This document shows, piece after piece, positions 1-64,000 of a stretch of 64,000 nucleotides of DNA. Each line of letters starts with the position of its first letter. Within the stretch, counting starts at the first letter, position 1. The stretch is from contig CM049310.1 of assembly GCA_026874595.1 (NCBI GenBank), positions 38,455,558 through 38,519,557 of the forward strand, written 5' to 3'. A model generated the notes under the pieces. The model had not been told where the DNA came from and searched no databases. It saw only the letters and a program-made list of their open reading frames with translations. The position numbers and the translations under genes are program-made. The DNA is from Sipunculus nudus. Lineage: Eukaryota > Annelida > Sipuncula > Golfingiida > Sipunculidae.

Positions 1-3000
1 TTGATAAATAGTTAAACTCTTATATTATATGTTCTGCTTATAAGTTATATGGCCAAGTCAAAATCTGTGTGACAGTAGTACTCCATTTGTTAATAAAATA
101 AATGAAATCAATCCTCTTCCCTGTCTCCAAAGGTATTATCAAAATCATACATAAGCTAAACAACAACTCATAATACAGCTTATATTTATTACCACACAAA
201 ACCAGCATGTGCCTCATTTCTAAATAATATTTTTTTATCATATATAACAGCTGAGCGCCGTGACCCATAGGTCCCTTGTTTTTCTTTTCCTTTAATCAAA
301 ATCTTTAATTAAGACTTTATCTAATCTTTAATTAAGTTTTGTAGAGATCACTAGGAATCTGTTCACCAGCTACAGAAGACCCACACAAATTTGACTATAA
401 AACTAACTGAAAATGTGAGAGATATGCTGATTCAACAATCAGAGTGAAAAACAGGCTGTATTTTCTTGAGAAATCTTATATCAATCATCAGACTTGACTG
501 TTCTGTAGTCATTTTTTTCTGGGGGCATCTAATATCCACTGAGAGGTCTGTAAGTATCCATTCTGTGACAGCTGTGACTGTCTTCAGGTAACCACATATT
601 TACAGAAGTGGGTGCATGGGGATATCTGTCAGAGCAGTAACGGTAACAGGCCATCATGAGGAAGCTGTCCATGCTGGTTAAGTGCTGGAAGATTTATGAA
701 GGTAGTGCTGGATGAGAGTCTGTCACCCCTCAGTTTCCTGATAAATGCTGTAATGCAGTAAAAGGTAGAACATCTCTATCCATCACTGCAAAATATGCCT
801 CCTGAAAATAATTGAATTACCCTTACCTGTAACTTCTTGGACAACAATATTCTTAATGCAGCACACATCACTTAATTGCTCTGCCCCCATGAGCAGTTTT
901 GATAGACAAGGAGAATTAATCCTGTCAGGGTTGATTAGGGTGCAGGAATACAACATGGAATTACTTTGACAGTCCTTCAAGGACAGTGTTCCGGCAAGAA
1001 ACAGTCTACACGGTTTGGTGGCAAGGAGTCAGTCAGAGAAGTGTATATTTAAAGTTTAAGCAGAATAACATTTTTTAGGACCCACACTCAAATCCACAAA
1101 TTATAGTATGCATGTAAGTTGTATCAAACATCTCTTCATCAGTCCGAGTTGTTACTTTTCTCTTCTGTTGATGGGACTACAAAAGAAAAAATTCCCACAG
1201 GTGTAATTTTCTAAGAACAATTTTGTGCTATTTTGTTGGCATAAATGACTCAAAGAAATTTTGCTCTGATATCTTGCAATGCATACTTAAAGTTCTGGTC
1301 ATGTATCACTTTACTGACTAACAGTATTAGAAGGGCAGTATGGGGACTTGAAGCAGTGGGATCTGAGTTATAAAATTTTCTGTGCCCACAAGCTAACCTT
1401 TTTAAGCATACAATAAGTGGATTTATGTAATTTGCAGAAATGTAAAATCAGCTATAACATTAATCTGAATTTGGCATTCAACACCCAGTTGGTTAACATG
1501 ACAAGATGAAATATTCTGCAGGCACAGCAACCAAGTGACTTAATAATTAAAATGTGGTCTTTGTATAAAAACATATATATGCATTAGGCATGTGAGCTCC
1601 TTATAATTTCATACCCTGCATGTATACAGTAGCACTTGCCATACAACACATACAGTTAGTGTAGTTTATCATGAATTCTAGTGTTTACAAAGGGTTACTA
1701 AGAGGGTTCTCCTTCAGAGCTTTGTGGGGAGACATAAGTGTGAGTGTAGGGCCTCTCAGTAAGAAGGAGCCATTCAGTTTTTCAGTGCCAGAGGATTGAC
1801 TGTTCATGAATAACGCTCACAGGGGTCTTTTTGCACTATACAACAAACTGGTGCTCACCCATGCATGGAATTATATCTTGTTCTCTTGGGTGCATCATTT
1901 GTTTTGAACATTACATCTTACTTCTTAGTGCTGTATTGTATTCATTAGTATTATATATCCTGTACATGTATATTTTTTTCGTTATTTTCTCTATTGGTAG
2001 GGGAACCATACTGTCCTGAACATCTTGTTCAATAATAGCCCAGGTGGAAACTCCCCTTTGCTTATATATCTGTGGATAAAATAGGAATGGTTGATATGCT
2101 ATAACAGATATATAAATATTCGTACTAGTTTTAGTGTTTTATTGACAAAGAGAGAAATACTCATGCCTAGAACATACTGATGGCATAAAAATGTTCAGAT
2201 GATGACTGACATAAAAATCTCACATCAGAGCCTTTAAACGACTGCAATCAGGAACTTTTGGCTACTTCTTGTTGTCATTCACTTTAATATGACAGAGTCA
2301 GGAAACAACTACAATTCTACAGTTTAAAAGATATTTTGTTGCAGAAAAATCACAGAGAGAGGAACTACAAGAGAGGATCCGTTATACCAATTACCATAAA
2401 TTTCCCTCAAAATTTGTCTCTTTCAAGAAGAATAGATCAGCCAAATTAGCCAAAGACTTCCCATAATGACACATTCCAACTGAAAATCGCTCACCAGACC
2501 TTGTTATCTCCAGGAAATTATATTTAAGCATAATGACATGTCGTGCCTCAGAGGATGAATAAAATAAAAGACATGGATTCACATATTCTCATCCAAGATC
2601 CGGGACTTTGAATTATCAATCAATTTTTGCTATTTCTATTGTCAATATCTTGCTTTTCAATTCTGCAAAACCATACAATGTTTGAGTACATTTTGCATGA
2701 ATATTTATTTATTCCTTGGCAAAATTGAAATTCCTGACTTAATAAAAGACTGTAGATTTAAAAAGAATTGATTTCAAATAGTGGTAGGATTAGGTTGTAA
2801 AATCAATGTTTGATGATTGAAAGAAAAAAACAACAGATGATCGATTATAAATACATTATTTTAGGTACCTTCTATATTACTGTGAAATCTGCTGTATAGA
2901 ATTATAACTACAATAATGACTGAGGACATGACTTGTACAAGATGCGGAAAGATCAAGGTTATGGTTTGGTGGTTAATTCTTGTTTGCTACAGAAGGTACA

Positions 3001-3250
3001 GTTTAAATGCTGTTTGCTAATGAAGGTTCAGTTTGAATGTCTCGTCTTATTTAAATCATTGACGGATAAGAATATTTTTTTCTAAATGATAAGTCTTCTT
3101 TCCATGTGCATACATAATGGTTTGTGATGAATTATGCAAAAATGCAACTAATTAAACTGATTATGAAAGACAACAACCAGTGATTGATATAATTGTTTAA
3201 TTAGCACACCAACAATGTAAGTCATTATGATTATTTACGTGTATTTCCAG
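1..3250. other. Upstream sequence, no gene recognised
   Basis: AT-rich and CpG-poor. No open frame here looks like a protein on either strand and no RNA gene is visible. The first coding exon begins right after a plausible acceptor (U-rich stretch ending tttccag at 3244-3250), so a non-coding 5' UTR exon may lie in this stretch or left of the window, but none can be placed from sequence alone. Confidence 0.5.
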
Positions 3251-3262
3251 CATCAGCCCAAG

Positions 3263-3338
3263 ATGAGCTTGTCCCATGGACAACACAGGGGAGTGAATCT
3301 GATTCTACTCTCATTATTAGTCATAACTTTCCTCACAG
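3263..3338 (+). CDS. Coding exon 1: start codon and signal peptide
   Basis: The exon begins after an acceptor ending tttccag (3250); ATG is at 3263 and the donor ACAG|gtgagt cuts after 3338. It encodes 25 residues plus one base (phase 1). The peptide has a short polar N-region (SLSHGQHRG) and a strongly hydrophobic core (NLILLSLLVITFLTG), a classic secretory signal. Joined to exon 2, the sequence runs TGTSA-NLC, so signal peptidase could cut after Ala29. This ATG is chosen because it is the only one in the exon that opens a signal peptide and joins exon 2 in frame. The exon is short and supported by hydrophobicity, splice sites and phase rather than by homology. Confidence 0.62.
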
Positions 3339-3699
3339 GTGAGTAGTTTTATGATATGTTCTCATGGAAATTCAGTATCAATAAGCAAGGTAACTATGGA
3401 TATGACCAAAACCATCTTTTACCTCTTGTCAACCATATTAGCTCAGCTGGCTGTAAGTCATATGAGCTGCAGTGACCATTCCTTTGATATACCTCTTAAA
3501 GGAGCTCCCACTGAGGTCCAAATAGCCAAAACCCCCCTTAAAGGCCGCACCCCGACTCCAGCTCTGGCCTGGGGGTAAGATAATTAGATGCACGTAGCAA
3601 AATAAATCACGACATAGCTGCTTTAATGAAGACTAGAATAAAAAAGTATTAATTACAGAGGTTAAATATGTTGCCAGATTACGTATATTATATATATTT

Positions 3700-5300
3700 A
3701 ACGCTCGAGATAGGGACAATACAGATATTTTGTTCCTAACGACTTTTGCACATGGATTGGCAGGCATTTATCAGAAAAAGAAAGATTCCCCGAACGATCG
3801 TTTCGTTTGAATGGTGGTTACGCAAAACGATTTTTGTATGCATCAACACGCTTCTTGCATGTAAAAGACCATAGTATGAACACTGAATTGAGGTTTATAT
3901 GTACATTTATTGAAGCAAAAAGCCTGAATACTATCCACTATAACGCACCATCACGTTCAGGAGGCGACATGATGGCTAAGACTGCTAAGACTGTCAGATT
4001 CTCAACCTGCAGGAACTTAATCACGGCTCGTGGTATACATATAAAAATTTATATGTAGAACCTTGACATGTATATCTTTCGTGCGATATATAACTTGTTA
4101 TAAAAAATCTTGGTAATTGTCACCAAATAATACGTTTAAAACACCCCAACTGTAACACAGCGGCCCCCTTCGTTGGGCATGGTCAAGCAACATTGAAATA
4201 AATGCCTACTTTAAATTCATTTGCAGCATTATTTAGCAACGATTATTTGTTTAGAAAGTAAAATGAATAAAAAGCTGACATCGTAAAGAGTCGCACAATG
4301 GCTGACGATCGTTTTAAAATCAAGTTTGAGTGCCGCCATTTGCTGAAACGCGCTGGTGTTCTGCTAAGAATATTTTGAACGGCTGTACGCGGTGGGTGGT
4401 AAACAGAACAGCCACCTATTTCGTCCCAGTGTGCCTTGCGCGAACGCTACCTTAACAAGATGGCTCCCCACACGGACACTTTCTTGAGGAAAAAAACTTG
4501 CTTACCTCGACCGGCCATTTTAATTTCACTTCAAAATCACTCGTTTTCACGCGTCATGTTTGCTATACGTGCGTATCTCGACAAGGTAACTTCAGTTATT
4601 TTAATATTTAGTTGAGTTGACCAGCGATGTTTTCAAACGCATCTGCAAACTGTGACATGGAGCGATGTCAACGAACGATGTGACGATGATAATACCGAAG
4701 TTACCGGTATGAAAATGATTCGAATCTTCCGAGTAATTCAAGAAATGGAATTTTCATCATAGATTAAGATTTCAAAATATTACTTTTAGAATTAAAATAT
4801 ACAGTGACTTTAAATGGATCAGCAGAATGTTTCTGTCCAAAATATATTGAAAAATCAGTAGCTAACAAGAATACGGCACGGCATGTAAAATCTGTATATT
4901 CACCAAATTCCATCGGCTGTAGTGACATGTTCTACCATTTATATCTACAAGCGGGTTTCCACTCCAACACTATTTTCATTCATACAATATATTCGTGATT
5001 GTATAAAAAAATCAAAGATTAAACAGAAGTATACGCATTCAAGGATGAAGGTTTTCCAGAAACATGACATGGGGGCGAGAAGATGGGCTATTCAATATTG
5101 AGGTACATGTATCAGACATTATAAAAAATGTCAGTAAGTAACCTGCTAAATTTGAACTTTTATAAAGATTTCATAGTGTTCTAAATTACATATTTTGATT
5201 TTCTGAATTATTTTTATGAACAACATAGATTCCAAGGCAATTCCGCTCCGTCAAAGGTATGACCGGTAATACCGATTTTTTCCAACAGACGTCACCACTA
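3700..5300. promoter_or_regulatory. CpG-retaining patch at the start of intron 1
   Basis: CpG dinucleotides are far denser here than in the surrounding kilobases, for example around 4300-4600 (gaacgctacc, cgaccggcc, cacgcgtc, acgtgcgt). In mollusc genomes methylated gene bodies lose CpG, while unmethylated promoters keep it. Motifs resembling YY1 sites (AAGATGGC at 4458-4465 and GCCGCCAT at 4332-4339) lie inside. It sits 0.4 kb downstream of the signal-peptide exon, so it could be the host gene's promoter region, an internal promoter or an antisense promoter. Promoter status is inference. Confidence 0.4.
4506..4518 (-). other. Possible antisense first coding exon (MAGR, then donor)
   Basis: On the minus strand the CpG-rich patch holds ATG GCC GGT CGA G followed directly by a consensus donor gtaagc, with aaa before the ATG and G after it. 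This would encode Met-Ala-Gly-Arg in phase 1. A gene starting here would run leftward through 3.3 kb and out of the window, overlapping exon 1 in antisense. No further antisense exon is recognised, so this remains a suggestive coincidence of start, donor and CpG density. Confidence 0.18.
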
Positions 5301-5490
5301 GTCCTCACCATGAATAATCTCATTCATTTTAATCTCGTAATAAGTGTTGTTATTGTTCAATGTTTATTGTTATTGTTTAATTGATTGCATATAATTATTA
5401 TATTTTATATGAACATTTAGACTATACAATTTTATACAATAAATCTGTGACTACAAAGAGTTTTTCCTCTGTGGTGTGCTTGATCTCCTA

Positions 5491-5636
5491 TTATCGCCCA
5501 AAGGAGCGCCATGTCCGGGAGAGAGTTCTTCTCACAGTTCATTTCTGATAAACCATCTATTTATGGCCGCATCCCGAGTTCAGAAAAAAAGTTGAGATTT
5601 TCGATTTTGAGTTTGTTTTTAAGGCCGCGGCGATAA
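5491..5636. mobile_element. Small TIR element (MITE-like)
   Basis: A 146-bp segment bounded by TTATCGCC at the left and GGCGATAA at the right, perfect 8-bp inverted ends. The interior is CpG-rich (gcgccatgtccggg, ttatggccgcatcccg), unlike its flanks. No coding capacity. The short inverted ends make the boundary uncertain. Confidence 0.35.
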
Positions 5637-5639
5637 AAA

Positions 5640-7970
5640 CAGGATTTACGGTAGTGTTAGCCATCAATCAAGCTAGGCAGATTTCTGGTACCAGGGCATG
5701 TTTCATTAATGATAGAACTATTGTCTTGTAACTATTTTGTACACTCAAGTTCTCTTACCATACATGAAACTTGGTCCCTATGAGATCGTATTATAATTTA
5801 GTGATGGACCAAAAACATCAATGTTGCCATTAAAACCTAAATTGCAACTTTCCAAACCTGCCCTGTATCACAAAAACTACAGCTAATTCCTTTTGGCATT
5901 AAGGTGTTTCTACCCTAGAACTGTGTCCAAAATGGTTAAATTAGATCAGCAGGATGTCAGTTATAGACTTTTTACTCTGAAGGTCAGTACCTCATATTTT
6001 ACAAAGTATAGGTCAAGGAACTGCTGCTAGCATTTTTATTTGATGGTGGATAAGGGTAACCATACAATAAAAGAGTGTGAGTGGTAACCTGTTGGTAACA
6101 AACTGTAACAAATTCAGGGGCTAGAAATGTTTTTAACAGGAAATTTTAGCGACCAAACCACCAGATTTTCCAATAAATACACTTTTACTTGGGCCAGGGT
6201 GTATGTGTTTATTCAGTATTTTTATGACCTGAGTAAATCATGTAAGCTGGCTTAGTCATAAATGAGTCACACCTTTCATGGATTCAGATTAAATAGCACC
6301 TGGGTCTACTTTAAAAAGATTTAATGGGCTCACCTTGGAAACAGTCTTTCTGAATATAAAAGTGTGTAAATTATTTATGGTGCTTTATCATTTATTCAAG
6401 GTATGCATATTGTAGTAACTAAAAATTGAGCATCATTAACATTCAATGATGTAGGCTTAAGAAATTATCGGCACAGTATTTTATCACTTCTCACAAATAA
6501 AGCATTCACGTGAACAGTGCAGACTTTCTCAAACCAAACCTACCTGCAACAATGAACACCAGAGGTTCACTGTTTACACAACAGAGCAATAACCTCTACC
6601 AATGCCAGACATTTCCTGTATGAAAAAAGAATAAAAGCAAATTCATGAACATTCTGCCTGTATCGGGATTCAAACAAGTACAGAGTACTCTTGTTGTGGA
6701 CAGACTTGCCGTACTGTACTTTCAGTTTTCACTTTTGGAGCACTGAAAGCTGGATGAATAACCAAATGCAGACATCAAACTCACATTTTATAGGAGAGAA
6801 TTCGTATTTTCTAAAATGAACTATAGTGCAGATGTGAAGTAAACTGCTTCAAGTCTAAAGTAAATCGGGTTAGTATAATCCAATTTAGATGTATTCAGCC
6901 TAACTTGAAACAATCGAACTCTAACTTGCAACAGTTATACACTAACATGAAGCATTGGGTTAGAGCGTATATCATTTCAATCACTTTAGATGGTCATTGA
7001 AGTTATAATCTTCAGGACAAGTATAGATAGATAGACCCAGGTACTGGTATCCTAGCTATTGCTGAAACCATGCAGGTCCAAGGTTGAGACAACCACATGC
7101 TGGAGTAGACTAACTGTTGTAGATTATAGCAATACTGGACAGATGTGAAGGGGTCAGAATATTGATCACGGCATCATAGCGAGCGACCATTACACTCTCG
7201 CTAGTGTCTACAGACAGCACTGTCAGCATATTGCCACACTGTGACGAGGTCATTTAGTACATTCAAATAGGATAGATTGTGACCTCATCTTAGGTTTCCT
7301 GATTTCATAGATTATGGGTTTCTTTGGTTACCATCACTAACAAGTCTGAGGAAGGTCATGTGATTTCTATTGTCAGATGTCTGTCTGTTTGTCAGCTATT
7401 TTGTGTGTGGTTTCAAGAATTATTTTTATGGTTATGTCACAGTCATATAGAGTGCAGAGTGTTCACAATTTACATAAGCAACGTGACATAACACATGTGG
7501 TACGCAATACTTTATTTTATTAATACATTCCATATTACACATTGCCTAAAAGTAGAGAAATAATGAAAAAGTAAAATAATATTTAAGCTTCGCTTTGCCA
7601 CCTGATATTAAGAAAGTGTGTATATTATTGTAATTAATGACAAAGTATGTGGAGCTGTGGAAACTATATATGGTACAACACATTATTAAGAAACTATAAC
7701 ATGATTATTTTAAAACCTGACAGACTGCTTTTGAGGACAAACCTTGTAACTGAAGCCTGTTAAACTGTCTAACTCCAAAAGAATCACATTCGCCAAAACT
7801 TTTATAAACTGTTATTGAGCAAATATTTTAGACTCTTCATGTCTTTGCATTAGGTTTCAAATTTATGACCAACTGCTTAATGACCTGGATGCAGTATTTC
7901 CTGTACATGACAGCTGGCCAATAGAATGTGTACTATTTTTGCTTACATTGTAAATATCAGTGCCTGTTTT
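5640..7970. other. Intron 1 sequence, no feature recognised
   Basis: AT-rich intronic DNA. A short stretch near 5738-5800 (ttctcttaccatacatgaaa) resembles a phrase in the repeat at 36110-36330, so it is probably a repeat remnant. No exon or RNA gene seen. Confidence 0.4.
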
Positions 7971-7974
7971 AGGC

Positions 7975-8255
7975 AAAAAAAAATAAAAAGGTATGGTTCC
8001 CAGTCACCGCGCACGTCAAATTAAACCCCCCTATCAAAAATTTTTATTTTGATTTTTATCTTTCAAGGCGATAAATAATACAATTTATGTAGTGCTTTTA
8101 CCCATTTAGCAAAAAAAGTTTGTTATTTTCATGCCTTGCCCTGATCATTTGACATTTTTATCGAAACATACAAAAAAAAAGGTAAAAAATAAAATACAGC
8201 CCGCCCACACTGATTTATGAAAAAAAGTGCCTGAGAACCTGAATTTTTTTTTTCC
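7975..8255. mobile_element. MITE-like element, family A
   Basis: About 280 bp with imperfect inverted ends: a run of A then ggtatggttcccagtcac at the left, and gtgcctgagaacctgaatt then a run of T at the right. A second, better conserved copy with the same interior (tctttcaag, ataaataatacaat, tgtagtgcttttacc, ggtaaaaaataaaatac) lies at 29605-30225 and a diverged one at 13075-13235. Non-coding. Confidence 0.55.
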
Positions 8256-9159
8256 TTGTAACTATTGTTTTCTTGTAAAAGATAACAGTTTTTCCATTGG
8301 TTCTCAACATGGATTGATAGGCTGATAATGATGTATTGATAAGTCAGTCGAGCCCAAGTGACTAGTAAGGGGTGTTAGTCAGGTATTTGAAGGTAGTCTC
8401 ACAGGATTCATATTTCAGCTGATTTACAGATGTGGTTTGTTGTTCAGATACTCCTTTTCACCTGCTCAGGTGCAGACATTCTTTTTTAACACCTTAGCTC
8501 TGCTTCCTCAGGTGTGTGTTATCTTACCAGCACCTGCCACCACAATGAAACAATACCTAAGCATGCAGCTCTATAGTAATCTTCTCATCCTGGTGTGTTT
8601 TTCAGAAATCATTTAAGAGCCACACCTTGTGTACCATGCCAAATGATTCCTCCCATTGGCCTTGTCATTTTATCTTGGATCATGAGTTTAGGGGTTCATT
8701 GCAGAGTATTGTTATACCAAGTATTACCAGGTCCTTAATATACACACACAATCGTTCTTTTGACAGCAGACCATTTATATTTCAACAATGATTATTTCAA
8801 ACTTGATAATTTTTGGTCATATATGTGATATATATTTTATATTTGATATAGTTTCATAAGTTCTACAAAAGGAGAACCATTCTGGTTCAAGGACAATTAT
8901 TTTCATTTGCTGAATAATGATTTTCTAGTTTAAAATAGGATTGCTTAATGTTGGTTGCAATTGAATAAAAACTATTTTGGTAGGTCCAAAAAATGTTATG
9001 TCCATGGCATATCTGATTATATAATGCTCTGGTATCTTTAGATTACATAATCTAAATAATAAAATCTTAATAAAACTATAGACATGTCTAATGATAAAAA
9101 GCATTTGTAAACAATCAATAAACACACACCAACATGAGTTTGGGTTTAGGTTATACAGC

Positions 9160-9760
9160 TGGGGTTAAAATTCAGGGGGCTAAAACAGCAACTGAACCCA
9201 TATTTTCGGTTAAAGAAATTTGTGTTCAGTGCCTGATAGGCTTTTACTATAACTTACCATAAAGAATATATTAATATTTTATAATTCATATAAGTTATAT
9301 AGCTGAAATTAATATCTTGACTTATTTTTCTTGGCGTGATATGTGTATGCAATGTCATTGACAAATATACCAAATATGGGTTCATTATAAACATATATAG
9401 ATCAGCTAGAACCTGGAGTGAACCAACATTTTCTCAAAAAAAGTGGGTTCAGTACCTAATGGGCTTCTTCTATATACTAATATAAACAAAATATAATAGT
9501 ATTTTATAATTTAGAAATATGCAGTAAAATACAACCGTCACTTCTTGATTTATTGTTTCTGGACATGTTAGGCAACATCATTGACAAAAATACAGAAAGA
9601 CAGGTTCACTTTCTACCAAATAAATGTGGGTTCACATGCAGAAATATGGAAATTGGTAAATATTGATTTATGGGTTTGACAGTTGAGGTTCGCGCGCATT
9701 GAAACCACATATTTCTGCATAAAACTGTGGGTTTTGTTGTTGTTTTAGTCCCAAAAATGT
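9160..9760. repeat. Diverged tandem duplication with internal inverted repeat
   Basis: Two diverged units about 223 bp apart share the phrase gttcagt(g/a)cct(g/a)at(a/g)ggctt, at 9224 and 9447, and a following attgacaaa phrase. Near the right end, atgcagaaatatg (about 9637) and catatttctgcat (about 9708) form a perfect 13-bp inverted repeat. Probably an old transposon; the class is not recognisable. Confidence 0.45.
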
Positions 9761-10176
9761 GAGCCCCATATAATGCATGTATACCAAAAAAAGTTTAATG
9801 TTGATTATCAGCTCTGTTCTGCTAACCATTATTTATTAAAGTTTGATTGGCAGTTATGAGAAATGTTAAATTTATGAAAAGCCTGGATTCCATAATTATT
9901 TGATAAAATATTAATTTTACGACATGGGATTCTGTAAAATTTAGAGAAATAAATTCACCATTTACTAATTGCATTGCCACAGAGCTATTATAGGATTACA
10001 TCAGGAAAACTGTGAGGCATTTACCTTGAGGAAGCCCACAAAAGCTAAATGCTGAACAGCTGCTCTTGAATTGCCTTGAACTAACTGGATGGAAAAAAAT
10101 CTTTATTGCATCATTTTCCATTTGCTATAAATCAAGAGTAATTTGAGAATGTATCTATGAAGTTTATATTTATATT

Positions 10177-10810
10177 TGTATCCCCCGACAAAGTCAGGGG
10201 ATACTATGTTTTCATGACGGTCTCGCCGCCGTCGCGTATAAATCTTGTTGGCACGATAACTCAAAAAATATTTCATGGATATTTACCAAACTTGGTATAT
10301 GTATAGATATGGGTGAGAGGACGACGCCTATTTAAAATGAGGTCATGACCTTTACTAGGAGAGTGTCCTTGATCTTGAATAGGTCCAATTTTGGGGAAAA
10401 TCACACAAATTCTTAAATATCTCAAGAAATCTTGCATGGATTAATCCCAAAATCAAGTTGATCATGGATAGGGTTGTCATGTTCCAGAAACTGGTGGGGC
10501 CACCTGTTATTCTTTACTTGTTTTCGTGCCTTTTAATACCCCCAAATTTGCCACTTGACAGTACTGTGAGCATTATAGGTCAAAAACCAATGGACAGATA
10601 TCTTTTATATTATGCATATACATACATAGATATTGGTTATGGGATGATGTTTATTTAAATTGGGGGCATGACCTTTCCTATGAGAGTGGCCTTAACCTTG
10701 AATATTCCCATATTTGGTCAAATTCCCTCAAAATCTTTAATATCTCAGTGAGGATTCCTGGAATGATCCAAAATCAAATTGGCGCCACCTTATGTTGTTT
10801 TCTTGTTAAA
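10177..10810 (+). mobile_element. Helentron-like element, 5' part, family B
   Basis: Begins at a T|T junction with TGTATCCCC, forming a hairpin with GGGGATAC (10197-10204). It continues with a CpG-rich stretch (cggtctcgccgccgtcgcg) and tandemly related units containing the phrases ggtcatgacctttcctatgagagtggcc and tggcgccacct. The 5' end resembles those at 19817 and 50372. No 3' hairpin or CTRR terminus is found, so the copy is truncated on the right. Open frames inside are short and carry no domain. Confidence 0.55.
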
Positions 10811-13070
10811 TGATGTTTAAACGGAATAACTTTGTAAGAATTTGAGGTACAGTATCTAAACCCACAAGATGCATCAAACTTGTGGGTTTAAACCATATAG
10901 CATTGTGCTAATTCAGGTCAGAGCCATTGATAATCATATCCGTTCTCTAATGTTGGGGTGAAACAGTGCTTGAAGAATCGTTGCATTTAATTGCAAGCCC
11001 TCTATTAAATTATAATTGTTTATATACCTCTGAGTCGATTCATTTTGATGATTACTTTTTTTGCATGTACCATCCTGAAGTCCTCTGTGAGCTCAAATCT
11101 GACTGCAGTTCACAGTGATGAAGTTCTTTACTGTGTATGTGCCCAAAATCTACTTTAAATGTTCACTGGTAGAGCACTCTAGTTGCATAGAAACATATAT
11201 GGCTGAGACAACCTGTGGGAGAGCTACATTTTTTCTTTAATTTACTGAAATTTACTAACATTTGGTTTAAACATTATTTTATTGCAAATCAAAACAGGGC
11301 ACAGCCCAATATCAATTCCTCTCCTCTAACATTTACTACGTCCATTTTGCTAAAATGCTTTTATTTTGTTTTAATGTCTGAAATTTACTACTTAATTAAA
11401 TATTGAATCAAGAATTGAATCAAAGATAAAAAAATCAATAATTGAATCAATTTAAGGGCCCTCACATTTCAAAGGCCTGTCAGTCAATATATTGTTAATA
11501 TCATGCTAGACCAACAAGTTTATGACGATATGATGAGGAAATTCAGGTTGAGTTGAGCAACAGATGTACCTGGTGCCATTACTAATAAACCTGATGTCTG
11601 TGAGATATACCTGTTGACGTTGGGAGGCTGATTTAGCAGTCTGAGCAGGCAGGTGTCAGTGGCTGCAACAGCAAGAAACAGTGCTTGAGCAGCTCAGATT
11701 AGTTACAGCCACATGCTGTGGCAGCTTTAATTGGTCGATGTAGCTGCAGCATTTCAGCAGATGACAAACAGAGGATACGTGAAGTGAATGAACTATTTCC
11801 ACATCAGTGAGGATGTTGATCATTCTAATTTCCTTTAGACCTCTAGTAAAAACTTACAATACCAGGATGTGGCCAGCACTGCTGAGCTGTCATCAGTGTT
11901 ATATGTTATCCAATAACAGGGCTTCTGACAACTCTTTATATTTCCAATATATTATTTTATTTTGATATGAAAAAATGCCTCCTATAATTTCCTGTATCTG
12001 TACTTCACAATTATATTTCCAGTGTAACTGTTTTTATGGAGTAATCATTGTTGCATAGACCTGCTATTATTGAAAACATACAGCTCTTTTATAGAAGTTA
12101 TTTACAGTCATAGAAGTACAGCCATCTAAATCATTTAAATAGACTTTTAGATGTTGCATGGAGAACTTCTGTTTATAGAACTTATAAGTAACAGAGTAAA
12201 ACACAATGGTACAGTGAAAATTCCTATATTTTTCCTAGTTATTTCTGGATGAAAATTCCTATTAACTCTTATATTTAGTCCTCAATTGCTCCTATAAAGT
12301 TTCACTTTCTTCAAGAGTCTGGTGGGAGCCCTGAAATAATTATATGAGGAATGAGTAGGCTGTAGCTTCAAAATCTAACAGATTTGAGGGAAGGTTAAAA
12401 AAAGAAAGAAAAGATAATAATATGAAAATCTGCCAGATTACCCCTTTGGAAAAAGATTCCATGACTCATTGGTTATGTAATATATTTATTACATCATATT
12501 TCCCAGATCATGGTAGTTATGAATTTTTTCTTTGAAAGCATGGCCTTTATTTTTGGATAATTTATACACCAACATCTCTGACAATCATTTGTCATGAAGT
12601 TTCAGTGTGGCCTTTAAATCCAGACTAATATTATGTGTGTTTTTGCACAATTTCCCTACAAAATCAGGAATGAGGGAGTTCAACTTGAAAAGCATTGTCT
12701 TTAAATGTCAGCTTACTTTTGTGTTTATTTATCCACCAAATCCTGATTATGAAGAACAGTTGGCTCATAAACCACTGCCCAGGTACGACACAGACATGAA
12801 AGTCATAAGGTTATACCAACAAAAAATATTTCTCTGTGTTTGCATTAATTTGAAGGAATTGTTCTATTATGAACTCGTTTGTAGGAATCAAGGTGTGTGC
12901 TTCACTGATATACACACATGTGAAGAATAAATGTAAGGCAAAAAAATTAAAGACAGATTTCACAGGCATTAACTAACCTGCAATGAACATTTTGATATTG
13001 ATTTTGAATAGAAATTTATCTATTTTTGGCTGCAGCTACTTCAATATTTCTTTTGAGAAAATAAATTAAA
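10811..13070. other. Intron 1 sequence, no feature recognised
   Basis: AT-rich, CpG-poor DNA. The longest open stretch (12607-12930) has no recognisable domain, no good splice sites and does not join the gene in phase, so it is not called. Confidence 0.4.
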
Positions 13071-13074
13071 AAAA

Positions 13075-13235
13075 AATAATAATAAAATTTCCCTTTGTTA
13101 TGTTGTGTTTTTACATGTTTAGCAAAACAGTGCTGTTGATATCATGTTTTTCCTCTGATATTGTGAAATTATTATTGAAAACCTAAAATAAAAGGTTATA
13201 AAAAAAATGCCTGGAAAACCTACTCTTTTTTCCCT
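13075..13235. mobile_element. Diverged copy of MITE family A
   Basis: Shares with the copy at 7975-8255, in the same order, a 'ttttacatgtttagcaaaa' phrase, an 'atcatgtttttcc' phrase, an 'aaataaaaggttataaaaa' phrase and a 'tgcctggaaaacct' end. Similarity is visible but low, so it is an older insertion. Confidence 0.35.
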
Positions 13236-13626
13236 AATGGTTGTCATTTTTAAGTAGCTGCAAATACAATATTACTCAGTAGGCTTTTGAATTGGTTCGG
13301 AAAGGTCTGCTTGTAATCATAATGGCAGATGTGATGACCATCTGTTTTATTACAACATTTCAGGTGCAAACAACCATTTTCTTTATATAAAGCTGTAAAG
13401 ACTTAACACAAAAATAACATGTGAACATACCCGATGAGTGCTAAAATCTCACCTCTCTGGCAGTAATCTATATTTTCTGTGGCTGCTTAAGACAAAGCTG
13501 TCCATCAAGAAAGCCATGGGAGACATGTTATGGTAGGCAAAACTTGAGTGAATAAGCAGGCAGATCACTTTTTCAGATGATGGTATTTGCAGAAACTAAA
13601 TGAATTTATTTAACAGCTAGTTATCC

Positions 13627-13835
13627 AGGGGCAGATCCAGGATTTAGGAAAAGGGGAAAGGGGGTCCAACCCAGGAGGACTACTGGCAAAGCCTTAAAAA
13701 AGGACTCAAGGTCCAGAAAAGGAGGGGGGGGGGTCCAGGCTGCAATTATTGGTCTGAAACACTTTGAAAAGGGTTGTGGTGGCTGAAAAGGGGGGATCCG
13801 GACACCCTTGACCCTTCCTGGATTGGCTTCTTTAA
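13627..13835. mobile_element. MITE-like element with GGATCC-type ends
   Basis: The left end caggggcagatccaggatt is roughly the reverse complement of the right end (cctggattggc). The interior is G-rich on this strand, with a run of nine or more G at 13725-13734 and ggggtcca phrases. Non-coding and about 200 bp. Confidence 0.4.
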
Positions 13836-13889
13836 TCTATAATATCCCCAAAGCTGCAGGAGCAGATATAGTATAAAGCTCCATTTGTG

Positions 13890-14275
13890 CATTCTTCCTA
13901 CCTTCTGTCTGTCTATCGTGCTGTCCATCCGCTTATGGATGTATTAAAAGCCAAACCATCTGGCCGAATCCTTTTGAACATCTTTCACATTTGGTTCACC
14001 TACCCACAGATGAAGAACCCTTTTAATTTTGAGTTCACAGGGTCAAAGGTCAAGACCACAGGGCCCACTTCTTTAAAAAGCTTTTGGATGCATTTTAAGC
14101 CAAAGTTTTCACCACAAACCTTCAATCTTTCAAATACAGCTCAACTACCTATAGAGGAAGATATTTATTGATTTTGAGGTGAAGGGGTCAAAAGGTGAAG
14201 GTCACAGAATTATGCTCCCAATTTTCTCCTCTGCAAGGGGATGCTCCACTTTGAGGTGCCCTTGTTTTAGTTAAC
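13890..14275 (+). repeat. Interspersed repeat fragment, Helitron-like core type
   Basis: Starts with ctgtctgtctatcg and ccatccgc phrases, then 'aggtcaagaccacagggccc' and 'aaggtgaaggtcaca', the phrasing of the tandem cores in the Helentron-like elements of this window. No termini can be set. Confidence 0.35.
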
Positions 14276-16956
14276 AGTGCTTTTAGAGCTAATTAATCAG
14301 TTGCAGTAATATATATATTATCTCACACTATCAGTTCATTTTACCTGATTACAAAAAAATCCCAGCAAAACCTTTTGGGTGCACATATTTCTGTTTACTA
14401 TATAACCAGACTGTGAGACCATTGGTCTGATCCCCAAAGGAGAGAAAAAAAAAACAGAAAAGAAGAAGACACAGAAGAACACTTGTTTGAAGCTTGATTT
14501 GTGAAGTTGCTCAGTGCAGCCACAAAGTGGCATGTGTGCTATGTTTTGTGCAACTGATGGCCCCTGATGCAAGCCAATTTCCACTCATGTGCAGGAGGAA
14601 GCAGACAGTTTTAGAATGAAATATTGGCAGATACCGGCATGATATTTTAAGGAGATCACAGTATTTTGCATGTACATGTAGCAGAATTGGTATGTGAATG
14701 AGCCCCTTTAAATGGAGATGTTTCATCAAGAAGGGGGAAACATTTTGTAATGTCCTCATAAAAATATTTATGTAATGTCCTTGTACTGCTGTATCTGTAT
14801 TACCTGCTCTGCTTTTCCAGTGTAGAGTAATATATCCCTAATAGTTGGAGGATCAAAACTGGTGAATATTTTAATAGCACATAACATAAATGTAAAGTAT
14901 AGATAAATACTGTTTTGACTACTGTACTCATTCTGAATGTACACCAGAAATAATCAAGCTGTGATTTTGTTATAAACTGATGATTTTATCTTTTTATTTC
15001 TGCACTTGGATTGATGTTCAGATTCCCATCAGAGTAGATGTGTCATTACTCTGACCTCATGGCTACGTTACTTAATGGCAGTTAATTGTTTCCATGGTAA
15101 CCACAGTCACTTGACCAGATTAATCTGTGAATTGAATGTCGATTGAATTGTTGATTAGATGCTTGACTCTTTATACCGTATGCTAGAACGGGATATTCCT
15201 GTCATGATCTAGTCCAGCAAGAGCAAACGATGAGCTTCATATATGGCAAAGCATATGTTGTTTGCCCATTCAGATGTGAATTTTACAGGTACTTTTAGAT
15301 TGATCATCATTAATTGAACATATTTATTATGAATATAAATATTTTTCTTAACTATTATGATCTGTCGATACAAATCAATAAGTAACAATATATTAATGTC
15401 AACAACAAAACAGGTAACAAAATTCAATATCAATATTTCTCCATATTATATGCCTTATGCAATGGTCCAGCTTAATTCATTCTTCAACTCCTGCCGCGTA
15501 ACCTCAGCTTACAATAGCAGGGTTTGCTTTGTATCACCACCAGGGTGTTGTCAAAGGACAGGGATAAGATTCTGTGAATGTATTACAAATTATGTTATAT
15601 CTGAACAGCCTGACTGATACAGCTCTTGTATTAAACAAATAATTAAATTAGAATAAAAATGTAGGGCCATACATTCTGATACCCAAGCACTCCCAGTACA
15701 CCTTTCAGCATCAGAATATACCTTTGCATAGTAAAGGGCTGAAGCTTTGCAGACTCCATTTAGGTAGAGCCAGACTGTGTTTCTGCCTATCACGAACTCT
15801 GCACTCTCCAGCATGTCTATTAGGGAAACTGGAGCAGAGAACCATCTATCATAGAAATTTATAGCTTTTGATCTTTGTAGTAATGACCTGTCTTTCTTTT
15901 GTACTTCTCATTTATAAGTTTTCATCCACAGAGTAGATCTCTGTCTGGCATTCAGATTGATTATTTAATGACCACATGAAACTAGTGGGATTTGCTGTCT
16001 AGACATTGCTATGATGTATTTCAGCTTGTGTGAAACATTTTAGGGTTTATCACCTATGATCATAATGCTTAGATCTGACTAAGTTCCATTACATTTGACA
16101 AATTAGGCAGTTTCATTTGACATTACAGCTTGCATGTATATCTTTTTTTTTTTAGATCATTCATCCGTTATATTTCTCCAAACTCAAATAGAATTTATGG
16201 GTTAATGATTATTAGGGTAGTCTGCATGAAGCACTTGTTAAATATGTGTAAAAAACCATTGTCAGTTTCAATTATGAAAGGCTAATCATTCACTAATTCA
16301 GTCATTTATAATAAAATGTAGTCACTACCCTTCATATACAATGCTTATGTGCCTTGGAATTCATTGGAATTAAATTTCAAGGGTCCTAAATCATGATCTA
16401 AGCATAGAACACTTTTAAGACTAAGAATAAATGGGAAGAGTCACATGCATACATGTATATTGTAAAAGAATTGTTTTCAGACTCAGAGTTTATCACAGTG
16501 GACATTTCCCACAGGTATAAATAGATTCCTTATATTGAGACTTCTCTTTGTATAAATAATTGAAAAGACAAAAGTAGTATTAAAATTTTACTGCTTCTCC
16601 ATGCATCAATGGCAGTTCTGTGACCTAAATAGCTAACTTAACTGAATTGTCTTGGAAACAATGTTTATGGCCCTCACAATAACATATCTAGTTTGGTATC
16701 AAAACTGTGTAGAGCATGTTCAATAAAATCCAATAACCTTTAAATATCCTGACAAACTACACAATAAACTTTATCTTAACAGCTCTGCAGATTATGATCA
16801 GTTGTTTATGTAAGGTGGACTGATTGTATCAATATAAATTTTTACATTTGTAAAGTTGTTGAATTGTTGTACAACAGACTACATTTCATAACTTGACAAT
16901 TTGGGACTTTCAAAGTACCTATTCACATACCAGGTATTATATATATAAATTAAGTT

Positions 16957-17245
16957 GTGTTATTGCCCCCCCCCCCCCAACACTGTGGAAGGGGGGACAT
17001 TAATTTGGGTTTGTCTGTCTGTCCCTCTGTCTGTCCATCCATCAGGTTTTCATTTCTCTGCCATAATTTTCCTAAATGTTATCCAATTTCATTTAAATTT
17101 GGGTCACTGTTTGCTCTCATGCATACCTTGGTTGGGATTGGTGTTGGAGTGTCTATCTGAAAATTGTTTATCACAAGCTCCAAAACAAACAAAAAATTTC
17201 CCTTTTTTTCCCCCAGTTAACAACAAAAATTATGACATGTTGTGA
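16957..17245 (+). mobile_element. Helitron-like 5' end fragment with poly-C tract
   Basis: A C-run (13-14 bases from about 16965) and GGGGGGAC (about 16990) form the two arms of a 5' hairpin. A phrase of tctgtctgtccctctgtctg and ccatccatc follows, the same layout as the other Helentron-like 5' ends here. The right end is undefined. Open frames inside are low-complexity chance frames. Confidence 0.4.
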
Positions 17246-17984
17246 CATCTTCAGGGGAAAATAAAAACAAAAGCATATTGAGTAGGCAAGCATGAAAATC
17301 ACAGGAAGCTAAAATAACAAGAGACAGAAAAGGAGGACATTAATTCAATGAACTTGCTTGTTTTCCTTAAACTTTTCTGGTATCTGCAAATATTTTGTTC
17401 TTAAACCATCTGCTTACTTTAGTGCACAATTGGAAATTAGATTTACAAGGCTCAGTCTTTGGTGCAAAACATAATTTTGGTGTATGCTGTTTCAGCATTG
17501 TGGTGCTATACACTTGAATTTAAAGGCTGCTATAAATAATTGATCAGCAATCAGTTAAAAATCTGTTTCAGCATTTGAGCTGTTTACTTTCATACCTTTC
17601 ACAGATGTGAGAATAAATGTGATTTATTTGAAATGACCCAAGTTTGCCTGACAAAACAGTTGTTGTTTCCAGGGTTCTTTCAATGGTTGGTGTGGTATTT
17701 AATACATTATCACTCAGAAAGCATCATAAAACTGAATTATTTAGTTTCGAATAGCTCGAACAGTAATCCATTCTTACTATACTGAATTATTTATTAATTT
17801 CATATATGTGAGATTAGGATAGTATTATGTATAATCTCTACATATATGGTGTTGTTTTGTTGTTTTGTCATATTTTTGGTGCAGAGTATTCTCATATATT
17901 ATAAGCCAATGCATTTCAATATGCATGTGCTTGGCTTGTCAGAACTTTGGTCATATGCTGCATGCTTTATTCAAATAACATGTG

Positions 17985-18290
17985 GTAAGGGTAAAACATA
18001 GCCTGATGGTTATGGCATTTTACTTCACAGTAGAAGGTCCCCAGTTTGAACCCTGCTGGAGCCTGAAAGCCTTAATGGTGATTTCTCAACAAAGCCTCGG
18101 AGATCCACTCTGATGTCTAAAAAACAGGTTAAGTCTTCTAGATCATTCCTAGCCCTTTGTGATCAGAACCTAAAATCAAGAAGGCATAAATTATATAACA
18201 TACCATTCTAATCATTGTTTATAACTTATACCTCATTCAATACACATCAGTGCCACCAATAGGCCATGGACCTATTATTTTAAGGAAAAA
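17985..18290 (+). mobile_element. tRNA-derived SINE, family 1
   Basis: A tRNA-like head with gcctgatggttatggcatt and a B-box-like agtttgaaccc at 18044-18054 precedes a body (gcctcggagatccac, acaggttaagtcttctagat, atcaagaaggcataa, gtgccaccaataggcc, ggacctat) shared in order with the copy at 24285-24590. A tRNA gene is excluded because no cloverleaf 3' half is present. Confidence 0.65.
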
Positions 18291-18929
18291 ACGTATATCA
18301 TGTAGGTAATGTTTGGTTCAGAGGGGTATTATGGCTCATTGGTCAGTTGTTTTAATATTGATCTGTATACAGGATGTGCTAAGCTTCAGCTTGGAAAAGG
18401 ACATCAGGGAAAAGTAATTAACATGTTCCCTTGTTGGTTTCATGTTGATTACTTGTAAGCGACACACAGCCGTAACATGGTGAAGCAGCATGTGGCGTGT
18501 GAATATTCAGACCTGGAGGTTATTGACGTCTGGTTATCAGTGAAACAGCCCACTAATGGAAAATGTCTCGCAGCACCTTGTCAGCTTGATACGTGCTGGA
18601 GAGGGTTATCAGGACTGCCCTCTGTTGGCAGGGTACAACATTACTGTATTGTTTATGTTCCAGTTTACTTCTTGTTATCAACCAGCTCAACAATATGCAG
18701 TCACAGTAGATTGATTTTCTATATAACCTCTGTCAAAGTGGCCGCGGAGAAAAAGAAATTTATTATATGTTAACGTTTGTATGTTTGCTTTCCTGTATAT
18801 TGCTGTGGCTGGCAGTGTTTCTGCTGAAGTACTTTTGACATTATGTCCATGATCAGTTTGCCAACAGCTCCTACATTTTGTGCTGTCAACTCATGTTTTA
18901 TTCAAGCAGGAAATCAAATGTTTGTACTC

Positions 18930-19190
18930 CATTGGTCCAACTGAACATGGTTGCGTCTATTTGTACATGTGCTTTGGGTGAAAATTGCTTATATCTCAGG
19001 AGTGGGTCAAGGTATTGGTCTGAAATTTGGCATGTTCATCCATCTTGAAAAATTTTCTAGTAAACCAGACAGGTTGCACCACATGATTTATTCTTGCAGG
19101 ATTTCAAAATGTTTGTACTCCATTTGTCAAACTGAATATAGTTTGCTCAAATTGGAAGGGTAGCAAGGTCCCATGCTTTTAAAACATAAA
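18930..19190 (+). repeat. Helentron-core fragment
   Basis: Contains 'gggtgaaaattgcttatatc', 'tctgaaatttggcatg' and 'catccatcttg', diverged from the half-unit repeated in the element at 50372-51560 (ctgaaatttggcatgcgtat, catcctggatagc). No ends visible. Confidence 0.4.
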
Positions 19191-19439
19191 TAGCAGACAC
19201 ATAAAAAATTGTGTAATATTATAGCCTTCATTGATTGTAACAAGTGATTTTCTTTATGACAACTGCTCATATATGTCTTATTTATTTTAAAAATAAATTG
19301 AGAATAACCTTACTGAACCTAAAATGTGCCTATTCTTTTACAAGATATATTAGGTATACATGAAGTACATTGTTTTTTCATGGAAATATAATAATATCTG
19401 TCATGGGAGTGGAGACGTGTAGTGTCTGTCATCACTGTC

Positions 19440-19800
19440 CATAGTCATGTGTCATTTCTTGTGAATGCGATAACTTGTGAACAACTCAACATTCTTTCAT
19501 GAAATTTGAAATTCCACCAATATCTTGGACAATTTCGAAAACTGCTAACCTTAATTAACCTTCATCATCAAGGACAAATAGGCCAAAATAGAATTTTTTT
19601 TAACCCCACAACTTTTGAAGTATCACATATTTTTTCTTCAAATTTTAAATCTAACTATTTCAACCAAGTTCTATGAGGAGTTCAAAAACTGGTGACCTTG
19701 ACCTGAATCTTCAAGGTCAAAACAGCTGGAATCAAAATAATTTGTGAACCCTATAAATTTTAAACCACTCAATATATCAAGAAATTATTAGAAATAGAAA
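19440..19800 (+). repeat. Helitron-core type repeat fragment
   Basis: Repeats the phrasing of a tandem core: gcgataacttgtgaac, 'catgaaatttgaaattcc', 'gtgaccttgacctgaa' and 'ttcaaggtcaaaa'. It sits just left of another element's 5' end at 19817. No termini can be set. Confidence 0.35.
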
Positions 19801-19816
19801 TTAGAATAGAAAGTAT

Positions 19817-20310
19817 TGTATCCCCAGACAAAGTCGGGATACTATTGTTAAAGCACGGTTGGGCTGCCGCCGCTACGATTTCGTTAGGACGCAATAACCC
19901 AAAAAATATTTTAAGGATCTTTTGCAAACTTGACATGTGCATAGATATGGGTGAGAGGACGAAGCCTATTTAAAATAGGGTCATGACCTTTCCTATGAGA
20001 GTCACCTTGGCCTTGAATAGATCCATTTTTGGGGGAAAATCACAAAAAATCTTAAATATCTCAAAAAATCTTTCCTGTTTTGATCCAAAAATCAACTTGA
20101 CTGAAGATCTAGGACACTGTTGTCAGGTACCGAAAACTGGTGGCGCCACCTGTTATCTTTTTCTTGTTTTTGTGCTGTTTAATACCCCCATCATTGGCAT
20201 TTTACAGTACTGTGTATATATAAATTAGGGTCATGACCTTTCCTATGAGAGTGGCCTTGTCCTAGAATATTGCTAAATATGGTGAAAATCACACAAATCA
20301 CATACAGTAG
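19817..20310 (+). mobile_element. Helentron-like element, 5' part, family B
   Basis: Starts with TGTATCCCC pairing with GGGATAC (about 19837-19843), then 'ctgccgccgctacg' and units with 'ggtgagaggacgaagcctat' and 'ggtcatgacctttcctatga'. The interior matches the copy at 10177-10810, more diverged. It has no 3' terminus; it stops near 20310 where unrelated sequence begins. Confidence 0.55.
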
Positions 20311-20559
20311 AGGGCCCTTTTTCCGAAAATGTCAGGGGACAAGCTTTTTGTTTGTAAAAATAAACATTAGGAAATGTGGACAAGGGTCTAGAGGCAGGTT
20401 AGTTGAGAGTTAATGATTAACTTAATGCCATTTTACCTGAGGAACACTGTGTTTCGATATTCGTAATTGACGACCTGGACGTGTAAAAGATATTTGCATT
20501 ATTGCTGAGTATAATTGGCAAAGATCAGTCTAACCTGCTTCAAGGATACGTGTGTGCTC

Positions 20560-22100
20560 TTTTTTTTTTTCATCAAATTCACTGGAGGGAAAGGTCAAAT
20601 GACATCACCAAGGTTTTACAGCTCCTAAACTTAGAAAATTTCATGACAAATACACCTGTACGGACTTTTTTTCGCAATGCCTGCAGATATTGGCCTAATT
20701 TTTGGTGTGTGGGCAGATAATGACGAGTTACAGATCGAGTTTGCGTTTCGTCCCGGTTGACCTACTTTTGACCGTTTTACGGCTCCTAAACTTAGAAAAT
20801 TTCATTAAAAATAGAAATTTTCATGACAAATACACATGTACGGACTTTTTTTAGCAATGCCTGCAGATATTGGCCTGATTTTTGTTGTGTGGGCAGATAA
20901 TGACCAGTTACAGATCGAGTTCATGTTTCGTCCCGGTTGACCTGATTTTGACCGTTTTACGGCTCCGAAACTTAGAAAAATTCATAAAAAATAGAAATTT
21001 TCATGACAAATACACATGTACAGCCGTTTTTAGCCCTCAGCTCATAGGCTGATGGGCTATTGTTGTCACCCAAGCTGTCCATCTGACCATCTGTCTGTCC
21101 GGTGTCTGTCCGTCCATTTGTCCGTTCCGCGTCTGTTAACTTTTACCTTGTGAGCGGGATATCTCTAAAAGGATTCACCGTTGGAATTTTATTTCAGAAG
21201 TGAAGATGTATATCGATAAAATCTCGGTCAAGTTCGAAGTTGGGTGACCTTGACACATTTTTCTACATTTTAGAGCTGATTATAGAAAAACACTCAGAAG
21301 TTTATATCTCAGGAACCATTGTGTGGATTTTCACAAAACTTACTATGATCATTGGGACTGATGGTCTGTATGTGCTGCACAATTTTAGTGGCGCCACCTG
21401 CAATTTCTGATTTTTTAATGAAATTTTATCGGATTTTTTCAATTTTGGCCTTTTGTGCAGGATATCTCCAAAGGTATTCAACACAGGAACTTCATTTCTT
21501 CAGTCCTATTACATTATATTCACAAAATCTTGGTCAAGTTCAAAGATGGGTGATCTTGACCTACTTTTCAAGGTCACAGAGCTTTTTTATAGAAAAAAAC
21601 TTAGGAGCTTATTTCTCAGGAAGCATTTGGTGGATTGTTATGAAACATGGTATATACCTCTCCAATTTAAATTTATAAATGATTATCAACTTTTGCTAAT
21701 ATTCTAGTTTCGCAATGCAATGGTTACAGATACTGGCCTAATGTTTGGTCTGTGGGCGCATAATGACCACTTACAGATCGAGTTCGCGTTACGTCCCAGT
21801 TAACCTATTTTTCACCATATGACAGATCCTGAACATAGAAAATTTCATGAAAGACAGAAATTTTCATGAAAAATGCACATATATGGACTTTTTTTCACAA
21901 TGCTTGCAGATACTGGCCTGATTTTTGGTGTGTTGCTTGATAATGACCCTTTACAGATCGAGTTTGCATTTTGCCCTTGTTGACCTACTTTTGACCATAC
22001 AACACTTCCTGAACTTAAAAAAAATTACAAAATTTAACAAATGTTTCTAATTTGCCCCAGGCGGGGGCATTCGTGTCGTTCCGACACATCTATTCTCTAA
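20560..22100 (+). mobile_element. Helitron-like element with 180-bp tandem core, interrupted by a nested element
   Basis: The core is a tandem unit of 180 bp (the phrase tacacatgtacggactttt recurs at about 20651 and 20831, with the next copy at 21011 broken by an insertion). Each unit holds 'cctgcagatattggcct', 'cagatcgagtt', 'cgtcccggttgacct' and 'gaccgttttacggctcc'. The right end has a G-rich subterminal stretch (gcgggggcat), a perfect hairpin GTGTCG-TTC-CGACAC at 22073-22087 and CTAA at 22097-22100, a Helitron-like 3' end. The left terminus is not found. Bases 21027-21707 belong to another element inserted inside it. Confidence 0.55.
21027..21707 (+). mobile_element. Helentron-like element, family C, nested and internally deleted
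   Basis: Starts TTTTTAGCCCTCAGC with a hairpin to GGCTGATGGGCT and ends TATTCTAG (CTAG 21704-21707). It is inserted at a T-run of the surrounding 180-bp unit, which resumes as tttcgcaatg. About 90 bp near the 3' end, including the subterminal inverted copy and most of the 3' hairpin, is missing compared with the copies at 37284 and 53806. It carries about two core units rather than three. Confidence 0.7.
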
Positions 22101-23620
22101 TATGCCATTAACTGGCGAGTATTAAAATAGTGTTTCGATGCAAGCAAATGTGTAAACATCCTGACACCTTGCTCTGTTGTTGTTTCGCGCAGTGTATTGT
22201 GGGAGGATGATGTAAGGGTTTATGCCATACCTCTGTGAGTGTAGTGCAAGGCAGGCTGGGAACCATGCTTACATTGGGCCTGTAAGACAAAATGGTTTTG
22301 CTCGAAAACTTTTGTATTCAGCCAAAATAAACTGATAGTGGTAGATAGTACATATCATGCCTTGTGACTAAGTACATTTGAAGAGGCCTATTCCTGCAGA
22401 TGACCTTTATACACTAAAGTTAATCCCTTGGGGCTTTTATAAAAATAGGCTTGAACATGGATATCTCCGCACACAGGCTGCTTGATTTATTTAAATTAAC
22501 GTGTTTATAATATGTTGGGGCCCACCAAAATAATAAAAACTCATTCAACAAGGGCATCTGGTGGGAAGTCAGATAAGCAAGTGCTTTGCAAACGGCATTT
22601 GGCATTAATTGACCTTTTCTACCTGTGCATAAATGCAGTGTACCACCTTATGTGACATGTTTTTTCCATTTGTCAACATTGTTTTGTTTACAAACAAGTT
22701 GATAAACAAGTTCATACATCCTTCACAGGGGCATTATAAGAACTTTACATAACCAGAAACTACCCTTAGATAAGTATTATAGACACAGAGGAAGACAGAA
22801 ATCACATAAATTCTTTTTCAAAAGGTAGGTGATTGGACATGTAGCTTTAAATCCTCAGTACCTGAACAAGATGCTCCTGTAACTCAGTTATACAACATTG
22901 ACACATTATGCCAGCAAGTGCTCTGCAAGAATATATAATATGCCCTATGTAAATCTTGTGATCCTTGACTTCATTAAATCTGCTCTGATTTTGCTGAAAA
23001 TCAAACTCTAAAGAGAAACTTGATTGGTTAATATTAAAAAAAAAAAGATGTGGGTTTATAGATTGATATCACTGACAATGTCAGTCTCATCTGAATTTAC
23101 ACTTTGCCTTCCTGGACTTTCGAGCTGTTCATTCTTGTAGTTTCTCAGCTCCCTTGGGAGCATACAACCAAAGCACACCATATCTGGTGCTAGAAGTTTA
23201 TTTGTTCTACATTGGCCTGCCACCCATGACCAGTACCCATTCACTCCTGGGTTGAGAGAGCCCCACCTTGTGGTAAAGACTTTGCCTAGGAGTCTTAGTG
23301 CAGGCAGCAATGAACAGAACCTGAACCCACAACCATGCAGTTACAAGTCCAGCGCCCTATCCATAATGCCATCACGCTCCACATTTTAGGGAGTTCCATG
23401 GTAATCAGTGTACCAGTAATCCCTAGAAAGTTATCTCAGCAGCACCCAAAAGTAAACAGACATACATACTGATGGATACTGCCCATATACCATAATTTGA
23501 TCCGTCCATCTATAAACGGTATCAGACAGGTTTACACAAACTATGCATCATCTGATCATTCAAGTACAGTATGATGAAACCAAGAAATGGTTTTCTTTAC
23601 CAAATCATTCTCATTTTCAG

Positions 23621-23920
23621 GGACATCTGCCAATTTGTGCCAAGATTACACCAGCGTGTCACTTGCTGACGTGGTGCATCGCCAATCCACACCACAAGGT
23701 GGCGTTACAGCAGGTGGATTCCTTAAGGACACGGGAGCTCACACGATATACGAGTGTATACAAAGCTGCTGTGACAAAGACACGTGTAACTATGCATTCT
23801 TAGTGAACGAAACTTGCTTTTTGATTGAGTGCAATGTGACAGCACCAGAAGCTTGCCAGCCGACGCCCAGGAAGGCAGCGCGGTTTGAGAAAACTTTCAT
23901 GGTAGAAGTCAGAAGCATTG
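23621..23920 (+). CDS. Coding exon 2: MANSC (MANEC) domain
   Basis: 300 bp, acceptor cattttcag|gg and donor cattg|gtgagt, phase 1 on both sides, residues 26-125. It carries eight cysteines at 32, 71, 75, 76, 81, 91, 96 and 104. The core ECIQSCC-x4-C-x9-C-x4-C-x7-C is the signature of the motif at the N-terminus with seven or eight cysteines. A Gly-rich stretch (QGGVTAGGFL) precedes the first cysteine cluster, and a basic then hydrophobic tail (KTFMVEVRSI) closes the domain. Two N-glycosylation sequons lie inside it (NET at 88, NVT at 97). In this family the domain follows the signal peptide and is extracellular. One exon encodes the whole domain. Confidence 0.85.
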
Positions 23921-24284
23921 GTGAGTAAAAGGTTTATTATCTGTGGTGATCTTTTGCAGTGTTGCCATGGTTGTTCTCAGACATGCATTGGTGAAAAATA
24001 TATACTTTTTATGCAACAGTCTTCTGTAGAACTACATTATAATTGCAGGGCTAATCCCCTGTGCTTGTATTCCGAGGATAGATTAGGATTTTCATTTTCT
24101 TCATACAAATGTCTTGTTTAGAACTTCTTTATAATCACAGGGCTAGTCCCCTGATAATAATTGGTAATGCATGTATTCCTAGGATAAAATAAGGATTTTC
24201 TTTTTTCTTCTGAGAATCACATCATTGACAATATATATCAGAGTATATGACAAGTATATAGTCCATTGTCAATTATATTGGGGT

Positions 24285-24590
24285 AGGATGTAGCCTAGTG
24301 GTTAAGGCATTGGGCCTCAGAGCTGAAGGTCCCCAGTCAAACGGGTTCCTCAATGGCATAATGGTGAAATCTTTTTAGAGCCTCAGAGATTTGCTTAATG
24401 TCTTAACGACAGGTTATGACTTCTGGATTATTCCTAAGCCTGTGCTTATAAAACCTGAAATCCAGAAGGCTTAATAATCACATTTCATCCTTTCAAAATG
24501 AATACCTTCATCTTCATTTAATAGACAGTGCCACCAACAGGCCAAGGACCTATCCTTATAAAAAAAATAAATAAATAAAAAAAGTGTATA
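24285..24590 (+). mobile_element. tRNA-derived SINE, family 1
   Basis: The head has TAGCCTAGTGGTTAAGG (24291-24307), a good Pol III A box, followed about 30 bp later by a degraded B box (aaggtccccagtcaaac). The body matches the copy at 17985-18290 in order and ends in an A-rich aaataaataaataaa tail. About 300 bp, non-coding, + orientation. Confidence 0.72.
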
Positions 24591-25879
24591 GTCTCCAGGA
24601 AAAGCTGCCAAGTTTAATGTTATGCATTTATTTAAGTTTGCATTTGAAGTAAGATATTTCCACAAAGAAAACACCAGTTGCAGATGAAGCAGATAGTATT
24701 TACTATCTAGTTTGCCAAGCATACGGTCCATAAATTTATAAACAAATAAACTTACGTCACTTTTTAATGTGTGATTTGTTATGGCAAGAGTGCCAGTACA
24801 ATCTGTCCGGATGCCCTTGACAGAATAAAAGAGGTTGTTTTGTATTACTGTGTGTCTGTGTAGTACAGCTGTGACTTCACAAGTTTAATCAAACTCCTTT
24901 TACACACATTTCAGTTCTAAGATATTTTTTGATGCAGTGAAAATTCTCTCCAAGATTGTAAAACCTCATTGAAGCCAAGGCATCTCAAGATCAAGGACAT
25001 CAAAACATTTCTTCTTGAATTCTGCAACTTCTCCTCAAAAAGATAGCCAGGACCAGGGAGTCAGGCCCATTTTCCTGGTACCTATGTTCCCCAGTACATA
25101 TGTTCCCTGGTACCAGTGTTCCCCAGAATGTATGCTATTAAAGAAAAATAACAGATGTTTATGTAAAATTTTAAAATAATAAAGGTTGGTTGTGTTTATG
25201 AGGCAAAGCAAATACACTTGAGCTCCACATGTTGAGTTTATACATAGAGATTGTAGAAAACAGAGAATGAATTAACAAAGTTTTTACAAAAACTGTCATA
25301 TTATTTACAATTAAAGGTGAAGTTGTGTTTCTTAAAAAAATCCTAAAGTCATAACTTCCCATCTTCCACAAATACAATGTGCTAAGCTGAATGAGGTTAA
25401 ATGGCGCTTCTTATTAATAAAAGATAACCATCTTGGGTACAGATGTACCAGAGAACAGAGGTGCTTGATAACAAGAGTGTTGGGGAACATACCTAGCTAC
25501 TAGGCCTGTGAATTGTAAAAGCCCTCAGAATCCATTCAATTATTTACCTTTGAAAATAATTCATGATTAGTTCTTACTTAAACATTTTAAAATATAAAAA
25601 AAAATGAAAGCAGTTTTACCAAATAAATGTCAGTTAATTTCAGCCAATGAAAAAAAAAGCTCTCCCCCTGTTTGTCACCACCATATTTTTTATATGCCTC
25701 TGTGTGAGTGAAGTGGTCTACCAGTTTAAAGGAAATTAAGTGCACATGCAAGATAAAGACCTTCAACATCACAAACTGTTCTGTCAAATTTAAAAGCTCA
25801 CAGAGGACTTTGGTAGGGTGCATGCAAAAAAAAGTAAAAGTAATATTTGAATATAATCAATTCAGAGTTTAATAACAAT

Positions 25880-26350
25880 CTTTTGTCTTCACTACCCTCC
25901 CGAGGCAGCGGAAATCTTGCGCTTCTAAAATAGCAACTGATTTTCACGCTGCCAGCTTTGACTTTTAATGATATATTTAGACACCAGATGGCAGTTCGTT
26001 GTCCGCTGAAAAAAACCTGCATATGTATGTGACAAGAAGCCAACCAGATGCGAATAAACAAACACTCGACATGCATCCTGGCTCCGCCCATAGCTGCGCT
26101 TCAAGCGCCACTTGAAGACAGTTTACGGTCGAATATTAATTGCTCCCTCTGTATTCTCGCATCATCGACTGATTCGATTATGACATTATGACTGTGTTAG
26201 CCGTGTTGTCTGCAGAACCGAAACCAGCCAGCAAGGTGTGCACGCAGCCTTTGTTGTTACTCACCGGCCGAGCATATTATGTGCACAAGGCCCTAAGCAA
26301 ACCACGTCTGGGGCAATTCTCTCTGAGCCTGTGGCTTGTTGAGACGGTTA
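25880..26350. promoter_or_regulatory. CpG-retaining patch in intron 2
   Basis: CpG density rises sharply (gcagcggaaatcttgcgctt, gctgcgcttcaagcgcc, tttacggtcgaat, caccggccgagc) compared with several kilobases on either side. A near-consensus CTCF core (ACACCAGATGGCAG, 25981-25994) lies in it. It may be an internal promoter or enhancer. No exon is recognised. Function is inference. Confidence 0.35.
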
Positions 26351-27127
26351 CCAGGGTGATGAGCTGTCACTCAAAATGAAATGAACATGATTGGCTCCGT
26401 GTGTCTTCCTCACTTGGCTGTGTCTTCCAGCACAAGGTCTCATCAGATTGGACAAAAATACAGTGCTCCCTTCTGGTGTAGCAATTCAGGATACAAGGTT
26501 ATAACAAACAGCGCTTATGATATAGGGAGTAGGCCTATAGTTAAAGCGCTGTGTAAAGAGCGTAGTCTTCACTTGCAATAAGATTTAACTGGTATAATGT
26601 AAGTAATGACACTCTGCTTTTATGTATCAGAGGGGCAATATATATACAGCATGCATATCTTATGTTGAATGACATGCAGACCCAAAGGTCAGACTTGTTG
26701 CCTTTTGATATATTCTGTATGATTATAGAGTGTTCACATGGTCAGATACAGATCAGTTGGTTTAACTAATAAGAAAATGATTTAGAATTCCGGTGTAAAT
26801 GCACAAACCATTTTCAAACTGTTTCCAAAAGCTGTGTGAATGGGGTATAACCAGTTTCAGTAAGGAAGTTGGGAGACTATATATAGTCCAGCAGACTGTA
26901 ATAGAAGTCACTGTCCTTTCCGCTGAGAATGTTTTGTAACATTTGCGTGTAAACAGAGGTCTCCTTTTGGAGATACAGTTCCCATTAGTTGTTAGAATTG
27001 TGTTCTAGGCGGCAGAGGACGGGAGGTATTTATCTGTGTGAATTTTTGCCAGTTGAGATCAGATGGTGTCTGGCTGGGAATGAAGAGAAATATGATAGGT
27101 TTATAGACTGGGTTTCCAAAGACACAC

Positions 27128-27128
<1 letters not shown>

Positions 27129-27198
<70 letters not shown>
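27129..27198. repeat. (GA)n microsatellite
   Basis: An uninterrupted AG dinucleotide run of about 70 bp, followed by a degenerate GA/CAGA-rich tail to about 27250. The open frames on both strands are products of the repeat (RE and SL dipeptide runs). Confidence 0.95.
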
Positions 27199-27203
<5 letters not shown>

Positions 27204-27919
27204 AAGAGACGGACAGAGAGACAGACAGAGAGACACAGAGACAGACAGATTTTTAGTAAGATTACTTTAATAGGAATTTTATCATATTAGAAATTACTAT
27301 TAAAGTAACCGGGTCACCGGGTAACAGAGCAGTATAGGTGACCTGCCAAAGACTGGCTTCCTCATTGATGGTCTGTCCTTATTTTTCTTGTGCCACATGG
27401 GGCTTACTTGATGATTCCAACAACATGCACACATTTGATAAGATTCACATAATAATAAGACAAAAATAAGACATTAAGTATTAGTAAAGCCAGTTTTTCA
27501 GCAGGTACCTATTCTGCTCTTTTACCCGTTACTGTACATCAGCTGAATTTCAATAGTTTTTCACTCAATGTGTTACAGGTAGGACCTGGTCACAATGCTC
27601 CTATTCGCAAAATATATCCAGCAGCAGTTGTACCACTTGATAACCTGTGGTTGGGGGTGAGAGCCCACCTGTCCATGTAATATAAGACTTGTGCCCTGAC
27701 ACCAGTGGGCTATTAATATCAGGCTTGTCCAGCCAATATTACCAGTTTTATTCTTGAGAACATGACAGCAAACCAAACTGGGCATGCAGAACCCACTGTC
27801 AATAGCTACACCTTTATGATCCCAATATATTCTACAGACCTAAGGGTTCTTGAGGTATTACCATTATGTTTCATGTTGTTGGCGCTGTCCTGCTGCCCAT
27901 ACTTTTTGAAAGATTTACC

Positions 27920-28165
27920 AGGGGGCCTGGATGGTCAAGTGGTAAAACCCTTGGCTGTCATTGCTAGCGATTCAGGTTCGATCCCAGGATTTGCCATGAG
28001 AGTGGGTTGTAGTTGCCCGTCCAAGTTTGGTGGTTTTCTCAGGGTCATCTGGTTTCCTCCACCTGTACAGACTACAGAATGCCACCATCTGAGCTGTGGA
28101 AAGTGCCTCGTATTATTTATTATAGGTAGTTGTACAATCCATGTAAAATAAATAAAGTTTATAAA
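27920..28165 (+). mobile_element. tRNA-derived SINE, family 2
   Basis: The A-box-like TGGTCAAGTGGTAAAACCC and a perfect B box GGTTCGATCCC (27975-27985) form a tRNA-like head. The body holds gggttgtagttgcccgtcc, ggtggttttctc, ctggtttcctccacc and 'tgtacaatccatgtaaaata', ending in an AAATAA-type tail. A second copy lies at 57465-57710. The central domain recalls conserved SINE central domains shared between animal phyla, which needs a database comparison. Confidence 0.75.
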
Positions 28166-28353
28166 GATTTACAAAGTATCAATTCAAGGCCTGATTCAGT
28201 TGTCCTTATTCATTCTGTAAAACTGTAGTCTTTTGCCAAGCTTGATGGAGTACTTGAGAACTCAATCTGAGTAATACTATTACCTACTTCTAAAACTTAT
28301 ATATATAACTAGAAATCTGCATGTTAAGGAATGCAAGCCTCTGCCATGGTGAC

Positions 28354-28372
28354 GGGGGGGGGGGGGGGGGGG
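28354..28372. repeat. Poly-G tract (19 G)
   Basis: A pure G run in the sequence as given. It could form a G-quadruplex; its exact length is also a likely sequencing or assembly weak point. Confidence 0.9.
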
Positions 28373-28439
28373 CTTTTGTGGGATATGCTCCAAAAAAACG
28401 CATTTGCATTCACTTATTTGGCCCATATTCTAAGGTTCA

Positions 28440-28690
28440 TTCTTGCATTAGTGATTGTCCATTTACAATTAATTCTCAATAATGTTCCTGAATCCAGATC
28501 ATCTGCTGGGTCCACATCAAAAAGTAATGGATTCTTCATTGGCCCATTTTGAAATGAACTGAAAATTTTATGAGATTCCATTTATGATTGTGCGAGCTAT
28601 ATGAACGTGAACAAACACACAGACACACACACAAACAAATGGCGATAAATGCAAATACCCTCCTAGCAGAGGCAGTAATCTAAATAAAAT
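28440..28690 (-). repeat. Interspersed repeat, family D (reverse copy)
   Basis: On the minus strand it reads 'gctaggagggtatttgcatt', a GT-rich stretch, 'ggaatctcataaaattttca', 'gggccaatgaagaatcc' and 'gatgatctggattc'. The same ordered phrases occur on the + strand at 32095-32430. No coding capacity; class unknown. Confidence 0.5.
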
Positions 28691-29604
28691 CACATGCTTG
28701 TTCTCTTGCTTGACCAGACTGTCTAGTGTATGTATTTAAATGGTCTGTAGGTGTCAAGTAATACAGTTGCTTCATTGACTTTTCCTTGGCAAAAAATTTG
28801 ATTTGGGATGCTGTGTCTCAATAAACCATTGAAACACATTGGTATGAAGCTGGGACTGAAAGTTATGACCAGATTTAGCTGGCTGTGAAGCTTTTAAAGA
28901 GTAAGAATCTTGCAGCTGCCAGGGTTTAATTTGGCATATCCCCTGAAAAAAAAAATAGCAGTCAAGAATCCAGGTAAATTACCTTTGTCAGTGACCCGGC
29001 TGTGAAAACTACTTGCCAGATTAATTATATAAATTTATATAAGGTTTTGATGCTTATATAATAATGAAAAATAATTATGTTTTGATTTACATATTCCCCA
29101 TGCATAAGAAAAACTTGAAAAGACATGGTAAATGGATGGAATATGTTAATACTACACAGTTAGTTACTGGGTGTGGCTTTGAGGCAGTAATGTACCTACA
29201 CCTAAGTGAACTCTCAGCCTCCTAGAGCAATAGCATTAGGTGTATGACCAAGATATTACATTTATTCATTCCAAAAATGACACTGGTGGGTGTTGCTTTA
29301 TGGATTGGTAGGACTGCCTTTTCATATTGCTGCCCCTTACTGTTGTCCATCAGTGAATGTTCAGTCTAATGCATATCCATTGATATTGCAATGCTGAAAT
29401 GATCATATATAATGGTATATATATTAGTGGTGATATATTCAATGATTGAGTTGGGGTGAAAGATATGTCTCATTTTCAGTTGAAATAAAAGGTTGAGATA
29501 ATTAACAATTGCTCATGACATGACTTCAGATACTTCAGTATCTAAATGTCTGTCCTCAGAAGTCATTATTTTCCCATATGATTGAGTATCTGATAAAGAT
29601 TAGG

Positions 29605-30225
29605 CCAAAAAAATAAAACGTATTGTTCTCAGGCATCAAAATTTTTATTTTTATCTTTCAAGAAGATAAATAATACAATATGCAACGCCGAAGATCCCTG
29701 ATCTTCTGTAGTGTAGGGCGCAGAAGTGCTGCTGCACCAGCAGACCTGCAGGCAAAAACAAATATGTCTGACAGTATTATTACAGCCAACAGATTTTCAC
29801 TACATTGTGCAACAGATTTTAGCATTAAGACCGTTCAGCAATTGAGTGAATTTCTAACTGCTACAGGAGTTCAGACTTAGGGTTATAAAACAGTCAAAAT
29901 TATTGGGCTTGCCCAGCAGGCAGAGCGTTTGGACATCGTCAGCCATCTTTGTTTTTGCCCTCAGTGACTCTTGTGACAGGGGCGCACCTGAAGGCGATAG
30001 AGAGCAAACAGGGTGACATTTTGCCTCCAGCACAGGAGATTGAGGATCTCCGGCATCGCGTATTTATGTAGTGCTTTTACCTGTTTAGCAAAAAAAAATT
30101 ATTTTCATGCTTTTCCCTTATCATATTACATTTTTTATCAAAAAAGGTAAAAAATAAAATACTGCCCACCCGCACTGATTTCTGAAAAATTGCCTAGGAA
30201 CCTTACCTTTTTTTTGGCCTTATCT
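29605..30225. mobile_element. MITE-like element family A, split by an insertion
   Basis: The flanks (29605-29680 and 30061-30225) match the copy at 7975-8255 in order, with ends gttctcaggca and tgcctaggaac. The copy at 7975 serves as the uninterrupted reference and places the insertion between aatacaa and ttatgtagtgc. Confidence 0.65.
29681..30060. mobile_element. 380-bp TIR element with TA duplication, nested in MITE A
   Basis: The ends TGCAACGCCGAAGATCC (29681-29697) and GGATCTCCGGCATCGCG (30044-30060) are inverted repeats matching at about 13 of 17 positions. They are flanked by TA on both sides (29679-29680 and 30061-30062). The TA duplication and short TIRs suggest a non-autonomous Tc1/mariner-like element. 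A 66-codon open frame inside (29680-29880) has no recognisable domain and is not called as a gene. Confidence 0.65.
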
Positions 30226-31420
30226 TGATTCTGTTTTAATTAAAATAAAATTTGTATCCAAAGTGTCTCCTTGAATTACTATTGTTTTGGCCATGGTTTG
30301 TTATATATCCAGTATCTCTAAAACAATTACTGGATACACTTTCCTTAAACATGACAGATATAGGGTATTAGATGGCTATCCTGGTTGTGTATACTCAAAT
30401 GGCTTTATGATATAATTTTTTTTCATAAATTGAAATATATTTTTTCAATTAACAAAATATTAAAAATAAAAGTACAAATTTCTCACATTCCTTTCAGTCC
30501 TAGAGAAGCATAGCAATACAGAAACTTATTTAAGGTCTTATTGAATCATCTAGACAACACTAAGGGATACACATCTGTCGCCAAATCAAATTTAAAACAT
30601 TTGAAACTCAGGGATCCTTCCAAAATTTTATGGGTCCTCCCTTTACTTGATAGAGGCATAAAGATTTAATAGTAATAAAAACATCCAGTAGGTGTCAGGA
30701 GTGGTTGTCCTCTGTTTCAAGACAGAGGTACAGCAGAAAATATCAGAAGAAGCGCTCCAAATTAAAATTCTTTCTTTGCGGTTAGCCCAGTAAAATGTCA
30801 AGAATATACATAGAATTTCAATGCTTTCTTGAGGTAACTGTGGCACTGATTGACTAAAAAACAACTAAAGATGACAGTGCTGAAGACATATTTTCTCAGG
30901 TAAACCCATGGTAGAGAATAAAAGTTTTTAACAAATGGAGATCCTTGCTCAGTTGGTTTCTAAATATTTATTAATGAGACAGAAACTGATGTTTTGATTG
31001 TGATAACAAGTACTACTAAACCAAGGTAACCTAAAATGATATAAAAAAATATGTAACCTTGAGAAGTCCTGCCTGCTTGTAGCATCTGTTCCATTTATGT
31101 GAGTCCATTAAGTCTATTAAGTGCAGTGAGAGAAAACCAGAGGCTTCTCAAAATAAACATTGTCAGCACGAAGCGGTTAACAGTTGACAAAAGAAAAAAT
31201 TACATTCTGAAATAAGTTTTGTGGGCTCCATAATGCCTCTTACAGCCTTGGATCTGTCTTTTCACCTGTATTTATTTCAGGAGTTGGTTTGCAGATCCAT
31301 AATCCATTTGAGTATGTTTCTTACTTGCTTATAAAAATCCTCATTCCTGGCAGGCACATGTTAAGTTTTCATCAGTTAGAAGGGCAGGCCAGTCTTTGGA
31401 AGTTGTGTGCCATGAACTGT

Positions 31421-31660
31421 TCAGACCTCAAGAGCCTACTTCAGCTTAAAGCTGTCAGGGCTGACTTTATATACCAGCCACAAGAGTCTACTTAAAGCCA
31501 AGGTTATGAAAGTCTATTTCAAGTTGATGTTACCACGATCTGCTTAAATTTGAGATCTCAAGGGCCTACTTCAGGTTAATATGGCCAGGGCTGACTCTGT
31601 ATACAGGGCACAAGAGTACACTTGAAGACAAGGTTATATATTAAAAGCCCTATCTCAGTT
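31421..31660. repeat. Diverged tandem duplication, 130-bp period
   Basis: Two units starting near 31421 and 31551 share, in order, cctcaagagcctacttcag / tctcaagggcctacttcag, cagggctgact, and acaagagt(c/a)(t/c)act, then aaggttat. About 75% alike by eye. A run of 12-13 C follows at about 31710-31722. Confidence 0.6.
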
Positions 31661-32094
31661 TAAGATTAGAAAGTTAAACTAAATTTTAAGGTCACAAGTT
31701 GCACATATACCCCCCCCCCCCCACCCCCTCTCTTTCTCTCTGTCTTGAGATGCCATCTTGAAGGAGGGCATACTTGTTTAAAATCTCATAACAGACCTTC
31801 AGAGGTAAGATATGTCCTTAATCCAAGGGGTGAAGGCATAACGCGTGAGCTTGTTCTTCACTTAATCCTATTATGAGCAGCCAAGGCAAAAAGGCAAAAT
31901 TTCACCTGTGCCTCAGACTTAATCTTTTGCAAAAAAAATTTGTAACTTTTGTATTATCCCAAGCCTTGTACATAGAAAAACCTGCATATGAAGATGAATG
32001 ATGACTTAAAACATGGAGATCTGTCACAGGCACCTCTATGTTTCAGACAATGTATTGTGAACCCTTTTTGAAAGAGGGACTTAAACGTCTTTGT

Positions 32095-32430
32095 CTCCAC
32101 CAGGAGGGTATGCTTTCATCCCTGTTTGTGTGTGTGTGTTTGTTTACAACATAACTCAGGCAAATAAGAACAGAATCTCATGAAATTTTCAGGGCATTTA
32201 GACAACGGGCCAATGAAAAATTGAGTAGATGTTGGTGAGGATCAGGTGCATGATCCAGATTCAGTTGTTAACATCATCAAGAAATATTCACAAATGTACA
32301 GTCACTTTTACATGAATGATTCTGGGAATATTGTGTGGATTAGAGAATGCATTGAATGCAAACATGGTATGAGGATTAAATTGTATCCCACAATATGGAA
32401 TCCCCCACATGGAGGAAACTTGCAATCTTA
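32095..32430 (+). repeat. Interspersed repeat, family D
   Basis: Holds ccaggagggtatgctttcat, a TGTGTGTG stretch, 'agaatctcatgaaattttca', 'acgggccaatgaaaaattga' and 'gcatgatccagattca', all matching the reverse copy at 28440-28690. Boundaries are approximate. Confidence 0.5.
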
Positions 32431-32519
32431 AGAATGCAGATATCTAGTTTTTTCTGTAATACAAGTAAATTTGATAACATCTTTGTCATGCCTGTGACCA
32501 TATCTGGGAGACTCCTCTG

Positions 32520-32615
32520 CAATAGACTCTTATGATATGGTTATCTTCATCCTCAATTAGTGGACAGTGACACCTACAGGACATGGATGTAACTTATGAA
32601 AAGGGAATTAAAATA
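32520..32615 (+). mobile_element. 3' remnant of SINE family 1
   Basis: The stretch ttcatcctcaattagtggac, agtgacacctacaggacatgg, and a following A-rich tail match the last 80 bp of the SINEs at 17985 and 24285 (agtgccaccaacaggccaagg). The head is missing, as in 5'-truncated retroposition. Confidence 0.5.
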
Positions 32616-34694
32616 ATGTGGCTTTGTTAAATAGGATTCATGGAGTTTTTCTTTGATAAAATTTCTATTCCAAATCTGGTTTATGGAATTAAAATAACAA
32701 GGTAACAGTTCCTTTTTAGAGCATACATAAATACATCATAACAATAATGCTTCCATGTGTACCAAAAATTCACTATCATAGCCTGTGGTAGGCTACATGC
32801 ACTTGTTGTCAAGGTAGTATTTATCAATTGATTTGAAAGCTTTCAAACTGTGAAAAATACTTCCACCTTAATCTGCAAGCATTTTTTTCACTTGTGTACA
32901 GGAGTAAGTTAACGGTTTTAGAACATCGTATTAACAGATACCATAATATTATAAGGAGAATACACTATATATCATACATATTTCATATACCTTGTATCTT
33001 TGAGTAGGTCCCTTTAAACAGAGTATGAAGCAGTAATTAAATATAACATATATTCTGCAGTGTCAGATGTAATTATTCCCTGTAAACCATAAAATGAGTA
33101 CTTTAACAAACAGGGCATACAGACAAATGGTGGTAAACATGTAATATAACAGTGACAGCTCCAGAGGAACCAAGACCCTGAGGTGTTAAGTATTGGTTTT
33201 GTATGTCTGGTCTTGCATACCCAGGGGTACTGAATCAGGAATTAAAAGTCATCATGGGAGAGGGATAAGTGTATGGAAATGACGGACTCCTGAACCAGAC
33301 ACTCTAGAGGGCCAGAATGCCCTTGATTTGATCTGGGTATGTTTATAGCCATTTTATAATTCAGAAGATTTTATTCTCCATAGATAGAAGTTCTTTTTGC
33401 TCACATTTGGTATTATCAGTGCATCACTAGATTTTGTGCACCTGGATTTATCTCTCCATGAAAAAGGCTTGAAGGAATTTAAGTTTTCATCCATACCTCT
33501 CATTCTGTGTGTATCATGACTCTCTATTTATCAGAGTTCAGTAAAATATGATGTGGAGTCCAGTAAGTGGCTCCTAGTCCAGAATGTGAATGGGAAATGA
33601 ATTTTTATTGTGTTTTATTCTTACAAAATTTCATTTAGTACTGGTACTGACATCTGTCAAAGGATTTTGTTATCAAAATCAACATTAAAATACAATAGTC
33701 TCATTTGTGTAGGTCTGCATTCATCTTTTTGATTCATCAGTAACACTTTGAAGTTGAATTCAAGCCTGCATCCAGATTTTGTCAGCTGAGGTATAAAGAT
33801 ATGCTCTGTATAAAAAAGGTTGTTGATGGTTGAAATTTACAAATAACAAAGGGACAGATTTTCTGGAAATTGTGAGTAACAACTTTGGGCCAATTTTACT
33901 CCATGTCATAACTTTCCTCCCGCTATTTTAATATGGTGCTTGCCTCATGACAACGTTCAGTGGTGCCGCACTAAAAATGACTTAACAGTTTTGTTAGGTA
34001 ATATTCTTTTATTTCATTAACTGTCTTTTAAAAATATATCAGGTGGTCTTTTACATTTGTTGGATTTTACAATAGTTAAGCTTGAAAAATAGTTTTTATA
34101 ATAATAAATGGATAAAAATGTGGACCATTGTTGTAGAATCGGAGTTTACATGAACAGAGAGCCAGATGTCAGCCAGCGGGTTATTGATTAATGTTATCTG
34201 GTCACTATTAGCAAGTGTTCATTAACAAAGCTAATGTTGATTTCACCTGACCACTATAATCAATGTACATTGTCTGTATATAATGACCACTCACGTTCTA
34301 TCAAATTGTAAACTGACCAGGACTTACTCCAGTGTTTGACTTCTTTGATTTTAGCACAGCTGTTCCTCAAAGGTCATTTTCCTTATATTTATCTAAGCAC
34401 TGATGCTGTCAATTAGTGAATTGTATGTGTGTATTGGTATTTTGTCTTTAATTTAAATGAATTATTCATTATTGCCTTTCGATTTGATTCTCGATTCAAT
34501 TATTGTAAATGATGATATATTCTGTTGAATACATATCTTCTAAACATTTCCTTCTCAGGCATAGTTCAGATGATTATGATAATATACTTACCGGTAAGCG
34601 TTTTCTTGGTCCAAGGAATATTTAAGTATTCCCATCCCTTGCTTTGCTAATATGTTATGCCTTTCTGAAATTGGGAAATCTTATTATTTCAACA

Positions 34695-35025
34695 AAAGAA
34701 TTGTCTTTAACTATAGATGATGAAGATGCCACACTACTAATTTTTTAAGATCCATGAAACTATGAGATTCAGGTTTTCATGAAAACAAATATTTTATTGT
34801 TAACACTGCTATGTGTATAAAGTAAACAATATTCAGTGTCATTTCTGCCATATTCACAAAGAAACTTTTCTTTAACTATAAATGATGAAGGTGCCACACT
34901 ACTTTTTTTTTAAGATCCATGAAACTATGAGCATCAGGTTTTCATGAAAACAAATATTTTATTGTTAACACTGCTATGTGTATAAAGTAAACAATATTCA
35001 GTGTCATTTCGGCCATATTCACATC
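34695..35025. repeat. Tandem duplication, 165-bp unit
   Basis: Two nearly identical adjacent units: 'tctttaactata(g/a)atgatgaa', 'gccacactact', 'ttaagatccatgaaactatg', 'caggttttcatgaaaac', 'ttgttaacactgctatgtg' recur 165 bp apart. Only a handful of differences, so the duplication is recent. No function evident. Confidence 0.9.
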
Positions 35026-36109
35026 TTTGATTCATGGCTAGCAGACTTCCATCATACATGCTGCCAAATTTAGCATTATACTTTATGAATTATGCAGGTT
35101 CCTTTTTTATTCAGAGCAGATATCTATTCAAAATTATCTGAATTTATCAATGGAACATGAGTTACCTTAAAAGAAGGAATGCTTTTGTCTGTTGACCTTA
35201 ATTGTCTGAATATATAGCTTTTCATCTTACACAAATTTGTATAAAAGATATTAGTTGAAGAATAATATGAGTTGTTTATTTAGTATGAAACCACCTGGTT
35301 GGCCAGTATATGTTGCAAAACTTGTAAGAATTCTGTTTTTATACTTGAGTTTCGTTTTTTACCATGTTTTCTACGTTTATATGCAATGTAACTTTTCTTG
35401 AAGAATCACTTCTTTGGCGTTTTTGCTCGTAAAACTCTGTTGAAAATGAAAGTCCAAGGATTGCTTTTGCCAGTGTTGATTATTGCATATTTGAAATGCA
35501 TTGTCGTCTTTTATGTTACATTTTAAGTTTAGATACCCCAAAATAAAAAAAAATAAAGTATTAATTTGCATTCAACGCTATTTCATGCAGGAAGTTTTGG
35601 TATTAAGTTTGTTCCTTAGGGAGTTTTGGGGTGAGTGGCCTGATTTGCGTAGTAATCTTGTTGTTATAAGGAGCCAGTAAGAAAACAGGTCATATCTTCC
35701 TTGGGGACAAAGGTGCAGTTGTTAATTAAGACTTTTTAAGTTCTGCGAGGAATGGACAATTCTGAGAACTTTTTTTTGTGTGTTCCTCTTTCAGATCAAA
35801 GAAATATCTGTACTCTGCTGGGTAATGAATTCAGTGAACCACCTTTAATTGAAGTCAAAAGGGGCTTCTTAATATAGTTCAGCTGGTGATTGACACAAGG
35901 GATGCTATTTTTAGCTCGAGCAGGGACTTGACAGTCATTGGTGTTTTTTTCATCCTTTCACCCAATCAAGCCTGTTCTGCCACAGAATTCACTGAAATTT
36001 GGTGATAATTATATCCCAAGGCTATCTTGGGACACAGTAAGCTGCTCTGTATTCTAATGTGATATGAAAAATTCACAATATTATGAATTCATAGTTTGCA
36101 AAGATTTTT

Positions 36110-36330
36110 AGTTCAGCTAGCTGACTATAAGTCATCTGAGCTATAGCAATACTCCTTTGTCTGTCAGATTTCAGTCCATCTGTCTTTCCATCCATTAAAC
36201 TGGCATGTTTTGAAACTTTTGGACCTACAAATCTGAAAATTGACATACTGTTAGCTGTCCCTAGGTTCTCTTACCAAACATGAAACCATGTGAATGCAAC
36301 TTAATTTTTTTGAGAAATAAATAAAAAATC
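36110..36330 (+). repeat. Interspersed repeat fragment with 5' hairpin, Helitron-like
   Basis: Starts 'agttcagctagctgactat' and a partner 'agtcatctgagctatagca', a hairpin-type head also seen at about 3440-3480 in intron 1, then 'ctgtctttccatccattaaa' and 'gttctcttaccaaacatgaa'. It looks like the same class as the Helentron-like heads, degraded. Confidence 0.35.
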
Positions 36331-36671
36331 TCCATTTAGAAATGAAAATCTGTTACACTTCAGGACTGCCTAATATAAAACCTCTTGTGTTATTTCATTC
36401 ATATTTATCTTAAATATTTTGCTGTATATTTCCTATATACATGCCAGAAATTTGGTCGGCATTACATAATTTTGATTTTCAGACTTCTGTATCATATGTG
36501 CATGGGGGAGTGTTTGTGTTAGTTAGTGCCTTCTTGTATTTTAATTGACTTGATGAATCATTATTGGTTTGGTATTATCCATTCCTATGTCATGTTCTTA
36601 TGTTTATAATCTATATAATAAATTCTTCTATTTATATATACTGTATTATTTTTTGTTTTTACTATTTTCAG

Positions 36672-36938
36672 CTGAAACAACAGCGTTTCGGTTGATGAGC
36701 ACACCTGATGGTGCAGAGTATCAGACGACAACGAGGTCAGGTGAGAAGTCGTTGCTGGACCGGATAGGAACCCCCGGTCTGAATGACCTTGTCAGCAACG
36801 AATGTACCAAAGACACTGAATATAAAGACTGTGGACCACACGCTATATGTGACCTTGAGGTCAAGGAGGACCATATTGGTTTTGTGTGTAAGTGCGAAGA
36901 TGGATACCAGCCAGATCCTAAAACCAAATTATGCACAG
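36672..36938 (+). CDS. Coding exon 3: linker and EGF-like module 1
   Basis: 267 bp, acceptor ctattttcag|ct, donor gcacag|gtaagt, phase 1-1, residues 126-214. The first 44 residues are a polar linker rich in Thr, Ser and Arg. Six cysteines follow at 170, 179, 185, 198, 200 and 213, in the spacing C-x8-C-x5-C-x12-C-x-C-x12-C. The Cys-Lys-Cys-Glu-Asp-Gly-Tyr stretch is the typical second half of an EGF domain. No clear calcium-binding Asp/Asn start is seen. Phase 1-1 symmetry is usual for extracellular modules and makes the exon skippable without a frame change. Confidence 0.82.
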
Positions 36939-37135
36939 GTAAGTTTACTTTGTTTTATTAAATCTGATCAAATTAGTAACTGTGACATTAACAAATTAAT
37001 TATAATGTTATATATTTATAGATTTCAGAATGTGTTTGTGTTTGAATAGGGATTATCGTAAGTTGTTGGATGGAATTTTTATTTTTATCCTTTTTGTAGT
37101 TCCTTTATTTACTCTTTCTGCCTCTCTCTTTTTCT

Positions 37136-37141
37136 CTCTTT

Positions 37142-37168
<27 letters not shown>
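37136..37168. repeat. CT-rich microsatellite
   Basis: A short (CT)n run within a larger TTTCTCT-rich tract, shortly after exon 3's donor. Confidence 0.8.
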
Positions 37169-37172
<4 letters not shown>

Positions 37173-37283
37173 TTCCTTCTTCTTTCTATATTTAAATAAG
37201 ATATCTAAATTATATATGGATGGATATAAATGAAATGTGTGGAATCTGAGGATAGGTAGGCTTTGGACAACCAAGGGTTTACT

Positions 37284-38319
37284 TTTTAGCCCTCAGCCCC
37301 TAGGCTGATGGGCTATTGTCGTCACCCAAGCTGTCCGTCCGTCCGTCCGTCCGGCGTCCGTTAACTTTTACCTTGTGAGCGGGATATCTTGAAAAGGATT
37401 CACCGTCAATATTTTATTTCCTCGGTAAAGATGTATATCGACAAAATCTCGGTCAAGTTCGAAGATGGGTGACCTTGACCTATTTTTCTACATTTTAGAG
37501 CTGATTATAGAAAAACACTTAGATGCTTATTACTCAGGAACCATTTGGTGGATTTTCACAAAACTTACTATGATTATTAGGACTTATGGTTTGTACCTGC
37601 TTCACAAGTTTGGTGGTGCCACCTACAATTTCTGATTTTTAATGAATTTTTATCGGATTTTTCAACTTTGGGCTTGTGAGTGGGATATCTCTAAAAGGAT
37701 TCACCATAGGAATTTTATTTTTTTGGTGAAGATGTATATTGACAAAATCTCGGTCAAGTTTGCAGATGGGTGACCTTGACCTATTTTTCTACGTTTTAGA
37801 GCTGATTATAGAAAAAACATTTAGAAGCTTATTTCTCAGAAACCATTGGGTGGATTTTCACAATTTTTACTATGATCATAGGGACTGATGGTCTGTAACT
37901 GCTGCACAAGTTTGGGGGCGCCACCTGCAATTTCTGATTTTTATTGAATTTTTCTTGGATTTTTCAACTTTGGGCTTGTGAGCGGGATATCTCTAAAAGG
38001 ATTCACAAGAGGAATTTTATTTCTTTGGTGAAGATGTATATCTACAAAATCTCTGTCAAGTTTGAAGATGGGTGACCTTGACCTACTTTTCAAGGTCACA
38101 GAGCTTATAATAGAAAAAAACTTAGAAGCTTATTTTTCAAGAAGCATTTGGTGGATTGTTATGAATCATGGTACATACCTCTGCATTTTAAATTTATAAC
38201 TGAGACATGTACAGATATACATCCATGTGAGAACAGATATTTAGTACTTGTTACTGTTACCACCTCTAAACACTGTTGTTTTGGCTGAGGGCTTTTGTCA
38301 GCTTCTGCTGATATTCTAG
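37284..38319 (+). mobile_element. Complete Helentron-like (HINE) element, family C
   Basis: About 1,036 bp. 5' end TTTTTAGCCCTCAGCC, with an 11-bp hairpin (AGCCCTCAGCC against GGCTGATGGGCT). Then a CCGTCCGT microsatellite, three tandem core units of about 301 bp (phrase ttgtgagcgggatatctc at about 37373, 37674 and 37975) carrying 'gggtgaccttgacctattt'. Near the 3' end a subterminal inverted copy of the 5' end (GGCTGAGGGCTTTT), a perfect hairpin TCAGC-TTCT-GCTGA, then TATTCTAG followed by T. Asymmetric inverted repeats, 3' hairpin, CTRR end and T|T insertion are the known features of Helentrons and their non-autonomous derivatives. No Rep-helicase is encoded. Confidence 0.8.
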
Positions 38320-40222
38320 TTTCAAGCTAATTAGAGTCCTCACATTGAAGGGTTAAGTGACAAAATTTAGCAGTGGGCAGATAATTAAACTGCTTCATTT
38401 ATTGAAAATTCTGAACCACAAAGATTAACTTAAGAATGGCTATTAATAATTTCAAAGAATTATAGATTACTCTCATACCTGTAACTGCAAACCTTAAAAA
38501 ACAGTTTTAAAATAACCATTATCATTTAGATACCATATTTTACATTTTCTAACTGTCATCTCATATTCCATCTGTCTTATTTCATAAGGTTAACATTTTC
38601 ATCAAGATGGAGGCTGTATAGTTATCCCCATATACTTATCCAGAAGACAGCGACAGCTGGTGGTTTTGGTTTTAGCGGTTAAAATACCACCTTTTTTTAT
38701 CACAAATTAAATTACTGTGTGGGTTGGGTTAAATAATTTCTATTGTTTTATATATGTTATTTCAATAACTAGTGCAAATTATCTTGTGGAGAAACCTTGG
38801 AAGTCCATGTATTTTTAGCCTGTGATGCCTGTAACAGAAGGCCACAAAAAAGTGTACAATAGGAAGACTGCAAGGTTCTTTCTAAATACAGCAACATTAT
38901 GTGGGCAGAGAGTGGCTCAGAATGGCTGCACAGGAAATTTGAAGTTTCAAGAATAGTAGAGCAACAGTTGTAGATGAGACGTACAGGGAATCATTCTGTA
39001 CAGGAAGTGATGGGGGTTAATTAAGGCTGGAAGCAAAAGCGTGAGACTTCTGTCACATGTCAAAAATAGGCAGTGTTGAATCCTTATCTCAGCCAACACA
39101 GGCATTTTATGTAGTGACAACCTGCCCAATGTATTCAGCTCATTTCTCTGGTCTTAAGGTAACAAATTCTTCCCGCAGGTGGCAGCACTAGTGACTGTGC
39201 AGTTAATGACAAGAGTTTGTACAGTAATGATCCACAAATTATTGTGATCTTAACTGGTGACTAAAGGTGAACGACAGGCTCTTAAACACAGATAGGTGCA
39301 TACATGTATAAAACAGACATTTATTGTGAAACACATCTTTCAATAACATAACTGTTTTAAAGTTTACTACATATTAGACAAATACATTTTAATATATCAA
39401 ATGGAAATGAAAACCTATCACTTTGCAAACAAATGTTTTGGTTGAAGGCATGCTTGACAGGAACATTTTTTTATTCCAAAATAATAATGTTCTACAGGTA
39501 CATTAAATTTTTTTTTTGCTTAAATGATGAACTGCAGGAAATGACATATTTGAAAATATTCAACCAATAGAGATACTAGCATGGTATGATTAAGGTAGGA
39601 AGTCATAGATTTAGGAATAACAGTAATCCTTGATAAGAAGCATTGGCTTAAAGTAACTAGACACAGGAAACCATAGATTTTACAATATCAGTGCGACTCT
39701 TAGTATGAGGGCATTGGCTCGAAATCACTAGCCTGAGGAAATCAGAGATTTCAGTTCTGCCTGAGTGCTGAAGTGAATTGACACTTAAAAATGACTCTCA
39801 GTTCTGGTATTGGTTCTGATGAGATGAAGGTCGGCAGTAACGAGAACTTGGTGATGGATGGGAAGGGTCCGGGGATGAAGGTTGAATTCTGTGAGGAGAT
39901 TCAGGCTGATTAGGAGCTCTCCTTCTGGGGGTTTTTCTGCTGCTGTTGTCTTCAGAGACATCCTAGGATGTCAGCCAGTCCTGAACTCCTAATCTTGAGT
40001 AAAATCAGCCAACCTAGCTTTTGAGTCTTCTTTTTTTTTGTACTTTAAGTAATCCTGAGTCGGCGTCCACTTGTGTACCCATGCGCTGACTGGGCTGATA
40101 CTTGCCCTCGTTCTTTATTTTCCCCATGTCAAATGTTGTCATATCTTTTTCATACTATTACTATCTTTATATAGCATTCAGTGCTGTCTGGTACCTGTTA
40201 TCATAGAGTAAAGAAAAATTGA
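38320..40222. other. Intron 3 sequence, no gene recognised
   Basis: Ordinary AT-rich intron up to the satellite. A stretch at 39170-39195 (cccgcaggtggcagcac) weakly resembles a CTCF core. Around 39780-40000 the composition is more GC-rich without a frame of note. No exon or RNA seen. Confidence 0.4.
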
Positions 40223-43200
40223 GTTTGAATTGGACAATCTTTCAATATGTATCACCACTGATCTGGCTACTTTTGTTTTAAATTAGACAATCTTTCAATA
40301 TATATCACCACTGATCTGGCTACTTTTGTTTTGACTTGGACAATCTTTCAATATGTATCACCACTGATCTGGCTACTTTTGTTTTGAATTGGACAATCTT
40401 TCAATATGTATCAACACTGATCTGGCTACTTTTGTTTTGAATTAGACAATCTTTCAATATGTATCACCACTGATCTGGCTACTTTTGTTTTGAATTAGAC
40501 AATCTTTCAATATGTATCACCACTGATCTGGCTACTTTTGTTTTGACTTGGACAATCTTTCAATATGTATCACCACTGATCTGGCTACTTTTGTTTTGAC
40601 TTGGACAATCTTTCAATATGTATCACCACTGATCTGGCTACTTTTGTTTTGAATTGGACAATCTTTCAATATGTATCAACACTGATCTGGCTACTTTTGT
40701 TTTGACTTGGACAATCTTTCAATATATATCACCACTGATCTGGCTACTTTTGTTTTGACTTGGACAATCTTTCAATATGTATCACCACTGATCTGGCTAC
40801 TTTTGTTTTGAATTGGACAATCTTTCAATATGTATCACCACTGATCTGGCTACTTTTGTTTTAAATTAGACAATCTTTCAATATATATCACCACTGATCT
40901 GGCTACTTTTGTTTTGACTTGGACAATCTTTCAATATGTATCACCACTGATCTGGCTACTTTTGTTTTGACTTGGACAATCTTTCAATATGTATCACCAC
41001 AGATCTGGCTACTCTTGTTTTAAATTAGACAATCTTTCAATATGTATCACCACTGGTCTGGCTACTCTTGTTTTAAATTGGACAATCTTTCAATATGTAT
41101 CACCACTGATCTGGCTACTTTTGTTTTGACTTGGACAATCTTTCAATATGTATCACCACTGATCTGGCTACTTTTGTTTTGACTTGGACAATCTTTCAAT
41201 ATGTATCACCACTGATCTGGCTACTTTTGTTTTGACTTGGACAATCTTTCAATATGTATCACCACTGATCTGGCTACTTTTGTTTTGACTTGGACAATCT
41301 TTCAATATGTATCACCACTGATCTGGCTACTTTTGTTTTGACTTGGACAATCTTTCAATATGTATCACCACTGATCTGGCTACTTTTGTTTTGACTTGGA
41401 CAATCTTTGAATATGTATCACCACTGATCTGGCTACTTTTGTTTTAAATTAGACAATCTTTCAATATGTATCACCACTGGTCTGGCTACTCTTGTTTTAA
41501 ATTGGACAATCTTTCAATATGTATCACCACTGATCTGGCTACTCTTGTTTTAAATTGGACAATCTTTCAATATGTATCACCACTGATCTGGCTACTCTTG
41601 TTTTAAATTAGACAATCTTTCAATATGTATCACCACTGATCTGGCTACTCATGTTTTAAATTAGACAATCTTTCAATATGTATCACCACTGATCTGGCTA
41701 CTCATGTTTTGAATTGGACAATCTTTCAATATATATCACCACTGATCTGGCTACTCTTGTTTTAAATTGGACAATCTTTCAGTATGTCTCACCACTGATC
41801 TGGCTACTCTTGTTTTAAATTGGACAATCTTTCAGTATGTCTCACCACTGATCTGGCTACTTTTGTTTTAAATTAGACAATCTTTCAATATGTATCACCA
41901 CTGATCTGGTTACTTTTGTTTTGAATTGGACAATCTTTCAATAAATATCACCACTGATCTGGCTACTTTTGTTTTAAATTGGACATTCTTTCAATATGTA
42001 TCACCACTGATCTGGCTACTCTTGTTTTAAATTAGACAATCTTTCAATATGTATCACCACTGATCTGGCTACTCTTGTTTTAAATTGGACAATCTTTCAA
42101 TATGTATCACCACTGATCTGGCTACTTTTGTTTTAAATTAGACAATCTTTCAATATGTATCACCACTGATCTGGCTACTTTTGTTTTAAATTAGACAATC
42201 TTTCAATATGTATCACCACTGATCTGGCTACTCTTGTTTTAAATTGGACAATCTTTCAATATGTATCACCACTGATCTGGCTACTCTTGTTTTAAATTAG
42301 ACAATCTTTCAATATGTATCACCACTGATCTGGCTACTCTTGTTTTAAATTGGACAATCTTTCAATATGTATCACCACTGATCTGGCTACTCTTGTTTTA
42401 AATTAGACAATCTTTCAATATGTATCACCACTGATCTGGCTACTTTTGTTTTAAATTAGACAATCTTTCAATATGTATCACCACTGATCTGGCTACTTTT
42501 GTTTTAAATTAGACAATCTTTCAATATGTATCACCACTGATCTGGCTACTTTTGTTTTAAATTGGACAATCTTTCAATATATATCACCACTGATCTGGCT
42601 ACTCTTGTTTTGAATTGGACAATCTTTCAGTATGTATCACCACTGATCTGGCTACTCTTGTTTTAAATTGGTAATCTTTCAATATAAATCACCACTGATC
42701 TGGCTACTCTTGTTTTAAATTAGACAATCTTTCAATATGTATCACCACTGATCTGGCTACTTATGTTTTAAATTGGACAATCTTTCAATATATATCACCA
42801 CTGATCTGGCTACTTTTGTTTTAAATTAGACAATCTTTCTATATGTATCACCACTGATCTGGCTACTTTTGTTTTGAATTGGACAATCTTTCAATATATA
42901 TCACCACTGATCTGGCTACTCTTGTTTTAAATTGGACAATCTTTCAATATGTATCACCACTGATCTGGCTACTCTTGTTTTAAATTGGACAATCTTTCAG
43001 TATGTCTCACCACTGATCTGGCTACTTTTGTTTTAAATTAGACAATCTTTCAATATGTATCACCACTGGTCTGGCTACTCTTGTTTTAAATTGGACAATC
43101 TTTCAATATGTATCACCACTGATCTGGCTACTTTTGTTTTAAATTAGACAATCTTTCAATATGTATCACCACTGATCTGGCTACTCTTGTTTTAAATTGG

Positions 43201-46200
43201 ACAATCTTTCAATATGTATCACCACTGATCTGGCTACTCTTGTTTTAAATTGGACAATCTTTCAATATGTATCACCACTGATCTGGCTACTCTTGTTTTA
43301 AATTAGACAATCTTTCAATATGTATCACCAATGATCTGGCTACTTTTGTTTTAAATTAGACAATCTTTCAATATGTATCACCACTGGTCTGGCTACTCTT
43401 GTTTTAAATTGGACAATCTTTCAATATGTATCACCACTGATCTGGCAACTCATGTTTTGAATTGGACAATCTTTCAATATATATCACCACTGATATGGCT
43501 ACTCTTGTTTTAAATTGGACAATCTTTCAATATGTATCACCACTGATCTGGCTACTCTTGTTTTAAATTAGACAATCTTTCAATATATATCACCACTGAT
43601 CTGGCTACTTTTGTTTTCAATTGGACAATCTTTCAATATGTATCACCACTGGTCTGGCTACTCTTGTTTTAAATTGGACAATCTTTCAATATGTATCACC
43701 ACTGATCTGGCTACTCTTGTTTTAAATTAGACAATCTTTCAATATATATCACCACTGATCTGGCTACTTTTGTTTTAAATTGGACAATCTTTCAATATGT
43801 ATCACCACTGATCTGGCTACTCTTGTTTTAAATTGGACAATCTTTCAATATGTATCACCACTGATCTGGCTACTCTTGTTTTAAATTAGACAATCTTTCA
43901 ATATGTATCACCACTGATCTGGCTACTTTTGTTTTAAATTAGACAATCTTTCAATATGTATCACCACTGATCTGGCTACTTTTGTTTTAAATTAGACAAT
44001 CTTTCAATATGTATCACCACTGATCTGGCTTCTTTTGTTTTAAATTGGACAATCTTTCAATATATATCACCACTGATCTGGCTACTCTTGTTTTGAATTG
44101 GACAATCTTTCAATATGTATCACCACTGATCTGGCTACTTTTGTTTTAAATTAGACAATCTTTCAATATGTATCACCACTGATCTGGCTACTCTTGTTTT
44201 AAATTGGACAATCTTTCAATATGTATCACCACTGATCTGGCTACTCTTGTTTTAAATTGGACAATCTTTCAATATGTATCACCACTGATCTGGCTACTCT
44301 TGTTTTAAATTAGACAATCTTTCAATATGTATCACCACTGATCTGGCTACTCTTGTTTTAAATTAGACAATCTTTCAATATGTATCACCACTGATCTGGC
44401 TACTTTTGTTTTAAATTAGACAATCTTTCAATATGTATCACCACTGATCTGGCTACTTTTGTTTTAAATTAGACAATCTTTCAATATGTATCACCACTGA
44501 TCTGGCTACTTTTGTTTTAAATTGGACAATCTTTCAATATATATCACCACTGATCTGGCTACTCTTGTTTTGAATTGGACAATCTTTCAGTATGTATCAC
44601 CACTGATCTGGCTACTCTTGTTTTAAATTGGACAATCTTTCAATATAAATCACCACTGATCTGGCTACTCTTGTTTTAAATTAGACAATCTTTCAATATG
44701 TATCACCACTGATCTGGCTACTTTTGTTTTAAATTGGACAATCTTTCAATATATATCACCACTGATCTGGCTACTTTTGTTTTAAATTAGACAATCTTTC
44801 AATATGTATCACCACTGATCTGGCTACTTTTGTTTTGAATTGGACAATCTTTCAATATGTATCACCACTGATCTGGTTACTTTTGTTTTAAATTCGACAA
44901 TCTTTCAATATGTATCACCACTGATCTGGCTACTTTTGTTTTGAATTGGACAGTCTTTCAATATGTATCACCACAGATCTGGTTACTTTTGTTTTGAATT
45001 GGACAATCTTTCAATATGTATCACCACTGATCTGGCTACTCATGTTTTGAATTGGACAATCTTTCAGTATGTATCACCACTGATCTGGCTACTCATGTTT
45101 TGAATTGGACAATCTTTCAGTATGTATCACCACTGATCTGGCTACTTTTGTTTTGAATTGGACAATCTTTCAATATGTATCACCACTGATCTGGCTACTT
45201 TTGTTTTGAATTGGACAATCTTTCAATATGTATCAACACTGATCTGGCTGCTTTTGTTTTGAATTGGACAGTCTTTCAATATGTATCACCATAGATCTGG
45301 TTACTTTTGTTTTGAATTGGACAATCTTTCAATATGTATCACCACTGATCTGGCTACTCATGTTTTGAATTGGACAATCTTTCAGTATGTATCACCACTG
45401 ATCTGGCTACTTTTGTTTTGAATTGGACAATCTTTCAATATGTATCACCACTGATCTGGCTACTCTTGTTTTGAATTGGACAGTTTTTCAGTATGTATCA
45501 CCACTGATCTGGCTACTCATGTTTTGAATTGGACAATCTTTCAGTATATATCACTACTGATCTGACTACTTTTGTTTTGAATTGGACAATCTTTCAATAT
45601 GTATCACCACTGATCTGGCTACTCTTGTTTTAAATTGGACAATCTTTCAGTATGTCTCACCACTGATCTGGCTACTTTTGTTTTAAATTAGACAATCTTT
45701 CAATATATATCACCACTGATCTGGCTACTTTTGTTTTGACTTGGACAATCTTTCAATATGTATCACCACTGATCTGGCTACTTTTGTTTTGACTTGGACA
45801 ATCTTTCAATATGTATCACCACTGATCTGGCTACTTTTGTTTTGACTTGGACAATCTTTCAGTATGTATCACCACTGATCTGGCTACTTTTGTTTTGACT
45901 TGGACAATCTTTCAATATGTATCACCACTGATCTGGCTACTTTTGTTTTGACTTGGACAATCTTTCAATATGTATCACCACTGATCTGGCTACTTTTGTT
46001 TTGACTTGGACAATATTTGAATATGTATCACCACTGATCTGGCTACTTTTGTTTTAAATTAGACAATCTTTCAATATGTATCACCACTGGTCTGGCTACT
46101 CTTGTTTTAAATTGGACAATCTTTCAATATGTATCACCACTGATCTGGCTACTCTTGTTTTAAATTGGACAATCTTTCAATATGTATCACCACTGATCTG

Positions 46201-49200
46201 GCTACTCTTGTTTTAAATTAGACAATCTTTCAATATGTATCACCACTGATCTGGCTACTCATGTTTTGAATTGGACAATCTTTCAATATATATCACCACT
46301 GATCTGGCTACTCTTGTTTTAAATTAGACAATCTTTCAATATGTATCACCACTGATCTGGCTACTTTTGTTTTAAATTAGACAATCTTTCAATATGTATC
46401 ACCACTGGTCTGGCTACTTTTGTTTTAAATTAGACAATCTTTCAATATGTATCACCACTGATCTGGCTACTTTTGTTTTAAATTAGACAATCTTTCAATA
46501 TGTATCACCACTGATCTGGCTACTTTTGTTTTAAATTAGACAATCTTTCAATATGTATCACCACTGATCTGGCTACTCTTGTTTTAAATTGGACAATCTT
46601 TCAATATGTATCACCACTGATCTGGCTACTCTTGTTTTAAATTAGACAATCTTTCAGTATGTATCACCACTGATCTGGCTACTTTTGTTTTACATTAGAC
46701 AATCTTTCAATATGTATCACCACTGATCTGGCTACTTTTGTTTTAAATTGGACAATCTTTCAATATCTATCACCACTGATCTGGTTACTTTTGTTTTGAA
46801 TTGGACAATCTTTCAATAAATATCACCACTGATCTGGCTACTTTTGTTTTAAATTGGACATTCTTTCAATATGTATCACCACTGATCTGGCTACTCTTGT
46901 TTTAAATTAGACAATCTTTCAATATGTATCACCAGTGATCTGGCTACTCTTGTTTTAAATTGGACAATCTTTCAATATGTATCACCACTGATCTGGCTAC
47001 TTTTGTTTTAAATTAGACAATCTTTCAATATGTATCACCACTGATCTGGCTACTCTTGTTTTAAATTGGACAATCTTTCAATATGTATCACCACTGATCT
47101 GGCTACTCTTGTTTTAAATTAGACAATCTTTCAATATGTATCACCACTGATCTGGCTACTCTTGTTTTAAATTGGACAATCTTTCAATATGTATCACCAC
47201 TGATCTGGCTACTTTTGTTTTAAATTAGACAATCTTTCAATATGTATCACCACTGATCTGGCTACTTTTGTTTTAAATTAGACAATCTTTCAATATGTAT
47301 CACCACTGATCTGGCTACTTTTGTTTTAAATTGGACAATCTTTCAATATATATCACCACTGATCTGGCTACTCTTGTTTTGAATTGGACAATCTTTCAGT
47401 ATGTATCACCACTGATCTGGCTACTCTTGTTTTAAATTGGTAATCTTTCAATATAAATCACCACTGATCTGGCTACTCTTGTTTTAAATTAGACAATCTT
47501 TCAATATGTATCACCACTGATCTGGCTACTTTTGTTTTAAATTGGACAATCTTTCAATATATATCACCACTGATCTGGCTACTTTTGTTTTAAATTAGAC
47601 AATCTTTCAATATGTATCACCACTGATCTGGCTACTTTTGTTTTGAATTGGACAATCTTTCAATATGTATCACCACTGATCTGGTTACTTTTGTTTTAAA
47701 TTGGACAATCTTTCAATATGTATCACCACTGATCTGGCTACTTTTGTTTTGAATTGGAGAGTCTTTCAATATGTATCACCACAGATCTGGTTACTTTTGT
47801 TTTGAATTGGACAATCTTTCAATATGTATCACCACTGATCTGGCTACTCATGTTTTGAATTGGACAATCTTTCAGTATGTATCACCACTGATCTGGCTAC
47901 TCATGTTTTGAATTGGACAATCTTTCAGTATGTATCACCACTGATCTGGCTACTTTTGTTTTGAATTGGACAATCTTTCAATATGTATCACCACTGATCT
48001 GGCTACTTTTGTTTTGAATTGGACAATCTTTCAATATGTATCAACACTGATCTGGCTGCTTTTGTTTTGAATTGGACAGTCTTTCAATATGTATCACCAT
48101 AGATCTGGTTACTTTTGTTTTGAATTGGACAATCTTTCAATATGTATCACCACTGATCTGGCTACTCATGTTTTGAATTGGACAATCTTTCAGTATGTAT
48201 CACCACTGATCTGGCTACTTTTGTTTTGAATTGGACAATCTTTCAATATGTATCACCACTGATCTGGCTACTCTTGTTTTGAATTGGACAGTCTTTCAGT
48301 ATGTATCACCACTGATCTGGCTACTCTTGTTTTGAATTGGACAATCTTTCAGTATATATCACTACTGATCTGACTACTTTTGTTTTGAATTGGACAATCT
48401 TTCAGTATATATCACTACTGATCTGGCTACTTTTGTTTTAAATTGGACAATCTTTCAATATGTATCACCACTGATCTAGCTACTTTTGTTTTAAATTGGA
48501 CAATCTTTCAGTATGTATCACCACTGATCTGGCTACTCTTGTTTTGAATTGGACAATCTTTCAATATATATCACCACTGATCTGGCTACTTTTGTTTTAA
48601 ATTAGACAATCTTTCAATATGTATCACCACTGATCTGGCTACTTTTGTTTTAAATTGGACAATCTTTCAATATCTATCACCACTGATCTGGTTACTTTTG
48701 TTTTGAATTGGACAATCTTTCAATAAATATCACCACTGATCTGGTTACTTTTGTTTTGAATTGGACAATCTTTCAATATAAATCACCACTGATCTGGTTA
48801 CTTTTGTTTTGAATTGGACAATCTTTCAATATGTATCACCACTGATCTGGCTACTTTTGTTTTGAATTGGACAGTCTTTCAATATGTATCATTACAGATC
48901 TGGTTACTTTTGTTTTGAATTGGACAATCTTTCAATATGTATCACCACTGATCTGGCTACTCATGTTTTGAATTGGTCAATCTTTCAGTATGTATCACCA
49001 CTGATCTGGTTACTCATGTTTTGAATTGGACAATCTTTCAGTATGTATCACCACTGATCTGGCTACTTTTGTTTTGAATTGGACAATCTTTCAATATGTA
49101 ACACCACTGATCTGGCTACTTTTGTTTTGAATTGGACAATCTTTCAATATGTATCACCACTGATCTGGCTACTTTTATTTTGAATTGGACATTCTTTCAA

Positions 49201-49570
49201 TATGTATCACCACAGATCTGGTTACTTTTGTTTTGAATTGGACAATCTTTCAATATGTATCACCACTGATCTGGCTACTCATGTTTTGAATTGGACAATC
49301 TTTCAGTATGTATCACCACTGATCTGGCTACTTTTGTTTTGAATTGGACAATCTTTCAATATGTATCACCACTGATCTGGCTACTCTTGTTTTGAATTTG
49401 ACAATCTTTCAGTATGTATCGACACTGATCTGGCTACTTTTGTTTTGAATTGGACATTCTTTCAATATATATCACCACTGATCTGGCTACTCTTGTTTTG
49501 AATTGGACAATCTTTCAGTATATATCACTAATGATCTGACTACTTTTGTTTTGAATTGGACAATCTTTTA
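40223..49570. repeat. 53-bp satellite/minisatellite array, 176 units
   Basis: A head-to-tail array of a 53-bp unit, containing 'ggacaatctttcaatatgta', 'tcaccactgatctggctac' and (t/c)ttgtttt. The anchor ggacaatc lies at 40232 in the first unit and 49558 in the last: 9,326 bp, that is 176 x 53 minus 2. The 2 bp are accounted for by two 1-bp deletions (ggtaatc at 42670 and 47439). Variation is mostly at a few fixed positions (aaatta/aaattg/gaattg/gacttg before gac; tttt or tctt or tcat before gtttt; atgtatc or atatatc). 53 is not a multiple of 3 and stops occur in all frames, so it is non-coding. It lies wholly inside intron 3. Confidence 0.98.
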
Positions 49571-49714
49571 TACCATCTTTTCTGGAATTTTGTCATTGTT
49601 CAGATTTTGCATAAATGATCAAAATTTTAGTTCTCAGGTTTTTATTTCAGATAAACAAATTTTTTGGTTAAACGTTCTTTGGATATTCTACGTTCTACTG
49701 TATATATATTTATA

Positions 49715-49990
49715 TATATATACATATATACATCAAGGCCCAGGTCCCAATCAGGACCAATTTGCTATTGGTCCAGACCAAATCTCGATCAGGATTCAGG
49801 CCAGCCTAAACTCTTATCAGGATTTTGGCCGGACCATGGCTGGACCAGATCCCAATCGGGGTATAGGCCAGACTTTATCTTGATTGGGATTTGATCTTGA
49901 CTGATTCCCAATTGGTCCTGACCAAATCCTATTCAGGATTCTGACCAATCCTAACCCTGATCAGGATCTGGTCAAGCCCAAATCTTGTTT
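49715..49990. repeat. AT microsatellite and degenerate GATCAGGATT-type repeats
   Basis: A TATATATA stretch is followed by about 250 bp of short degenerate repeats in both orientations: aatcaggaccaat, gaccaaatctcgatcaggatt, tggaccagatcccaatcggg, tgattgggatttgatc, cctgatcaggatctgg. One clear hairpin is gaccaat-ttgct-attggtc. A related phrase is found alone at about 51690-51735. Probably a foldback-type repeat; unclassified. Confidence 0.5.
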
Positions 49991-50371
49991 TCATGTTCGA
50001 GTAGTACTGTAAAATTAAGGAAAATTCACCTTAAATCAGCCTACTCATTACTTGAAATCTAAAATCATCATGACAAAATTTTATTTCTGCCATGCCAGTC
50101 TTCAAATACATAGAGTTTCTTGAACAAGTTAACATCAGTAGGTCTGATACTTGACATTTATTATAATTAATGAAATAAAAGAACACTTTTGACATTTGTG
50201 GCACAACTTAACCTTTGTGAAAATTCCAAACATGTTAAACTTGATGAAAAAAACTTTTTCTGGCTTGTGTTACCTTTATGCATCTTGTGTGTATGAATCA
50301 AAATAATTAAATTTTCTTAAATAAACAAAAACATTTTACAAATATAAACATTTTTACATTGACTTGATAAT

Positions 50372-51560
50372 TGTATCTGCCAAAACAGAGTTTTGCGGAT
50401 ACTATGTTTTCAGCTGCACGCCGCTGCCGCCGCGGCCGCCGCGTAGGTTTCCGGAGAACTCCTCCGTAACCGCTGGGCGGAATTTTACGAAACCCGGGAT
50501 TATGTTCGGGTCACATGTGAACTGCTGCGCCCCGATTTTGTTTTGACCTCTGACCTTTCCTCTGCGCTCTGCGTCCGTTTGTGCGTCTGTTTCCACACAT
50601 AAACCCACATATCTCGGGAACCGTTTGACGGATCACGAAATTTTTTGTGCACAAATGTAGCCCTTGGAGAGCTTTATAACATACACAAAAAATGGTGGCG
50701 CCACCTGCAACCATGTTTGCACAGTGTCCATCTGTTCGTCTGCCTTGGGTTAAAATCACTCATATCTCTGCAGTGACTTGACTAATTCACCTGAAATTTG
50801 GCATGCGTATACATCCTGGATAGCTTTTCTGATTTTGTGACAGGTGGCGCCACCTACATTCATGTTTACGCTGCAGACATCCAAGCTCATATCTCGGGAA
50901 CCGTTTGACCGATCAGGTAAATTTTTTTGCACAAATGTAGCTCTTGGAGAGCTTTATAACATACACAAAAAATGGTGGCACCACCTGCAACCATGTTTGC
51001 ACAGTGTCCATCTGTTCGTCTGCCTTGGGTTAAAATCACTCATATCTCCGCAGTAACTTGACTAATTCACCTGAAATTTGGCATGCGTATACATCCTGGA
51101 TAGCTTTTCTGATTTTATGACAGGTGGCGCCACCTACATTCACATTTACGCTGCAGACATCCAAGCTCATATCTCGGGAAACATTAGACCAATTGGGTCA
51201 AAATTTTGCATGTGTATAGATCTCACATAGCTCTTTATCATACGCAAAACTGGTGGCGCCACCTGCAACCATTTTTGCTCAGCGTCCATCTGATTGTCTG
51301 CCACGGGCTAAAATCACTCATATACATGTAGTGGTTTGACTTATCTGCCTTAAATTTTGCATATGTATACAACTTGGACGGCTTTCTGGATTTTGTGGTA
51401 GGGGGGGCAACCTTCATACACAATTTGGCTGCAGACATCCATGCTAATATGCAACACTTCACTCTATTTTCCCTTGCCACTTAATCCATGCCTCACTTCA
51501 CCCGTTCCACTCTGATTTAGGCGGATACACGTAGTCGCTTGTCGACTACCCGTATTCTAG
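50372..51560 (+). mobile_element. Complete Helentron-like (HINE) element, family B-related
   Basis: 1,189 bp. The 5' end TGTATCTGCC forms a hairpin with GCGGATAC and is followed by a very CpG-rich stretch (cgccgctgccgccgcggcc). Three core units of 280 bp follow (phrase atctcgggaa at 50611, 50891 and 51171), each with two palindromic GGTGGCGCCACC sites or variants. Subterminally GGCGGATACA is the inverted copy of the 5' end (9 of 10). A perfect hairpin GTAGTCG-CTTGT-CGACTAC follows, then CCGTATTCTAG (CTAG 51557-51560) and TT. The ends are flanked by T on both sides. Open frames on both strands are repeat by-products. Confidence 0.82.
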
Positions 51561-53805
51561 TTAAAAAGAGCCTTTTGGACATGAAGTTAGCAAGCTAATA
51601 CAGTTTTAACCTCATAAGGGTAGCCATAAACATAACTGATTAAACAAGAAGACATTCTTTTTGTTATTAATTGAATATTTGGATTTACTCTGGACTAAAT
51701 CCCAATCGGGATCTTGTCTGGACCAATCTGGAGTTCGGTGATGATATGAGAAGCACAATATTCAACAGACAGTAATTTTATCACACTTGGGCCCTTATCA
51801 CCTTTTGTCAGTCACTTCATTTGGATTGCAAGGTGCTGCCATCTGCCCCTTAAAATGTGTACTATAGGGGGGTCTTCCATCAGGATGACATGTAACAGTT
51901 ACAAATCTCTGACTTTGATACAGAAAACTTTCAATTTTGCAAAGAAAAGAGATTAGATTATTAGAAATAGTGGTATTGAATAACAAAATACACAGCTTTT
52001 TGTAAGAATACTGACATATGATGTCTCTTGGAAAATGTAGAAATAAAAGAAAATGTAATTTTATGAAGTTTAACATTTTAAAAAGGCCATGAGTACAGTA
52101 TATACTCTGAATGAATTGTATGATCATATCAGTTATCATACAGGTTAGTATTGAGTACTAGGTGTAAGTTCCTACTGCTGTTAAGAATTTTCATACTTTT
52201 CATCATAGAAATTTGCGTATACAAAAAGCATTTTGAGCATTCAAGAAGCATTTTGCATTACCTCCATGGCGTCTTAAACAATTGATCTTGCATTTCTGTC
52301 CATGTTTGATGTCTGATTGTCCATGAGCTGTCACTTGGGCAAAGGTGATTTATCACATACAGATAGTTTGTCAACAGTTCATGTCAAGTATATAGAATAT
52401 ATGTAATCTGACAACATTCAAACTCTGTAATAATCACTTTTAATAATCTCGGTCAGTAATAATCTGCTTGGTGAAGCTGCATGACCATCACTTGATCAAG
52501 GCCAGGGACCTGGTCCAGTGTTGTGTGTGGTGTGAGTTCCGCTTTGGTTTTAAATGGGGGTTTTGAGTATTTTGACTTTAGTACTAGTGAGCACCTTAAA
52601 GGGGGCACGCAACCTCAGGGTGTGGCCATAAAAAGGGAAATACATCAGTAAAGGGTACCTGCTTTTTCAAGTGCGGCCTTAGTGCTTTTCTTTGGATATG
52701 TTCAGGGAGTAGATTTCCAGACCTGCCAATAATAGTGTACGGGGCATGGGACTTGTAATTACAAACATGGGCTTTACCAGTAGTCAGACTTTTGTCTTCT
52801 GTAATGCACTTGTGTGTAAATGATCTGTTACAGTTACTATATGTTTCAGAAGTGGCTGTGCCTATTGGACAGCCTATAAGATAGGTCCTTAGACCTGTAA
52901 TGTATGTAATTAAGCAAACAAATAGGCATGCTCTGTTTAGACTTTATAACATTTAAATGTTTCAAAAGTAATGTGGAATCATCTTCTCTGCATATCAGCA
53001 TAATAAAAATATTTAAATGTGACAACTTTGATTAAAAAAACCCCTTGCATTTGCACTGAGGTTTTATGGAAACAATAGTGTGACACAACCAACAATGATA
53101 GACTTGTAAATGTTAAAACTATTTGTAGATTTCTGTTGCATGTGCTCCCACTGGTTAACTGTTTTGAAGACACCCTGTCTGTCTTTTGAGTGTATTCCAT
53201 TTGACTGAGTTCATCACATGACTTGAAATAAGAGGATGTATTCTCAAAGGTGGCCAGGTGAAGACAGCTTCAGTGTTTCTAAGGGCTGGATTAGGTTTTT
53301 ATGAGGCTCTGTCATGATAGAGATAATAGCCAAGTTGCTTTCTCTTTTATGTCAAGTATCACGCAAGAAGAACTTTTTTTAACATAACAGAGCCTTTGAA
53401 ATGTCAAAGCACCCCAGAGTGTGAGGTCATAATACTAGATAAAATTAGAAGCAATGCATCATAGGTAAATATGCTCAGACACAAAACTTCATGGATTGGA
53501 ACTTTTGGAACAATAAAACTCTTTATTACATTAGACAGAAATTGTAGGATCCCCTGTGCATTTTAGAAATTATAAAAAAATGAAGAGGGAATGCATCCTG
53601 GGTAGTCAAGTGGTAAAACTGTCTGAATTTAATGGGTTGTTCCTTAGGTGTTCTCCTAACCCTCCACAAATTTCAACAAAATCTGTAACAAAGGTAGAGT
53701 ATAATACCTCTCACAACATGGCGAGGTAAAAATATTTGATTAGGTAATTTGCAGTGCATCATGGGTAAATATATATTCAAACGCATAAGAATCATGGGAG
53801 TCACT
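51561..53805. other. Intron 3 sequence, no gene recognised
   Basis: AT-rich intron. A degraded repeat at about 52585-52680 (cttaaagggggcacgcaacc, aagtgcggcctt) echoes the CpG-bearing stretch at about 3490-3570. No exon, RNA gene or tandem array seen. Confidence 0.4.
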
Positions 53806-54835
53806 TTTAGCCCTCAGCCCTTAGGCTGATGGGCTATTGTTGTCACCCAAGCTGTCCGTCCGTCCGTCCGGCGTCTGTTAACTTTTACCTTGTGAGCGGG
53901 ATATCTCTAAAAGGATTCAAATTAGGAATTTTATTTCCTCGGTAAAGATGTATATCGACAAAATCTCGGTCAAGTTCGAAGATGGGTGACCTTGACCTAT
54001 TTTTCTACATTTTAGAGCTGATTATAGAAAAACACTTAGATGCTTATTACTCAGGAACCATTTGATGGATTTTCACAAAACTTACTATGATCATTGGGAC
54101 TGATAATCTGTACCTGCTACACAAGTTTGGTGGCGCCACTTACAATATCTGATTTTTAATGAATTTTTATCTGATTTTTCAACTTTGGGCTTGTGAGCGG
54201 GATATCTCTAAAAGGATTCACCGTAGGAATTTTATTTTTTCAGTGAAAATGTATATTGACAAAATCTTGGTCAAGTTTGAAGATGGGTGACCTTGACCTA
54301 TTTTTCTACGTTTTAGAGCTGATAATAGAAAAAACATTTAGAAGCTTATTTCTCAGGAACCATTGGCTGGATTTTCACAATACTTACTATGATCATAGGG
54401 AGTGATGGTCTGTAACTGCTGCACAAGTTTGGGGGCGCCACCTGCAATTTCTGATTTTTAATGAATTTTCTTGGATTTTTCAACTTTGGCCTTGTGAGCG
54501 GGATATCTCTAAAAGGATTCAAATTAGGAATTTTATTTCTTTGGTGAAGATGTATATCGACAAAATCTCGGTCAAGTTCGAAGATGGGTGACCTTGACCT
54601 ACTTTTCAAGGTCACAGAGCTGATAATAGAATAAAACTTAGAAGCTTATTTTTCAGGAAGCATTTGATGGATTGTTATGAATCATGGTACATACCTCTCC
54701 ATTTTAAATTTATAACTGAGACATGTGCAGATATACATCCATGTGAGAACAGATATTTAGTACTTATTACTGTTACCACCTCTAAACACTGTTCTTTTGG
54801 CTGAGGGCTTTTGTCAGCTTCTGCTAATATTCTAG
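53806..54835 (+). mobile_element. Complete Helentron-like (HINE) element, family C
   Basis: About 1,030 bp and highly similar throughout to the copy at 37284-38319: the same 5' hairpin head (TTTTAGCCCTCAGCC), CCGTCCGT stretch, three core units of about 300 bp, subterminal GGCTGAGGGCTTTTG, a 3' hairpin with one mismatch and TATTCTAG (CTAG 54832-54835), followed by TT. High identity between copies implies recent activity of the family. Confidence 0.82.
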
Positions 54836-56270
54836 TTTACTTAGCACACATCAACCCTTTTATAGGGCACAGTATCCCCAAGTTGTGCCGTTAAAGTACA
54901 GGGCTATTAAAGAGCAATACATTATTAGCAAATACTTTTTCCTGAGAATATTCATGGAAATATACATATGCTTGAAAACTAAACACATCATCTTGTTATG
55001 TAGTGAAATGTTTATTTGCCGGTAATGGGAATGCATCATGGGTAAATATGTTCAGGCACTAAAGCATCATGGGAAGAGCTCTTGGGAAGTCATTTGTTGT
55101 CACTTTCCATTTGGCTGTCATGATGAAACCAATGGCTGAAGTCCACTGGGGAATTAGAATAACTCTGTCAGGCCACATTGGTGATAGTTCTGAGTGGAAT
55201 GCTTTTTAGCAGAGCCAGAAGGATGCTTTTAGGAGACTAGTTTAATCTCCCATTGGGAACTTTGTAAAGACTATTTATTTTCCAATACAAACCTGTAGCT
55301 TTATTTGCTGCATGACTGTCCTCTCTGCAGGACTACTGTGGACAATACTTTGCGCCTTACAATGCACAAATAAAGGTTCTCTCAGCCATTAACATATATT
55401 ACAAATAACATATATTACATTCACAGTTGACTTATGATTCTATTCAGCAGTTATTAATAAATAATGAGGTTTGTTTACTCATAAAGTATGTCTTTCTGTC
55501 CATAACAATGACTTGACAGCAGAAACTGTGGTAGACAAAACTGCTTGAAACTTCAGTTCTCGTGGTCAGGGTTAATAAACCACCACAAATTTTGCATAAC
55601 AAATTTTTTTCATTATTATTTAGCAAAATATTAAATCAACACCATATTAAGCCTCTGATGTCAAATACTACCATACAGCAAATATTTTGAACCGGGTGTT
55701 GGGAATGGGTGATCTAGTATGACTTGTATCATGACTCGCAGGCCCATATCAGTAAATTTAAAAAATGTTAAGATATAGTTTATTGCTATATATATGTAAT
55801 AAAATCATCACATACAATAGTATTTGGCTTGACTGGCTTGCTTAAACAAACACATTAAACAAGATTAATAAAATTAATGTCATGTTGTCATGGCTTCTAT
55901 CAGAGTATCTTTGTTGGTCCTGAAGGCTGATCCATGTCAGCTGATAGCTGGTAAGGGGAACAGGGATTTCCAAAGTTAGGGTGCCAAGAGTTATAAACTA
56001 TGAAGTTGATGGCTTAGGCGGTAAGTCCTCATACAGCACTATTTCAAGACACATTTTTGGTAAAAAAAAGTTCCCAGGAGCATATATATAGGTAAACATT
56101 CCTCAGGCACTATCTTAACAATAACAGTACAGGGTTTGCTTCCTCACATTGGACACTTTTTCATTATTTCTATTTTGCAAAGGCATGGTGTCAAGTTTCA
56201 GAAATGTGTTTGAGCCCTGCACTTGAGTAGCTTTGTGATCATAATGAATTTTTTTTGCGTGTGTTTATAG
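54836..56270. other. Intron 3, right end, no gene recognised
   Basis: AT-rich intronic sequence between the third Helentron-like copy and exon 4. No repeat copy seen elsewhere in the window was noticed. Confidence 0.4.
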
Positions 56271-56450
56271 CTTTGTCTCCCATGAGCACCACACGTCCAG
56301 CAGACAGATCCTGTACATATGGGTTGCTTGACGATTGTTTTGAGAATGAAGAGTGTGTACCAAATAGTGTCAATAGTCGGTCCCGGCAAGGGTCCTGTCA
56401 TTGTGTCAAAGGATACGTGCAGAATACCACCACAGGCATGTGTGTTAAAA
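56271..56450 (+). CDS. Coding exon 4: EGF-like module 2
   Basis: 180 bp, acceptor gtgtttatag|ct, donor gttaaaa|gtaggt, phase 1-1, residues 215-274. Six cysteines at 229, 237, 243, 257, 259 and 272 (C-x7-C-x5-C-x13-C-x-C-x12-C) make a second EGF-like module. It includes the phrases ENEECVPN, SRSRQGSCHC and VKGYV. One N-glycosylation sequon (NTT at 266) lies in the final loop. The exon is separated from module 1 by a 19.3-kb intron containing the 53-bp satellite and two Helentron-like elements. Both splice sites are good, so the satellite does not appear to disrupt the gene. Confidence 0.82.
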
Positions 56451-56915
56451 GTAGGTGTTGTCTTATTATTTCTTGAAGATCTAGTTCTTATTTAACACAT
56501 GACATCAGTTTTGTACTCTCTGTTTATGTGGTTTCATGGCCATGCAGTTTAATTTGCTGTAATATAAATAAAATTGTGTAAAGGTTGTTCTCTAAAAGGG
56601 ATGATTGTTAAAGATGAGTTCAGAAGATAAAAGTAGCTTTGCATTCCTTCTGCTGTCTAGTTTTAAGTCCTCACATCATGAAAACAGTTTTCATGATCTT
56701 TTTCTTATTTTAATGAAAGCACACACACAAAGTCATATACATATTTGTTTCTGTCATTGCTTGCCTGAGATCAGGCAACCATGGCACATAACATCTATTT
56801 TTGTCCATTTCAAAGTTTTTACTTAATTAAACTACTCACAAATGTCCATAACTATTCATATGAAATAAGAGCACCACACACTTGAATAAATAATAAAACT
56901 ATCATATCATTACAG

Positions 56916-56977
56916 AAGAATCTGCTGTTCCAGTCCAGGGATCCAGTACCACCAGCAGTCCTAGCAGCAGTACACAG
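56916..56977 (+). CDS. Coding exon 5: Ser/Thr-rich stalk
   Basis: 62 bp, acceptor cattacag|aa, donor cacag|gtatgt, entering in phase 1 and leaving in phase 0, residues 275-295. It reads KESAVPVQG followed by a run made almost only of Ser, Thr and Pro, typical of an O-glycosylated stalk. It is short and low in complexity, so the call rests on good splice sites, the correct entry phase after exon 4 and continuity of composition with exon 6. Confidence 0.68.
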
Positions 56978-57464
56978 GTATGTTTATGTCAGATAACAAA
57001 TGATTTGTTTCTACTAATACCCCTGTCTACCTGTTTATCATAATAAAATTTTGTACAGACAGTTGAGCTCAATTTTTGTTGTGAAGGCAGAATCAGAAAA
57101 AAAGTGGTATAAACTGGAGAGGAAATATTGCTTTTCCATACAGCAGTGTTCTCAATAGAATCAAGGACATCATAATAGAATATTGTTGTATTTGGAAAGT
57201 TATTTGTTATTTGCAGGTTACTGATTATGTCACTCACAGAAAGGGGTAGAATTTTTAATGGATACCCCTGAACTAATGAGGGGAGAACTCATTTTGCACA
57301 ATTGACCTATCCACCACAGCCCATATCATTTATAATGTCATCCCAAAACACTCTTCTATGAAGGAGTCCTAGAAGGTCTTCCATGCCCATGGTATTATTA
57401 ACAAGTCAATAATGACGTCACAAAGGTTGATGATATATTTCGTATTGACTGACATCATCACCTG

Positions 57465-57710
57465 GAATCGCTGTTCTCTTTTGGTAAAACGCTTGGCTCT
57501 TTCCACTGGCAACCCGGGTTGGATCCCCTGGGTTGCTATGAGAATAGGTTGTAGTTGCCCGTCCAAGGCAGGTGGTTTTCTCCGGGTACTCCAGTTTCCT
57601 CCACCCCTGCAGACTACCGAACACCATCACCGGAGCCATGGAGAGTGCCTCGATTAGTTATAACAGCTATTTGTACAATCCATGTAAAATAAATAAGTTA
57701 ATAAGTATTG
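57465..57710 (+). mobile_element. tRNA-derived SINE, family 2
   Basis: Matches the SINE at 27920-28165 from ggtaaaacgcttggct onward: B-box-like GGTTGGATCCC at 57518-57528, gttgtagttgcccgtcc, ggtggttttctccgggta, cagtttcctccacc and 'ttgtacaatccatgtaaaat', with an AAATAA tail. The 5' part of the A box is lost or diverged. It lies in intron 5, 580 bp before exon 6. Confidence 0.75.
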
Positions 57711-58204
57711 CCAGTATTGATGACTATTTCGCAGTCATTGTGAACTGTCTTGCCATATTTTGGATTATTTGTCTCACAGAAATTACGTGCCAGTTAGGCC
57801 ATTTTCATTCATTTGGTAGTCGGAGGAAGGAGTCCTGTAACCTTTAACCTAGGACCTTTTATACTGTCACCTTTGTATAAAAATATCTCCTGGAAAACAT
57901 GCCCACATGGATACTGGTACAGACAACATGTGTTTTGTTTGAAAGAGCTCTGTCAAATTATGCAAATTATCAGATGATTGAAGCTTTACAATGTTTAAAG
58001 TTATTTGAATGATTGCTCGTTAGTCTAATGCTTATGATTATTCATTGAATGAATATGCAATTAAGGTCACATAGAGTTCAAGAATAGGTCATCGCTAAGC
58101 AATAAGGAGATTAGGAATTATCATAGTGTGTGATCTAGATGAAAACTGCCTTGTGTACAGCTTACAGTTTTTTCAGTATTTGGTGCAAGGAATGTCTCTG
58201 TCTA

Positions 58205-58240
58205 ATATATATATATATATATATGTGTGTGTGCGTGTGT
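58205..58240. repeat. (AT)n/(TG)n microsatellite
   Basis: A TATATATA run of about 20 bp passes directly into a TGTGTGTGCGTGTGT run, 50 bp before exon 6's acceptor. Confidence 0.85.
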
Positions 58241-58287
58241 TTCTTTTTTATAAATATGTACTAGTATTAATGTGTTGTTTATTCTAG

Positions 58288-58423
58288 CAAAGCCAAGGAA
58301 GTGTAACTTCATCTCCACTACAAGACAGTACACTGTCACCATCAGGGACCAGTCCAACATCAAAGGGCTCCATCAACCTCCAATCTCCCAGCAGCACCAT
58401 AGCCCCCAGTGTCAAATCTACAG
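58288..58423 (+). CDS. Coding exon 6: Ser/Thr/Pro-rich stalk (last exon seen)
   Basis: 136 bp, acceptor tttattctag|ca, donor tctacag|gtaagt, entering in phase 0 and leaving in phase 1, residues 296-340 plus one base. The peptide is almost entirely Ser, Thr, Pro, Gly and Gln, continuing the mucin-like stalk. The 3' end of the exon, together with 44 bp of intron, is duplicated in tandem downstream, so its donor is the first of seven identical ones. Reading on past this donor stays open for 25 codons, then hits TAA at the second copy's donor. Because 76 is not a multiple of 3, the second donor would change the frame. The first donor is therefore the productive one. The gene continues beyond the window. 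Confidence 0.75.
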
Positions 58424-58950
58424 GTAAGTCTGTCAGACACAGGTCCAACCACCCTCCATCCTCCCAGCAGCACCATAGCCCCCAGTGTCAAATCTACAGG
58501 TAAGTCTGTCAGACACAGGTCCAACCACCCTCCATCCTCCCAGCAGCACCATAGCCCCCAGTGTCAAATCTACAGGTAAGTCTGTCAGACACAGGTCCAA
58601 CCACCCTCCATCCTCCCAGCAGCACCATAACCCCCAGTGTCAAATCTACAGGTAAGTCTGTCAGACACAGGTCCAACCACCCTCCATCCTCCCAGCAGCA
58701 CCATAGCCCCCAGTGTCAAATCTACAGGTAAGTCTGTCAGACATAGGTCCAACCACCCTCCATCCTCCCAGCAGCACCATAGCCCCCAGTGTCAAATCTA
58801 CAGGTAAGTCTGTCAGACACAGGTCCAACCACCCTCCATCCTCCCAGCAGCACCATAGCCCCCAGTGTCAAATCTACAGGTAAGTCTGTCAGACAAAGGT
58901 CCCACCACCCTCCTTCCTCCCAGCAGCACCACGGCCCCTAGCGCCATTTT
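58385..58950 (+). repeat. 76-bp tandem array duplicating the exon 6 donor
   Basis: The unit joins the last 32 bp of exon 6 (cagcaccatagcccccagtg, tcaaatctacag) to the first 44 bp of its intron (gtaagtctgtcagacac, aggtccaaccaccctcc). The donor tctacag|gtaagt recurs at 58424, 58500, 58576, 58652, 58728, 58804 and 58880, always exactly 76 bp apart; an eighth, degraded copy lacks the donor. Units differ by only one or two bases, so expansion is recent. Each unit also has a pyrimidine-rich tcctcccag that could act as an acceptor. Confidence 0.95.
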
Positions 58951-59516
58951 TGCCCTCTGACATTAGAGAGTCTATGACCAGCGTACTGGCTCTCAGAGTG
59001 CAGTTACATTCTTCAGCGAGGAATGCACTTTAAGGCTCTATGAGAATGCAGATATTTTTCATCATTTCTGACAATGCCTCACAGCCTACTAGTCAATGTC
59101 ACTTGACATAAAACCAGACCAATCCTTAACTTTTTAGTATTCTGTCATGAGCGAGAAAAAATTCTGTTTAAACTCAGCACATTGGTTTATACCACTGCAT
59201 GTTTGTTGAATGACTGACCGCTTGAACAGAAGCATGGCTTGCACGGGTAACCATATGCAGCCAACTTGTGCCTGATACAGGAAAAAACTCATTACCATGG
59301 AGACAATGTTTCAGTTTGGGTTGTGAGTTCACATGTATTCTTTTGTGTTAATTCATCATTTGTAGCCTGATTTTAAGATAATAGGCTGTTTACCACGATG
59401 TGAATACAATTATGGAAAACCACTGTGATGCATTCCTGGATTTGACTTGAATCTCGACTCAATTAGGCTTACCAGCCAAATATATATGCCTATTGAGTCG
59501 TGATGTCATGGCTACA

Positions 59517-59602
59517 TGGCCCCAAATGTCAAATCTACAGGTAAATCTGTCAGAGACAAGTCCTTCCCCATAGGACCTCAGTGTCATATCTACAGTTAAA
59601 TA
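59517..59602 (+). repeat. Diverged outlying copies of the 76-bp unit
   Basis: ccccaaatgtcaaatctaca then ggtaaatctgtcagag, and shortly after cctcagtgtcatatctacag then ttaaatag, are two degraded versions of the exon 6 donor unit, about 570 bp right of the intact array. They suggest an older, longer array. Confidence 0.6.
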
Positions 59603-62291
59603 GAGAAAATGATATATGGGATTGTGTAGGTGTGTTGATTGTAGATATTAATGTTCAAAATGAGCATTATGAATAGAATTTATTCTCATATGGAGACATT
59701 TTCATGTTAGCAGGGTGCCAGTTTTAGTGGAATTCTCAACATCAGGTAGTGTATAGATGTGGGTAGTTGTAGCAGAAAGAGATTGTTATCTTAGAGTTAA
59801 TATTTAAGGTGTTACATGGTAAACATGTAACAGCGCCTATGTTGACAAACAGACAAACCATATAACTAAAGGGAGTTGTGCAAAAGCTGAAAGATCATGA
59901 GAAACAAAGGCAATTTACAAAAGTCTGGTTTGTCTGACTTGCTGCGAGATGTTCTCGTTGCATGTGTTTAGATTATTTTGGTTGGCCCCCATTTGGTAAT
60001 AGCACATCGATATAAACAAAACAAACGGGCTGTGTAACTTGGGATTGGCATTTTCTGGCCTGTTTTATGAAAGTTTCAAGTGATTATCTTTAATTAATAA
60101 ATTTCAGATATTGAACTAGGTCCCTTTATGAAAGTAGTAAACTGTTTTACGTAAGCCCAGAGAGGCTCATTTCTTTAAGCATTCTATATAGAAATCACCT
60201 GTTATTATTAAAACTTTTTTTATGTTATCAGTTTTGCTGATTTGATTGATTAAATTTGCATATATGTTTTATTTGTGTATACCATGAGTGGTACTCGCAG
60301 TGTTTCTGACATCCCTTGCCCATATGCAGCTGCTTGAATTGATATAACAGGGCTGTTCTGTATGTTACCTCACTGGAACCTAGTTTACTTCAGAATCCTT
60401 AATAACATACATTAAAATGACTGAGACTTTGTGAAATCAAGCTCACAGTTTCCATAGGCCTGAAAAAGTATATGAAAAATGTGATTTACATGGCAGAAGA
60501 AATAGAGAATACACAACTTTTTAGTGAAAACTTTTATGAGCAAGAAAAACAAAATTAAATTTACTAGAATACACATCAACTGTTCAGGCCACAATTTAAG
60601 CTGATGTTAAAGAAAATGAAAAATATTATAAAGGTTTGCTTTCACAAGGATGTTATTATATTAAATTTAATATAAAAGTGATTATATAGTGATGTATGTA
60701 AAGTGTTACCATTTAGGTACAGGCAAAACTGTACATGAAACTGAGTATGCCATGTGAATGCTTGTGTCGCAGTGAGGTATAGATAATCCTTCATTTAGGA
60801 TGACATCTCTAAGAAGGACATCGCTGTGTTTACAAAATGGTTACAGCAAGCCCTGTATGCTAAAGTCTTAAATACGGTGGTATTGAATCAATGGAGACCT
60901 CAGAGAAAAAGAAATAGTGGGGATATGGCACCACATCATTCCATCTCATGGATCCTCAAATAGTGACAGATGTGTGGTGGAGTACTGTCACACTATCTGG
61001 TTTATGTTCCAGATTTCTGATAAAAATCATGCCATCCTCAGCCACAAATCATTAAAGGATCGAGAAAGAAACCATGTTTCAAGTTACTGCAGAACAGACC
61101 TGGCATTATTACAAACAGTGTCATTCATATAGGAACAGCCAGTGAAGTCTTCATCTGTCATGTCCACTGCTGTGATTGTGCTGTACACATTAAAAGATAA
61201 TTTATTAAAACACTGTATTATTCAGTTCACACATTCAATAGACTATGCTGCATCAGAACCTTTATTTATTTTTATGTGGCATTCATGAAAAAATATAGAA
61301 TACAGGATTTATCATCTTGGATAAAAAGTCACTTGATAATCAAGCTCTGGTGAAAACATTGCCTCCTTGGTGAAGGTAACTAAAATAAAAAGAATACCTA
61401 GGGTATCAGTGATTTAGGGCCTTTGCTTCAAGACATCTCAGGCTGTCAGTTGTAATTAAATCTTGGCATTCTGCTTAGTGTGAAGGACAGCATGTGTTCT
61501 GAGAAATGTGCCTTTTAATGAATACTTCAATGGGAGCTCTCTGCTGAAACTAAAACAGAGCTAGGGATCTGGCCGGAAACCACTGTAGAGAAAACGAGGC
61601 AAGTTGGACACGTTATGCCACTCATCAAGGAGTGGCTAGATTTATTGTCTGAATGGCTGGCCTGGACTTAGTGACTGGGCTGTAGAAAAATCAAGCTCAC
61701 TGCCAGCTTCTCATGCTGCCACCTGCACAGTGGAAGAGGAAAGACCATTACAGCTGTAATTGCTCTCACGCAGAATTGTCTTCCAAACAGTCATAAATTT
61801 TTATTTTGATATATGTAAGCAGCAATATGCGGCATGTTATGATTGCTCTCTTTGCCAGGAAGGATGGAGGATATGTTTCTGCCCATGTTTGCTTGTATTT
61901 TGGTCATTTTACAGACAAAACAGACATAAAAATGTTGAGATGTCCAGATCAATCTTTCTCATTCATATTGACTGCTCTACTGATTCAGCTATTTATACAT
62001 GATCCTATTGGTCTGTGTATTTTGCACCCTGTGAAGCTTGCTGACATTTATATGACTCAATATTGCTGAATGGTACACATTCCTGAAAACAAACAAACTG
62101 TTTGGCTGTACCTTTTAGGTGTGTCATGCATGCTTGAACATCAAGATTGAGGAACAGCTGTGTTGTATCATATCATGGAAAATAAAGTACCATATTGAAT
62201 GCAGATCTTGAAACAGTGATATAAGAATACACTCTGTGTTCATTTTTGTGTGTGTTATTTATGGTGTCCTGTAGATAAGTACAGTCAGTGG

Positions 62292-62305
62292 CCACCAGAT
62301 GGCAG
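62292..62305 (+). promoter_or_regulatory. Candidate CTCF site
   Basis: CCACCAGATGGCAG matches the 14-bp core CCASYAGRKGGCRS in full. CTCF and its motif are conserved across bilaterians. A single short motif in 64 kb is only modest evidence for binding. Confidence 0.3.
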
Positions 62306-64000
62306 CAGTAAATTAGATATCACAAAAATCATTAATCAACATTCTTTCAGGGATGACATTTTTTTGTGGAGTTTAGGTTATGTGTATAAAATTTATACTA
62401 CCCTTTACTAGGGTTACATTAAGATTTAAACATGTATATGTATATGGTCCTTGTATCAATATCTGTGCAGTCTTTAAAACATTATACTAAAATGTAGTCA
62501 ATATTATGTAAACCCATTTTAGATGTAGTTATTCAGAATAATACTTTGTTCTTCAGGCTAAATAGAGATATTATCTGAAATCAATTTAAACAGTGAACCA
62601 GTATTAAAATTAGCTTTTGTGGATTGCAACATTGTTGATTTTTTTTTAATTACAGATAATAAAATGATATACTAGTAATTATCTGTGTGACTTCTGCTTT
62701 ACTTAATCATTAAATGTTATTTTCCCATAATTAATCTTGTACAATCAAATGCATTGAAAGATGAAACTGACTAATTCCTGAGCAGTTGACAAGCCAGTGA
62801 AGATGATAAATCACCAAGAAATAATGGAATAAGCTATCTAAAACTCCAAATCCAAATCTAAATTGACCAGCCACTCATAAAATAATATTACTAACATTGA
62901 CAGACCATGGCAAAATTAATTAATTAGCCTTTAAGTTTTTAAAGTTACCAGCTGATAATTTCTTTCCAGCCTATCAGAAACCCTTTATATTTGCAGGTCA
63001 CATTTTGGCTTATTAACTCCCAGTTTATTTTAATATAGTAGAAAAACAAAACAGTATTTCAGGCTTTGCTTGGACTGTGTACCAGTACATGTTAAATGGT
63101 GCGTTTTAAGCTACTAATACTATATATATAATATATATATAATATATAATGTTAACGGTAAAGCCCTTGATTTCCGTCGTGCCAGTTAGGCTTATGATGG
63201 CACATAGCCAGGTGGTTTAAGCCATAACCCCTCACTGATCAGATTTATTTTTGAATTTTTGCAAATTCTTAATATTTCAACTTTTCATTGTACCTTCAGC
63301 AAAAATTCAACAATTACCATATAGAGGGTGTGCTATAAGCTGTTTGGAAATCTGTAGAACCAACACATGTTTGACCTGTAAATCAAGCCAAATCAAGGAA
63401 GTGTGGATGCCAGTCTCATGTTGGCCTGAGTGGTCCTTTGAGGGTAAAAGGCCTTAAAGCAAAGACACAGACTCCTCCAAGTATCTTTGATGCCAGTTTG
63501 TAAAAGGACTAAATATTTTGCCTTAAGATCAAGGGGGTGATATTGTCAAGCAGGCCATCGACTTTCTATGACCCAGAGCTGAAGGCCTTCATATTTCTTG
63601 TAAAGCAGGTGATACAACCTGGGGTGACATAGAGAAATAGGAAATTATTTTTGTATGGCTATTATGAAAAGCCTTTGCAGGCCTCAAAAAAAGCTAGAAA
63701 TTTCCACAAGTGAAGTTCGCATTCTCATGTGTTGTGATCACCAGTGTTTAGTCTGTCTATCTGTTTGTTAATCTGCTGCAGTCTGCATGTTGGGTTTTAA
63801 GCTCATTTTAACACATATACTCACACATTTTTCTCAAGCTTTACTGGTGTGTGGTGGGTGTGTCCATGATAACATTTAGTATCAAAGGTGTAATTGAATG
63901 GGACCCTGTACTTTGTATGGTTGTGTCAAATTACTGACATGACAGGCCTGTTGGTTAGGTATATGATACAGGGATTAAATGACTTAACACCAGGAGATAG

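What the first reader, a model, noticed from the sequence alone, without database searches (positions are those of the whole stretch)
40223..49570. 9.35-kb satellite with perfect 53-bp register inside an intron
From the first to the last anchor the array measures 9,326 bp, exactly 176 x 53 minus 2, and the two missing bases are explained by two 1-bp deletions (42670 and 47439). Such length constancy with many substitutions suggests homogenisation by unequal exchange or gene conversion that tolerates base changes but not length changes. A satellite this size inside an intron of an otherwise intact gene is unusual.
Basis: seen in the sequence. Interest (0 to 1): 0.8.

Follow-up and report, generated by a model that had tools for sequence, protein, structure and literature searches.

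The report
Transposon fragment tandemly amplified in intron
A 53-letter piece from near one end of a common "jumping gene" relic has been copied head to tail 176 times at one place inside an intron, which is a clear but fairly ordinary example of how a long tandem repeat is born.

Summary
In detail: 40224-49568 is one head-to-tail array of 53 bp, 176 anchors, 173 spacings of 53 and two of 52.

The new result is its origin. The unit is a single-copy internal piece of a dispersed ~1.36-kb non-autonomous pogo-like (Tc1/mariner) transposon. That element's 3' end, with its terminal inverted repeat, still sits directly after the array at 49569-49702; its 5' part was not found. Unit-to-unit junctions (34 bp, up to 3 mismatches) number 170 in the whole assembly and 170 in this array. 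So this is a single-locus array grown from one transposon relic, not a dispersed or centromeric satellite.

The two 1-bp deletions are one mutation, copied once inside a duplicated block. Identical blocks at shifts of 37, 53 and 90 units point to unequal exchange or a similar whole-unit process. The "perfect register" needs no special rule: by independent events, indels are not significantly rarer than in 39 dispersed copies (1 seen, 3.9 expected, P = 0.09), although by raw copy counts they are. The host looks like a KIAA0319-like gene, 19.3-kb intron.

Known kind; modest interest.

The parts
40224..49568 (+). Tandem array, 53-bp unit, 176.4 copies by TRF
   Evidence: TRF; 176 anchors, 173 of 175 spacings exactly 53
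40224..40242 (+). Partial first unit (last 19 bp of the unit); left boundary of the array lies inside a unit and abuts single-copy sequence
   Evidence: first full unit starts 40243; 39600-40224 has one match in the genome, itself
42628..42679 (+). 52-bp unit (first copy of the deletion)
47397..47448 (+). 52-bp unit, identical to 42628-42679 with identical neighbours: second copy of the same deletion
42416..42732 (+). Units 41-46, identical to units 131-136 (47185-47501), shift 90 units, containing the deletion
   Evidence: coordinates computed from the unit starts
44959..45435 (+). Units 89-97, identical to units 142-150 (47767-48243), shift 53 units: longest identical block
   Evidence: coordinates computed from the unit starts
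49516..49568 (+). Last unit, next to the transposon tail; the last 20 units are more divergent (3.2 differences from the majority unit) than the middle (2.06)
49569..49702 (+). Remnant of the 3' end of a non-autonomous pogo-like transposon
   Evidence: 79-84% identical, together with the last unit, to 39 dispersed copies; aligned to three full elements up to their last bases
49681..49702 (-). Terminal inverted repeat of the transposon, one mismatch to the query motif, ending in TA
36672..36938 (+). Exon 5' of the array intron (EGF-like, sub-threshold Pfam matches), 267 bp, AG/GT flanked
36939..56270 (+). Intron (19,332 bp) that holds the array
56271..56450 (+). Exon 3' of the array intron, 180 bp, AG/GT flanked, same frame; cysteine-rich, no Pfam match
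23621..23920 (+). Upstream exon, 300 bp, KIAA0319_N (PF23597, 39.4 bits over cut-off 27) and MANEC (31.1 over 25.5)

Best explanation
One copy of a dispersed, non-autonomous pogo-like DNA transposon lay in this intron. A 53-bp stretch starting about 185 bp from its 3' end (single-copy in every other copy read) was duplicated in place and then expanded to 176 units by out-of-register exchange between sister chromatids or homologues (or an equivalent whole-unit copying process such as break-induced or slipped synthesis). These events move whole units and whole blocks, so the 53-bp phase is kept automatically while substitutions spread. The element's 5' part, with its left inverted repeat, and the original left edge of the array were later lost by a deletion that cut inside a unit. 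Shown here: the transposon origin, uniqueness of the array in this assembly, block copying, attached 3' end, no detectable 5' end. Inferred: the exchange mechanism, the order of events, the deletion, lack of function.
For: All 39 scored matches (39 of 195 candidates scored; the array itself was not listed) are about one unit long (48-57 bp). In 49 fetched loci (42 distinct places, since 7 of the short loci repeat long ones) 49 of 49 hold one unit (the 39 short ones reach only about 60 bp beyond the match). Nine of ten long loci share a 3' terminus about 185 bp after the unit start; L006 diverges right after the unit. Inverted-repeat motif: left end in 3 of 10, right end in 8 of 10. With one 1,359-bp element as query, 26 of 40 scored places, itself included, match end to end, within 6 bases. 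The window matches three full elements from the last units through the 3' terminus, and nowhere left of the array. Longest open frame of the element 90 codons. 150 of 150 scored DDE_1 (pogo-type) matches pass the cut-off (517 candidates); 5 of 12 fetched loci have similar inverted repeats 2,746-2,766 bp apart; ends (77-98 bp, 79-84%) and about 125 internal bp (76%) match the short element. Junctions: 170 in the genome, 170 in the window. A laxer 22-bp junction: 204 in the genome, 174 of them in the window, so 30 elsewhere against 24 for the reversed control. Identical-unit runs at shifts 53, 90, 37 of 9, 6, 5 units; maximum 4 in 200 shuffles. Neighbour difference 2.63 against 3.29 +/- 0.08, 0 of 2000 shuffles as low. 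The deletion is in units 45 and 135 but not in the corresponding unit 82.
Against: No 5' part of the element is found, so insertion of a full element here is inferred from one end only. No short direct repeats flank the unit in the elements I looked at (by eye, not computed), so the first duplication has no obvious trigger. Counting copies instead of events, indels are rarer than in controls (2 to 381 against 8 to 149, p = 0.001); I discount this because copies are not independent. Unequal crossing-over cannot be told from gene conversion or replication-based copying with one haplotype. Junctions too diverged for the patterns would have been missed.
Confidence: 0.87

Rival explanations
1. The array is a locus of a general (dispersed or centromeric) satellite family that the transposon later picked up and spread as single monomers, the direction proposed in the capture model for MITE-borne satellites.
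For: Such capture is proposed for Xenopus miDNA4 (review passage, PMC12628747). Single monomers are common elsewhere.
Against: No tandem junction elsewhere at up to 3 mismatches in 34 (170 of 170 in this array). The element's 3' tail continues directly from the last unit, as in the dispersed copies. Dispersed copies differ more from their own majority (149 substitutions in 39 copies, 3.8 each) than array units from theirs (381 in 174, 2.2 each), so they look older, though homogenisation of the array would give the same contrast.
Confidence: 0.05
2. Selection keeps the phase: the array is a spaced set of binding sites or a chromatin element for the KIAA0319-like gene, so length changes are purged.
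For: Only one indel event in 9.3 kb; copy-level contrast with controls p = 0.001.
Against: Event-level contrast is not significant (p = 0.26; P of at most one indel 0.087). A unit with the deletion was itself copied. Array private to one locus; longest open frame in it 52 codons.
Confidence: 0.04
3. Assembly artefact: copy number or block order wrong, or the array misplaced in the intron.
For: Arrays of this kind are error-prone (general knowledge); no reads available.
Against: 65 distinct units among 176, ordered neighbour similarity, clean left and right junctions, right junction matches the dispersed element.
Confidence: 0.04

Closest known systems
Xenopus tropicalis miDNA4: satellite driven by a Tc1/mariner MITE (Scalvenzi and Pollet 2014; paper not seen, only as described in passages of PMC9659126 and PMC12628747)
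   Same: Unit lies inside a non-autonomous Tc1/mariner-superfamily element; exists as single monomers and as an array.
   Different: Here only one copy of the element is known to carry an array; the array is at one locus; no flanking direct repeats of 5 bp or more seen by eye; left inverted repeat not found.
Bivalve Helentron/Pearl-borne tandem repeats (Crassostrea gigas, PMC7492417 and PMC8268682, passages only)
   Same: Tandem repeat tied to a mobile element; single monomers the commonest form for most of those repeats; arrays of over 100 monomers mostly stand alone.
   Different: Different element class (rolling-circle against pogo-like cut-and-paste); repeats in PMC7492417 average 140-180 bp with at most about 29 monomers; here 53 bp, 176 units, one locus.
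Transposon-derived minisatellites (review PMC6947457, passages)
   Same: Short unit cut from a transposon, expanded by slippage or unequal exchange.
   Different: The model there uses short direct repeats flanking the source segment; none seen here. Whether 9.3 kb is long for such arrays in general was not surveyed.
Satellite sequences inside HSP70 introns of Mytilus galloprovincialis (Kourtidis et al. 2006; title only, in reference lists)
   Same: Satellite-like repeats inside introns.
   Different: Details not seen.

Membership tests
Transposon-derived tandem array (MITE-derived satellite/minisatellite) | Repeat unit is part of a dispersed transposon | tested here: met
Transposon-derived tandem array (MITE-derived satellite/minisatellite) | Array still lies within the element (both ends present) | tested here: not met
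   3' end present at 49569-49702; no 5' end found left of the array
Transposon-derived tandem array (MITE-derived satellite/minisatellite) | Array carried by several element copies (as in miDNA4) | tested here: not met
   170 of 170 junctions in one array; 49 of 49 fetched loci, 42 distinct places, show one unit each
Classical satellite DNA | Head-to-tail array of many similar units | tested here: met
Classical satellite DNA | Abundant, multi-locus, usually heterochromatic | tested here: not met
   single locus, intronic; chromatin state not testable
pogo-like Tc1/mariner element (source transposon) | Terminal inverted repeats next to TA | tested here: met
   both ends by motif in L002, L007, L008, 3 of 10; in the window right end only
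pogo-like Tc1/mariner element (source transposon) | DDE_1 transposase with the same ends | tested here: inconclusive
   none in the short element (longest frame 90 codons); related 2.75-kb DDE_1 elements have similar, not identical, ends (79-84%); that they move it is inferred
KIAA0319-like host gene | KIAA0319 N-terminal / MANEC domain | tested here: met
   both over cut-off
KIAA0319-like host gene | Downstream PKD domains (recalled feature) | not tested
   none looked for; they would be expected beyond the window
VNTR | Length polymorphism between alleles | not testable with these tools
   one haplotype only

The most novel reading that the evidence does not exclude
The relic's surviving single inverted repeat, about 110-130 bp from the array, may still be nicked or bound by pogo-like transposases encoded elsewhere in this genome, and such one-ended cuts could seed the re-synthesis that expanded the adjoining 53-bp segment. 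This would make a dead transposon end an active tandem-repeat generator at one locus.
Probability: 0.06. Interest if true: 0.6.

Novelty: new member of a known kind. Interest (0 to 1): 0.27.

Why it matters
It is a clean snapshot of the birth of a long tandem array: the single-copy parent sequence, the attached parental transposon end, an old edge and a fresh edge, and an internal record of block duplications are all readable at one locus. It also shows how easily a "perfect register" can be over-read: two deletions are one event, and whole-unit exchange keeps phase without selection. It does not change understanding of satellites.

Tried and rejected
Centromeric or dispersed satellite: rejected, junctions found only at this locus (the laxer pattern left 30 places outside against 24 for its control). 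LINE 3' end (first suspected from copies with variable 5' starts): rejected when inverted repeats at both ends and end-to-end 1.36-kb copies were found. Hidden 5' half of the element left of the array: none found. Coding array: longest open frame 52 codons. Selection on length: see the event-level test; the copy-level test went the other way (p = 0.001) and is reported. A regular higher-order repeat: no single period, runs at shifts 53, 90, 37 and others. Fourth exon at 58288-58423: open in two frames, so I do not use it. Naming the species: one literature search gave nothing useful; left open. Literature searches; none of the listed titles or abstract starts named this array; I claim nothing about print beyond those searches.

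Control details: the 39 dispersed copies are the 39 non-self rows with the tail among the 40 places scored (of 383 candidates), chosen by similarity, so the control leans towards well-preserved copies and related subfamilies; rows inside the array were left out. Indels in the unit of those copies were counted as 7 and 8 (slightly different column limits). The number of copies of the source element is unknown; 936 was a rough first-look candidate number.
Full report
WHAT IS THERE. Tandem Repeats Finder reports 40224-49568 as one array, period 53, 176.4 copies, 94% matches, 0% indels. An independent anchor search finds 176 anchors; of 175 spacings 173 are 53 and two are 52. In the register used below, units begin CAATATG; the first full unit starts at 40243, the last at 49516. 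Among 176 units there are 65 distinct sequences in that register; mean pairwise difference between the 174 full-length units is 6.4%.

WHAT IT CAME FROM. A search of the window's own genome (G000, 1.43 Gb, 153 contigs) with 500 bp of the array returned 39 scored matches (of 195 candidates), none of them in the array itself, all about one unit long (48-57 bp) and 92-100% identical, on many contigs. Ten of these places were fetched with 1.5 kb on each side. Their flanks are homologous to each other over up to 1.35 kb; nine of ten share a terminus about 185 bp after the start of the unit, while L006 diverges right after the unit. The ends are inverted repeats: a TACAGTAGAGCGTCG-type left end in 3 of 10 (L002, L007, L008) and its right-hand partner in 8 of 10, allowing 5 mismatches. 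One such 1,359-bp element used as a query matches 26 of 40 scored places end to end (within 6 bases), itself included. It has no open frame above 90 codons. All 49 fetched loci (42 distinct places) hold one unit each (the 39 short ones reach only about 60 bp beyond the match). So the unit is a single-copy internal piece of a dispersed non-autonomous inverted-repeat transposon.

CLASS OF THE TRANSPOSON. DDE_1 (PF03184; that this is the pogo-type domain is recalled) gives 150 of 150 scored matches over the cut-off in G000, of 517 candidates. Of 12 loci fetched, 5 (L050, L052, L056, L057, L059) have TACAGTGGAGCG-type inverted repeats 2,746-2,766 bp apart; the other 7 did not show both ends of that motif, and one of them (L060) has a different pair. 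The ends match the short element over 77-98 bp at 79-84%, and an internal stretch of about 125 bp matches at 76% (best 20 rows). The TA at the ends fits the TA target duplication of the Tc1/mariner superfamily (PMC7325037, passages). I therefore call the source a non-autonomous pogo-like element. That these particular transposases move it is inferred.

THE PARENT IS STILL ATTACHED. In the window, the last unit runs on without a break into 134 bp (49569-49702) that are the 3' end of this element, including its inverted repeat at 49681-49702 with one mismatch. Left of the array no part of the element is found: three full elements match the window only from the last units onwards (rows inside the array were filtered out of that listing), no left inverted repeat was found with up to 5 mismatches, and 39600-40224 has a single match in the genome, itself. 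The array starts inside a unit, with its last 19 bp. The last 20 full-length units carry 3.2 differences from the majority unit, the first 20 carry 2.05 and the middle 2.06. An old, poorly homogenised edge thus survives on the right, next to the transposon tail, and not on the left. The simplest reading is that a deletion removed the element's 5' part together with the old left edge of the array.

ONE LOCUS ONLY. A 34-bp pattern that spans the junction between two units, allowing 3 mismatches, has 170 matches in the whole genome on the forward strand and none in reverse (100 places listed). The window alone has 170. A shorter, laxer 22-bp junction gave 186 forward and 18 reverse in the genome, 174 of them in the window; the 30 others compare with 24 for the reversed control pattern, so further junctions are within noise. 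In this assembly it is not a dispersed or centromeric satellite.

HOW IT GREW. Runs of identical consecutive units occur at shifts of 53 units (9 units), 90 units (6) and 37 units (5); 13 runs of 4 or more against a mean of 0.025 in 200 shuffles, whose longest run was 4. One 5-unit run at shift 1 shows local expansion as well. Adjacent units differ by 2.63 against 3.29 +/- 0.08 after shuffling, 0 of 2000 as low. The blocks around units 36-55, 73-92 and 126-145 are visibly related; the third resembles the first closely in its left part and the second in its right part, as an out-of-register exchange could leave. This supports whole-unit, block-wise exchange. It does not separate crossing-over from conversion or replication-based copying.

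THE REGISTER. The two 52-bp units (42628-42679 and 47397-47448) are identical, between identical neighbours, 90 units apart; the related unit 82 has the same block context and no deletion. They are best read as one deletion, copied once. So the array holds one indel event and 41 distinct substitution alleles. As a yardstick, the same 53 bp in 39 dispersed copies holds 7 distinct indels and 68 distinct substitution alleles. By events the array is not significantly poor in indels (Fisher p = 0.26; 3.9 expected, P of at most one = 0.087). By raw copies it is (2 to 381 against 8 to 149, p = 0.001), but copies inside a homogenising array are not independent. The claim that length change is specially forbidden is therefore not established. 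A total length close to a multiple of 53 follows from whole-unit exchange.

THE HOST GENE. An exon at 23621-23920 carries the KIAA0319 N-terminal domain and MANEC domain, both above Pfam cut-offs. Exons at 36672-36938 (EGF-like, below cut-off) and 56271-56450 (no Pfam match) are AG/GT flanked, multiples of three, and read through in one frame with the first. The array lies in the 19,332-bp intron between the last two. No RNA evidence was available, so the exon calls are inferences from sequence.

CONTEXT. In twelve 10-kb stretches on eleven contigs of this genome the longest tandem array was 1.5 kb; 9.3 kb is large here, though 120 kb is a small sample. Tandem arrays born from MITEs and other transposons are well described: Xenopus miDNA4 on a Tc1/mariner MITE, Helentron-borne repeats of oysters, and others (PMC9659126, PMC12628747, PMC7492417, PMC8268682, PMC6947457; passages only). 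In the oyster, single monomers are the commonest form for most repeats inspected, and arrays of over 100 monomers mostly stand alone (PMC8268682), much as here.

VERDICT. A real, well-formed array; a single-locus amplification of a 53-bp segment of a pogo-like MITE relic inside an intron; new member of a known kind. Interest is modest, raised a little by the completeness of the record.

Noticed in passing
58377-58938: A 76-bp tandem array (7.4 copies, 97% matches) in which units carry a donor-like CTACAG|GTAAGT (7 sites) and an acceptor-like CTCCCAG|CAG (8 sites), so an exon end with its splice site may have been tandemly multiplied; 76 is not a multiple of 3.
   Followed up: partly
37372-38157 and 53880-54673: Two arrays of about 300-bp units (2.6 copies each) with similar consensus sit on both sides of the 53-bp array, in the same intron: probably a dispersed repeat that contains tandem units.
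   Followed up: no
50608-51450: A 280-bp-unit array (3.0 copies) right of the transposon tail.
   Followed up: no
L004 1825-3053 and L010 1-284 (coordinates as): The right flank of one transposon copy (L004) holds several blocks of roughly 200-270 bp that each match the left flank of another (L010), 73-79% identical; relation to the window's 280-bp array not tested.
   Followed up: no
49751-49978: Imperfect inverted repeats (80-nt arms, 70% complementary, 11 nt apart, and a 25-nt pair) just right of the transposon tail.
   Followed up: no
L050, L052, L056, L057, L059: Five 2.75-kb pogo-like elements with near-identical inverted repeats at both ends; in four (not L056) the DDE_1 match has no stop inside, with open frames of 364, 578, 446 and 310 codons, which may point to fairly recent activity.
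   Followed up: partly
G000:C6:19299610-19346926: Five DDE_1 matches 10-15 kb apart, each in a 203-aa open frame: a larger segment with a pogo-type domain may be tandemly duplicated there.
   Followed up: no
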